From NCBI GenBank assembly GCA_001986395.2, contig MQVO02000014.1:558001-622000 (forward strand): 64,000 bases of DNA, read 5' to 3'. This DNA comes from Irpex lacteus (lineage: Eukaryota; Basidiomycota; Agaricomycetes; Polyporales; Irpicaceae). The notes below the pieces were generated by a model, which was not told the DNA's origin, did no database searches, and worked only from the letters and a program-made list of their open reading frames with translations. Shown piece by piece: positions 1 to 64,000 of this stretch (position 1 is its first letter; each line of letters begins with the position of its first letter). The position numbers and the translations under genes are program-made.

Positions 1-3000
1 CAAGCAGTAATCTGCCTCTCGATCTCCTTGCCTCTAGTACGAGCACTGAGCAGACTTTCGAGGAGGCTTCGGTCGATAGGAACGCCGTTAGGTGTCCTGG
101 TGACTTCTTCGAGCTCTTCGAGCGTTCGACGAGGCTTCTCAAGAACGGCTCGAGCGCGTTCCTCCCATGCAGTACCCGCACGTAGCCGTGCCTCCAAGAG
201 CTTCATATACTTGTTGTCCGAAGGAAGGCCACAAGACTGCGCCCTCGACACCAGCATACGCACGTCCTCGAGAGACAACGTCTCATAGTTCGTCTCCTGC
301 TCGAGCTCCTTCAGAAGCTGCTCGCGAAGGACAAGCTTCTCAATCTCGATAAGGTCCTCCACGTGCACGTTGAGCGTAGATCCGTGCGTCATCAGACGTT
401 CGCATTCTTGAATGTAGATGTCGCGGTCACCTGGACGAGTGTTCGTCTCGAGAAGGAGCTTAGCTTTGGCTTTGGTATCCTCAGCATCGCGGGCCAACTC
501 GAAGAGAGCCGTAATCTCTTGACATTCGAACCCGAGGTCGTCGACTTCCTTGAGAAGAGCATAGAGGTCTTCGAGCGTGCGATCTGGCTTATCGACATCT
601 TCGAGCACGTCGCTCATGGTAAGACGTCCACGATGTGCTCGACGCGGCCGTTTCCTAGTAGGCTTGCGAATGAGGAACGAGTTGGCAGCGTCGACCCACT
701 CGTTTGCGCGCGTTACACACTTCCTCAAGGAGTGAAGCTCAGGCAAGGGATAGCTGATACGGTCACCCTCAGACAACAACGAACGCAAGACACGCAGCTG
801 CGGCTTTTCGTCTTCGCTGAGAGCCTTCGTGAGCTTGTCCCTCCAGCTCGATGGAATAGCGGCCCTTTCTGCCACCTTCGTTTGCGTATCCAGCAGATCA
901 ATATCGTTGAACCGTTTCCGAAGAACGAGGCTCGTCTTCGGACACTTGCAGATCTGGTCGACGTGGTCGATGCACACGATCTTGTTCGGGCACGAGCTGC
1001 ACGTAATCTGCGAGAGGTAGCAGAAAACCTTGCAAATCGAGCACTGGTACTGTTCTTCCGGTCGATCTTGATCCTCCAACATCTCGTTCATTTCTAGAGC
1101 CCGCGCCCTCTTCCGTGCGCTCAGCTCCCTATCGACCATTTCTTGCAAACTTTCATTCAACCTGAAATCGTCATTGGTACAAGTCAGCATACCGCCCACT
1201 AAGACGCCTGCGAAACATTCGATAGAACTGACCAGATAGCAGTCTTGATCGATTGCGACTGCTGCGTGATTGTGATGATCAACTCGTCGTGCGAAAACAC
1301 AGGCAGCTTCTTGTGCTCTTGGTAGCGCCGCGCACAGTCCAATCCAAGCGGCAGCCAGTCCGGCAGAGCGAAGTTGACTGCCTCATTGAAATTCAGCTAT
1401 CAAGCCATCGTGGGTAAAAAGAATTCGATCAGTACTTGAAATACAAATACCAGGTGCATCGAAAGTGAAATACCACGTACCCCATGATTGAACCCTGCGT
1501 GATACGCTTTCGGGAACGTCACGACGAACTCTCCTGCACGTTGGTTGCACGCATATACTTCAACCCCAGCGTCCTTCAGGCGCCCAGGGTTCATGAGAGT
1601 GACAAGCTGGAAAAGGAGATCCGGCTGGGCCTCGAAGAGATCAGGTGCTTCTCGTCGTATCGCCGCTTCGAACTTGCCCGCGTCTTCACCAGGAATGCTA
1701 TACCACGTCTTGGTTTCACCCCAATGCACTGGAAAACCTGTTATCAACGCCGACAGGAGCATATCAATGCTTGGAACGTACTGTAGTTTATGCTATATGT
1801 GTAATGATCCTGGCAATCACAATTAATATCAACCCGTCAGGAAGATGGAAGGCATTTGCAAACGTACCTCGTTATGCCAGCAGAAGGTGGAAAACACCAT
1901 ACCAACATACGTCCACGGCACGGTCATACCCGAAATATCGGATTTGATAAAGCGGAGGAGCGATTCCGGCAATATAGGGATGTTGTTCAAATTCCATGGA
2001 TCCTTGGAATACGAATTGAGAGGGTGGGTCTCCATAGTTGGCATCCCGCTGTGAACCGACAGTGATTGAGCAGCATTCATCAGAAAAGAGAGATGATTCT
2101 GTGGAGGCCGTACGCACCTCCCATGTGTAGTTGAATGCACATCTGCACCGTACTCGACCTCCACAGTCTCATTCGCGCTCTGCACCAGCCTCCAGAACTC
2201 CCTCTCGACATCAGTCTCGGACACCTCGACGTCTCCAAATCTGTTCACCGCAGGATCAATCGAGTGTCGCGTGTGATGATCACCGTCGTAGATTCTTTCA
2301 CGATCACCATCCGTATCTGACGGAGGATGAGATGTAAACCAGAGTCTACGGAACTCGAGATCTCGAGCTTGGAAACTTGACAGGCAATGTTCTTCACCCT
2401 CGTCAAACCCGAAGTCACTGCCGGACCCAAAAAGGCAAGTATGGCAGTACCACTGGCCTTTCGGAATCGAGGCAAGCGGAGGGCTCAAGCAGAAGGTGTG
2501 GAAACCTATATAAACCGAGTTTCAGCACTCGAGATCGTCGTAACCTGAGAAATCCGTCAGCATCGCACCGCAATCGCAGCCATCACAAAGCAGCATCTCT
2601 TCTCCGCGATCCTTCTTATGACACATCTCACAGTGGGGCTGAATCGTTCTTTAGTATTTTTTTTCGCATTTCGTTCGAAGGAAAGCGCACCTCCACTCCA
2701 TGAGGCCTTTCTCTTGTCCCATGGCCGTTGAACAAGCCCTGCTCACCTGCTGCGGATGCCCTTCGCGCAGACGCTACTCGCATCATCTTTCATCAGTACT
2801 GCTGATCTGCGCAAAGATAGAGTGCTTGTGAGGCTTACGTGTCGTATCATTCGTCCTAGCGCTGCGCCTCAGCCTCCCTGTCTCTGATTCATCGGGAGGC
2901 TCTGACAACGGGCTCGAAGTCGCGGTCAGCGGACTGGAAGGGGGACTGTCGTCGTTTGCCCCCGTCTTTCCCGTCGATGCACCGTTACTGGCGGTCCTTT

Positions 3001-4087
3001 TGTGTGGGGACGTTGGATTCCGTACATGTTGCTCGTATCGATTCTCCCAAGGAAGGATCACACGGGAGTAAGAATTCTTCAACTGAGTTGCGAGACCGGG
3101 GATACCGCCATAGCCCAACAAGCGGCCGAGGTCGGCCCACTTCTTGTTCTTTGTCACCTAGCGAAGTGATAGGGCAGTTGATTGTTCTGCGATCGGACTT
3201 AATGAAAATGGTGGCGGACTCACTGTATCATAGCCACCCAGCTTCTGCACCTCTTTCCTCAGCAGCCACAGATCCAATGGTTTGTGATTGATGGTGGGAA
3301 CAGAGACGCGCGGGTTCCCTTCCTGCTTGTGGAACCGATAGAGAGACTCCAAAAATGCCACTTTCGCTCTCGAGGAGGCCTCGATGGAGTTCAGTCGCTG
3401 AAGACGAGTTTTGAAGCGAAAGGTCTGAGTGAAAACAACGGTCAGATGAGGTTCTTAGAATTAGTTCAACGGCACGCGCACCTCTGTATCAGTGACAAAA
3501 GGCATCGCCCATCCCAGCGGTGGCACAATCTTGCACATGCCGTAGCTCTTCGCGTTCTCCGAGATAGACTTGATGTAGCCCATTGGATCCTTGAATTGTT
3601 CTGGCGTGGGACGGAAAGTTGGGCAATCAGTGAGGCCGAACGGCCTTTCCTTGGGCTTGGAAGGTGAGGCCCGCGGTGAGGGAGCCTTCACGGTGGAAAT
3701 GTCAAATGCAGGGGCAACTGGAATTGGAGGTCCGTCCCTCAACAAGACTCTAACACCGACATCTTCGTTTGATGAGTCGTTGGCGGCCTCCTGGGCTACA
3801 CTGGCGCTGAGGGCAGCAATGGCGTCTGTCTTGGACTTGCGGGGAGCCCGCTTTGGCTCGGCAGGAGTGGAAGTCTTTGCAGTTTCCTTGTGGTTCGTGA
3901 CAGAGTTCGTGGATTCGAGTTTGTCGATGGGGATGGCGCCATCGACCTTGATGTCGAGGCAGGTGGTGAATGTGGCCGACGACGACCTGCCATTAATATC
4001 GTGCGCCTTGCTGTCTGGGGCGGCCCTAGACATTGGTCGTCGCTGTTGACGAGACGACGGGGAGCCTGGGGAAGGTCCCGAGTGCAT
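1..4087 (-). CDS. KDM5: KDM5/JARID1-type histone H3K4 demethylase (C-terminus off window)
   Basis: Nuclear Fe(II)/2-oxoglutarate demethylase expected to act on H3K4me2/3. The domain order is the KDM5 order. JmjN (about 3640-3480, [17 protein letters not shown]) is followed by ARID (about 3350-3060, [18 protein letters not shown]). The first PHD finger spans 2638-2440 ([14 protein letters not shown], then WYCHTC). JmjC spans about 2110-1290 with WHNE and YHAGFNHG supplying the metal-binding His/Glu/His. A C5HC2 zinc finger (about 1050-950, [13 protein letters not shown]) and a PLU-1-like helical region run to position 1. Exons read include 4087-3482, 3424-3224, 3157-2800, 2746-2691, 2638-2569, 2505 to about 2117, about 2052-1868, a 28-nt microexon 1782-1809, then further exons. 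The start is the first ATG upstream of JmjN that keeps the frame open. Later PHD fingers would lie left of the window. Related to fission yeast Lid2 and Ustilago Rum1. Confidence 0.93.
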
Positions 4088-5942
4088 CTGAGACGGGCTA
4101 GACGAACAGGAATATGCAAGTAGGAGAGAAAGAGACACCAGGACCTGCAATTGACCGCAACACCCGCAACCAAGGACAGGCGCCCGGGACGACCCCCTCG
4201 TTTGTGCTCGTTGTCCACTCGCTCGTGTGAAATTCACAGGTTCGCTGAGTTCTAATTCACAAGCGTCCATCTCGCCGAGCTTGAATTCGCTGATCCCTCG
4301 GCCAGCCGTTGCCTTATTCGGCCGAATCACATTCTCTGACAAAACGACCACGACCAGATGTTGCCACAAAAAACAGCCGTGTCGCTCTTGTCCACGGTTG
4401 CCCTACTCGAGGACGATTGTACCCCTCCCGACGAGAGTAAGGAGGGCGGACGAGGCGATGGGCGATTCTTATCTCCAGAGGCCACGACGTTCTCACACCC
4501 TGGCGAGACTGCCACGGGGGCTTCCGGCGGAGCATCACTTCTACAAATGAGATCTTTACTCGATCTGACTTGTGTATTTGCAATTGACCCTGTGCTGTTT
4601 GCTTACCAAATATCGAACCTTGCGTCGGAGCTCTAAATCGCGGCCGCAATTGGAATTTGGAAACACCCCCTTCGCCCTTCCTCCATCTGCCGCGTTCCTG
4701 CCTCAGCGTCGCTTACGTTTGTTTCACAACCGTCGCACACGAGCGCAAACCATTTCATTGTCGACAGCGTAGCTCGTATCCGCACACAGTATTCCTTATT
4801 AATGTGCCGTAAACCTACAAGTAAGCCATCCCATTTCCACCTTGAGGCTCTCACACATATTGATTCAATTCATTGAGGTGACGCCCACATCCTTCTAGAC
4901 CTGCTTGTTCCGCCCAAACATACTCGCCACACTCTGTCCATCTTCCATGCAAACTTTCCTGTTTAAGCTTCTAGAAACACCGCGGTCCTCTCCACATTTA
5001 GGCACGCTGATACACGGCCACATCGCCTTCAGGTGATTGGCCCATTCACTGTGGCTACCGCGACGTGCTGCAGTAGCGTGGTCGTCAGTTGCTACACTCC
5101 TAAGCTTATGACTGACAGCAGCTAGTTCGTGAATTACAGTTGTGGTGCGTACTTGCTTTATGTCGTAGCCCACGCGATGAATTTGCAATCCAACGGATGC
5201 CAGTGCAACTTGACTGCCATTGGACGTCACTACAGAATCCGGCCCTGGGCGACGTCCAAACCTTGTTCAGTTGGCCATTGCGTAACAACATATTGCTTGC
5301 GCTGGCTTGCATTGACGAGCGGTGAGCTCAACATCATACCTCCGCTACTTGTGACGACAGCGTCTGTCAAAAGGGAGTAAAGGGTTCGTAACTGCACAAT
5401 ACATGATCGAATACATGATCCTTCTTTCAATAAATAGATGCGTGCCACCAACAGTTGAGTAAGTAATTCCATTCAATCGTTGCATGGTATTTTGAATTGA
5501 CTCGCTCACAGACCACGTAACTCCGGGCATAAGACTGCTATTGCGTGTTCGTACATGGACGCCGCAATTTTGGAAACCTCCGCGTTACACCGTGGTAGTG
5601 GTTCGGCACGCGTGGATAACGCATTGCCGATGGAGAAGAAGGGTGACTAGTAACCGGCACATATCCATGAGCAATATCCCTGGGACGTGGACGTAGCCTA
5701 TTTCCGTTTATTATAACTACGGAAACAAGCCTGATTCATTTCGACGGTTCTTAATTTCAATGCGCGCTGCAACCTCTCTGCGAGGCTTTATACAATTCAG
5801 AGTAGATATCAAAATAAATACGTGACTATCAATAATTGAAAAGGTTCTATGATACACTTGCAATACTTCCTGGGGTTTTCTATAGCCAAAGTGTTCACAC
5901 TACAATTTTTCGAGAGAGGAAACAAAAAGTGTGTAACCGAAT
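4088..5942. other. Intergenic region upstream of the KDM5 gene
   Basis: About 1.85 kb between the KDM5 start codon and the tRNA. The first few hundred bases presumably hold the KDM5 promoter and leader. Only short, mutually contradictory open frames occur, with no recognisable domain, so I annotate no gene. Confidence 0.5.
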
Positions 5943-6041
5943 ACCCCCAGCGGGACTCGAACCCGCAACCTCCAGATCGCCTCATTGGGATGACTCCACA
6001 AAGGTAGAAGTCTGACGTCATAGCCATTAGACAATGAGGGC
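5943..6041 (-). tRNA. tRNA-Arg (anticodon UCU) with an intron of about 27 nt
   Basis: The minus strand folds as a cloverleaf. Acceptor arm GCCCTCA (6041-6035) pairs over all seven positions, with G-T wobbles, to TGGGGGT (5949-5943). The D arm is GTC-TAATGGCTAT-GAC. The anticodon stem TCAGA/TCTGG encloses a loop CTTCTA..A that reads anticodon TCT. The T arm is GCGGG-TTCGAGT-CCCGC. A 27-nt insert one base 3' of the anticodon is where eukaryotic tRNA introns sit, and removing it leaves 72 nt. It decodes AGA codons in cytosolic translation. The exact intron ends are inferred from the fold. Confidence 0.9.
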
Positions 6042-6124
6042 TTGTTTGAAACGGACCCATAATTTTACATAGGGTGGAGACAAAGGGCTGGCAGAACTCA
6101 CCTGCTGTTTCGCCACGAACATTA

Positions 6125-6648
6125 CACCTCGGGCAAAACGCAATCACTGCCGCTCGATGTTCCGCAGAACAATAATTACTGAGTATTCCTTTCTGACAGT
6201 AGCTAATTAGTCAATGATGGATACGTTATGTTACCTTTCGAGCCAAAATGTGCGCGTTTTTCTCCCCTCGAAAAGGTTCCCTTTGTACTAGACGAATCAT
6301 CATCGAAAAGTCGTCGATGAGGCATCCTTTTCGACACGCGCAAAGGTAACCTCACGGCACTTTTCCGGATCGGGCTGCATCAGATCGCTCCTCAAGGCTC
6401 CCGATCGCTCTTTGAGAGCTTGTTTACCTTTGTGCGTGTCGAAAAGGATGCCTCATCGACGACTTTTCAATGATGGTTCGCCAAGCTCTTTGTCTAACTT
6501 TTCTACGTCAGATTAATGCTCACAAAATAGCTAAGAAGGTAAGCTTTTTTGAGACGGAAAAGCCGTGTGGAAACGACTAATTAGGAATACTCAGGGATTA
6601 TTATTCTACGGAAATTCGCGCGCCTGTGATTGCGTTTTGCCCGAGGTG
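6125..6648. mobile_element. Palindromic MITE, PIF/Harbinger-like by its TTA target duplication
   Basis: A 524-bp foldback element without coding capacity. It begins CACCTCGGGCAAAACGCAAT and ends with the exact inverse. The terminal repeat is perfect for 23 bp, then continues imperfectly for about 100 bp. A second inverted pair lies inside: about 6288-6340 against 6427-6480, sharing TCGTCGATGAGGCATCCTTT. TTA flanks both ends (6122-6124 and 6649-6651), fitting the TWA target duplication of PIF/Harbinger elements. It lies about 80 bp from the 5' end of the tRNA. Non-autonomous; the family assignment rests only on the duplication and small size. Confidence 0.8.
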
Positions 6649-6971
6649 TTATGGTAGTCAGTACTAGGGCACTGGTAGTAAGTAGCCTGCAGGCTCGTAG
6701 ACGGTAGACTGAGTCCTTACTCGATAGAACCCTTTAAAGCACGAATAGAAAACAAATAGTTCTCCGACGCGTGGTGCTCACGACGAAGGATGGATATCTA
6801 CGTATACTCTTGTTTGGGGGCCGCAAGTCGATATCCATATATCATGAAATTTCATTAAGCCGCCGTGAAAGCCAGAATTCGTAAACATCGCATGCAAAGA
6901 GTCATATATCTCAACAATCAAGGCAGTTGCAGTCACGCAAAGCCGCTTCCATGTCCAACTCGCCTTGCCGA

Positions 6972-8127
6972 CTAGCAGAAAACCATCACACCAAAGACCG
7001 CAATCAAACATCCACCCAAACAAACACTAGAGAAAATACTGATAGCTCGGGGCAAGGTCACCCACGCGAACACCAAGATACCCAGCGCAATCAAAACGAA
7101 TCCCAAAGTCGCCATCGTCACCGACAGCGTGTGACTAATCGACAACAATTGTATCGGCGGGTCGAGGTGCGTCCCGTTATTGGTCTTTGAACGAGAGCGT
7201 CGTCGAGACGTAAAGAACCAAAACGGTTGGACTTGGTGTATGAACACCCGACTCTCGACTTCCGATTTCGTACCGGTGACGTTCTGGAAGTGGTCAAGGA
7301 AATCCGTGAAGTCGTGTTTTGCAGAGTTCATGAATGTGCCCAAGTTGGCTATGCCATGGCCCGTTGCGCTGGTCGAAGATTTTGAGTGTGAAGGTTGTAT
7401 CTCTGCGGGTGACGATTCGATACGCTCCAGCCGCACCGCTTGAGATTTTTCGGCAGCGATGAGAGGTGACGAGGGATTCGATGGAGGAGCCGCTGTTCGG
7501 TCTGTACCACTCGAAGGTCGGGGGCCACCACCCAAGTGGTAATGGACGTCCATGTCGATGAGCCTGTACCGGATAAGTACGAATGACGCAGTGAAGGATG
7601 TTATAGCTGCAACATAGATATGAAGTCAGTGGTCGTAGTATGAGACCTTGAACTGAAGCGCCACAGTTGAAACAAAAGCAGACTATACAACACCGCACAG
7701 TGCATATAGTCGCGTCATTGTGGCCATACACGAATGAGCAACTACTTACCTGCGCATATATGAAATATCAACGAGCCTACGAGGCTTGCCATTAACACAT
7801 TCACACTCGTAGACCACTGGTCAATCGGTATAGTGTTCGCATGAGAGAGGCCAATCGCGAAGGACAGTATTGTCCCGTCAATCCCAGCAAAGAACGTCGT
7901 CTGTTTCATCGCATGAAAACACGAAACACGTCAGTTTTCGACCGAACACAACAGTCGCACACGAACAAACGTACGATGGTACTAATAAGCTGCAGCCTAT
8001 CCAGCCACACTTGCACAACATTCATAACCGCCTTTCGCTTCGCATCTTCCGGATCTCCTGTAGTAGCTGCTGCCAATGCTGGACTGACACGTTCCTTCTG
8101 TCGCTGCTCGCGTCGGGCATTAGACAT
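6972..8127 (-). CDS. Four-helix membrane protein of unknown function
   Basis: Three exons (8127-7975, 7900-7750, 7606-6972) joined at consensus GT/AG sites give 312 residues. The N-terminus is charged and probably cytosolic. Hydrophobic segments lie at about residues 52-70 and 86-115, probably two helices. A long Ser/Pro/Thr-rich loop follows, then a C-terminal helical pair at about 262-284 and 291-311 (ATLGFVLIALGILVFAW). There is no signal peptide or catalytic motif. I do not recognise the family; it resembles poorly characterised Agaricomycete membrane proteins. Splice phases agree (0, then 1), which supports a real gene. It is codirectional with the 14-3-3 gene on its right. Confidence 0.7.
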
Positions 8128-8761
8128 GGGAAGTGAACCTGAAGTACAATTTAGCGTTTTATGGGACTGCGGTCATAGCACATACTTACTCATACTGGTC
8201 GTAGTCGGTGGCACAGCTCGGAGTCACTGCGTTGAGGACAGTGAGACCGGAGAGGTGGATGTGTCGTGTGTAACGGCAAAAGGCAACCCATGCTACAAGG
8301 TTCCAGGTATATGCTTATTGACTTGTTCGCAGTGGAAGCAGTGCAAGAACAGCAGGTGTAGATCAACGCCGTGGCATGCGGAGGCGCTCGCTGCGCCACT
8401 TTTCCAGTGCTCGCTTATGTCCTCTTGACGTACGCCGACTTCACGAGCTTCACATCCGAATAACACATCGAAAGCTGAGTAGTGTTTGATACTTCTTTCA
8501 TTTCAATATCCCATGACCACTACATCAAATGCCCCAGAAACGTAACTGAAGGTAAGACGATGCAGAGGAAGGATGCAAAACACGAAATTGAGGAATAGAA
8601 AAGAGAGAATAATGCGTGCTTAACGATGCGATATGGTACCGATGAGTCAAGAATGATGGTGGATGCGCAAGTGCGAATGAATTAAGAATGCATGACAACG
8701 TCAACAACGTCCACCCATATAGACATGGCAGGACAGCTGTCAACAGAGACGATGAGTGCAT
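8128..8761. other. Intergenic, 14-3-3 3' side and promoter of the membrane-protein gene
   Basis: 634 bp. The right part is the likely 3' untranslated region of the 14-3-3 gene. The left part is upstream of the membrane-protein start. No conserved open frame is seen. Confidence 0.5.
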
Positions 8762-9707
8762 TTAAGCCTCCTCAGTCTCCTCAGCGGGCTTGTCGTCAGC
8801 CTGCTTGTCTGTATATATTGTCAGATATGATGTGGCAAAGGTGTAAATGATAAAACTAACCAGAATCCTGCATATCCGAGGTCCAGAGAGTAAGGTTGTC
8901 ACGGAGGAGTTGCATGATGAGGGTCGAGTCCTTGTAGCTCTCTTCTGAGAGGGTGTCGAGCTCAGCAATGGCATCGTCGAATGCCTGCTTGGCCAGGTGA
9001 CAAGCACGGTCTGGGCTGTTGAGGATCTCGTAGTAGAAGACGGAGAAGTTGAGCGCGAGACCGAGACGGATGGGGTGGGTAGGGGGAAGCTCGGTGACGG
9101 CAACGTCGGAGGCGGCCTTGTAGGCCTCGAGGGACTTGTCTGCGCTGTCCTTGCGCTTGTCGCCAGTGGCGAACTCAGCGAGGTAACGGTGGTAGTCACC
9201 CATCCTGCAAGATCAGAAAAAGTCGCATTTAGCGTCACGGCTATCACGTAAAATGCCAGCATTTACGTACATCTTGTGGTAGAAGACCTTGGACTCGCCA
9301 GAGGCAGCAGAAGGGATGAGGTGCTTGTCGAGGACGTCGAGGATATCCTCGCAGATCTTGGCGAGCTCGCTCTCAATCTTCTCCCGGTAGCCCTTGATCA
9401 TGGAGACCTGGGCCTCATTGCCCTTCGACTCCTCCTTCTGCTCGATGGACGAGACGATTCTCCAAGACGCACGGCGGGCACCAATGACGTTCTTGTAGGC
9501 AACGGAGAGCAAGTTACGCTCCTCAACGGTGAGCTCCTGGTCCGAGGAAGCAACACGCTTCATGTTCTCGACCATCTCTATATCAACCCGCCACTTCTGA
9601 ACATACATCCTTTGACACGTATAAGCCGAATTTCACCGACCTTCATAACGCTCAGCCTGCTCAGCGAGCTTGGCAAGGTAAACAGAGTCTTCACGCGATT
9701 GGGACAT
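8762..9707 (-). CDS. BMH1: 14-3-3 protein
   Basis: Phosphoserine/phosphothreonine-binding adaptor that acts as a dimer in the cytosol and nucleus. Four exons (9707-9641, 9577-9271, 9204-8861, 8808-8762) with consistent phases give 254 residues, the usual family length. Hallmarks are [20 protein letters not shown] in the third helix, [20 protein letters not shown] and [19 protein letters not shown] near the end, plus the typical acidic tail. [20 protein letters not shown] is the standard N-terminus and fixes the start. The first donor is GTCGGT, weaker than usual, but the joined sequence AERYEEMVENMK is canonical. Only one copy is in this window, so the BMH1 symbol is by homology. Confidence 0.97.
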
Positions 9708-11092
9708 CTGACAACGAACAAGTTAGTATTGACGCGTCATCGGTGGCAATGAAAACGCGTCTGAGCGTACCTTGACAGGGGTGGTTTAGGTGTTAAGGTG
9801 GGGGAAGTCTGTAACGCGTAAAACAGTGAGCTCAACGTGTCGAACAACGAGGGGGACGAAAAGCACTGACGTTAAAGTGACGAGTGGGGTGAAAGAGGGG
9901 GAGCGAGGCTGATGGTGGTAGTAGAAGAAAAGGATAGGATTTGGAGAATAAATGAGGAAATTAAATGTGAGCTGGGCAGAGGGTTCGTCACATCATGGGC
10001 AAAGGGCTGGTCACGTGCCAGTGATTTCCCACGCCATCTTGCCCCAGTCGTCAGGCGGGCCACGTCTCGATAAGGCAATGCTGTTCGCTTCCATCTGTTG
10101 CTCCCCGGCTCAATTGCCTACACACCATGGCGACAATTGTATAAGTAATTGCGACGGCTCACCCATGTCGACGGTGGCAGCCTAGACTTTCGCTCGCGCG
10201 ACATCCCGAGCTCCCTGTTTTTTGACCCGCCTCCAGTCGGCCTCCAGCGTCGCCCAGCCCGGCCAAGACGAACATTTGCCGCGGCATCATATGTTTCCGA
10301 CTGCCGAGATCCTATCTGTCAAGCCATTATCGTTTTTGTAAGGTTGGAGAATGAAACGCTTTCTATCCTTCCAGGCTGCAATAGAAGCCTGCTGGAAGCC
10401 CGACTACATCCATAAAGGCTTTGTCTGATGGAACACCATTCATGACAAGCAGTGACCTATGCGCAGTTTGTTGGAAAGACGCGATAGTGGACTTTCTGCA
10501 CTGCTACAGCGTCACACTTCTCCGCCTTTGTCCACCTCTTCACTTGTTCTGCCTAGCAGCCTTATCGTCATTTCGGGAGATCACTTTCAGATTACTCGCT
10601 CTATGAACAACACCGCTCAGATGATCAGTCGACGAGCAACGTTAACCTTGATCGCTGCGTCTGCTCTTGTACTACCACGCACATGTATAGTCAGTCCATT
10701 GAGCCCCTTGCCCAGGGTTACAGACAGGCGACCTTCTATCGATTCAAGTCATACAGTGCGGAGTCGGAGTCGTATGGCCATGCCAACGTGCACTGCGAGC
10801 TCCGTGTCGGGACCTTGTCTACATATGCATCAATCATCGATACGTCTTTCTGCTGTTCCAAAACCTCTCCTTGACACCTTCAAACGCTCTTGTTTTGCAT
10901 CGTTCAGCCCGTACGCGCTCCGTGCTATATGGCGGAGAAGAATTGATATCAGCCGCCCAAATACTCGTACTACGGGTACAGTAGCCTGAGTCTCCCAGAG
11001 GCAGACTAGAGAAGTTCAACCTTCGGTGCTCAGGATCCCGTGTCAGACGCTACAGGCAATCCTGAGACTCGGGAAGCGTTTACACAATATTA
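9708..11092. other. Intergenic, 14-3-3 promoter side up to the transposon nest
   Basis: The proximal part (about 9708-10080) is the 14-3-3 leader and promoter, with a purine-rich stretch on the plus strand. The rest contains only open frames of low-complexity composition without domains or plausible splicing. I see no gene. Confidence 0.5.
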
Positions 11093-11103
11093 CTGTCGTT
11101 TGC

Positions 11104-11238
11104 TAGTCTCGGAACCAGCCGTTTGGACCTGCCCGATTAGGAGGCGGAGTGCGAAAAAGACAAGAACGGGCGCGGTCCAAACGTCTGGTGTCTTTGGCAG
11201 AGAGGGGTGGCGATACGTCGTCACGTGCCGTATGCCAC
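11104..11238 (+). repeat. Left terminal inverted repeat of the MULE-type element
   Basis: Pairs in reverse orientation with 12976-13124. Long identical blocks include GGCGGAGTGCGAAAAAGAC and GAGGGGTGGCGATACGTCGT, with a few small insertions between them. Similarity stops just inside GTCACGTGCCGTA. Confidence 0.75.
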
Positions 11239-12975
11239 TGTACGCGACGCGACATTGCGCCGACGCTAGTTAGCAGCTGTATGCACAATGTCCCCTCGTA
11301 GTGTCTAATTCATGCTTCGTTTATGCCCTCTCTCCTCTTAATTCATTTATTCCCCAAGACATGCCTCTTAAACCGCGCGCAAAAGCTGCTGCCGCGAAGA
11401 AGTCTCAGCCTCTGAGGAAACAGCTCATAACCCTACTACTATCGTGTCTGCCGCTGTTGTTGCTCCTCGGGCTGAAGTATCTGGTACCATAGAGGGGTGC
11501 GAGATTAATCTTATCTCTATGTCTTCATCGCTCCGCGTCGCAAGAAAGGCCGCGAACGCTGTCGTACGCCATAGATGACCGCCCGACCTTCTCATAGCCT
11601 CTTCTTGTATATCCTGGCACGGGCTGCATCTTACAAGGGCGAAAGGAATGTTTGTTGCGATGAATGTCGATATCATTAACGTGTCGACGCTTGGTCAACG
11701 CGTGCGTAGGTGTATGTACAAGCAAAAGCGTGCGACGCGTTTCACGAACGCTGCAGCAATTCGGGCGCCTCAGTATTCCGATTTCCCAAATCGGGCTTTT
11801 TACTCGGTCTGTCCTCGCCCACTCATCACGTGATGTCGTTATATCCGCGGTTTCGCCGACGTCCCGCTCCATCCCGTGCGGTCCGCTCTCTCCGTCTCCC
11901 ACGACCTTGATGCGCACCCTTGCCTTACCCTCCGACGTTCCAAGCCTACGTATACGATGGAGAACTGATCTAGCTGCAGCAACATACTTATTGTACCCCG
12001 AGCCTACGTATACGAGCCGCCGGCTCTAAACAAGCCATGCTCCCGATTTATACAAGCTGGACTCACCTGTAGGTACATGTGTATAGTGTCGATGGCATTG
12101 ATGTACTCATACTACTGGTGTACCTATAGATGAGAAAGATGCTGCCAGGGCATGACTTAAGTAATGGGCCGGCACGCTGTGTCCGCGTAACCCAATGAGT
12201 CAGCCATGGCTATAACAACTTCGCAGTCGCAGTAAGTAGTACAAACTGCGCCGTTGCAAATTGTCTTCAGCCCCCAGACGCACCTCGAAGTTTGCTCTTG
12301 AGGCTGTCATCACCACTCAGGCAAGTCTCCGCCATATAAGTACCTGGTATCCTCTTCTGACATCGATCTTCCATACTCTGGGACTTGTGTTTGAAGTTGT
12401 AGACTAGTATATTGTCATTATTCACCCACATAGACCCGTGTACAGTGCTAGCACTGTAGATTATAGTCTTTCGAATCTTGAAGTTGATCTGCTTCGACGA
12501 GGGGCGCCGGGGAGACCGCCAGTACTAGTTACTAATTATTGTATTACTTAGTCCTTCTATTAATAATGAAGGCTATAGGTTGGAAAAAAAAACTTCTACG
12601 TTCACTGATGTTGTACGAAAGCCCCAGGGCCATATTTCTCAGCAGCGACGATTAGTTGTGTCAAATTGTCAATCGTGTCACGTCTCACAGATGGATGGTA
12701 CTAAGTAGTAAGTACTGCTCACACCTAGCCACGGAGATCGATATTCAACTTGGATACAGTAATGAGAATGCTGAAATTTCGCGCGCCCGACGCAACTGAG
12801 ACTCCTCGCTCCGCTCGTATACAGGTCGTAGCGAGTTAACATGTACAATATGTATGACGCCGACTACGAAACACAAGACCCTAAAAGCGTTACGCTACGT
12901 TATTCCCTCGAGTCGCGCGAGCAAAACGGGAAATCGGACAGAGGGCGCCAGCCTCTAGCCCACGTTTTAGAAAGC

Positions 12976-13124
12976 TATCTACGGCACGTGACGACGTATC
13001 GCCACCCCTCTGTGCCAAATGCACCAGACCTTCGGGCGGGTCCTCTGTTTCGTCTTTTTCGCACTCCGCCGCCCGAATAGGTAGGAGCCAACGGCGACCT
13101 CCGAAGGGCTGGCTTGCGAGACTA
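12976..13124 (-). repeat. Right terminal inverted repeat of the MULE-type element
   Basis: Inverse partner of 11104-11238. It carries extra short blocks relative to the left copy, indicating an old, diverged element. Its last base and the following two bases form the AGT used as the Plavaka target duplication. Confidence 0.75.
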
Positions 13125-13467
13125 GTCACTGCGGAACCCTGCCGATTTTCGGGGCAGGAAACACTCCAGATTGCGCTGAATCCAGAGGTTGATGTCTGAA
13201 TCACGAGCAAACGGGTGAGTTATCGGAGATCAGAATTCATTTCCTTTTCGGAAAGTTGTCAGCGCTGGAAACATCCGTACTTGTCGCCTTTTCGCATCTC
13301 GTTACTCTACGTTCTTGGACTCTTTCCTGCTTCGAGGTACTCTTTCTCCTCTGTGTAAACTACGCTCTGGGTTCTACTAGTAATCAAATCTTCGTCTCTG
13401 AATACCTCAGGAACACGATGGTCGACCTTAGGGCTTCAACCTCCCGGCTACCTCTTGTCCAACGTCC

Positions 13468-14355
13468 ATGGCCGCATCCCTTCTCACAAATATGCAGCAA
13501 CACCCTCGCGCGATATTGCTATGCGAGACGCAATCGGATGGGACCTGTGAGCAGGTGGTGGTGGTGAGCATAGATGCGGATGCGCCGTTAGTTTGCAGTC
13601 GTGTACTCCTGCGGCCGTGGATGCTCCATGCAAAGGCAAAGCACATAGTAAGCACAATTACTGTCAATATTTCTCTCCAGGTCGATGGCAAGTGCTCACT
13701 GACTACTGCAGAATGTTCAAGTAATCTCTGAGAGGTATCCGACACAGCCGCTTCCAGTACGCTGTGCGCCGCCATGCCCGTTATGCATGTGCACGAGGAC
13801 GTGTCTCCGTCTCCGTTGCTTGCATACGCAATTACCGTTAGACTACTGCTACCAGGTACGTAACTCTATTCCTGTTTGAGAGCTCATAGACCAACTATTC
13901 TCTGCAGCCCGAGCGGTGTGAAGAAATCCCCGTTCCCTTGAATAACTTTGGAATAGTGCGCAAGTACCAACTGGTATCGGAGGCCGATCAATGGGAAGGA
14001 GACATTGTATGTATCATTACCTTTGTCTTTGTATACAGTGATACTAACACAGCGGTATCAGGTTATCAAGCTGATTACAGAATCATTTGACGAAGAGGAT
14101 CTCGCGAAGTACTTTGATGCAGCACTCCGCACAGATGAAAGCCGGCTGCTTATTGGTGCTAGCCGTTTACGACGTCCAAAAACGGCACGTTCATTTCGGC
14201 CTAAACGGGAGTACACGCCTATGGAGTATGAGGATGTCGAGAGGGAGCCAAGCGAGTCGGACAAGGAGGAGATGAGGGTTCGGCGCATAAAGCTCAAAAC
14301 ACGTACTGCTAGCCCCCCTCGTCAACCCGCAAAGCGTCGTCCCTGTCGTTTCTAG
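13468..14355 (+). CDS. Plavaka accessory gene 1, cysteine-rich protein of unknown function
   Basis: Four exons (13468-13647, 13712-13855, 13908-14006, 14062-14355) joined at GTAAGC/GTACGT/GTATGT donors and CAG acceptors, all in phase 0, give 238 residues. Exon 2 encodes a Cys cluster (CAPPCPLCMCTRTCLRLRC) that could bind zinc. The C-terminus is acidic then strongly basic (RRIKLKTRTASPPRQPAKRR), suggesting nuclear or DNA contact. I do not recognise a family. It lies inside the transposon, upstream of the transposase and on the same strand, so a transposition-related role is inferred from position only. An upstream start cannot be excluded. Confidence 0.6.
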
Positions 14356-15077
14356 ACTCTGCTGTATCCTAGATGAGAAATCATGATGCTCTGGCAGTTT
14401 ATTTGCTCGCTACGTGAAGACTCAAGCTCATGAATGACGGTGAACTGGCGCCCGGCTGTTGGCTAGCAGGCTATGGATGTACCCTCTTGTCCACGTCTTC
14501 TCTGTGCTCTAGCTATCTTTTGTGGTCTTCCTTAATAGCATATCAACTCATTTAGTCATCCGCCTTGAGACCATGGGCTTCACCGCTGTCCAGGAAAATC
14601 CTCGATGACTGACTGACTATCAGCCACCATCTGCACACGATCACATGATCGACGCGCGTTGGTTTGCTCGTTTTCACACCACCGAGCTCACCTCTCAACC
14701 AGCCGTTTCATGGATCTTAACATAGTAATACCTTAATCTTTCCTAAGGTACGTACTTCCTATGCTTGTGTCAACTCCTCCCGACTGACCAGAAGTATTGG
14801 CAGCCACTCCTTACCACATCAACGGCGAGTATCATAGGCCCGTTGTCCCTGCCTAGAAGTACATCTGGTACGCCCTCACGTCCCAAGAACTGCAGTAGCT
14901 TGTCCACTTATAAGTACATGTCACAGAGTTTCATCCTCTCTACCAAGGTTCGCCATCAACAGAAGATAGATCAGATTGCAGTACCAGTTTGTCTTGGACG
15001 CGGTGCGTATTTCATTTTCTGCTCGTCTTCGCTGTCCCATTAATATCCTATTTTGCTCTCTTACTATAGAATATTCG

Positions 15078-18000
15078 ATGCCGAAGTCTTCTGCTCCGTG
15101 CTGGTGCAAAACCGCCGGGTGCGATGGTCTGCATGTCTCATACCGGCGCCGCAGAATGCATCGGGAACAGGACCTGCGGCGGAGGGCCCAACAGCCATAT
15201 AAACGACCAGATCCGAACTTGCTTAGTGTGGCACCGAATGAAGTCATGCCGCATGCTGTCACGGAACCGCTGCTTCCTTCCTGGCAACCCCCCATAGAGC
15301 CCTTCCCCGATCTTTCTCATTTTCCCTCGCCATCGTCGTCAAGCGCAGTCAAGCAGGAGATGCTGGATCATGGAACGATGTCGATGGCTGATCTTCATCT
15401 GGATGTTCCTCTACCATCCCTTCCGCCCGGGCTTCACAGCGGGGACATGCTTCAGGAGTGTGTGGATCACTTCGAGGTCCACAACGCCATCACGAGAACA
15501 AATGCGACCACACTCACCGCTACGGTTGCGCATTCTACCCCACCCTTGACACCTCTCGAGAAGCAGCTACAGCGACAATATGAACGGGAGATGGAGCACA
15601 TTCAAAGTCAAACTGAAGGCGTATCTATCTCTGGGCTACCGCCTTGTGACGGAGCTGTGGGCACAGGTTTGATTAATCGTACCACCACAACGTTTAACCA
15701 GTTTGTTCAATCATCTGGTAGGTAGCCGCTGATTAATCAGGTGGCAAGGCAGGGCATGGCAGGTAGGCTGTGGCTGACTAATCTGGACTGATGGGGGTGT
15801 ACCAGAATGGGTGGGACCATCAAATCATGGGCTCCTATTTTATCAAAAGCTGAAAAAGCGGCCACATCAAAAAAACAACAGTTTCTGATGCATCAAATGG
15901 CTAAAAGGCACATGCTTTCGCTTCAGATTGCCTAAAATGGTAATGGGGTGCTCTCACCGCCTTCCTGGGCGCTTGGGCGCTTATTTTGCCGTTTTACTCC
16001 TTTGGGATGGTGTCACATGACACAAACATATGCTGATGTCAGAAATAAAAATATGTTTTCTGAACCGGATTTTCACCAGGATTCCGAATCTAATCTCAGA
16101 ATGTCGATAGCTGCACTGGTTCAGGAGTTATTTGAGGAACATTGAATATATTTCGCATTTTTTGATTTTCCCAGGCTTTGATCAGCTTGGTATAGGGGTA
16201 GCAGTGGGGGTATGGCTTAGTAACTTCAGGATCATGATTCTATAATATATGGCCTGTGTCTATTAACTTTCTAGGTCACCAGAACATCATATCGCTTGGG
16301 AAAACATATAAATCAGACATATAATGTTTTGCTTCCCTATTCATGACATGGGGTATTATGAGCAGTTTGGGGTCTTGGATAGCTTTATTAATACTACTAT
16401 GATATGTCTGTAAAGGGGTTTTATGATTGCATCAATGTGCACTACTGTGTAAGGGATGTTCTCCTCCTCCCCTTGGTACCAAAAAATGCGCCCTATATAG
16501 GACTCTATACACATCCCCTTGCATATCTATTGCTTGCATCATTTACCCTATAGTATAAACATATATTATGGATACTTTTAAGGCTCAGAAACACGTCCTG
16601 AACCTTCTCAGAATGTTCCAAAGCGAAATTCATCGAAAAATACAATTATATTCACTTTACCCTCTCCTATATGTCTCCTAACGTGTTTCCCTTCAGGCAC
16701 AGCGCGTCAGAACGTGTCATAGTACTATATACACCCCCATAAATATTTTTAGGCCCGTCCCTCCACCCCTCACCCTCTCATCAGCTCAGAAATGTTGAAA
16801 AATGCGCAAAACAGCCAAATCTGACATAGATTTAACATATACTGCCTGCTACATAGCCTATAAATATCACGAAACGTGCTAATAGATACCTATGCACTTC
16901 TCTTACAAGCTCCAAAAGAGATCTCTCCAGTAGCATGACATACAGGTATGATATAGAAGGAATACAGCATAGGTGAGAAGTGAAGTCATTGCATTGTACA
17001 TGCACATACCTTCATCTATGCTTCTTAGCCTGTTTCTATATTATAGTGTCTCAAGCTATTGCTTAGGGGCCCAAGTATTGTCCTATATCTGTTTGAGAGC
17101 TATATTAAAGTATCATATCATTATTTTATAGCCCTCATGATGTGTCAAAGGATGTCAAATGTCACATATATGTTCAAAAACCTGTACAGAACGCATTTTT
17201 CAGCACTTATGAGCTGATGGAAGAATGAGGGGTGAGGAGGAGGGCCTACAAATATTTATGGGGGTGTATATAGTACAATGACACGTTATGACGCGCTGTG
17301 CCTGAAGTGAAACACGTTAGGAGACATATAGGAGAGGGTAAAGTGAATATAATTGTATTTTTCGATGAATTTCGCTTTGGAACATTCTGAGAAGGTTCAG
17401 GACGTGTTTCTGAGCCTTAAAAGTATCCATAATATATGTTTATACTATAGGGTAAATGATGCAAGCAATAGATATGCAAGGGGATGTGTATAGAGTCCTA
17501 TATAGGGCGCATTTTTTGGTACCAAGGGGAGGAGGAGAACATCCCTTACACAGTAGTGCACATTGATGCAATCATAAAACCCCTTTACAGACATATCATA
17601 GTAGTATTAATAAAGCTATCCAAGACCCCAAACTGCTCATAATACCCCATGTCATGAATAGGGAAGCAAAACATTATATGTCTGATTTATATGTTTTCCC
17701 AAGCGATATGATGTTCTGGTGACCTAGAAAGTTAATAGACACAGGCCATATATTATAGAATCATGATCCTGAAGTTACTAAGCCATACCCCCACTGCTAC
17801 CCCTATACCAAGCTGATCAAAGCCTGGGAAAATCAAAAAATGCGAAATATATTCAATGTTCCTCAAATAACTCCTGAACCAGTGCAGCTATCGACATTCT
17901 GAGATTAGATTCGGAATCCTGGTGAAAATCCGGTTCAGAAAACATATTTTTATTTCTGACATCAGCATATGTTTGTGTCATGTGACACCATCCCAAAGGA

Positions 18001-21000
18001 GTAAAACGGCAAAATAAGCGCCCAAGCGCCCAGGAAGGCGGTGAGAGCACCCCATTACCATTTTAGGCAATCTGAAGCGAAAGCATGTGCCTTTTAGCCA
18101 TTTGATGCATCAGAAACTGTTGTTTTTTTGATGTGGCCGCTTTTTCAGCTTTTGATAAAATAGGAGCCCATGATTTGATGGTCCCACCCATTCTGGTACA
18201 CCCCCATCAGTCCAGATTAGTCAGCCACAGCCTACCTGCCATGCCCTGCCTTGCCACCTGATTAATCAGCGGCTACCTACCAGATGATTGAACAAACTGG
18301 TTAAACGTTGTGGTGGTACGATTAATCAAACCTATGCCATAAGGTGTGTGACGACGATACCTTCTTACCTGCGATTCCCGTCCTTCCGGCGCCATCAGGT
18401 GAATGTTACGACGATTTGGCCGGTGACGATGAAGAGGACGAAAACGGTGATGATGCTGATTCAGAGCAGGAGATGCGAGAGCAGGGACAACGTACCATAT
18501 TGCCACTCCACGTTGCTCCTATCCTCGCTACAGACTGTGATGATCCAGATCCTTTCCACCGCCCTCAGCCACCTTATGCTTCGAACGATCTCGACAGCCT
18601 CCCACAGCACTTAGTGTGCATATACGCTATAGTCGCTTGGCTCCACCTCAACTTCCATCTCTCCCGTGTTGCCTGCAACGCCGTGCTGTGGGCCTTTGCT
18701 CTTGTTGTCTCAGCAATCTCCTCAACTGCGGCACTACCTTTCGTGACCCTCAAGTCCGCCAACCGTGCCCTAGGACTTGACACACTCCCTATCACTATAC
18801 TCAGTGTCTGTCCAGCTTGCAAGGAGGTGTACCCTGCGTCAGATAGCACTCCGGATGCATGCACAAAGTGTTCGGCCACTTTGTTCAAGACTTCGTCGAC
18901 TGCTCGTGGCACGCTTCGCACCTCTCGTGTGCCGCTGCTAAAATTCCCCACCATGTCAATTACTAGTCAACTAGAGGCGATGCTATCAACCCCCGGACTT
19001 GAAGAACTTCTTGACAGCTGGCGGCTCTCAACTCGGGAACCGCAGGTCTATCGCGATATCTTCGACGGCGCAATCACACGGAACCTTCTTGGCCCAGATG
19101 GTAAACGCTTCTTCGCCAATGACGGCCCGCACCATTCGCGAGGACCAGATGGTGAGCTCCGTATCGGACTAGCCTGGGGTGTCGACTGGTGAGTGCCAAG
19201 TTTATACCTCATAACTTGACACGAGGGTAGTTGACTGATATTAATCTCGCAGGTTTTCTTATCTTCGCTCAAACATCGCACCATCTCATTCTTCTTGCCC
19301 GACGTCCTTCTCAATCGTGAATTTACCTCCCGAGTATCGATATCGTACCGCCAATCTCTTGCTCACAGGCATCCTTCCGGGACCTGGCGAACAGACTGGA
19401 GATCAGATCCAACGATTCATTCGCCCGTTTATTAATGAGTTGATCCGCTTGTGGCGAGATGGTCTGCGTATAGTTACTCCATCGTATCCTCAAGGTATGC
19501 AACTTGTTGTGGTTTGCCTAACATACAGAACTGAAAGCTATTTTATTTAGGCCGGCTCGTGCGTGTCATCCTTGTCGCTGTTGTCTGTGATAAGCCTGCC
19601 GCCCACAAGATTGCCGGATTCGGTTCACACTCACACACGATGTTTTGCACGAAGTGCTGGATCACGACTGAGCATAAGAACACTGCTCGTGCATTTGAAG
19701 CGAACGGTACGCATTTTATGATCTCCGTTACCTATATATCAGTACTTATCTTGTCTGGCATAGCGTTTCAAGCACGCACCAATGCCGAACACCGTCGACA
19801 ATGTGGAGAGTATGCAGCATTGAAGACCGAAGCAGCACGCAAAGCCTATACAAAAGCGCATGCTGTTCGCTTTACCCAGCTAGCACGGCTACCCTACTTC
19901 GACATTGTGCGACAAGTGGTGGTTGATCCAATGCATAATCTATACCTCGGTGAATACATATTTTGCTTGCGCAGAGATGTCACATCCTCACCGAATTCTG
20001 ATCATACAGGCTTGGTCAAAACTCATTTCTATCATATTTGGGTTCAGACAGATGTGCTTCGTGAGAAGCATGAACTTAGGGTTCTTCATGAGCTTCTTGC
20101 AGATGTTCGTGATACTGTTGTTGTACTTGTTCAACTACTGATTAGGTTATCTAGTTCTCTCTTCCATCTGCGGCTGGAAAGCTGCCAAAGGACATTGGCA
20201 TCCCTGCCGGAGGTTCCCTCACCGCAGACCAATGGAAGATACTTGCCATATTCCATGCACCCATAATCGTGAGTCATATTAACAGTGATACTTATGTGTT
20301 AACTCATCGTCTTGACAGATTCCGCAGTTATGGCGGCGGTGTATGCCAGATGATGGAGAGCAGTGTCGTTTGAACCGCATGGCGCGCATAGAGAGAGAAG
20401 AGAAGAAGAAGACGGATGCGAAAGCTGCTGCAAAAGCAAAGCGTGCTGCTAAGGTGGCATCGAAGAAGCCTAAGAAGCCTAGTGCCCGTTCGAGTAACAA
20501 GCAGCCTGCTGTCATCACTCAGAGCGAACCAGAATTACAAGAACAAGCAGATGCAGCACCAACCGCTTCTTTCACGGAGCCTGCAACGGTAAGAGTTTGA
20601 TTTGTATCACGTCAGATATCACGGCTCAAGTTCCGCAGCCAATTCTATCTACTTCCTCACCAATCGACGCACAGCCAGATGTTTCTCTTGCAGGCGGGTC
20701 TGTTGCTGATAGCGCTTGCAACCTCCATCCAGATGATCCAGCCAATTTCCTCAAGCTCTCTGAGGCGTTGCGTCTTTTGGCTCAATATGAACTCACGGAA
20801 TCAGATATCACTACAGCAGACAGTCTCTTGCGAGAATACTGTACAGAACTTATCACGGTACGTGACCAACTTATACGAGACTTGACATGTTTCCGCATCT
20901 GATGTTAGAAACAGCTATATGGCAAGAACTGCATTCGGCCCAATCATCACTACGCAACTCACACCAGCGAGTTTGTACGAGATTTCGGCCCATTGCACAC

Positions 21001-22097
21001 TTTTTGGAGCTTCCTTTTCGAACGGCTGAATAAGGTACTCAAGGCGTACAATACCAACAACCATGGTGGAGGAGGCGAGCTGGAAACAACCTTCTTTACA
21101 GAGTTTCACCGAACGTGTGCCTCTGCACGAGTAGTAAGCTGTTTTATCCGACTGCAATTTATATACTTGACGTCAATTCTAACATGCATCTAGACTTACC
21201 GTATGCATTCAGCTGCGGAGAGTTCTATAACGAGTCGATTAGCTACCGTGATGCTCAACGCCACAAACGAAGAACGTGGTACATTAGCTAACCTGAGTAG
21301 CTTGTCGGCATGGATGTCTGATTTGGAGAAGGAGCAAGATACTGGTAAGCTTGTCTTTACTTGTAACTATTTACACAGCATTAAGACTTCCCACAGCCAG
21401 CTCGACTGATGCGTATGCATTGTCAAAACGATCTAAGACAATTGATATGCCCAGCGAGTTATATAGAGCGGTGCTAGATCACTTCAAGCACAGGTACCCT
21501 CAATGGCATGTACACTCACGTTTTGAGCGTCGCAGGTTCACAGACAGTTTGCCGTTAACTCAAACCGTAATCAGTTTTGATTACGTCGACCTTAACGGAC
21601 AGAGGTTCTATGCCGCCAACCAATCCGGAAATATGACCAATTCGGTGGTACTCGCTCACGTTCACTGGTCAAACGTACCCACAGCCGGGCGACTACTGGA
21701 TATTTTCCAGTTCCAGCAGGATCTACAGTCGCCGCCAATGTGGCTGGCCCGTGTACGTTGGTTCAAGCAGTGGAATGGACCGTGTGAAGCTATATGGAAG
21801 ACATGGTATGTGATTCTAATCAGACGAGCACTACGGTACTGAATCTATCACTGGTTTCGCAGCCAACGTGTTCAGCTCTGGTATCTGAACGAGTTCTTAG
21901 TGCCGAGCTCAGAATCATGGGTAGATGAGATCATCGAAGTCACGCAAATCTACGGACTTCTTGCACTTCAAACGGTGACAGTTGGTGATCAGGATTTGAA
22001 GGTGTGGGCGACCATTCCATTTAGTTCGGTACGCTTTCAGGAGATAGTTGCGAATAACGCTAACATGATCTTCATATAGGGTGGACGAAGAATGTAA
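15078..22097 (+). CDS. Plavaka tnp2-family transposase, interrupted by a 2.7 kb insertion
   Basis: DDE-type transposase of the basidiomycete Plavaka group. The first exon encodes a Cys motif (CWCKTAGCDG) and a Pro/Ser-rich segment. After the insertion come a zinc-ribbon-like pair CPAC..CTKC (18808-18890), then LAWGVDWFSYLRSN, CDKPAAHKIAGFGSHSH with FCTKC, and the family hallmark VVVDPMHNLYLG (about 19920-19950). C-terminal exons include DFGPLHTFWSFLFERLNK and run to TAA at 22095-22097. About ten 45-60 nt introns are visible. The insertion at 15652-18346 breaks the gene, and translation entering it stops at 15723-15725 after 215 codons. No other disabling change was seen, so inactivation looks recent. 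Transposase of a mobile element, not a host gene. Confidence 0.88.
15666..16808 (+). repeat. Left arm of the palindromic element
   Basis: Inverse of 17190-18332. The blocks I compared in the outer part are identical. Single substitutions appear near the inner end (for example around 16691-16728), then pairing breaks up into a central loop of about 380 bp. Confidence 0.88.
17190..18332 (-). repeat. Right arm of the palindromic element
   Basis: Inverse partner of the left arm. The central unpaired spacer (about 16809-17189) shows no coding signal. Confidence 0.88.
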
Positions 22098-22137
22098 TTC
22101 ACACCTGCCATCATATACATTTCTGCTAAACTACACT

Positions 22138-24226
22138 CTACATCGCATTTTGCTCCTCTTGCTCGATCTCAGCGTCCTCAGGCTCATCCTCTGACGGGAC
22201 ATCCCTCAACAACTCCTGCTGCGCAGCACTAAGAAGACTCACGTCGGGCTTCCATTCCGCCCAAAACTGCGGTGCCGGTTTTGTCTCGAGCTGATCTCCG
22301 GTCTTCTCCAAGTACCTTTCCAGCCACGTCTTTCGCACAGTCCCATCAGGTGGTGGAACATTTGGAGGGCGGTCGTTGGCGTGCTTCCAAGCTAAGTAGA
22401 AGTTTTTGATCGCTTGGGGCTGCCTTGCTCGTCCCCTCGAAGTCTTCTGACGTTTCGTTACAGGCTCCTGAGGGTCACCTTCCCTGTTAGCCTCTGTTTG
22501 CTTGAACTCCGAGAGATCCTCGGTTTCAGCGATCCGGTCGAGATACCATATCAAGGTAATGAACTGACGCAAGTCCCAGAATAGTAAGTGGCTAGCAGCA
22601 CCTGTACAACGTCTTCTCACTGACCTTCTTATTTCTCCAGAAGCGATGACGAGTTCCAGTTCCCTTACGGCCGGAACCTTGCTCCGTGCGACGTTTTGTA
22701 CTATCTGGACTCCCGTTTCCAGATATGTAGTCCGGTGCGCTCGACATATACTCTTCACAAAGCATTGTCTCAATACCCTCCATGCCTTTATACTTGCTGG
22801 CCCATAGTGCAGCAACTAATCGCTTCAACAGTTTCTAAACCACGTTCAGCATTCGCGAAGATGTTCAAGTTGCTACTGATGGATGTGAGGTGAGTACTCA
22901 CTGTAGCACGGCGCCGGTATTCCTTTGCTCGTAGTATATTGGCCTGACGTTTTACTCTTCCCTCTGGAGTCGATTCTAACTTCCATTGTCCCTGCACGTA
23001 CTGATGATAGGCTTTAGCGATGTCAGAAATAATACTGAAGTTGTTGAAGGCGGTGTCCTCAATTTTTCCTGGCTTAGTCTGACGTTCAACCTACAAAACG
23101 ATCAGTAAGTATTTAGTACGTAACTACTAGATACGAGGCGTTTGAACTAACCTTTTCGTTATCATAGACACGCTGTGCCAGCTCCTGACAGAACTTTCGG
23201 TTAACCGCCTTTTTGACCGTCGCGTCGTAGTCGGGCATCAGCTCAGGCGTTGCAACTGATGTGCCGCCCTCTGCTGCTGTCTTGATAGCATCAACAAGGT
23301 CCACAAGTCCCCCGATGTCTCCTCCAGGAAGATCGAGCATCTTCCAGTACATCTCGTGAGTTCTCTCCTAGAGTGGCAGGTCAGAGTCTCACGAGACTGA
23401 CATATGATTAGATGTGACGTACTTTGGTCATTGGGTAGTCGTTTGCCTTTGCGCCGCCGTTCTTCTTCTTGTGAGTACCCGCAGAGTCGATACTCTCTGA
23501 CAGATCATCAACTATGATCTGAAGCTTGTTTAGGGCCTCGACTTGCGTATCTATCTGAGCACGCAAGGCGGTCTGCTCAGTCAAGCTAGCCCGCAGGGCC
23601 AATCGGTCACGAAGCAGAAGTTCAAGTAGCTGCTCGTGGCTTGTGAGGGAATCAAGAACGACGCCTATGGCACCATATGGATCGGCGATATGTGTCGAGG
23701 CCGCTCGAACAGACTCCGGCAAACGAACAAGCTGAGGCGAGTGATGGCTGGCCTGAGTGATATCTAGGGTGTGCAGCGGAGTGGCCGTAGTAAATTGGTG
23801 CAAAGCTGGGATGGGAGTGCCCACCTCCGGACGGCGAGCAGAGATCGCAACTGGAGGAGTGCTGGGATTGGTGGGGGCAGTCATGGAACTGAAGGGATGT
23901 GAAGGCTGGGCCAGCCGATGGGAATGGTTTGTGGCCGGCGTGCTGGCGTTGTGGCTTCCATAGGTACCAGGGATCACCGTAAACGGGTAGGCTGCGGTAG
24001 GATTATGCGGAGAGGGTGGTGGGTTTGTGGGAAATCCGGCCTGCGGGATGCTTGGATACGATGCACCTGAAGGGTGAGGACTCGAGGAAGCAGGGTAGTA
24101 GGTGCGGCCATCATTGACACTTCCCTGAAGAGGAATATTGGCACGAGGCGCAGAAGAACTGAAGTCAAGGGACGGGTTCGCGTCACCATATAGGGGAGTT
24201 GGGCCCTGCGATGGCCCTTGTTGCAT
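22138..24226 (-). CDS. Plavaka accessory gene 2, Pro/Ser-rich coiled-coil protein
   Basis: Spliced gene convergent with the transposase; the two stop codons are 40 bp apart. The first three exons are 24226-23423, 23367-23152 and 23090-22902, all phase 0. Further exons lie at about 22840-22610 and toward 22138. The N-terminal 190 residues are Pro/Ser/Thr-rich. A predicted coiled coil (LLLRDRLALRASLTEQTALR onward) follows. The middle is basic and helical (RQANILRAKEYRRRAT) and the tail is very acidic (EDEPEDAEIEQEEQNAM). I recognise no catalytic domain. A transposase partner or terminal-repeat-binding role, like TnpA in plant CACTA elements, is an inference from position. The last intron is unresolved. 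Confidence 0.6.
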
Positions 24227-25303
24227 TTTGCTGTATTATGTGGTCTCAGCTGCGTACTCTCATTACAGAATACAGTTTGTGGCCGGGTGGCTGGCCGAGC
24301 TGTACAGTAGCGGAAGCAAAATACAGGCCACAGCGATTATTTATTATCAATTTTGTGGATTTACTGGTGTGACTATCATGAGTGTTTTCGGGGTCTTCTC
24401 TGAAAGTATTTGGCACTGGAAATACTATTTCTACTCCCAAAAGGCTCAGGATAGCTGTGCGCTTTGGCTCAATATACTCTCTGAAAACTTTGAGTTTCTG
24501 TCTCGCAATACATCAGGATCTGTGGCCTCCTGGGAATGTTTCGGGATCGAGATTGCATAGCAATTCGCATGCGATAATACTCCGATCACTGCTGTATCTG
24601 GAAGGTATCTGGCGCTGAAAATTCGCAAGGTTCCGCAGTGAGTCGTTTGCATAACGAAATGGAATTGCAACGTTTTCATCCAGGTCCCGCGTCTAGCCTC
24701 GGGCGTTCTATCCCCACCTGAAAGGTCCTCGTGGACTACTTTTGCGTCATCAGAGGGCGAGCGCGCCCCGCGTTGCGAGAGTATGTCGCGTAAAGCTTCT
24801 TCGACTGCTATGAGTAAGCTGCTTTTTCGACAGTTATAATGTAATACTCTATGCTCATTATAAATTCAAGTTTATCAGTGCAATAGGCAGAAGTGACTAT
24901 CCGAGGATGTCTCCTGAAGGTGAAAGCTCTCGGCGTTTGTAGTCTCCCCATCAATGATGTGGGGGACTTCACGTGCCGCATGATTATGAAGCGCCTGATG
25001 GAAGACCGAGTCGAGAAAGTTGCAATTCCATTTTGTTTTGCAAACGACAGTAACTTCCAAGTTGAATCCCCTTATGACGTTGAGTAGGACATATTAGTCG
25101 GCTATTTAGCAGGCCTCTGACGTACCTGTCTATACATCTTCGAAGCCGCCGGATCTGAGGGCTAACGTAAATAGACTCACAATACATACCAGAGCCACAA
25201 TATTTCATACAAGGGAAACGCCTCGGACCCTACACATACATATCTACAGTCCTACCCCACCGTCGGCTTGATCTAATCTGTCACCACAAGCCCAACCTAC
25301 TCC

Positions 25304-27721
25304 TCACGCCTCCCTTGCGAACCTCAAGTGCACCTTCCTCTCACCCTCCTCCTCTCGTCCATGATGCCCATGATGCGTCGACGCACTCCCATTCGTGGGC
25401 TTGAAATCCTTCAGCCAGCTTTTCATAGACTTTAACGCCTGCTGCTGCACAGCGAGCACCGTCGAGTCGACCTGTCCGTTCGTGGTGCTGAGGTCGGAGC
25501 AGTGGAAGCCGTCGGAGATGCCGATGGGCTCTGAGGAGGTGCTGTGTGCGGGCGAGGAGTTCGCGGAGGTTGTCGCTTCTCTCCATGGGTCACCTACAAT
25601 ACAATAATTGAGAGCAGTTAGATATACGTAGTTAGAGAGTGTGCGGTTTCTGGGTAGCCCGGAAAGAGCATATGTGGAAGGCTAGTAGGGAAGTTTGAAA
25701 GAAAAGAAACTCACGGTGTCCGTTGGCGAAGAACAGCCTGTCAACTTTCATATTCCATCCATGATACGCGGAATTAATCCCATTCACGTTCGGCTGCGGT
25801 GTCGGGTCACTTCCGAACGCGCCAGGGAACCAGTAGTTGCATTGTCTCTATAAAGTATACATGGTAACCCAGGTCAATTCAGTTCATCCATGTATAGATA
25901 ACTGAACGAACAACAGACCTCGTCGTATGCGGGTTGTACGAGACGGGTGACGAGCGTTGGTACGTTGGTAGGTGCGCCTTCTTGGTAGAACCCTACTTCG
26001 TTGCAACTACAGTATCAATGGAAGTGCGAGTTAGTGCCAGTGATCTTCGACCACCGGATCCGAGTTACGAGTGTGAGACGTACACAATCCATGTCCATGA
26101 ACGGCCGTCGTTGTCGACGGAGATATCTGTGAAGTACTCTTGGTTGGGGTCGTACGAGCCTAGACATGTCCTACACAGACCGAAGTTAGTTAGCACTAGT
26201 CCAAACTTCGCTAAACTTCTCATGCGTGAATTCACTCACTCGGTATTTTGACCTCCACAGACTTCATCCACACACGCATATCAGCAAAATCCAAAATACA
26301 CGAATCTTGACAATGAGAAGACAACATACGTGATCTCAGGTAGGTAGTGTTCCAGTACGAACCCCAGGCTTGCAAAGCGTGCGTCAAGCCCCACCCAGAC
26401 GCAGACGCGGCTTGCCCGTTCTTCACCTCGAGTGCGTCGCAGAACTTGAAGAACCCGCCTTCGGTGCCCGTTGCAGGCGACAGCGACTGCCAGTCCCACA
26501 GGTTGTTACGAACTATGCCATACCAAAGTCAACATATCGTTCACGGTATCCACAGCATATCTGTAGTAGAAGAACTCACGAGCACCAGCAATATCATCCA
26601 AATGCGTCAAGTTCGACAACCCCCAGTTAGCCTTGAGCGCGTCGATCTGGGCCTTCGTTCCGCTCGTGAAGACCTGGTCGACGTGAGAGATGACGGCCTC
26701 GACGTCCGCGGAGCAGTTCTTCGGCATGTACTCCCGGATGGGCTCGAAGTAACCCCAGAAGTCTCTATTTATCCGATGACAATGCATATATGATGGTTCG
26801 GTCAGTAAATGGTCATGTCGTCATCTGCTGAAAGCATGGAAGGACGTACGTGATGGCTTCTACTACTGCAGAAGAAGCGTACCCCGCGCGGAACAAGTTC
26901 GGCTTGCTACAAGATTAAACACCGTTTATTAGCCTTCACGCATATACTCGCTCCACCCAAACATCCTTGAAAACACCAGACGCACTTGACCATCGTCCAC
27001 CCAGTAAGCGCACCCGAATAACTTCCCCCGAGCAAAATCCACGGATTGTTCACATTCGGCTTCACGTTGTCTCCGCCGGGCATCGCCAGCTTCACATTGT
27101 TGGCAAAGTAGTCGAGATCGTCGATGGCCTGCTGGATGGTGTGGAAGCGGAGGCTCTTCACGCTGAGGTCGGGATACGGGTTCGAGGTGCCGTAGAAACG
27201 GTGCTCGAGGACGATGGTGGCGCCGTTTTGTTGTTGGGCGATTTGTCCGTTGATGGTTCTGTTGGTTAGGTAGCCTGTGTAACCTGGAGTAGAATGTGTT
27301 AGTATTCAAAGCGATAATCGTGGTTTTCGTCTTACCATCGGCGTTGGACTCTCCAGGCGTGAAGAGGATGATGGGGCCACCTAATTTGGTGTATGCATTG
27401 TCAACGTTTGCACAATCGTAACAGAACGCGCAACATACCCTCTTCATACCACTCCCAAGTGTGCCAGTACCTTTGCTTGAAAGTGCCAAGCGAAGGGTTG
27501 GTGTGATCAATAAGCTGGTCAAAATAATACGTCGTGTTCAGTGGTGGGAGTGCAGCACCCGAAACTGTCGTGAGAGGTGTATCGTCTGCTACGATCTTCG
27601 GGACCGCAGGCGAGGGTGGGATATTCCCGTGTGCACGACCATCCGGAAGCCTAGCGTGCACAGAAAGCACCGGCAAAGCCAGCAAGACGGCCAATGACGT
27701 CTTCACCATCGAAGTCAACAT
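25304..27721 (-). CDS. Secreted serine carboxypeptidase, peptidase family S28
   Basis: Prolyl-carboxypeptidase-like serine hydrolase, probably secreted. The N-terminus MVKTSLAVLLALPVLSVHA, preceded by MLTS, is a signal peptide. The N-terminal substrate region reads YYFDQLIDHTNPSLGTFKQR. The nucleophile elbow is ILLGGSYSGALTGW (about 27010). The Asp (HRDPWREAT) and His (ISDGFHCSDL) of the triad lie in the C-terminal exons (about 25580-25480). Potential N-glycosylation sites occur (NTTYYF, NLTHL). At least nine exons with introns of about 50-70 nt. It ends KVHLRFAREA. The true start may be the second Met, four codons in. It likely hydrolyses Pro-Xaa bonds at acidic pH, judged by family. Confidence 0.92.
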
Positions 27722-28831
27722 TGTCCGCGGAGATCAGCTCAGACTCGCAACTGGAGGGCGGAAGAGACAGAGAGATCTCTGACGTTGTTGAAGGAAGGCA
27801 CTGCATATTATATGGGGATTCACAATGAGCGCGTAGTTACCGACGTATCGCATGTGTCCCGCTGGAGAACGACAAAGTTGCGATATGCAGCACAACGACG
27901 AGTCTGCCATGCGGATTCGAATTATTGGATTCACCGAATGACCACTCGCGTTGGTGGGCGGGGGGAAGCGAGCAGATGGTCCACTGTCTTCTGAGAAGTT
28001 CTGATGACCGCAATTGATCCTGATGAACAGATGAACAGTGAGTGGGTTCTGTAAGTACTGTACAGTAGCCGTTGGAGGAGCATGCGCACGGGTGGCCGTG
28101 GACGTCGATGACAAGCGTGGCGGACCCGATGCTGCCGCTGCCATATGTCACCTGCCAGATAAGACTTCTGTAGGCCCGCCGTCCCACTTTGCGCAAGTTC
28201 AAGATACATGTGCACTGCCTTTCCGCGTACGTACCTGGATAATTAACTCTAGTGGTGTCGTCACCGGAAGTATTGATAGTCGTCCCTCTCCACTGATATG
28301 TATATATAGCTGGCCACGATAGGACGGTTGCTCTCATGCTGAAGCTGGGAAGGAAAGTTTGGAAATGCTGATAAGCTGGAGAAGACTGGCAATGTCAGCT
28401 AATCTACGGTCATGTGTCGGAGGATTGCGTTCGAAGTATAGGCGCGTTAGACGATGACCGGACGGATGGTTGGCCACAAGAGCACGATGGCAGCGTATAC
28501 TTTGTTGATGTTGTTCGAAATGGAGAGCATGGCGTGAAGACGGACCGTGGTGTAGGTGCATCTTCGAAACTTTGCGGATATAAAGTCACATTGCTTTAGA
28601 TGGTCGTGCTCGTGGTGAAGAGACAAGTTGCTCGTATATGTCTCGCGAGACATCCCGACTTGGACGAGTCCCAGAGCTTTTGAAGTCACGCCTGGCCCAG
28701 TCTCTGACGTCATCACACTCGTGCTCTCTGTGACATTACGCGTTTACACAGGCTACGCGTCACGTCTAATCCTACAGGACGCGTCGAACCTTCCCTTTTC
28801 TTCAAGCCAGGGACGCATAAGACTCGATAAT
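27722..28831. other. Intergenic region between the S28 peptidase and paralogue A
   Basis: 1.1 kb shared by two divergent genes, presumably holding both promoters. No domain-bearing frame was found on either strand. Confidence 0.45.
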
Positions 28832-29610
28832 ATGCCTCCCAAACCCGCTCCCAAACGCAAGTCTGACGCACAGGACATCGACACCGCCGCCGGACCCTCC
28901 ATCGCCAAGAAGCCTCGCACCATGGCCACCCACTCGAATCCCGCCGCGGCCTCCACCGCCAAACTAGTCGACGATATACTCACCAACGTGGCTGAGTGGA
29001 CTCTTCCAAAAGAGTTGGACGCAAAGCAGATAGTAGTCCATCTGGCGACGTACGCGCGGCTTCTTGAGCTTGACCTCGAGATAGCGAGGGCAGGTGGTGC
29101 CAGTGGTGGTTCGCAGGCGGAGAAGGACGTGAAGACGAAGACGAGGGAGGAGCTTGAGAGCGCTGCTGAGAAGATTCGCAGGTCGACTGCTTCAGGGATT
29201 TGCAAGCAGATGACGGTACGCTCGCCATTCGCTGATATTGGATATCTGACGCATATATCCAACTTGAATATTTCATGACTATGTAGTGGAAACCAACCTG
29301 TGCAACAGGACGAGCAAAGTTCAGCTACGACGGCGTGTGCGTCGACCCCGAGTTGTTCGGGGTGGTCATGAAGCTGGACGGACCGCCCACTTGGAAAATG
29401 AAGAAGTTCACGGTTGAGGAGATGCAGAGCATATTCGGGACGTTGGAGGGGAAAGTGCGGTATGTTGCCAGTGGGCTGCTGTACAACAAATCATCAGCAT
29501 TAGTTGCTTATCTCAAGTACAGGTATGCCATCTTGAAGCTTACGAAAGACTTGACTGTTAGATACTCGGATGGGGAGTTCAAGATTAGTGGGACGTATGG
29601 GAAGCCTTAA
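28832..29610 (+). CDS. Small basic protein, paralogue A of a three-gene family of unknown function
   Basis: Exons 28832-29215, 29287-29459 and 29523-29610 give 214 residues. It starts MPPKPAPKRKSD and has a likely nuclear localisation signal (KRKSD..KKPRT). A helical segment of about 60 residues ends ASGICKQMT at the first intron. The conserved exon 2 follows (WKP.C..G.AKFSYDG, then LDGPPTWKMKKF). A short third exon ends VRYSDGEFKISGTYGKP. Both intron positions and the 173-nt exon 2 are shared with the genes at 29991-30772 and 35601-36384. I know of no named domain. The nuclear site and basic N-terminus suggest a DNA- or chromatin-associated role, but that is inference. Confidence 0.75.
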
Positions 29611-29990
29611 GAGTGTGGTGAAAGCGATGGAATGCGTGCTTGTATGCGCTCAAAAGCCACGGTATGTATATCTTCAAGTCTGCTTCTCAGTTCTCGAATA
29701 TTGTCATTGACATCGTCTTCCTCACAGACAATTCATAGCATAAAAATGAGACGGTAATTCGTATTTTAGCCTCTATGTCTACGAATTAAAATAGTAGCAG
29801 GTATTGACACTAACGACTACTAGATATGATACAAATTACATGCTGATAACAGAAAAATATAGAGCAGAGCATTCAAGGAAGCGGCGTTGACTGTGTACAA
29901 CCAGCACCATGGCGATCATAGATGGTAGAAGAAAACATGCCAGCATACTGTACGCATATTATCAACGTTCCGAATGGGCCTGACTTCGCT

Positions 29991-30772
29991 TCACTCCATA
30001 GCCGCGAACCTACGCTCGTACGTCCCATACGTCCCACTGACCTTAAACTCCCCATCCGCAGAGTACCGCACGTTAACAGTCTTGCCTGTAACGTACAGGT
30101 CGTTGAACCTACATCCATATCACGTTAGTATTCCTGATCCCACACGCATCCCAGTAATAACAGCGAGCTCATACCTAGCTTTCCCAACACACTCCCCAAA
30201 ACACTTCTCAAACTCCTCAATCGAGAGCTTTTTCATCTTCCAAGTAGGCGGACCGTCCAGGCCCATCAGCACCCCGAAGACTTCGGGGTCCGCGCAGGCA
30301 CCGTCGTAGCTGAACTTGGCGGAGCCGGTTTTGCAGGAGGGTTTCCACTAATTATAATCAACACGCCATATCATACTCATCAGCGTGCGTTGTCATAAAG
30401 CATCAGTGGAGAGAGGGAGATAACCCGTACTGTCATCTGCTTGCAAATTCCAGAATGAGCCGCCTTCTTGATCTTCTCAGCAGCCGCCCTCAGCTCCTCC
30501 TCCGACTTCTTCTTCGCCCCGACACCCACACCCACACTAGTACTCTCTGCAGCGGTGAGCTCGAGCTTCAAGGAATGCGCGTACTCAGCGAGCAACACCA
30601 ATGCCTTCCTCGTCTCCTCTTCATCCTCAGGGAATTTATTAGCGAGTATCGCGTCGACTAGTGTCGCGGCTGGGTGCTCTGTGGTGGTGGTGGTGCGAAC
30701 CTTCTTTGAGTTGGACGGCCCTGCGTCGGTGTCGGACTTGCGCTTTCTTGTAGTTGTGGATTTGGGTGGCAT
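29991..30772 (-). CDS. Small basic protein, paralogue B of the three-gene family
   Basis: Exons 30772-30431, 30347-30175 and 30108-29991 give 210 residues. Layout as in paralogue A: MPPKSTTTRKRKSD, nuclear signal SKKVRT, helical segment ending SGICKQMT, then WKPSCKTGSAKFSYDGACAD and LDGPPTWKMKKLSI. It ends VRYSADGEFKVSGTYG plus a short tail. It is convergent with paralogue A, with stops about 380 bp apart. In exon 2 it matches paralogue C at roughly three of four residues and A somewhat less. The start is the MPPK methionine common to all three copies; an upstream in-frame Met exists but is not conserved. Confidence 0.78.
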
Positions 30773-31189
30773 TGTCGTGGTTGTGGTTTGGTGAGAGGGA
30801 TGGATGTGCTGGCAAAGGCAGAGCGAGTTTTGTGAGGCTATGGTGATACGCGAGCGCGTTCTATATTGGAGACCGATCGCGACGCGTACTGTCACAAAAG
30901 GCGTGACACTGTGATGGTGACATTACGCCCGGTTGCACCAGCTGCAGAGCACTTTCAAAAAACCGTATACCTCGGGGTGTTTGTTCGAATTCGGAGTCGT
31001 GCACTCATGAAATAACGTCCCAGTGGTCAGTACAAGGAGAAGGAGGATCTAGCAGATCTGCATAGACTGAATTACTTCACGTCATGCTGGTGACGCGCAC
31101 GCCTGATCGAGATTAGAGTAATGTCGATGCGTATTGTGTCGCGCAGTTATTGACAGTGACTTGACCATAAAACCGTCCAACTCAAGTCT

Positions 31190-34100
31190 ATGACCGGCGA
31201 GTCACCATTGAGTGCTGGCAATATCGAGGCTTCGAAGCCAGAGCCAGAAGTGCGATATGTTCTTTCTGGCCAACCGACGGGATGGGCGGCCATGGGGAAG
31301 GAGGTTCGTGAGTTCGATGAGGAGAAAATCAGGAATAGCAAGGAAGATATCGACACTTTACTAGTCTTCGTGAGTACTTCTTCAAGTCGTTGGCCATGGC
31401 ATTAGAACCGCGACTCATACTAGCTCTGTATGGAGGCTGGTTTGTTTTCAGCGGTCCTATCCGCATTCGTGGTCGCTGCGTACCCCTCGCTCCAACCAGA
31501 CCGCATGGAAACCGTCGTCTACACCCTCCAAGTCATCGCTGCGCAAACCGCGGGCTACCACTTGACCGGGAACGCTATCACTAGTACTTCTTCCCCTGCA
31601 TCCCTGCCTCCTCTCCCCGCATTCAAACCCGCTTCAAACGACATTCGCGTCAACATCTTGTGGTTCGCGAGTCTCGTCATCAGCCTCGTCACAGCGTCCT
31701 TTGCTATGCTTGTCAAACAATGGCTGCGCGAGTTCCTTGCGGTCGACGTCCCTTCCCCACAGGCTCGTCTACGGATCCGTCACTTCCGCGAGCCGCAGCT
31801 GAGAAAGTGGATGGTGTTTGAGATCGCGGCGTCACTTCCCCTTCTTCTTCAACTGTCCTTGGGTCTGTTCTTTGTGGGTCTCTGCTACTTCACAGCCGCG
31901 ATACACGCCAACATCGGTTATACCACACTACCCCTCGTTGTTGGGTGGGCTCTCTTCTTCTTCACTGTGTCAGCCCTGCCGATCTTTTTCCCTCGATGCC
32001 CTTACGGGAACACACTAGTAAAAGCTGTGGTGACACAGCTACATCGCCAGATCAGGCTCGTAGTACGTTGGGCACACTCGCGTTCACAATCTGATTCTGC
32101 ACATCCGGCACCCTTCTTCTTCCTCAACGGACTGTATCGCGCGTGGTATTCGTGCTGCGCCCTTCTCAGAAGTGTGCTGCAACGTACACTCCCTGACGAA
32201 AGACATCTACCCGACGAACGCGAGATCGTCAAGGCCCAAGACCAAGACATCAACATCTTGGTATCTGTCGACGCCATACAGGCAAACGACGAATTACTGA
32301 TCACTGCAATGGCGGAAGCCTTTCATTATTGCCAACCAGACTGGAAGGACGCTGTGAGCTTTGTCGTTCAAGTTCTCGCACACCGCCTCCCGACCGTTGC
32401 GGAATTTGACCGAGTGTTATTCGAATGGCCGTTCTATGGCGCCTCCCCGCTTCTCAGCTTACGCCCCAGAGTTCTCGAATGCATCGCCAAGATCCTCTCC
32501 GAGTCTGCCAATCACCTACCCTTTGGATACAAGTCTATATTTCTTCTTAATCCACCAAACGACGGTGGACATGGGCGCATAGAATACCAACGTACGGAGT
32601 CCGTCCATCTGCTATGCATGTTCAGCCTTACGGTGGCAGCGGCGAGCGTGTCCATCCAATCCATAACCTCGAACCCGGGTCTACTGGGCTTTCTACAGCA
32701 GCTATTCGATCGGTCCGAATACAGCGGCGTACTTCAGCTATCGAAGGACTGGCTTCAGCTAGCCATGGGCAAGCATAGCACGCAGTTGAATGGCCTTCCA
32801 CCTTCCCCAGTAACACTTCAAGTTCCGCAGGCCGTAGGCAGTCTGTTGCGTGTGGTTACGGAACTCGTGGAGCCGGCAAAGATCTCTCTGACTAAAGGCG
32901 TTGAGCTCGTTGAGGCTTTAACGGAGACAAAGATCGACACATGGGGCCAGACCGTTGAGTGGACCACGTTGGCAAGTGGGCATATCCTCCACTCAACCCT
33001 TGTAGAAATATATCTGCAGGCTCTGTTACACGGAGAATTCCGACACCGACTCGCCTCCGACTCAGAATCCGAATCTACGACCTATAGTTCATCCACATCT
33101 CCGGCCGAGACAGGTAGAGTGCTACGTGCTATCCTGCGCGCAATGCAGCGCTGCACAAGGAGTCTAATAACGTGGCGCGATATTTTCGTCAGAGGACATC
33201 ACTATGTTGTCTCTCACGTATTGTTGAGCTGGCGGCGCGCGACGAATCGTGCACAGAATATCTCTTAGACGTGTTATTAGACCACAGTGGCCCGGACGGC
33301 TATCCAAACTCTTATACTCTTACTCGACTTAATACTGGTATCAACAGGCGAATCTGGGATGCGCTCTATCGTTTTGAACGCTCAGGTCGGTACTCTGCAC
33401 CCGAGGGAAAGGTATGCACTGGCATGTACTGACATGGTCTCCCTTCTTGCGTCTGTCAGATATCACAACGCAAGGCGTAGGATTCTTCAAGAGGAGCATT
33501 TTGTCCCGATGCGCTCGGAATAGTGGCGAGGGCGCGTTGCTTCCACTACTTCAGCTATGCCAGACGGCGATGGTCCCTTTTAGCCTTGTGAATATTGCCA
33601 CTGATGGACGGGCAACCGTCCGAGAGATATTCGCCTCTTTCGTCACACCGCTACGGCTCCAAGTTGGTCTAACGCGGAAACCCGGCATACATCCGAGCGC
33701 AACCATAGATGAGGCGAACCGACGTCTTGTACCGCCGTCCACAAGCTACATAGCTGAATTAGCACATGCATGCCTTCGCACGATGGAGTTCTTCCAACAC
33801 AATCGGTACATCCATCACGAGAAGAAATGGCCCCAGTTCTCAGAGCCGGACAGTATCTTCCCTGATGATCTGGTGGAGATACTCATGGAGCTCGACATAA
33901 CTGAACCCAGGGAGCCTGTTCGTTCGTTCTTCCGTGTACGTAGAATTGAGAAGAAGAAAGCAAGGCTTGCTCTTCAAAGAGCGCAAGAACCTGAGGCCGA
34001 CGCGAGTGACCAAGGTCACTTCGATGTAGGAGACCATGATCTTGTCGAAGCGGATATACGCGAGCCTGAGGGCACCGGCAGCTCTGCCCATCAGGTTAAA

Positions 34101-34247
34101 GAGAAGTCCGAGGACATTCATAGCACTTCCAACACAGGCCGCGACGTGATCACAACCCTCACAACGTCATCGCACTCATCCGAGGGCACACTCGAAGGCG
34201 AGCTTGCACATGAACCTGATGATTGCGAGCGAAGCGAGCATACTTGA
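31190..34247 (+). CDS. DUF6535 multi-pass membrane protein
   Basis: Basidiomycete-expanded family of unknown function. Exon 1 (31190-31369) encodes DEEKIRNSKEDIDTLLVF, which joins exon 2 (31431 on) at the family signature VFAGLFSAVLSAFVVAAYPS. Four hydrophobic helices follow, including NILWFASLVISLVTASFAML and VVGWALFFFTVSALPIFFPR, with the conserved LVKQWLREFL between them. A long soluble helical C-terminal region continues to TGA at 34245-34247. The frame changes near 33114, explicable by a 35-nt intron 33114-33148. It changes again between about 33387 and 33492, where an intron is present but its exact ends are unresolved. It sits between paralogues B and C without obvious relation to them. 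Confidence 0.8.
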
Positions 34248-35600
34248 TTAACACGAGATAGGGCCCGTCCGCCTGTCGTTCGGGAAGAACTAATAAGACC
34301 AAACACCCCGTTCGCAAAATCGTCGTTTCTTCTTTACCGCGTCAAAAAGCTGCCCAAACTCTCGCCTTTCTGTATTTTGTGAATCTCAAAACGCTCCTCC
34401 ATGTGTTAGCTTATGTACACCATTTTTTCGTATTTTTATCTCTGTTCTATCCTTCTTTTATTCTGCCTTTTTGCCTTTTCGTGACCTCGTGTAACGTCGT
34501 GTCATCCTGTGACATATAGTGTCGCGCCGTCACGTTCGCTCTCGGCGGTCCTCTTAGTACTTAGTACTTAACGTGACTTAGTAAGTATACATACACTTAC
34601 GTCTATAGTTACACATTGCTAGCTTGCTGTAACTATGTATATTTACCATGCCTTCAAATAAACGTCCTCTTCAAGCCCCTCATCATGCATGCCGTTCTCA
34701 GCATTCACCGCTGACAGCATGTGTACCTTAGTATGCTCTCAATTGATCAAGCAAACAACAGTCTCCGTAGTGACTCAGCAGGGTTGGTGCTCCCTTTGCC
34801 TGCAACTCAGATAGCCTCCTGTCATTACTGGCCCTCACTCTTGCTGTCTCAGATGTCAGAAATCGAATTCGGAGCATTCAATCAAGTGTTGGAAGATAAG
34901 AGAATAGCATCGTTGTATGATCACCGCTCAAACGTTCAAGACTCCGTGCATTACATGTCGGGAGAATGCTGCACTGGGTTGTAGATACTCGGGAGAATGC
35001 TGCACTGGGTTGTAGATACTCGCCCGTAATTAATGTTGATTACAAAGTTCACGCTGCTTTATTGACACGCCCGACTGACTGAGAATGTCGCTTCGCGAGC
35101 ACACCCGGTACGTACCGGATCCATATTACGAATATTAGACGACCGGTGTAGCGAGTTGAGGTACATTACGGCTGCTGACGCTCAATCTTCTGAATAGTAA
35201 CGCACAGTTGGGACAGTAGTCTTGTAATGGAAACCAACTTTTAATCATTCGAGGGCGATGTCTTACAGTATCGCGGGAGCTAGACGACGACGTTACGTCG
35301 CTTACATGCTGTGTAACGTGTGACCTATCGCGCCAGTCAGCCAAAGGGGATGCACCTTGTACGACGCGGTGGGGCAATGGGACCCTCCCTTATTCAAGTA
35401 AGACATCGATGCGTCCAAAGGAGAAGTCGAGAGGGTCAGCTACGTATACGAGGAGTAGGTATGGCGTCACCTTGTGACACGTACGTATGCCATCCGTGAC
35501 GGGACGCGTCGCCGTCACTGCCTATCATGATAAAGCGCGTATCGCGTATAATTGGCAGTGGCACGACCGATTTCCCCCCTTTCCCAGTACACCCACCGCC
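34248..35600. other. Intergenic region with a 31-bp tandem duplication
   Basis: 1.35 kb. After the DUF6535 stop it is T-rich (probable 3' end). I see no gene; the only structure noted is the duplicated unit at 34959-35020. Confidence 0.45.
34959..35020 (+). repeat. Perfect tandem duplication, 31 bp x 2
   Basis: The unit beginning CGGGAGAATGCTGCACTGGG and ending TTGTAGATACT occurs twice head to tail without a mismatch, indicating a recent small duplication. Confidence 0.95.
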
Positions 35601-36384
35601 ATGCCACCCAAACGCAAGTCAGACATACAGAGACCGTCCACCTCCAAGAAGGCTCGTACCTCCACCACCGACTCGCACCCAGCCGCCACCCTCGTCGACT
35701 CCATCCTCGCCAACAAACAAACATGCACCCTCCCCTCTGGAGAAGCATCCACCCGACAGACCCTAGTGCGGCTCGCAGAGTACGCCCATGCGCTAAAACT
35801 GGAGCTTGCCGCAGCGCAGACGGCCAACACGTCCATGGTGCCTCCACCGAAGAAGAAGACGCTGGAGGAGTTGGAGGCTGCTGCTGAGAAGATTCGTAAT
35901 GCTGCTAATTCTGGGATATGCAAGCAGATGTCGGTGAGCGTCGCGTTCCTCTCGAATAATACGCATACACCGATGAAGTTTGGAATCTGACATCCCCGCC
36001 CCTTTGTCAGTGGAAGCCTTCCTGTAAGCTGGGCACGGCAAAGTTCAGCTACGACGGTGCGTGCGCCGACCCCGAAGTCTTCGCGATAGTCCTCGGCCTC
36101 GATGGCCCACCGAAGTGGAAGATGAAAAAGTTCGCCATCGCAGACTTTGAGAAACGGCTTGGGGAGTGCGTCGGCAAAGTCAGGTAAGTTCTCCCCTGAT
36201 TGTATGCGCTTGAATTCTTCGGGAGGTGAATGCGATTGGATTTGTGGATGTGAATAGATACGACTACCTGTATATCACCGGCATGAACGTCAACGTCCGA
36301 TACTCTGACGGCGCGTTCAAGATCAGCGGGTCGTATGGGATATCAAAGTTTAGACCGGCTGACGCAGACTCGGAGGACGAGTAA
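35601..36384 (+). CDS. Small basic protein, paralogue C of the three-gene family
   Basis: Exons 35601-35933, 36011-36183 and 36258-36384 give 210 residues. It starts MPPKRKSDIQRPSTSKKART (nuclear signal). The helical segment LVRLAEYAHALKLELAAAQ ends SGICKQMS at intron 1. Exon 2 reads WKPSCKLGTAKFSYDGACAD then GLDGPPKWKMKKFAI, and exon 3 YITGMNVNVRYSDGAFKISG. It ends in an acidic tail (ADADSEDE) not present in A or B. Same intron positions and phases as the other two copies. Function unknown. Confidence 0.78.
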
Positions 36385-36697
36385 GTAGTCACCACGGAAT
36401 AGGGATGGTGGTGGAAAGGGTGCTGCATCGGTCTACTCGCACGACACGATCGTCATTATAGTTATCCTCGCTTTTATCTTTGCAGCTTCTGTGACTCGGA
36501 TTCGTAAAGTATCGATTCGTTAGTTAGCGTCAATATGCGTTACCAGTGTCAAAGGCCTGTAACATTAATTGATGGTCAACGTGCAATGATCATATAATTC
36601 GAATAGTCCAACGACATAACGGACGCATATGTCAATCGTCAACGTTGCAGTGTCCACAGACCCGCCATCTCTTCACATTCCGCCAATCAACTTCACC

Positions 36698-39620
36698 TCA
36701 CCTCTGCGCACTAACATACGACAACGCATCCGAGTTCCTCGACGCAGGCCTCGTCCCCGGCCACCCATTCCCCACGCTCTTCCGATTACTAGTACTCGTC
36801 CTCGCACCCGCACCACCACCCGTCAAATCCTCCGAACTCGCCAAAAACGCCGGATCCACATACTCACTCGGCCTATAATGATCAAACCCGCTATTCCTCG
36901 AATTCCTCGACAAGCCCGACACAGCACTATCCACACTAGCGTCCGACGGCACCCTTCTCAGCTTCGGGGGCGGGGCGGTCGACAGAGGGCGGTTGGACGG
37001 TGCAGCGGGAGTGTTGCCTGCGTTTAGGCTTAAGCTCCGCGTGTGTCCTTGGTGTTGGGAGAGACGGGAGGCGGCGGAGCGGGGGCTCATGCTGCCTCCT
37101 CCTAGGGCGAGTGCGGAGGGGTATTGGACGCCGGCGGGGGTGGGCGCGGCGGGGTAGCCTGCACGGTTGGCGCTGGAGGCGGAGGAAGAGGGACGGACGA
37201 CGGGTGTCTTTGAGCGTAGCTCCTCGCCGGCGGAGCTCAGGGAAGAACCACCGACGGACCGGGAACGGCTGTGCATGGAGGGTGGCGGTGCGATATGTGA
37301 AGACGACGAAGATGCCGATCGTTGGATTGGTACTTGAGTTATAGGTGGAGGAGGCCCGTATATACTCGGCGTGTTGCTTCGCGAAGGGGTGAGCTGTGCG
37401 TTCGTGCCCAGAGGTGTCACGGGGCCTGTGGGCTGGAAACCGGGAGGGAGGTTCATGATGTGGGGTGCACCGCCAGGTTGGACGTCAGGCAGTGCGCCCA
37501 TGGAAGGGTACCGTCCCATTGAAGGTGAGTTTGGTACTGTTGGGATTGTGGGCGCGAGAGGTTGGGATGGTGGTGGTAGGGGTGGTAGGTCTGCGGGTAC
37601 TGCGTTGGGAGAGAGCATGTGTAGCTCTCCTCCGCCTGCGACGGGTGAGAGGGTGGTTGAAGCGGGCCCGGACTACAACATTTTATCAGTTAGGATGACA
37701 CGGAAGGCGCATCATGAGTCAGCAGAATACTCACAGGCGGGATGACCTCGAAGTTCCAATCTTGAGACGAAGACGGAGGGCGTCTGCCAGATACCGAAGA
37801 GTCCATGTCCGACGCCCTCGACGCAGCGGAATGAGGCCTGTAAGGCTGTTGACGTCCTGATCTGCCGCTGGCGACAGAAGGAGGTCGCAGTTCTCTCCCT
37901 TGGGAAGCGGGGCTTAGAGGTGCTGGGATGGTCACTTGGCTGGGGCGGCGTCGAGGCATACTTTGCTTTGGTGTAGCAGCACGCATCTGTCAACATAGAC
38001 GAAGTCAGCAGCAGTTCGTGGTGTGGTATCGATATGAGAGTCAAGCTTACGTCGGCGCTCTGTCGCCACTGCTGAGCAGCAGCAGGATCCTCATACCTCA
38101 GCTCATCCGCCAACCGCTGACTAACCTGCCTACTCCGTCTCTGCGTCTGTGTCTCACCACCCCCAGGAAACTGATCCGCAGCGGCCCTCTGCTCAGCAGC
38201 GGCCGTCGGGAACGTAATAGGCTCCGGCATATTCCTCGAATCCGTCGCAGGGCTGAACTCCATCGAACTGGAGACCTCGTGTATGACGCTGAGACCCGAC
38301 TTTCTGTTGGGGTCGTGGTCGCCGGGTGCGCCGAGGATGTCGAATTGGGATATGGTGGTGGATGGGATGGAGAGGGGGATGGACCCGACCGAGTTGCGGC
38401 GGTCACGGTTGTAGGAGTAGTCTGCTCCGTTTGGTTGTTGTTGTCCGCCTCGATCCATTGCGACAGAGGGAGGGCGGAGAGGAGGGAGTGGCTGAGATGG
38501 CGAACGCGGGCTGTGGGGGCGTTGCAGTTCGTGTGGGGGTGGGAGGCGAATCATCCCACCTTCGTCGGAGGGCGGGATCCAGCCGTCGGGAGGTATGGCA
38601 GTTTCTGGGTGTTGGAATGAAGAGGCGTTGTGTACAGATACTGGGCGGCCACCTGGCCAGGGCCGAGTGGTAGAAGCAAGTGAGGCCGTGTCAGGATTGG
38701 GAGTAGCACCGATACCATGCTCGTGGAAGCGAGAACCCTGTTCGCCGGCTGGTTGAGTCGAGAGTGGTGGGATGATGTGGTGAGGAACGGGGGATTCGAT
38801 GGTCATGTGGTTTGCTGAGGGCGAGGTGAGGTTGCGGACACCGAGGTCATCCAATGGATCGGATTGAGAGTCTGGCACGGCTGAGTCGGGTTCAGGGCCA
38901 GAGTCTTCACCGTCAGATCGCATCCTTTCGAACCTGGCTTGTTCAATACCTCTCCTGAGCCCTTCAGCATAACCAGCCTTGCGGCCCTCTTCTCGAGCCC
39001 GAAGCATCAGCTGCTCCTCCTTCAGCTTTCGCGCCGTCGTCCTGTCCTTCGCGGCCCTCTTTTCCGCGTCGTCTCGCTGAGTTTCGAGAACCTTGATGAT
39101 TTCTCGTCCTCTATCCAGCTCCCTCTCTGCGTTGCTATATTCCACCTTGTATAACCGCAGTTCCTCGTTCACACGCGCCAGTTCTCGCTGCATCTGCTGA
39201 TGCGCATCGCTGATCACCTTGAACCTCTGTGCGATTTCCAAGGCATGTTGCTCCGCCTTCTGCGCACGCAAGGTCTCGTTGTCCAGTCTTGCGAGAGCAG
39301 TGCGGAGGAACTTTCGAGTGCTCCTCGACTGGGCTTGTTCTTCGTTCATGAGCATCTTGAGCACTTCAGCATGGCGGTCTCCACCCCGCCTGATATGGTG
39401 GCCGTGGCCATGATGCCCATCGGCGGTCGAAGAGTTCGTACCAGAAGAGGGTGAAGGAGACCTCTGTACATGTCTGGTTAGGTCTCTATCGTCTACTGGT
39501 AAGAACCTGGCACGGTGAGGGTCAGAGCTGCAAGAAAATCGGGTCAGCTTTCTTGCATGAATAGCGCGTTTAGCACACAACACACCCTTCGGAGTCGTCA
39601 GAATATCGGTCATGGTCCAT
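36698..39620 (-). CDS. Coiled-coil, Ser/Pro-rich protein of unknown function
   Basis: Starts MDHDRYSDDSEG (39620), joined by a short intron to SDPHRARFLPVDD. This start fits the frame better than an overlapping ATG seven bases on. Residues of about 60-200 form a strong coiled coil rich in Arg/Glu/Lys (LRAQKAEQHALEIAQRFKVI, RDDAEKRAAKDRTTARKLKE). The remaining roughly 600 residues are low-complexity Pro/Ser/Arg, with RSRS-type and SP motifs typical of phosphorylated, disordered proteins. It ends RPASRNSDALSYVSAQR. About four short introns. No enzymatic domain. A scaffold or cytoskeleton-associated role is possible but not shown. Divergent from COQ10. Confidence 0.75.
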
Positions 39621-39939
39621 CGTCAAGGATTACGTTAGTGTTTCTTGATACGTGATTGAGAAAACTTGTAGATTATGTTAGGATATCAGTTGAGCAAAAG
39701 TCGAACACAAGTTGAGTATTTCGTTTCGGAGAGGTGAGTATAGTTGCAGATTGATACAGTCCAGATAGATGGGTATCGAGCGTGAGATACAGAGAGCAGA
39801 GACGAGACTTAGCAATGCATGGTGAGAGAGACAACGTGAGAGAGACAAGGCAGGAAGCTGGAAAAGTCCAACATAGCCCAAGCGCGTTCAGGTCGCCACA
39901 ACATCGCCCGCCGCGTCTAAGAGAGGTTGCATGTACGCC
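39621..39939. promoter_or_regulatory. Shared divergent promoter, coiled-coil gene / COQ10
   Basis: About 320 bp separate the two start codons, so the core promoters and leaders must lie here. I see no convincing TATA box; the plus strand carries a purine-rich GAGAGAGACAA-type stretch near 39820-39850. Confidence 0.5.
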
Positions 39940-40763
39940 ATGCTTTCTCTCCTCCCTACCGCCATCACTCATTCAGCGCGATATGCTGCTCGAGGGGGCA
40001 TACAGGCGAGGTCTTTCCTTTCGTTGCCAGACCTATCATCGTTGTCGCCATTCGCGGGGTCAAGCGGAGGGAACTCACAAGACCCGCAGACGTATCATGA
40101 GCGCAAGATACTTCCGTGAGTCGCTTTCTGAACTTGTGCATGTGCAATTCGCTGAGAAAACGGTCAGCTATAAACAGAGCGAGCTCTACGCCGTAGTCAC
40201 GGACGTGGCCTCGTATCCTAAATTCCTGCCCTTCTGCACCGCCGTGCAGGTGTACTCTACGTCACCGTTCACAGCTGCAGACGGACGCATCGGTAAGAAG
40301 ATGGAAGCGGAGATGTCTGTCGGGTTTATGTCGCTATCTGAGAAATACACGAGCGATGTTACATGTACCCCCAACCTTTCGATAGAGGTGAGTCGTGCCC
40401 TTTCTGCGATTCTCGGTTATACTAACAGTCAATTAGGCGGTTGCGTCTTCCTCTACTACGCTGTTCAAGAGCCTATCCACAGTATGGAGGTTCCAACCGG
40501 CTTCTACTCGCTCACCTCATCCAAGTCAACACACGCCGTTGTCATCCAGCTCTATAGACCCTGGGACACAAACGACGACCGCCCCTCAAACGAATGAACA
40601 GTCGGACCTAGCACCGACACTAGTCACCCTTGATCTCGCCTTCTCCTTCTCGAATCCCCTTCACGCTGCAATATCGGCGGCATTCTTTGGTCAAGTATCC
40701 AAAATGATGGTTGGCGCGTTTGAAGAGCGATGCCTGGAGCTGTATGGACCTGGAAGACGATGA
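39940..40763 (+). CDS. COQ10: Coenzyme Q-binding protein COQ10 (START/polyketide-cyclase fold)
   Basis: Mitochondrial inner-membrane-associated lipid-binding protein needed for ubiquinone function and synthesis. Exons 39940-40115, 40168-40387 and 40437-40763 give 240 residues. The N-terminus MLSLLPTAITHSARYAARGG is a mitochondrial presequence. The signature SELYAVVTDVASYPKFLPFC starts the START domain and VGFMSLSEKYTSDVTC follows. The C-terminal helix AAFFGQVSKMMVGAFEERC is typical. Intron 1 removes a stretch that would otherwise separate HERKILP from YKQSELY. An in-frame ATG nine bases upstream is an alternative start. A Ser/Thr/Gln-rich insert (about residues 155-185) is longer than in the yeast protein. 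Confidence 0.92.
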
Positions 40764-41199
40764 TGCCACGCATAATGGCACGCCTCTGATGCTCAAGTTG
40801 GACGATCGTCGATAGAAACTCGGACAAAACTCATATCGTACATAACTTCCTCGTATCGCCGAGGACACGTTGTAATAGCATGAATCTCTCACTGAAATCC
40901 ATCTTCAACGCTTAAAGAACGTCATATGCACCTGCGGGTGTGTGCATGCATACAATACCGGCTGGGATCCCCGGTGCTCAAGCTTCCAAAGGCGATTTCT
41001 ATACCTGACTGGGTCACTGCCGGTCTCGGTAGCTGGAAACTTAGACCCCTCTAATATCTCAGACTGAATGGTGGCGGTCAGATAGCATCCTCACACATTC
41101 ATGTACTGAAAAAGATTGGATAGAACTGTAAAGACAGGCTGGTGCTCGCGAAACACCCGGAAATCCATCCGTAAGCAGCATAGCGATTAGTGAACAAAC

Positions 41200-43421
41200 A
41201 ACCTATATGCACGAAATCGGTGTTAATGGGCATTCACTGTAGATTGGAACGTGAATGCACATACCCCCATGGTCTTGGAGATCGCCCGCAACTGCCTGCG
41301 TTTCCGCTTCGTGCGAGGCTGCGCAAAGAGCTCGAGACGAGCAGGTTCGACATCTTGCAGAGCAAAGACATCTCCCCACCTAATCCAAAGAGCGTGATTG
41401 CGAACGTGAGTCGATGAATGCAGATATCCAAGGTAGCTCTCACGCACTCCAGGCGAGACCGCCGAGCAGCCCTACAAGAAGCGCGATGGAACGAAGGAAA
41501 AGGGGGGCGAACGATGCGCCTACTAGTACCAGCGCAAGCGTTGACTAGGAAAGGCCCAACAAGAAGTGTTAGCGCGGAGCCCTTGGCACCAAGGGTGGGA
41601 TCTCTTACAGAATGTTGAGAGGAGTGAAGCGACTTGTGGTTTTGAGCTGAGCTCTACGAGTCTTTTATATGTCACAAGCCTGAGAAATCATCATATTATT
41701 TCGAGGGTGGTGTATTATCTGACAGCAAACGTTCACCCAGGTCTAGGCCATTATCCCTGTATGGAAGCGTAGAGAGGAGAGTGAACTCTATTACTGATCT
41801 TCTATCCTATTCCGGGCTTGTAGGGGATGTCAATGACACACGGTTAAAGTGCGCAGTGGTCGAAGATCTCAGACGTTCTAGCCCTCGAACACTTCTAATG
41901 CTTGTAAAGGCTACACAGCAACCTAAACTCTCTTGTCTGAGAATATGGAGAACAAATCCGGGGGTGAGGGAATGTTATGACACTCACTATGAACGAATTC
42001 GACTCATTTGCCCGCGATTAAGTCGCCGCTGATTCCTATCCGGTAATATGGGTCGCCCACCAGCCACATGGTGGGGTACCTCATCTACATAATTGTGCAA
42101 TCCATGGCAAGAACCTTCATAAAACCAGATAGCTGTCAGATTAGCGTCGGCCCACAGATGTCCCTGCGTTCTTAGAGACATGCCTATATCAGCACTCTAC
42201 CATGCATTATCTGCATGTTTACGGACGTATGTAAGCACCGTCAAAAATTTCCGAGGAGTTCTGACCTACTGTCTGTACCGCTATAGAGTTTGATCATACA
42301 GCTGGTATAGGGTTATGCCAAGTGCATCGAAGCGTGCCGTTTCATAGGCACACTAGTATTGATACGTCCACAATAGCACGTCTACAGACTGCATGTAAGC
42401 ACCATCTATGCGGTAGAACAAACTTAGTATCGATGCGAGTAACGGCATCCAGGCAAGCAGGGAAGAACCATACCGAAGTATACTGGGCTTCAGTCCAAAC
42501 AAATACTGCACGAATGAGAAGGGCACTAGCAGAATGTCCGGATCCGTATAGGCAAGCAACGCCTCTTGCATCGTGTGCAACATGAAGAAACGGCGAACAT
42601 GGGATGTCATGTCTTCTGGACGGCCATGTGTCGAGCTGCCAAGATTGCACGGGAACCTTCAGATGATTGGGCCGTGTATTGAAGTCCAGCCTAGGGAAAG
42701 GACAAATCACCACGGTATCGATGGCGTTATCTGACTCGAAGACGGTTCGATAGTCTGCGACTTGTGCGGAATACCATGAAGACACTTACGGTGTTCTGTG
42801 CACGACAGTCAACCTTAACACGGGCCGGAGGCGGGTAGACAATTAAATGGGCCTCTTGCTATCCGCGAGCCGCTACGGCATACCTATCGAGAAGAGGTCA
42901 AGCTTCGCTTCGCTCAGGTACAAGCCGTAACATACCACGAAAAGAGCGACATCCATAGACAGGGAAGCTGGCTGCATCGTGCATGGAAGCTGGGCGATCG
43001 ATGTACAGGGTCTATTAGTCACATCCAATCAATGCAATGTAATGCATCTCTGTGGATGGGCAGCTAAAAGCATGAGGTTTGAGCCACAACTGATTTGACA
43101 GTGATACGTACCGTTGCTCAATTCAGTTTTTTCGGAAAGATATGAGTAGCTGACAAATGGGATTACACACCCTAGGAACTGTATCAATACATTGGACACG
43201 GAGGACAGATTGCTTACGAGTGGTATCAATCAGCCTAGAATGCACGATACCTCTCGAGCCAACGCCGCTCCAAATGCTACAATACACTTCAGCGACAGTC
43301 ACACCGTCAGCTCGTCGAGAAGTACGCACCCGTTATACCAGACTTCGAGATCCCACGGCATTGAGTAGCCAATGCAGTACTGACTCGGGCAACGAAAATT
43401 TGGGGTCAATGATATATTCAT
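41200..43421 (-). CDS. Possible spliced membrane-protein gene, unassigned
   Basis: Several minus-strand open segments look like exons of one gene. These are MNISLTPNFRCPSQYCIGYS (from 43421), a hydrophobic stretch VLIQFLGCVIPFVSYSYL (about 43180), MDVALFVVCYGLYLSEAKLD (about 42950), MTSHVRRFFMLHTMQEALLA with AWMPLLASILSLFYR (42610-42400), and FLRSIALLVGLLGGLAW then WGDVFALQDVEPARLELFA (41500-41330). Plausible donors and acceptors lie between some of them, but I could not join them all in frame. The composition suggests a multi-pass membrane enzyme; no family motif was recognised. It may be decayed or several fragments. The ends given are approximate. Confidence 0.3.
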
Positions 43422-43559
43422 GAATTTTCGTAGGAGACACTGCTGATAAATATAGCAGGTAAAGATGGCATAGTCGTGAGTCGTATACAGTCGTATACAG
43501 TTAAATAAGCGCGACTTCAACCGTTCACACTTGCTGGCCTACGATGCGGGAACCCGTAC

Positions 43560-44333
43560 TCAAACGCCAAACTCTGCGCTGTCCGGGCAGTCCCTGGCAA
43601 TCTAGAATGGGGCAAGTCTTAGTATCTCAATGCACATGAGGCTCACTGCATAATACGTACATGTCCCTCCTGCTGGCATTTGTAGCAGGTCTTGTTCCTG
43701 TTAGGGTTTGCAGGTGCAACGGGCGCACCATCCACGATGGTTGTACCCGGAGCAGCAAGGCAGTCCCTAATCGTCAAACATCCTTCAATAACGTGGTTGA
43801 GCATAGAGGCGCGAGAGGGTGCTTACCGAGCCATGTGATTGGGTCCGCCACAGCGGTAACATTTAACGGGTGGGATCGCAGAAGTATTAAGAGAGCGACC
43901 GGGAGGGGGAGCGCGCGAAGCGAAGCCGGTCCCGGCGGCACCACTGCAGTTACGCGCAATGTGCCCGAAGCGGCCGCAACTCTGGAGAGCCGTGTTAACC
44001 CAACAAATTTATAGGGGTGGCGTCTGTGAACATACATAACACTTCTGGCCCGCACCAGCCTGGAGGCGCAAGCTGGGGCACTCAGCCTGAATATGCCCTA
44101 CGCCTCCACAAGAGTAGCACTGTTTGGCAGACGCAGTGCGGGGCTGAGTGCAAGCAGCAGACTCATGCCCGGGCTGACGACAATTGTAGCAGAGACGCTG
44201 CTCCGAAGTACAATTTTCAGCGATATGCCCCACTGCGGACAAATTTCAATGGCGACGAGCGGAGAAAGAAGAATAGAGGACACTCACGGTTACCACACTT
44301 GAAACAACCCTTCCTGCTAAACTGGAACGCCAT
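43560..44333 (-). CDS. GIS2: CCHC zinc-knuckle nucleic-acid-binding protein, GIS2/Byr3/CNBP family
   Basis: Single-stranded nucleic-acid binder; the yeast and animal relatives bind mRNA and promote translation. Five exons encode six CX2CX4HX4C knuckles: CFKCGNLGHIAENC, CYNCRQPGHESAAC, CYSCGGVGHIQAEC, CYSCGRFGHIARNC, CYRCGGPNHMARDC and CYKCQQEGHIARDC. Three knuckles are split by introns, and each is restored exactly by splicing, which confirms the junctions. A Gly/Ala/Pro linker lies between knuckles 4 and 5. Yeast Gis2 and human CNBP have seven knuckles, so one fewer is present here. The start MAFQFSRKGC is immediately before knuckle 1. Confidence 0.93.
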
Positions 44334-46456
44334 GCTCGACGAAGATCCTGCAGGGCCGAGGCATTAATACGCACATTTCGCGGACTTTGGTGAGGACAAC
44401 GACGATCGGTAATCTGGAGGAAACAAGGACACGCACCTCTCTTCTTCCCTCTTCCGACTAACCCTTTTCCTTCCTTCCCTCCTACGGTGAGGACTGGGAG
44501 TACTGTTACAGTGAGAGATGGGTCGTGATGGATAAGGGGAGACCTGATCGTAAGCGACCGCCGGGCTTCCGGTTCATAAGCGCGCAATCCCGCCTCTCCT
44601 AAATAGGCATTTTTAGCGGTTGGTTACATATCACTTCCAACAATAGCCCTCCTCTTCAACGACGATCTTGGCTCTCTTTATCTTACGCGTGGCCTAAGTA
44701 ATATCTCGATATAACGGAGATGTGTCTGCCGTAAACTGTTGGGGCAGAACAAGGTAGCACTAAACGACATTCGTACCTGTCGACACCATCGTCGCGGAGA
44801 TTCTGCTTGCCACGCGTCGACCGCTTCAAGGCCACTTTCTCTCCCGTGACGGCGGGTCTCGTAAAACCACATGCTCGAGACAGCGTGTCTGTCAGGAATA
44901 CGAAAGATGGTCAAATTCCAGACGTTAGCTTGCTTTCTTCCGAGGAGTAATGCCACAGGTAAACTGACAGTCGATGTTGGTCGTTAACAATCCGCAGTGT
45001 AACAAATAGCCCCAGGGAGCTCCTCGTTACTGGCGATCATGACTCCGCGCAGCTAAGAACGAATCCTCTGTGCAGGACCTTTCCCTCGATGCACGCAGCC
45101 ATCGTCGGCGAAATCTTCCGTCCCAAATGTGGCGCTAAGGCTAGCCAGCTGCACACTGCCGATGCGCGAATTGAAAACATTCTATCGTGATCCGATCGTC
45201 ATGCAGAACAGAATAAAAAGACCGTCGGTGCAATACGCTGCTCCTTGGGATGCTTCCAACCTTTATCGCGTCCCCGCCCCCTGGACGTTCAAGGAGTCCA
45301 GGCTGTAGCGGTACGTTTATTATGGCCACCTGATGGAGAATCGCCCTCTGATCTCCACGTTATACACCACAAGCTCAAGCACCCTTGGACCTCCTCCTTA
45401 CCTTCTAGCGTAAAGCCGACCCTCGCTCACCTGCATCCATCGCGCTTCTTGTTTGGGTGCAAATTCATTTCGCTTAGGGTATGTGCTTTTAGAAGCTCAG
45501 TCAATCAGGGAAGTAGAGTTAACGTTAACCTCATTCTTGACGTAATCAAGAGGGAATGCACTCTTCTGCGAAATAGTTACTCATCCAAACAAGACGCGTA
45601 GTAACGAGTGCGCGAAGTACGGCTCGGCGTATAGGAGGAAGGGGGTCTAAAGACAGTCCACCTTCCTATGCTCCTATCAGGAGGGGGTGCACCGAGGTAC
45701 GTACCACTGTGCATAGTATGCCGAGACACGTCCTCATTATACGGCATATTCATCAGCCCGATAAAAGCTTATGCCAGGCACTATCCAGCTTTTCTGTGAT
45801 TTTATATGACTAGTCCTCCTAGAACTCACATGCAAGACCACGCTACTCCTATCTTTCTCCACGAAGCTCATTACAGCACATGATGATGTAATTCATCTAG
45901 TCCGATGATTTCCCTGCGTACCCATGTAATTACAACCCCGCATGCTTCCACGTCTTTATCTCTACAGTATAATCCTGCTGCAGCCGTCATGATAGAGTGC
46001 ACATACTGAAATCACTACCAGCAAGATTTAACATTCCTGGGCTCTGCGTACTTGCAGGAATCTATCGATCATCCGTAATCTAGGATGTCGATCATTATTT
46101 TTACCTTTTTAGGGAAGTTCTCTGCCTTCCGCCGTTGCTACTGTCCGCCACAGGCGATCTCCCGGGCGGCGCAGATTAGATTGAGCATGCCCGTAATCTT
46201 CAATTGTGTACCACAACGTCCCGACGTGTCTACTCGTCGTCAGGCACGTTGTCCCGACGCTTCGGGCCCATCATCTTGCGGCTGCGGGTCGTTATCTCTT
46301 AGCTCTCACACTGACGCCGTTAGTCATGCTGGTGCGGATGCGGAAATGTGGCCGGAACACTTTATTTATGCCACAAGTCTCCCGCGGCCTCCTTTGTCTC
46401 ACTCCCACCTTCTCATCGACAATCCTGACCTCCTTGCATCACACTAGCAGTTAACT
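44334..46456. other. Intergenic region, GIS2 promoter side to ARO8 leader
   Basis: 2.1 kb without a supportable gene. The right end (about 46100-46456) is pyrimidine-rich just before the ARO8 start and is probably its promoter and leader. Confidence 0.45.
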
Positions 46457-48563
46457 ATGTCGGCAGAGAAGAGATCCCAGGCGATTGACCTCACTCACCA
46501 TATCTCAGACCTTGCTAAGAGAAGGCAGGTCTCGCCTCTCAAGGGGCTCCAGAAGTTCATTCTGAACAAGGACACTATCGTATTAGCTGGCGGTAAGTGT
46601 AGACGCGACGCAGTCGATGCTGTACTCACAAGTGCTTAGGTATGCCCCACCCCGACTATTTCCCCTTTGCGGACGTCTCTGCCAACGGTATGCTCCTTAC
46701 TTGCCACTATCTATCAGCCCTAGCTCACAAGTGATAGTGCTGGTCCACGATGCATACTCCCTGGAGCCTTCTCAGGAGCGCTCTTCGGGTCTGTCGTGGG
46801 TGTGGAAGCTGTTCGGCGCGGGCTCGTCGAAAGATAAGACTACGAACATCACCATCCCTAAGTACGTCACCGACGAGCAGAACGAAGTCAACCTCGCGAC
46901 TGCTCTCCAATATGGCACAGCAGCGGGTATTCTACCTCTCCAGAAATTCATCAAGGAGTTCTCTGCCAAAGTATACCAGCCAGCATACGAGAACTGGACG
47001 ATTCTCCTGCACGGTGGCAACACGGACGCATGGACTCGCGCGATTCTCACACTTTGCAACCCTGGAGACTTCTTCCTCGTTGAAGAATGGACATATCCGT
47101 CTGCTCTTGCCTCTGCTGCCCCATACAACATCCGCCCAATTCCCGTAGCCATGGACTCGGAGGGTTTGAGCGCCGACTCCCTGCGAAAGGTCCTCGCTGA
47201 GTGGGATGAGGAGGCCAGAGGTGCAAGGAGACCTCATGTCATCTATACAGTTCCCGTTGGCCAAAACCCCAGTGGTGCGGTAAGTGCATTCATCTATCTC
47301 GGGATGGACATATTCTTAATAGGCTATCTTTTCCCAGACCATGGGAGTTGAACGGAAGAAGGCCATTTATGCTATCGCGGTCGAATTCGGTATGTGTGTG
47401 CTTCTCGGCGATACACTCACGCGTGTTCACACGGGTTTTCAGATGTCATTATCGTGGAGGACGATCCGTATTACTTCTTGCAGCAGGGAGTGTACAAGCC
47501 GAAGGACCAGCGTAGCACGAAGGCGTTGAAGCACGAGACAGAGGAATTCGTCTCGAGCTTGGCTCCTAGCTACCTAAAGTTCGATTATCAGGGACGAGTC
47601 GTTCGACTGGATACGTTCTCGAAGGTTTGTGTTCTTACCCCACCATACTGTTGGGCAGGAGATTCAATGAGCCACATAGTACATCGCTCCCGGCAGCAGA
47701 CTCGGCTGGTTCACCTGCGCACCACAACTGGCCGAACGTTTCGAAAGAGCGGGAGAGACCTCCACACAGGCACCATGTGGGTTCGGTCAGGTAAGACGAA
47801 TATTATGTGCTTGCGCCACAAGGCAAAACACAGCTAATATTACCTCATTTCAGTCATTAATCACGCAGCTCTTCAACACCTGGCAATATGATGGCTACAT
47901 CCGCTGGCTCCACGGTGAGTTAACAAAACCATATGGTTCAATTCGTATGTGCCTTTGGCTCATTGGGTATTTACAGGCCTTGCCGTCGAGTATCGCAGCC
48001 GCCGTGACTTCTTTATCGATACTCTCCTCGAGGAGTTCCAGGTATCAAGGACAGTTGGCACCAAGGGTGTATGGCAAGGCTCGGAGGTCCTCGAGTTCAG
48101 CTTCAAGCCGACCGAAATGTCGGAGAAGCTCAGGCAGAGGAAGCTTTTCAGTCTTGTTCCGCCCACATCTGGCATGTTCCTCTGGGTAAGTAGGAGTTAT
48201 TGGAATCTGTATCACCATCCTCTTACTAATCACACGGTGGATTCAGTTCTCTCTGCACTTTGAGAATGTACCTGGTTTCCAGGCCGGCGACGAAGACACC
48301 CTCGAGGCGAAGTTGTGGGAGACCCTCGCAAAGAGTGGCCTCCTCGTCGCACCCGGTTGGTTCTTCGCTTCAACCGACGAGATCGTGGATGCAGGAGAGG
48401 GCCACTTCCGTGTCAGCTTCAGCAACGCCGAGGTACGTTCTGGTTTCTCCATATAACCTACTGTATCCCTTACAAAATCTCTTTTCATATTCAGTTCCCC
48501 AAGATGAAGAAGGCCGTTGGCATCTTCGCCGATGTTCTGAGGGAGTTCTTCAAGGAGCATTAA
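46457..48563 (+). CDS. ARO8: Aromatic amino-acid aminotransferase (fold-type I, PLP-dependent)
   Basis: Transaminates phenylalanine, tyrosine and tryptophan, with possible 2-aminoadipate activity as in the Aro8/KAT II family. About nine exons start MSAEKRSQAIDLTHHISDLA. Hallmarks are LAGGMPHPDYFPF, the cofactor-loop region LLHGGNTDAWTRAILTL, YTVPVGQNPSGA, IIVEDDPYYFL (Asp and Tyr contacting PLP) and RLDTFSKTIAPGSRLGWF, with the Schiff-base lysine in FSK. It ends VLREFFKEH. Introns of 45-60 nt interrupt conserved blocks, and splicing restores them (for example FSK joined to TIAPGSR). Convergent with SEC18. Confidence 0.94.
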
Positions 48564-48876
48564 CTGATCTTCTCCGACAGGATCTTTAGGGTATCAGAGC
48601 GTTCTTTCGCGGTAATGTTATGATATTTAGGCATGAGCTTTAGAGGCAGTGTCTGCGCACGGAATACGTTGTATGCTTTCGTTAACGGAGCACTCACCAG
48701 ATTGGATAGTATTCTCAATCGATAATTTGATAGACTTGGAAGAGTTTGTGTTGCCCCATTCGTGAGTCTCAAGACAATCAGTCATAGTACTGTAAGACAG
48801 TGTCCACGATGAATTCTTCCAATATCCCCATCTAAACCTACACTAGTACTCTTTCTCCTCTATGTTACACGACAAT

Positions 48877-51676
48877 TTACAAGCCCATGAGGGACGTGAC
48901 CAAACGCTCGCCAACAGCCTCAGGCTCCTGCCTCGCCATCTCAATCACGCTCAACAACTTCTTGATACCAATGTTCAAGCCGTTTCCATCTTGTCCGCCG
49001 AAGCCAGCCTGCTCGAGCATCTCCATCGTGCGCTGGAGTTCTCTCTGGTTGGGGATCAAGTCCACCTCGTTGATGACATGCTCCAGAGCCGTGAGACTTA
49101 ACAGAGGTGGTACGCGGATCTCCGCGTCGAATGATTCAGAGAGGCCGAGGTCGGTGAGGATGGGCCGGAGTGATGTGGTTGCGATGACCAAAAGACGGCG
49201 ACCTTTGGGCGGACGCTTGGCAAAGAGGACCATGAGTGTTTGTAGGACGGAATTGGAGAAGCGAGGTCCAATGGCAGTGAAGTCTATAAATCGCGAGGAT
49301 ATGTCAATTTACATGCTGTGGATTGCCTGATAACCAGGCCACGTACCGAGTAGTCGCTCGATGCTATCCACGACAATAACGCTGAGCGGACTCTTGTAAC
49401 TGTCAGCAAAAGTCTTGCTGATAGCAGCAACCTTTTGTGATTCCGAGAACCCAACCATGTCGTCCGGTGAAACAAGCTTCATGAATGGATAATCCGAAGA
49501 CCTCGCGATAGTAGCAGCCAAAGCGGTCTTTCCGGAACTAGGGGGTCCGTGCAGGAGCAAGCTGACAAGAGGCGTCCTAGTCGATGTGCGAACTTGATCG
49601 ACAAACAGTTGGCCGGAGCGCAGAATTTCGTCGATGGTGGGGTCGTAGTGGATGATACCGTTCTGAATGACCATCTCGAGCTCCTCCTTAGCGACACCAA
49701 ATGCCGGCGTGACTTCGTTCAAGGCATCCAAGAAGTCCTGTCTGTTCACTCGAAGGTCCTCGATATCATCGCTGACACCCGCCATAGTACCGACCTAAGC
49801 TCTCTCAGTTATGAAGCGATTTCATGTATTCAATGGACATACCTTGATATGTCTGTTGAAAGCGAAACTGGTCGCGCTCTTCACCAAACCGTTGATCTCC
49901 GCACCGGAGAAGTTCTTCGTCAACTGCGCTAGTTCCAATAGGTCTACATCAGAGTCCATGATACCGTTCTCTCGCATCTTCGTGGTATGGATGCCGAGAA
50001 TCTGCAAACGACCCTTCTCATCCGGGAGTGAGATCTCCATGTGGACCTCGAGACGACCTGGACGAAGCAGCGCCTCGTCGATCATGTCGAGACGGTTCGT
50101 CATACCGATAATGAGTATGTTGTTCAGTTGATCAACACCGTCCATCTGTATACCCGTGTGAGTGTTTTCCTAAACCCATGTTGATATCTCAAAGGTGTTA
50201 CCTTTGATAGAAGCTGGTTGACGACGCTGTCACCGACTCCAGTCCCACTGTTGGTTGAACCACGCTGTTTGCAAATAGCATCCAGTTCGTCGAAGATGAT
50301 AATATGCAAGCCACTCTCATCGCCCTTGGCCTTGTACTAGATAGAGAGGTGCTTCGTTAGTAGTAGGGACAAGAGTGGTATACGGCGGTACTAACCTCCT
50401 TCTCTGCGTCTGCGAAAAGTTTACGGATATTCTCCTCAGACGCACCGACATATTTGTTCAGGATTTCAGGACCATTTACAATCTTCGGCTCGCGTGCATT
50501 GAGCATCTTCCCGATTTGCCGAGCCATAAGGGTTTTTCCAGTACCAGGTGGGCCGAACAAGAGGATACCTGTTTCTCGTAATTAGGTATATGAAGTAGTC
50601 TCGCGCTGTACGCACCTTTGACATGCTGGATACCGAGCTTCTCGACCAGGCCGGGAGGGAAGACACGAGATGCAAAGGCACGACGGAAGATAGTGCTGAA
50701 CTCTGAGTCCAAACCTCCGATACCCATATCCTCGAACTTGAAGTTGGGCGCAATAATAGCATTGGAGGGTGCTCTGATGCGCGCATGAGAAGCCTGCTCA
50801 ATTGTACAGTTTCATGCATACTCACTTCTTCGCGCTCGACTTGATCTTTATCGCGCTGTTCGCCGCCTTCAGGAAGTTGACATCCGTCTTCTCCATGACA
50901 ACTCCGACGTTGTCTGGTGAGCGGCCTCCTGACGGTGCATTGGGCAAGTCGACGACGCTCAAGCCAGTAACCTGCAGCTTCAAGTTCTGTCCGTGGAACT
51001 CGAAAATAGCTAGTTGCCCGACGTTCCAGATCATGCCGTTGAAGGCCCTGACGAACAGCTTTGCCATGTCGTCGGCTGAGAATGCTTCAGCAATCTCGTG
51101 TCCCCGGCGCAAGAAGTCGACGCTGATGTCTATGGACTGCAGGTAGGACGGGATGTATGGTACAGGCTCAACGGATACGCTGTCTCCTTGAGCGGAGAGA
51201 CCCATCCACTGTCGCTGAACAGCTCCAGCGCCAACCTGACCAGGTAGTATCTTGCCGGTGTTGTCATGTCTATTCGGTGTAAGGGGCGTGTTGGTAGGGA
51301 CGTGTGATGACTAACATACCTGACTGTTGCGGCGAACTGCTGCTTTACCATGACATGCTGCCCAGCCTGAAAGTCCGACGGGTGCGTTATCAAGGCATTG
51401 GTCATAGCAAGCTGTTCACTAGGAGCAGATACAACTTCATAACTACATATGGGTTAATAACGTTCACTTGAAGTTACAGATAGGTGTAGCGCACCCTTGA
51501 CCCCTCTGCTGTGACGGGGGTGGTCTTCCATATCCCTGTTTCTCGTACCCTCTGGGATCTTCATATCTTGGCGCAGGTACGCGTTGCTGAGGAGGCTGAG
51601 GGACCCTCTGGTATGGCTGCGAGGGTAGTCCCTGTGAACTGGAGTTGGGGTTGTTTGACCTGCCAAAGAAACTCAT
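48877..51676 (-). CDS. SEC18: Vesicular-fusion ATPase SEC18 (NSF)
   Basis: Hexameric AAA+ ATPase that disassembles SNARE complexes with alpha-SNAP in the secretory pathway. The N-terminus [16 protein letters not shown] plus a Pro/Gln/Tyr-rich stretch precedes the N domain ([12 protein letters not shown] in the leading part). D1 carries Walker [21 protein letters not shown] (about 50560-50500), [19 protein letters not shown], Walker [17 protein letters not shown] (about 50300) and the second region of homology [21 protein letters not shown]2 carries Walker [17 protein letters not shown] (about 49560). It ends [12 protein letters not shown]. At least eight exons. Essential in yeast. Confidence 0.96.
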
Positions 51677-52263
51677 TGCTGTCCAGTACTAGATTTAGAG
51701 TTGTAATTTCAAGCCTTAAAGAATACCGAGTCGTAGAGAGATGAGCGTTGGGAGGAAGTGTAGATTGGGATTCAGGTGTTTTAAGAAACGCGTGGCTATG
51801 CACAACACGTCAGGCGCACTGCGGCGATGGTGTATGATTTTGCTGCGTAGCTATTCCACGTGTGCTGAAGGTCGGTACTGCAAAGAATATAACTGCATTG
51901 GACTGGTGGAGGTGGTATGTGGTGAACATGAGATAAAGTGCGGGGGCGCAAAGCCGCTGTGCTAAGCCTGACTGGGAGGTTCCCATTCTAACAGCTTGTC
52001 TCTTCTCGCGATGTAGCCTTTGAAGTGCTCTACGAACTTCTTGATATCCTTTGCATGATGCTATGTCTCTTCCCACCAACCCCTACAACATCCAAATATC
52101 TCCTGACATGGTGCTGATGTGAGCTCGAGGCAATGCAACTTGGGAGCGTGGCTGTCGTGCGTCTGCCTCTTTCCTCCACGTCCCTCCACACGCGTGCACA
52201 AAAAGCACAGTGAAACTGCTTTCCCAAGTAAAGCACTACTTCTGGGGTAGCCCAGACCACAAT
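51677..52263. promoter_or_regulatory. Divergent promoter region, SEC18 / DUF2009 gene
   Basis: 587 bp between two divergent start codons. No gene is seen inside. Specific elements cannot be assigned by eye. Confidence 0.45.
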
Positions 52264-54479
52264 ATGTCTTCCAGAGAAGCTGAAGAAGCTGCGAATGAAG
52301 CGCAGACCGGTGCCTTCTCGCTCGCCACAATATTAGACGAAGAAAATGACCAGCTTGAACACCCCGACTTCAAGGACAGGCCGAAGGGAGGTTGGGACGA
52401 GGAAGTGAAGGAAACAGAGGCAGCTCAGGGCTTTTGTATCGAATGCGAAGGTGTGATGAGTCTTTCTCCCGCCTCGTGCAGCTGATTGAATGGAACGGGT
52501 ACCTTCCAGATCAACCCGCCCAGCTTCATTGTGAGGCGTGCGCAGATGATTATTGCGAAGTCTGCTTTGCCGCACAGCACCGTAAAGGTTCTCGCAAGAG
52601 CCATCCTGCAAAGCCACTCTCTGTTTTTTCAACGCCTGCACCGAACAATGCCTCAGACGGGCCGCAGGCCAAGGGCGGCAGTCAAGAAGTGAGCACATCT
52701 TTGATTCAGCGTATAGTCTTACTCACAAGGGTACAGATGGACGTGGATGATGCCGAGGGTGATTCTGACGACGAACTCGAACATCTAGTCACGGGCGTAG
52801 AAAATCCTCTAGCCCTCCAGGCACAGCCCGAAGCTGGTTCCAACGTCGGCGAATGGTTCGTAGAGCGCTCGAAGTTCATCCCATTACGTCTGACATTCGG
52901 AGAACGCAAGTACCTTCGACTACTGGAAGCTGCCCTCAATGTCTCAGAGTACACGGACAAGATTGACACCATTGGGTTCCAGCTTTCCAAGGCGAAGCGA
53001 ATAGTGCATCAGATCCGAGAGCTATGCGCTATCCTTGGTGGTCTCGTTCTCAGTGCAGACTATAAACAAGGACAAGAGCTGTTCTCTGATCGTGATTTTG
53101 CTGCGAATGAGGAGTTCTACCAGCAGGTGTTCGAGCTCGGAAGACGCCACAAGATCATGAACCCGGATAAGATGCGGTCAACCTATGGAAAGCTGATATA
53201 CTTGCTCCAAGTGAGTACTAGCGGACCGTTAGCAAGTGGACATTGATGTCGACTCATTTCTAGGATAGTCAAACGCCTGAAGTCAAGAACATGCTCGGCT
53301 TCTCATCCGTGAAACCCATCAGAACCGTCTACACCGTCCTCGAAGAAGCTGATTCTCTAGACCTTCTCCGTGAAGATCTCATCTCTACTGCCACCAAAGA
53401 GATTTATTCCGAAGGTCGAACACGCCGCGACGTTCAAAAGGACATCAAGGCCAAAGAAAAGGCTGTCGAGGTCCTCTCAGCAAAGTACTCGCGCAAAGGC
53501 CTATCGCAAGAGCAAGTGCGACAGTGCCTGTACAGCATAGGCGATAATCATGCGTTCTTGCGGACGAATCGCGACCCTTGCGACAGGATGATTCTGTACC
53601 TAAAGCAATACTTCCACGCGACGCATCCGAAAGACAACAAGAGTAGTCTAGCCATCAAGAGTGGCAAGGGCGGTGCGAGATTGAGTCATGACCACTCGAA
53701 GCAGTACGCGTATGTCCTACAGAGCTTGACGCTGTGGCGGGAGATCTTGCATGGTGAGTTTGTTCTCAACACAACGCTCCTTGAACTGACATGTATATTT
53801 ATCTAGATATGTTCCATCTATGGTATCTCGCCGAGTCCGATCTATTGGCGGAAAACGTACCATACAGACTTCGTGACACGGGCCAAGGCCTCAACCGAGT
53901 TCAAGCAGCACCCAAAACCTCCCGAATGATGCACGCCATCTTGAACCGCGCTCAACGCAGTATCGGATCGTGGGTTGGCTCCTCCGTTATACACATGGGT
54001 GACCACAACGTCCCCAATGCTCTCATGTTCATCGGTACGTCCTCCCCCAATGTACCTTGCTTCATCGTAATCTAACGACCTCCTCCACACAGACAAATAC
54101 TCGCAAATCTACCGCATTCTCCTCCCCATCTGCAATACCATCTCCCACATCCCGTCCCTCATGGACAAACCCGCCCTGCGATCCTACATCGAAGACGAGT
54201 TCGGCTCTGAAGAAGGCTTGTGCCGTGAGATCCTGGGCGACTTCTTCCGCCATGGCTTCGATGGTTCGGGCGCGGACAACTTCTTCGATGCAGGATCGTG
54301 CATAGATGGGCGGCTTACGTCTGCGTGGAATTGGTGTTCGTCGTTGGAGAAGAAGAGGTTCTTCCCGGTGTTTTTGTTGACTGGTACGTTCTTCGCACTG
54401 TCATATGTACGCTACGGCGTGAAGCATTCGGCTAACCGACATTCTTGTAGGCTTCATTGGTTTCGATGGAGAGTGGTAG
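52264..54479 (+). CDS. B-box zinc finger / DUF2009 (UPF0652) protein
   Basis: Conserved eukaryotic protein of unknown function. It starts MSSREAEEAANEAQTGAFSL. After a short intron a B-box-type zinc finger forms (GFCIECE, then LHCEACADDYCEVCFAAQHR). An acidic linker (MDVDDAEGDSDDELEHL) precedes the long helical DUF2009 domain, including FIPLRLTFGERKYLRLLEAA, SVIHMGDHNVPNALMFI and LLPICNTISHIP. It ends GFIGFDGEW with TAG at 54477-54479. About seven exons. Fission yeast has a homologue of the same architecture. Cellular role unknown. Confidence 0.9.
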
Positions 54480-54666
54480 ATGTTTTTGGTTTTACGTAGA
54501 TGATGGATAGAAGGCTTGGTAGATAAGCCACTATTTACGCTCTATACCTTCATGTTAGAAGTAACACGGCACTCCCCACGTATATTTGCGACACAACCCT
54601 AGTATCGATAATGCTACAACGATGGTATGCATTTCTAAGCTACACACAGCAAGATGATACACGAGA

Positions 54667-56282
54667 TTAAGCAGCCACGGCTTCAGCACCATTAGTAGTG
54701 GCAGCAGCAGCAGGCTCAGCTGTCGCGGCGGCGGCGGCGACCACGGGAGGAGGAGCATTCTTCTTTCTGGTGGCACTGATGACATCCCGTACGCTCGCTA
54801 GGCCAGTCTTCCACGCCACAAGCCTAGACTCGAGAGCCTCCCACTGAGCACGCTCGAATGCGCGTGCAGAAGCACGAATGACGTGGAAGGTTTTGTTCGT
54901 CTGGGAGAGCTTGCCGACAACGAGTCCTGTGCGCAGCACTAAATGAACGAACGAGTTAGCTAGACGGCCGATGTTTGGGGGAAAATGACGGTGCGAACCA
55001 TCGATTACCCATCGTTCGACCTCTGTAGGCTCAACTTGCAGGACTTCTGCGATGGCAGAGTATGGGAGGTCACGGCCGATATTTTGGAAGGCCAGCGTAG
55101 TAAGACTCAAGACGCGGATCTTGCGCTCGAGCTGTGCCTGGTCAAGGTCTGTAGTCGAAGTCAGCTGAACATCCAATGTAAAAGTAGGAAATGGGAAGAA
55201 GACGCACTGTATTGAGTGAGAGCTTCCGCATGGCTGCCTGCCCATGCGCGGTACTCAGAGAGACCGTCATTGAGGAAGATTTGAAGGAGAGAATAGAGTT
55301 CAGAGTCCTTTGCGGCGACGACGGCGTCCAGGCGGAACAGAGCATCGAAGTCGAAGACAGAAGGGAGGCGGAGGGCGGATGCTACAAGGTCGAGAGCAGC
55401 GGATTGTGAGGATGAAGGAGGGAGGGAACGGACGTAGGCGAGTTGGTATTCGTAGGAAGTTTGTCTACGAACGACGCGATCAGCCTGGGCAGACCAAAGC
55501 GATAGGTGAGAGACGTACGGTTCGCTTTGAGCGTAAGTGTCAACGAGGGTTTTCAGGTACGAGCTCTTCTCCTCGCTGGAGATTTCCCACTCAGATAACC
55601 ACTTGTTGACTTCGGGTAGCGACAGTTGCAGCCGATCCAGTTCATCTTCGGCACTAGCAAGCTGAATGAGGGCTTCGTTGACAGGTAGACGAAGACCGGA
55701 GTTGCGGGGAAGGGCATTAAAAAGGGTGGTAAGGCTACATTACGGGTTAGCAATCATACAATGGGGAAGGCAGCACGATCTCCTACATGCGATATTTCAC
55801 GGGCGAGGAATCAGAGGATGTGATGGCCTGCAGTATTGACTTGAAATGTTCTTTCGTGCTTGAAGAGTCGAGGGGAAGCAGGTTCAAGAAGTGTGCAAAG
55901 AATAGGTTGAAGAACCCTTCGATCTCTGCACGCTGCCACTCAGTAAGTGAGATCTTTTAAACTAGGGCGAGGACGTACCTCGCTCCGAGCCTTGGCCAAG
56001 TCCCTTGACCTCCGGGACCACTTTCTCAAATACCGCTCTTCTCCGCTCCTCGTCCTCTTCAAAGGGTTTCTGGCCTTCTGCGGTCGCTAATGCATCTTCG
56101 AATGGTTGGGTGAAGGTGGCTTTCTCCTCGTCCGAGCGGCCTTGAGCTAAGTAATTTACGAGCTCCCTGATCTACGTGAAGACATTCGTGAATACCTATG
56201 CGATGGATCATATCACGGCTTGATTTACCTGCTCTTCGAAGGTGCCTTCCGCGAAAATCGAGACTGCGTCTATGCTAGACAT
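54667..56282 (-). CDS. Translation initiation factor eIF3 subunit m (PCI domain)
   Basis: Component of the eIF3 complex, which recruits mRNA to the 40S subunit. It starts MSSIDAVSIFAEGTFEEQIR and has about seven exons. The N-terminal helical repeats include VPEVKGLGQG and FFNLFFAHFLNLLP. The C-terminal PCI winged helix reads LERKIRVLSLTTLAFQNIGR, then DLPYSAIAEVLQVEPTEVER and KTFHVIRASARAFERAQWEA. The tail is Ala-rich (VVAAAAATAEPAAAATTNGA), longer and of lower complexity than in many homologues. Its start codon is only 149 bp from that of the divergent SUA5 gene. Confidence 0.92.
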
Positions 56283-56431
56283 TTTGGCTTTTGAGATGGG
56301 AGTGGTCGTGCAAAATCTACGGCGAGATCTCGTTGGTCCTGCAGCATTTCCTGTTTAGGATTCTACGCGCGCTTATCTTCTATATTTTAGGGCTAGCTAA
56401 ATTTCGTGACTCAAAACGCCTCAGACCCGCA

Positions 56432-57706
56432 ATGCAATGTTTCCAAACCCTCCGTAAACTGCACCACCGCGTTCGTCAGAGATTTCGAGCCATGCCTACC
56501 ATAGCATCGCGCACGAGAGTGCTAAGCTGCGATCCTTCCTCCATCTCTTTCCCTACCACTGACCCGGACGTCGCTGACCCACAAACTCTAGAGGCTCTGC
56601 ACGATGCTGCTACACTGCTGCAGGACCAGCAAGTAGTCGCCTTTCCTACAGAAACAGTTTACGGACTCGGTGCTCTCGCACTGGACGCCGTAGCTGCCGC
56701 TCGAATATTCTCTACCAAAGGAAGACCCGCGGATAACCCGCTCATCGTTCATGTATCCTCCGAGGCCATGCTCCGCCGTCTCTTACCCAAATCATATCAA
56801 CTACCGCTCTCATACCAAATACTCGTGCGACACTTTTGGCCAGGCCCATTGACCCTGCTGTTTCCCTCGGATGGCAGCATAGTACCCTCCATCATAACCG
56901 CAAACCAGCCCACCGTCGCTGTGCGCATGCCCTCTCACCCCGTCGCGCGGGCTTTGATCGCCATCACAGATGCTCCTATCGCCGCACCCAGTGCAAATTC
57001 CTCAGGAAAGCCCAGTCCCACTCGAGCCGAACACGTCTTCCGCGACTTGGAAGGGAAGCTCGATCTCATCCTGGACGGTGGAGCATGCGACGTCGGGCTG
57101 GAGAGCACTGTAGTAGATGGGTTGGGTGAAGATGGGAACATTCGTGTGCTCAGGCCAGGTGGTGTAACTGTGGAGGACTTGGAGAAAGCTCTGCAGCAGG
57201 ATTGGCAGGGTACGGCGGCCGCCCCTCGGGTTCTTGTTCACCGGCGCGACTACCAGGACGAAGCAATGGAACATGCGCCAACTACCCCAGGCATGAAGTA
57301 TCGACACTATTCCCCTGCTGTACCAGTCATTCTGCTTCACTCCAACTCAACATCAAGTCCCCCAGCTGACACGGACGCCATGTCCGTTGAGAAGCTAGTT
57401 TCATCTCTGCAGGAGCGGTTCAGGGACCACGAGGGAGAAATACGAGTCGGCGTGCTCGCTCCCTCAGACTCTCTTCTATTGGATAAACTCCCTGGTACCC
57501 CGGCTATCTCGTGGAATCGATATGCTCTAGGCCCATTGTCCGAACCGTCTGTTACCGCACAGCGATTATTTGACGGCCTCCTCTCTTTGGAGGCCGCCGG
57601 TGTCCATATCATTTTGATCGAGGCAGTAGCGGAGGAAAGAGAAGGGCTCGCAGTCATGAACCGTGTTAAGAAGGCTGCGGGAGAGTCGATATGGCTCGCC
57701 ACATGA
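56432..57706 (+). CDS. SUA5: Threonylcarbamoyl-AMP synthase SUA5 (YrdC plus Sua5 domains)
   Basis: Makes threonylcarbamoyl-AMP from threonine, bicarbonate and ATP for the t6A37 modification of ANN-decoding tRNAs. A single uninterrupted exon encodes 424 residues from the ATG at 56432, or 404 from the ATG at 56492. YrdC signatures are VAFPTETVYGLGALALDAVA, KGRPADNPLIVHV, FWPGPLTLLF, VAVRMPSHPVARALI and APSANSSGKPSPTRAEHV. The Sua5 C-terminal domain includes PGMKYRHYSPAVPVILL and ends GESIWLAT. The 20 residues before the second Met (MQCFQTLRKLHHRVRQRFRA) are basic and lack acidic residues, like a mitochondrial presequence, so two start sites may make two isoforms. A still earlier in-frame ATG at 56291 is unlikely. 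Confidence 0.95.
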   Translation: MQCFQTLRKLHHRVRQRFRAMPTIASRTRVLSCDPSSISFPTTDPDVADPQTLEALHDAATLLQDQQVVAFPTETVYGLGALALDAVAAARIFSTKGRPADNPLIVHVSSEAMLRRLLPKSYQLPLSYQILVRHFWPGPLTLLFPSDGSIVPSIITANQPTVAVRMPSHPVARALIAITDAPIAAPSANSSGKPSPTRAEHVFRDLEGKLDLILDGGACDVGLESTVVDGLGEDGNIRVLRPGGVTVEDLEKALQQDWQGTAAAPRVLVHRRDYQDEAMEHAPTTPGMKYRHYSPAVPVILLHSNSTSSPPADTDAMSVEKLVSSLQERFRDHEGEIRVGVLAPSDSLLLDKLPGTPAISWNRYALGPLSEPSVTAQRLFDGLLSLEAAGVHIILIEAVAEEREGLAVMNRVKKAAGESIWLAT

Positions 57707-59002
57707 TCATGAGCGGGCCACCTTCCGTGTCTTGGTTGCCCAGAATGGTGAGGGATTGGATGCGATGTGAGTCCTCGAAAATTATCTGAGCTCTAACAAT
57801 TGGCCTGATGGTGCCACTGCATTAGATATGAGTACCTCGCCTATCACACGAGGGTTGTAGCATCAGTGTATGTTTTGTACACGACATCGTCTGTTGTAGT
57901 TGTCTGTGGGTCCACTCGCAAGGGAGCCAAACAACGACTCAGGTATATAAGACCTGTCAGAACTGTCGCCTAGATGTAGAAAACCCCCCTCCCCCAATGC
58001 ACTTCCTTTGCCCCTCTTACGCTTCCCATCTACTGTCCTCCCTCCCATAGAAACACGCCTTTTGACCTCCATTGCCCGACTACCGACGCTATCTGTAGAC
58101 GCCCGCCCGCCCTGTGAGTTTCACTCGATCATTGTCTGTATCCAAACACTTCACGTTATCACCCGCGTTGACCCATGGACTCATCCAGCATCACCCCCGA
58201 CCGCCTCATGGCGGCGCTTCCGATATATCTTGCAGCGAGGCTGCCTCGAGGGAGAGTAAAGTGAGATGCACAAAGGTTTCCGCTCCCAGCGCCCCGTCAT
58301 TGTCCCTCTCGCTATCGAGGTACGGATTATCATCGTCACATCCCAAATCTTGGTTCAGATCTTCAGAGTCTTTGACCAACTGTCATAGATTCGCCACGCT
58401 GCCAGCACCTCCAGTATGCAGCCACCGAAGCTCGCTCACGTCCCTCCACATATGCGAGTGGCACTTTTGAGCCAGACGGCTCGTCTAACACTTTCCAGCC
58501 AGTATTGGAGGTTGATAGGACCATAGGCGATTGGATGAGGACAGATCTTGCTGGTAAGGGACAATGGAAGACTGGCGGCTCCCACGGTGACATACTTCAC
58601 GTCTCCTCACGCTTTCGCATTGCTCAACAGTCTAGTTTCACCTTTACAGCAGCCGCTGCGTCCTCAGGGTCGTCTTAAGTCTGAAGCTTGGTAGTCACAC
58701 CTTCACCATCACATGAATGTGTACACGTTCTGTACGCTCTTTCAGGCGTCACATTAAATCCCATTACCCGCAGTACGAGCACTTTAAAAGGACGGGCCAT
58801 TCGGGATCGACATTCCCTCCAACCCTTTCCATTTCTCTCGCTTTCTCTCCTCCTTTGGAGGCGTTTTATACGCGTCTTGTACTCTCTCGAGCTTTGTCTT
58901 TACCCTGTACTCTACCAAAGCTTCGCTCTAGATTGTGCATCACGCCGGTAAGTACGATTGCCTCTTGCTTGCTTTCGCGCATCATTGACGCTGGCCACAG
59001 AC
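57707..59002. other. Long upstream region of the HMG-box gene, containing a leader intron
   Basis: 1.3 kb between SUA5 and the HMG-box start. The last part is strongly CT-rich (58790-58870), typical of fungal transcription-start regions. It holds several short upstream open frames. No separate gene is supported. Confidence 0.5.
58948..59000 (+). other. Probable 5' UTR intron of the HMG-box gene
   Basis: GTAAGTACG donor after ACGCCG and a CCACAG acceptor, with a TTGACGCTG branch-like stretch before it, give a 53-nt intron. It ends two bases before the start codon at 59003. Confidence 0.65.
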
Positions 59003-60510
59003 ATGTCCAAGTTTACGATCTCCTCTCCATCCCTCCTCTATCCTAGTCCCTCTCCATCCATCGCATCAGGGTCGCTGGTTGACTCTGAGTATCTCACTGC
59101 GAATGAGCAACCGTCTGCGACGTCCTCTCGCACCTCCTCCCCCGTCCGCCCTGCCATGATCATCCCTCCTCCCCCTCCTCCCATGACCCCGGCTGCTCAC
59201 TCCATTGCCAGCGATCGTCAGAAGTGGATGCCACCCAACGAGCCTATCGAGTTCGCGAAGAGACCTGCTCGTCCCGACTACCTGTCGAAGAAGAAACATG
59301 TCCCTCGTCCCCCTAACGCCTTCATGCTGTTCCGCTCCATGGTCATCAACAAGGAGATCCCCAAGATCGAGAACCGTCAGCAGAACGTCAGTCGTATTGC
59401 GGGAGAGATCTGGAACGTGCTCGACGACGACATCAAGAAGGCCTGGCACGACAAGGCTGTCGAGTACCAGATCGAGCACAAGATGAAGCACCCCGACTAC
59501 AAGTTCGCTCCATCTCGCAAGGCTCCCGTGAAGCCCAAGGAAGAAGAAGAGCACGAAGGCATGACCACCGAGGAATACATTCGGCACCTCAGGGAGAAGT
59601 ACACGGGCGTCATGGGACCCGCAGTGGCACCTGCGCGTAAGCGCAAGCCCAAGGCTCGCAAGGCGAAGTACGACGACGAGGATTTCAATCCTGCTCCAAA
59701 GCGTTCGCGTGCTCGCACTCGTAGAGAGGTCGCTGAGGAGCCTGTCTCTCCGTCTCCCAGGCCACATCGTCCTGAACCTACTTTCGCGCCTGTCGCTCCT
59801 TCTCTTCCGCCATGGCGCCTCCTTCACTCGACCGCGGCTCATATGCCTGGCTCGTCTTCGTTGGATCTCATGATGGCGGACGAGTACGTCAGGATGACAA
59901 GTGGGACGTATGGCCCAGTTGCCTCTTCTTCATCCATCTCAGGGTCGCACGATCTCGTAGAGGGATCCTCTCACCGTAAGACAGGTTACGACAACGACAA
60001 CGTGAGTTCGAATGCCACTCATAGTCCTCATACATTCTAACTTCTTTAACTTAGGCTACTAACTCTATGTCATTCGGCCACATCCCCATGCCTTCGCCGT
60101 ACAACTCCTCCCCTGGAGGCTACGGCACGTTCGCGCACAACATGCTCGGACTTGGCGAGCTCTCTGTTCCCCACGCCAGCTATTACCAGCCCTTCTATGG
60201 TGGTTCTACCTCGCACCTCACGGATACGCCTGCTGTCCCTGCCCCCACGCCTTCAGAGGCTGCTGAGTCGTTCGGTGGCTACGAGTTCAACTTCACCGAT
60301 GACCTCTTGGCGAACATCGTCAACGCTAACGTTCCGTTGTCTGCGCCTGCCGAAGGCTCGACCACGCCTCATGACGAACAAGGATCGCACTTCTCTTCGC
60401 CTGTCGGCCCTGCCGCCGAAGTCTTCTCCCATCCTCCTACTCCCACGAAATCGCAAAAGAACGTGACGCCTACGCTTACGCCTATTGCTACGCCCCCTGC
60501 TACGGCCTGA
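59003..60510 (+). CDS. HMG-box (MATA_HMG-type) transcription factor
   Basis: Nuclear sequence-specific DNA-binding protein of 484 residues in two exons (59003-60001, 60055-60510). The N-terminus is Ser/Pro-rich with a poly-proline run. The HMG box lies at about residues 97-165: VPRPPNAFMLFRSMVINKEI, then RIAGEIWNVLDDDIKKAWHD and MKHPDYKF. A basic segment follows (ARKRKPKARKAKY, KRSRARTRR), probably the nuclear localisation signal. The C-terminal half is Ser/Thr/Pro-rich, likely an activation region. The PRPPNAFMLFR start is typical of the fungal mating-type-like HMG class, which includes Coprinopsis pcc1 and Ustilago prf1; whether this is an orthologue cannot be told here. Confidence 0.93.
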
Positions 60511-60950
60511 ACGATTTGACGCACCATAGAACGTTTTCCTTCTTCATGTGCTGTACCATCATCTGCTGCTGAGACGTCTGCTTTCCTCTGTTGTACCTCG
60601 TTTTCTCTGTTTGTTTTCTCTGTCCTCTGTCCTCTGTTCTCTGCTGTATCGTTGTCGAGCCTTGATGGCCGACGTCTGCATGTAATTTGCACTCGTATAC
60701 GTCTTACATTATCATCATCTTCGTTTGTCGTATCGTCCGAGTCTGCATCCTTCCAAGTTCTGTGCGTCTGTACGTCGTTCGGCCCATGTGAATAGTGAAG
60801 AAGTGAAGAAGATCGGCACCTCCCGATCTTGAAGCTTTTTCGGATTCTCGGCTTGCCTCAAGGCTCTCTGCCACTCAAAAGTTAGCAGCGTTCCTTTGTC
60901 CTCTCCACCTCCTCTTCACCGACTTCACCGCTCCGACTGCACATTCCAAA
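60511..60950. other. Intergenic, HMG-box 3' end and DBP8 promoter
   Basis: 440 bp. The left part is T/C-rich with repeated TTTTCTCTGT and CCTCTGT motifs, presumably the HMG-box 3' UTR. The DBP8 core promoter lies at the right. No gene is seen. Confidence 0.5.
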
Positions 60951-63017
60951 ATGGCCGCTAAGCGAAGGGAATTAACGACAGACGACTTGCTGCGCATGCA
61001 AGAGGAGGGGCCTAGTCGGAAACGTGTCCGGCATGCCGCTTTATTGGAGGACTCTGACGGGTCGGACGAGGGGTTTGAACAGATACCGAGTGGCTCAGAA
61101 AACGACGAAGAGGGGCAGGATGATAGCGATTCAGGGTCTGGAAGTGGGAGTGGCACAGACTCGGAGGAGGAAGTGAGTGAGGATGAAGTGGCTCCCTTAC
61201 CCCCACGGATACTGCAAACCGAGGAAGACTCAGGCGAACATGACAGTACAGGGCTTTCCAGAGTGTCATTCATGCCAAGAAAGTCTTTCCAAGAGTTTCG
61301 AAAGCCGCTTACTGCCCCTCCAATAAAGCCGACATCTTTCGAGGCTCTTGGGATATCACCCGCATTAATTTCTGCTTTGACGAAGATGTCTATCAAGAAG
61401 CCGACGGAGATCCAGGCAGCATGTATACCACCTTTAGTCCAAGGCGAGTCTATACGAACTATGTCTCATATTATGCACGTCTGACAATGTTATATTGTAA
61501 GGTAGAGACTGCATAGGCAACGCAAAGACAGGTTCCGGGAAGACCATTGCGTTCGCGCTTCCGATCTTACAGAAGCTTTCAGTCGATCCCTATGGAATAT
61601 TTGCATTGGTTCTGACGCCTACGAGGTATGCTAGCAGTATACCTTTCTGTACGGCGCAGCTTATAACGGCCATCACAGAGAACTTGCATTCCAGATCTCA
61701 GAACAGTTCGCGGTATTAGGATCCTCCCTCAACCTACGAACCGCCGTGGTTGTAGGAGGCATGGATATGATTGCTCAGGCAATTGAGCTTTCTAATCGGC
61801 CGCATGTCGTCGTAGCCACACCAGGACGTATTGTTGACCATCTCAAGAGCAGTGCTGGTGAATGGGACCTGTCACGCGTGAAATTCCTGGTAAGCTGAGC
61901 TACGCATTTTCAGAATATTGTATTGAGATTGACACGTCGTAGGTATTGGACGAAGCAGATCGTCTACTGACATCTACCTTCGCACCCGAACTTGCGTTCC
62001 TCTTCGAGGCTATTCCAAAGGAGCGGCAGACGTGTTTGTTCACGGCCACTTGGACGCCTTCCATAGAAGCTATCCTCGATGCGCCACCCAAACCCGGAAA
62101 GCAGAAGCCTTTCGTCCATCGTATCACTGAAAGGTATGTCGCCCCATGTCCACACTACCATAATTTTGTTTTGACCGAACTGCTCACTTTTATAGCGTCG
62201 AGACCGTTGAGACACTAAAACAACATTATCTCCTGGTCCCCTCCCATGTCCGCGAATCTTACCTCTACTACCTCCTTCGGAACCCGCCCGAATCCACCAT
62301 TCACCTCCGCCGAGCCCCTCCCGAAAAAACCGTCCAAAAAGTCCAAGCAGTCATCGAAATCCCACAGACCACAAAAGAAGAGGAAAAATGACTCAGCAGA
62401 CGACGAAGAAATCGTCCAGCCCCCTCCCACCATCATATTCTGTGCCCGCCCACGCACAGCCGCCTACCTCACCGCCCTCCTCAAAACCCTCCACATCCGC
62501 GCGACAGCTCTCCACTCCCGACTCACTCAACGCGAACGGCTTACGTCGCTGGGGTTGTTCAGGTCCAGCGTTGTACCGGTGTTAGTGTCGACGGATGTCG
62601 GTGCGCGTGGTTTGGACATTGCTGATGTGGCGATGGTGGTGAATTGGGATATGCCAGGAGAGCCGGAGGAGTATACCCATCGGGTGGGTAGGACGGCTCG
62701 TGCGGGACGAGGGGGTGTAGCTATTAGTTTTGTGACGGAGAGGGATGAGGATAGGGTGTTGAAGGTCGAGGAGCGTATCAGTGAGTGCTTCTTACTCGTT
62801 CTGACTTACTTCGGTCAGTGATTTTAACGCATTAAATGCAGAAACGAAGCTTACAGAGATGGAGCTGCCGGAGTCGAAGGTTCTTGAGAGCTTGAACGCT
62901 GTGTCTACGGCGAAGAGGCTCGCAAACATGGAGGTGCACGATTCGGATTTTGGGAAACGGGAAGAGATCCATCGTATCAAGAGTGCGAAAAGGAAGGCGG
63001 ACGTCGGTGGATCATAG
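60951..63017 (+). CDS. DBP8: DEAD-box RNA helicase DBP8, with an apparent frameshift
   Basis: Nucleolar ATP-dependent RNA helicase of the DBP8 group, needed for 18S rRNA maturation. The N-terminus is acidic and Ser-rich. Motifs in order: Q-motif region [30 protein letters not shown], Ia LTPTRELAF, Ib [64 protein letters not shown] and [15 protein letters not shown]. Intron 1 (61444-61501) appears to be GC-AG; the others are GT-AG. Between the blocks [18 protein letters not shown] and TIIFC the frame changes by one base. Skipping one A of the six-A run at 62324-62329 joins both parts without a stop. This is either a sequence error or a disabled copy. It ends RKADVGGS. Confidence 0.88.
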
Positions 63018-63209
63018 TGAGCTTGGTTCGTTGCACTAGGTACCGTCACTCTGTATTCCCCATCCATATTGCGTTATATATCATATCACTCCACTATCAC
63101 ACACACAAATTGTTTCAAATCCTCCAAATTCATTGCTCATTCTGCAGAGGATACAGTGGGACTCCCGACCGCATCTCTCGTTCTCCAGCGAACTTTCAGA
63201 CTTCAGACT
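63018..63209. other. Intergenic spacer between convergent genes
   Basis: 192 bp shared by the 3' ends of DBP8 and the DJ-1-like gene. Nothing coding is seen. Confidence 0.6.
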
Positions 63210-64000
63210 TCACAGCTGCAAAGCCTCCAAAATCGCCTTCCCAACCGGCCCAGCACTAGCAGGGTTCTGCCCAGTGATCAACTTCCCATCGACGACCACC
63301 TTAGGCTGCCACGGCCCCGCCTTCGAGAACTTGCCGCCGAGCTCCGATGTGATCTTGGACTCCAGCAGGAAAGGGACGTCCTTGACTGTACCGAAGAGTC
63401 CCTCTTCTTCGTCGGAGAAGCCGGTGAATTGGCGGGAGGAGAAGATGGACTTGCCGTCTGCGTCGACGGCTTGTACGAGGGCTCTGTTGGTTTTGTTTTA
63501 ATGTTAGTTTCTCGAGTTTGTTCCTTTGGCAGTGCGAGAAGGAGATACTCACGCAGGTCCATGACAAACTGCACTGACAATCTTGCCCTTTTGCCAAAAC
63601 GCACTCGCGAGCTTCGCGTTCACGACATCACTCGCCAAGTCAATAACAGGCCCATGTCCGCCCACATAAAAGACGGCGTCGTAGTCGTCTGCGTTGACCT
63701 CCGTGAGGGTCTTCGCGTGGGCGAGCTTGTCTTTGACGGTAGGGTCTTCGAGGAACTTGACGCACTCGGCGTCGGATTTGTATGGCTGGGAGAGGGGTGT
63801 ATATGTGAGTGGAGGTGTTGGCGAGGAAAAGAGAGGAAGGTAAGAGCGCACCTCGATGCTACCGGGGTCGAGCGGTGGGTTGGGGCCTTTGGGTGCGGCA
63901 AAGTCAATCTCCACATGTGGCGACAGGACTGCAGCAAAAATAACACAGTAAGCCTGAGTATACGTCCGCCATGGACCCTTTCTTCTGGTATACTCACTAT
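63210..64000 (-). CDS. DJ-1/PfpI superfamily protein, Hsp31-like (5' end off window)
   Basis: Class I glutamine-amidotransferase-like protein of the Hsp31/DJ-1 group, whose members act as glutathione-independent glyoxalase/chaperones. Visible parts are HVEIDFAAPKGPNPPLDPGS, then YKSDAECVKFLEDPTVKDKL, DDYDAVFYVGGHGPVIDLAS and the nucleophile elbow KIVSAVCHGPA with the catalytic Cys. The C-terminus is KVVVDGKLITGQNPASAGPV, ending AILEALQL. At least four exons are present; a 35-nt intron (GTATAC..TGCAG, about 63929-63963) seems to join SIPEERVHGG to LLSPHVEID. The first residues lie right of position 64000. Confidence 0.88.

Follow-up and report, generated by a model that had tools for sequence, protein, structure and literature searches.

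Results

Five elements nested between two host genes

Five mobile elements are nested at 11093-25050 of the window, the whole 64,000-nucleotide stretch of Irpex lacteus DNA that was analyzed, and the order of their insertion is largely readable (sequence reading with a script check). As the initial annotation had stated, the nest lies between host genes, one on each side and not necessarily the nearest. The features are as follows.

9213-9632, minus strand: 14-3-3 gene of the host, left of the nest
11091-11092: TA target duplication, left
11093-11103: MITE left tip, CTGTCGTTTGC
11095-11103: 9-bp duplication GTCGTTTGC, left
11104-11775, plus strand: 831-bp derivative, left part, with the TAGTCTCG end and the start of the helicase gene
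11776-12965, plus strand: Helitron2-like non-autonomous element, 1,190 bp, no target duplication
12966-13124, plus strand: 831-bp derivative, right part, with the end CGAGACTA
13124-13126: AGT duplication, left
13127-15651, plus strand: EnSpm/CACTA element, left part, with the CACTGCGG end
14970-15651, plus strand: transposase open frame left of the palindrome
15645-15651: 7-bp duplication TGTGACG, left
15652-18346, plus strand: palindromic foldback element, 2,695 bp, ends GAGC..GGTG
15660-16806, plus strand: palindrome left arm
16807-17191, plus strand: palindrome spacer, 385 bp, its orientation differing among copies
17192-18338, minus strand: palindrome right arm
18347-18353: 7-bp duplication TGTGACG, right
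18354-24640, plus strand: EnSpm/CACTA element, right part, with the CCGCAGTG end
18354-22098, plus strand: Tnp2-type transposase gene to the right of the palindrome, read as 13 exons with 1,027 stop-free codons
22138-24235, minus strand: convergent second open frames in the EnSpm element, none with a Pfam match above cut-off
24641-24643: AGT duplication, right
24642-24650: 9-bp duplication GTCGTTTGC, right
24651-25050: MITE remainder, including the right inverted end
25051-25052: TA target duplication, right
26907-27305, minus strand: Peptidase_S28 gene of the host, right of the nest

Four nested levels with target duplications had been described, and a script found every one of their junctions in the sequence. 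The proposed order, from the outermost element through those with 9-bp and 3-bp duplications to the palindrome, is borne out, and joining the short flanks left by each excision restores an unbroken terminal repeat, element end, or open reading frame in the layer below. All four elements are present, but a fifth, at 11776-12965, had been overlooked. The order claimed earlier holds for the four levels; whether this fifth insertion came before or after the EnSpm element cannot be read from the sequence. The 9-bp element ends with the A of AGT, indicating that the 3-bp element arrived later. The nest stands above chance because the duplications fall exactly at the element ends and these ends recur with equal duplication lengths. 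For the left flank (9500-11092), no empty allele was found in the same genome, where this flank over its length matches itself alone. The genome searches give minimum copy counts, with 40 of 137 candidates scored for the palindrome and 40 of 51 for the 9-bp element.

Outer layers and the Helitron2-like insertion

The outermost element is a 411-bp MITE whose inverted ends agree in 32 of their first 36 bases. The genome search found one complete copy, and a MITE end is also present at C262:668805 and C6:114312.

The second layer was previously given as 2.0 kb, but its own sequence amounts to 831 bp and the remaining 1,190 bp belong to a later insertion. It derives by deletion from a 6.65-kb element that has the same ends and 9-bp duplication. 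The three other two-ended copies (C32, C135, and C58) all have the 9-bp duplication, and in each of the six copies read the duplications are 9 bp long with varied sequence. The inverted ends pair over 56 nt at 91% and over 53 nt at 74%. MULE/MuDR elements have target duplications of about 8-11 bp and long inverted ends, and the second layer resembles them in both respects. It differs from them in coding content: the full-length C58 element encodes a RecQ-like DEAD helicase and a DUF6589 protein instead of a MULE-type transposase, and there the helicase and DUF6589 genes are separate and on opposite strands. All 45 DUF6589 homologues match PF20231 and none matches the MULE models at E 0.01, which, together with the C58 gene content, speaks against the former label of a MULE-type element.

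The 1,190-bp sequence at 11776-12965 is missing from the same three relatives of the 831-bp element. It has a 5' hairpin (CCGATTT-CCC-AAATCGG), and an inverted copy begins 38 bp from the 3' end. The absence of a duplication, the 5' hairpin, and the asymmetric terminal inverted repeats are shared with Helitron2 and FoHeli elements; in the excerpted text on FoHeli1 and 2, the asymmetric inverted repeat lies 38-51 bp from the 3' end, and the 3' end is ATATTTT, whereas CCCACGT is found here (PMC5148889).

EnSpm/CACTA element

The element with the 3-bp duplication AGT has CACTG..CAGTG ends. In Pfam, its 1,027 codons score 47.6 bits with Transposase_21/Tnp2 (PF02992, cut-off 28.6) and 22.6 bits with Plavaka (PF18759), which is under the cut-off of 26.3. 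According to excerpts of PMC12730594, CAC..GTG ends with a 3-bp duplication form the EnSpm pattern, whereas PlavakaA ends with TGT..ACA and PlavakaB with CATCA..TGATG, neither of which is matched here. Judged from Pfam, ends, and duplication, the layer formerly called Plavaka is an EnSpm/CACTA (Tnp2) element.

The earlier version of the whole locus, in which a MITE, a MULE, a Plavaka element, and a generic palindromic element account for four insertions, fits the 9-bp duplication and long inverted ends that suit a MULE, and the weak Plavaka match. Given the helicase and DUF6589 genes of the full-length relative, the DUF6589 homologues without a MULE match, the ranking of Tnp2 above and Plavaka below cut-off, and the existence of a fifth insertion, we regard it as very improbable.

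Palindromic foldback family

The arms of the window palindrome are 1,147 nt long with 98.5% identity. At least 19 two-armed copies are present, with spacers of 383-389 bp in 18 and 373 bp in L051, and 7-bp duplications also occur at 12 other palindromes. Each palindrome has unlike tips, GAGC and CACC. End-based analyses were performed without L052-L055 (15 of 19 copies kept), and arm statistics without L058 and L059, in each of which one core arm aligned. Arm identity is 99.4% inside a copy versus 90.5% across copies. Most differences between arms lie near the termini or no more than about 120 bp from the spacer, and in class I copies they are absent from 21 to 700 bp inward. The spacer is flipped in some copies relative to others, and in one pair of copies the duplications are swapped, which is a mark of inversion. 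The two halves of an element seem to be kept identical in the palindrome family.

An assembly or polishing step that copied one arm over the other, with real arms that differ, could also produce such identity. The near confinement of arm differences to the vicinity of unlike sequence, and their reach resembling that of short reads, are consistent with this artefact. However, the window and 97 loci (362,815 bases, overlaps included) contain zero N, indicating a gap-free and probably long-read assembly. Class I arms are identical 21-700 bp inward even where flank-anchored reads would resolve differences, several spacer-adjacent differences recur among copies, and the spacer flips and swapped duplications independently indicate recombination between arms. 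We therefore consider the artefact unlikely. Even less probable, to a degree that nearly dismisses it, is that every palindrome is a fresh inverted duplication, whose young arms would be almost identical within a copy without conversion: the spacer and arm/spacer junction are common to the 19 two-armed copies, and some spacer-adjacent arm differences are common to several of them. A single origin of the family is simpler.

A search for an autonomous partner with the outer 177-179 bp of two of the four outer classes found none, the matches being palindrome copies and one lone fragment per class. A stretch of roughly 430 bp in the arm has 14 listed short relatives, and the four examined are parts of a longer dispersed repeat. 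KDZ, a candidate mover of the palindrome, has at least 49 matches in the genome.

DUF6589 and its helicase partner

A RecQ-like helicase lies within 10 kb at 31 of the 36 DUF6589 loci found in the genome. Because its loci pair with DUF6589, we do not read it as the subtelomeric RecQ helicase described in excerpts of PMC4522978. Predicted models of DUF6589 resemble DDE transposases, with an RNase H-like core and a near-invariant D-D-E. In the hAT/P/MuDR/Kolobok/Dada group of DDE transposases, C/DxxH follows the second D, according to an excerpt of PMC9587614; where this motif is expected, all 45 homologues have an invariant GxxH (G509 and H512), in which G replaces C or D. When the DUF6589 alignment was searched against PDB sequences, a single match emerged (E 0.35). 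No eukaryotic MULE structure is included among the PDB matches, an absence that proves nothing. DUF6589 had no match in NCBIfam, and no paper naming it was found in the literature searched.

Discussion

In the second layer, the part of DDE transposase would fall to the DUF6589 protein, and the layer probably belongs to the AcademH lineage. AcademH is said, after Kojima in 2020, to be the Academ lineage with a helicase. A citing paper, in its excerpted text, describes it as a basidiomycete DNA transposon with a helicase and few copies (PMC10799480); compared by that description, the present element is similar in carrying a helicase inside a basidiomycete DNA transposon and in its low copy number. 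KolobokH, in the excerpts of PMC9587614, combines a RecQ helicase with a DDE transposase, occurs in fungi only, and has the helicase downstream in the transposase. The present element shares the RecQ-like helicase, the predicted DDE-type protein, and the fungal host, but its C58 helicase is a gene of its own on the opposite strand. KolobokH is ruled out by the duplication, which is TTAA in Kolobok (PMC9587614, same excerpts) and 9 bp of varied sequence here. With two papers pointing to AcademH and KolobokH, a new superfamily is not the first choice. Judged from its description, AcademH is the likeliest home of the helicase/DUF6589 element, and we infer that DUF6589 is the AcademH transposase.

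By structural likeness, the palindromes are a multicopy Galileo-like foldback family. Galileo, a P-superfamily foldback element from Drosophila, has long inverted arms, 7-bp duplications, inter-copy exchange, and swapped duplications linked to inversions, according to excerpts of PMC2775673 and PMC3573991, and the palindromes share all four features. They differ from Galileo in their fungal host, in being palindromic over nearly the entire element, and in their unlike ends (GAGC and CACC). The palindromes would be moved in trans by a transposase requiring both of these unlike ends. Their arms may be kept identical, and their spacers flipped, by gene conversion and crossing-over from arm to arm. 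We can entertain, tentatively, a joint alternative in which DUF6589 is the DDE transposase of a helicase-bearing lineage distinct from both AcademH and KolobokH, and the palindromes are an unclassified foldback kind in which selection holds the tips unlike (one GAGC and one CACC per element) and arm-to-arm conversion erases nearly all differences in the arm body.

We propose that five DNA transposons very probably inserted in succession at one site between host genes. The junctions, the order of nesting, the recurring ends and duplication lengths, the pattern of arm identity, and the spacer flips are observed directly, and the enzymes and mechanism of each layer are what we infer. The 411-bp TA-duplicating MITE arrived first, and the 831-bp non-autonomous helicase/DUF6589 derivative then entered it with a 9-bp duplication. 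The Helitron2-like element, presumably by rolling-circle transfer, entered the derivative at 11775/12966 with no duplication, either before or after the EnSpm/CACTA element produced a 3-bp duplication at the right edge of the derivative. The palindromic foldback element later interrupted the transposase gene of the EnSpm element, duplicating 7 bp. The four duplication-bearing layers would have moved by cut-and-paste with staggered target cuts.

Five readable insertions at one site fix most relative ages of five transposon families. The nesting itself is ordinary, and the interest lies in the homogenised arms and in the assignment of DUF6589. The genomic relatives weigh more than the nest and show the make-up of two poorly understood kinds of fungal transposon. 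They place DUF6589 in a mobile context of two genes and suggest its likely enzymatic role, by which 'unknown' protein annotations in mushroom-forming fungi could be renamed. The palindromes make it testable how long-armed foldback elements hold their arms alike and how often chromosome segments invert.

Structure of the nest

The nest of transposable elements between 11093 and 25050 is real and well read. The nesting and target duplications claimed in the initial annotation were confirmed at the junctions, where the joined flanks are continuous at each level: in short joined stretches the MITE terminal repeat is uninterrupted, an unbroken GAGACTA end runs straight into the 9-bp target, and the transposase frame ..GLPPCD/DDTFLPA.. 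is restored. The order of insertion of the four layers also holds. The A of AGT is the final base of the element with the 9-bp duplication, which makes the element with the 3-bp duplication the younger. Of the "four insertions" originally counted, the four layers stand and the number does not, since 11776–12965, within the second layer, is a fifth element.

Features of the nest and its surroundings (window positions)
5942–6041, minus strand, tRNA gene (50.3 bits)
11093–25050, outer element (MITE), TA at either side
11095–11103 and 24642–24650, 9-bp duplication GTCGTTTGC
13124–13126 and 24641–24643, AGT duplication
13432–14355, plus strand, further open frame of the third layer (EnSpm)
15645–15651 and 18347–18353, TGTGACG duplication of the palindrome
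22138–24235, minus strand, further EnSpm open frames, convergent to the transposase gene

The window is C262:558001–622000, and the genome searched comprises 44.3 Mb in 317 contigs. The 35-bp end of the MITE occurs once each at L010 (C262:667305–670339) and L011 (C6:112812–115846), in similar surroundings and preceded by TA; no second MITE end was found within 1.5 kb at either locus, and the sequence may represent a longer element related to the MITE. Approximately 60 bp close to the left edge of the nest (10989–11049) have 27 other matches in the genome (80–91%) and are possibly a short interspersed repeat.

Second layer and the fifth element within it

The second layer had been described as MULE-type, which its proteins do not bear out. 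A 6,653-bp relative on contig C58, with ends TAGTCTCG..CGAGACTA and duplication ACCTTCCAA, carries two convergent genes, encoding a helicase and a DUF6589 protein. The helicase matches DEAD at 37.5 bits (cut-off 26) and Helicase_C at 16.2 bits, under the cut-off of 23.5; "RecQ-like" is our own working label for it. A single exon of the DUF6589 protein scored 15.3 bits, under the cut-off of 27, and its exons reached 138.8 and 142.6 bits in a further profile comparison; all 45 homologues found matched PF20231 and none matched other transposase models. The window copy matches separate stretches of the C58 element (positions 1–449 and 6148–6265 at 84%, 6341–6653 at 89%) and is therefore a deletion derivative. 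Other copies have the duplications CAGCTCCTG (C32) and CTGAAGCCG (C135).

KolobokH, a fungus-only group that carries a RecQ helicase, was rejected because Kolobok duplicates TTAA, according to excerpts of its description (PMC9587614), unlike the 9-bp duplications here. AcademH transposons, in the excerpted account helicase-carrying and of low copy number in Basidiomycota (PMC10799480), fit the second layer in the features testable here. The second layer is probably AcademH, an unproven assignment.

The fifth element starts with TTCCGATTTCCCAAATCGGG, finishes with CCCACGT, and is absent from all three other both-ended copies of its host element (C32, C135, and C58). Its left end was read at 11 other places and its right end at 10; no duplication of at least 3 bp was seen by eye in the eight copies with both ends read. 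With a T next to either end, its border can be placed only to within a base or two. The opening bases can fold into a hairpin, and TCCGATTTCCC recurs in inverted form from 38 bp before the 3' end, which is the layout described for Helitron2-type FoHeli elements as excerpted from PMC5148889. A Helitron2-like end adjoins palindrome-family sequence at L055 (C58:2797400–2801400) and L086 (C58:2827680), 27 kb apart, which suggests a Helitron inserted into a palindrome that rearrangement later split.

Third layer

To the right of the palindrome, the transposase gene has 13 exons, on our own reading of its splice sites, and 1,027 codons with no stop. The proposed Plavaka identity gave way to EnSpm/CACTA: the protein scores 47.6 bits against Transposase_21/Tnp2 but 22.6 bits against Plavaka, below the Plavaka cut-off, and none of the 107 Plavaka matches in the genome lies on the window's contig. 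The CACTG..CAGTG ends and 3-bp duplication follow the EnSpm pattern, whereas both Plavaka groups end otherwise, as far as the excerpted source describes them (PMC12730594).

The right part of the element is single-copy by DNA apart from one relative on C40 (64–67%), and its 15-base end occurs in the genome only at its two ends in the window. The best protein relative has 59% identity, and the closest named relatives of two of the genome's transposon proteins include those of Irpex rosettiformis, Cytidiella melzeri, and Trametopsis cervina. These relatives point to a host among the polypores of the Irpicaceae, although proteins of transposons say little about the host that carries them. The only transposase relative found at the DNA level is C40:340031–342081; an EnSpm end, CACTGCGGAACCCT, lies approximately 17 kb away at L072 (C40:323200–323450), and the two probably belong to a related element. 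The further open frames on both strands have no Pfam match over cut-off; those on the minus strand could encode a DNA-binding partner protein.

Palindrome family

The window palindrome is 2,695 bp long. Twenty more loci were fetched (L040–L059), and both core arms were aligned in 18 of them and the window copy. Ends of GAGC..GGTG with perfect 7-bp duplications occur in 13 copies; L052–L054 did not show these ends and duplications, and L055 is doubtful. L046 and L047, approximately 8 kb apart in opposite orientation, have the ends with their duplications (CAAGTGC/AATAAAG) exchanged. For Galileo, the Drosophila foldback element, this pattern was taken as proof of inversion via ectopic recombination in the excerpted report (PMC2775673). 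The spacer lies one way in nine of 15 copies and the other way in six, and differs between L041 and L042 despite identical outer 185 bp. The outer 437 bp of the core recur at 85–87% within a longer dispersed repeat (L089–L092; C185, C296, C257, and C6), whose end at L089 looks by eye like the 3' portion of a tRNA with T's after it.

Core arms are 99.4% identical on average within a copy (98.4–99.9) and 90.5% between copies (86.6–100). For 26 of 38 arms the closest sequence is the other arm of the same copy, a value reached in none of 2,000 permutations; the remaining 12 all come from three near-identical copy pairs. Among the 15 copies with known ends, and with distances measured from the terminus, the outer 100 bp hold 269 arm differences; there are 17 at 101–175 bp, four in 10,874 aligned positions at 176–900 bp, and 84 at 901–1,140 bp, adjoining the spacer. 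With few differences mid-arm and many at the edges, the arms are therefore homogenised except at their edges. Outer differences are largely alike inside each class of ends, and the tips are unlike (GAGC versus CACC) in all 15 copies. Several inner differences recur, one column in ten of 15 copies (nine with the same polarity), and their polarity is not constant; the window copy has seven private differences within 120 bp of the spacer. We read this pattern as the outcome of arm-to-arm conversion combined with selection that retains a single end of each type. The main rival, that arm identity is a polishing artefact, is made less likely by the absence of N from the 362,815 bases checked, overlaps included.

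Nested transposons as such are common; the value of this nest lies in the identities behind its layers.
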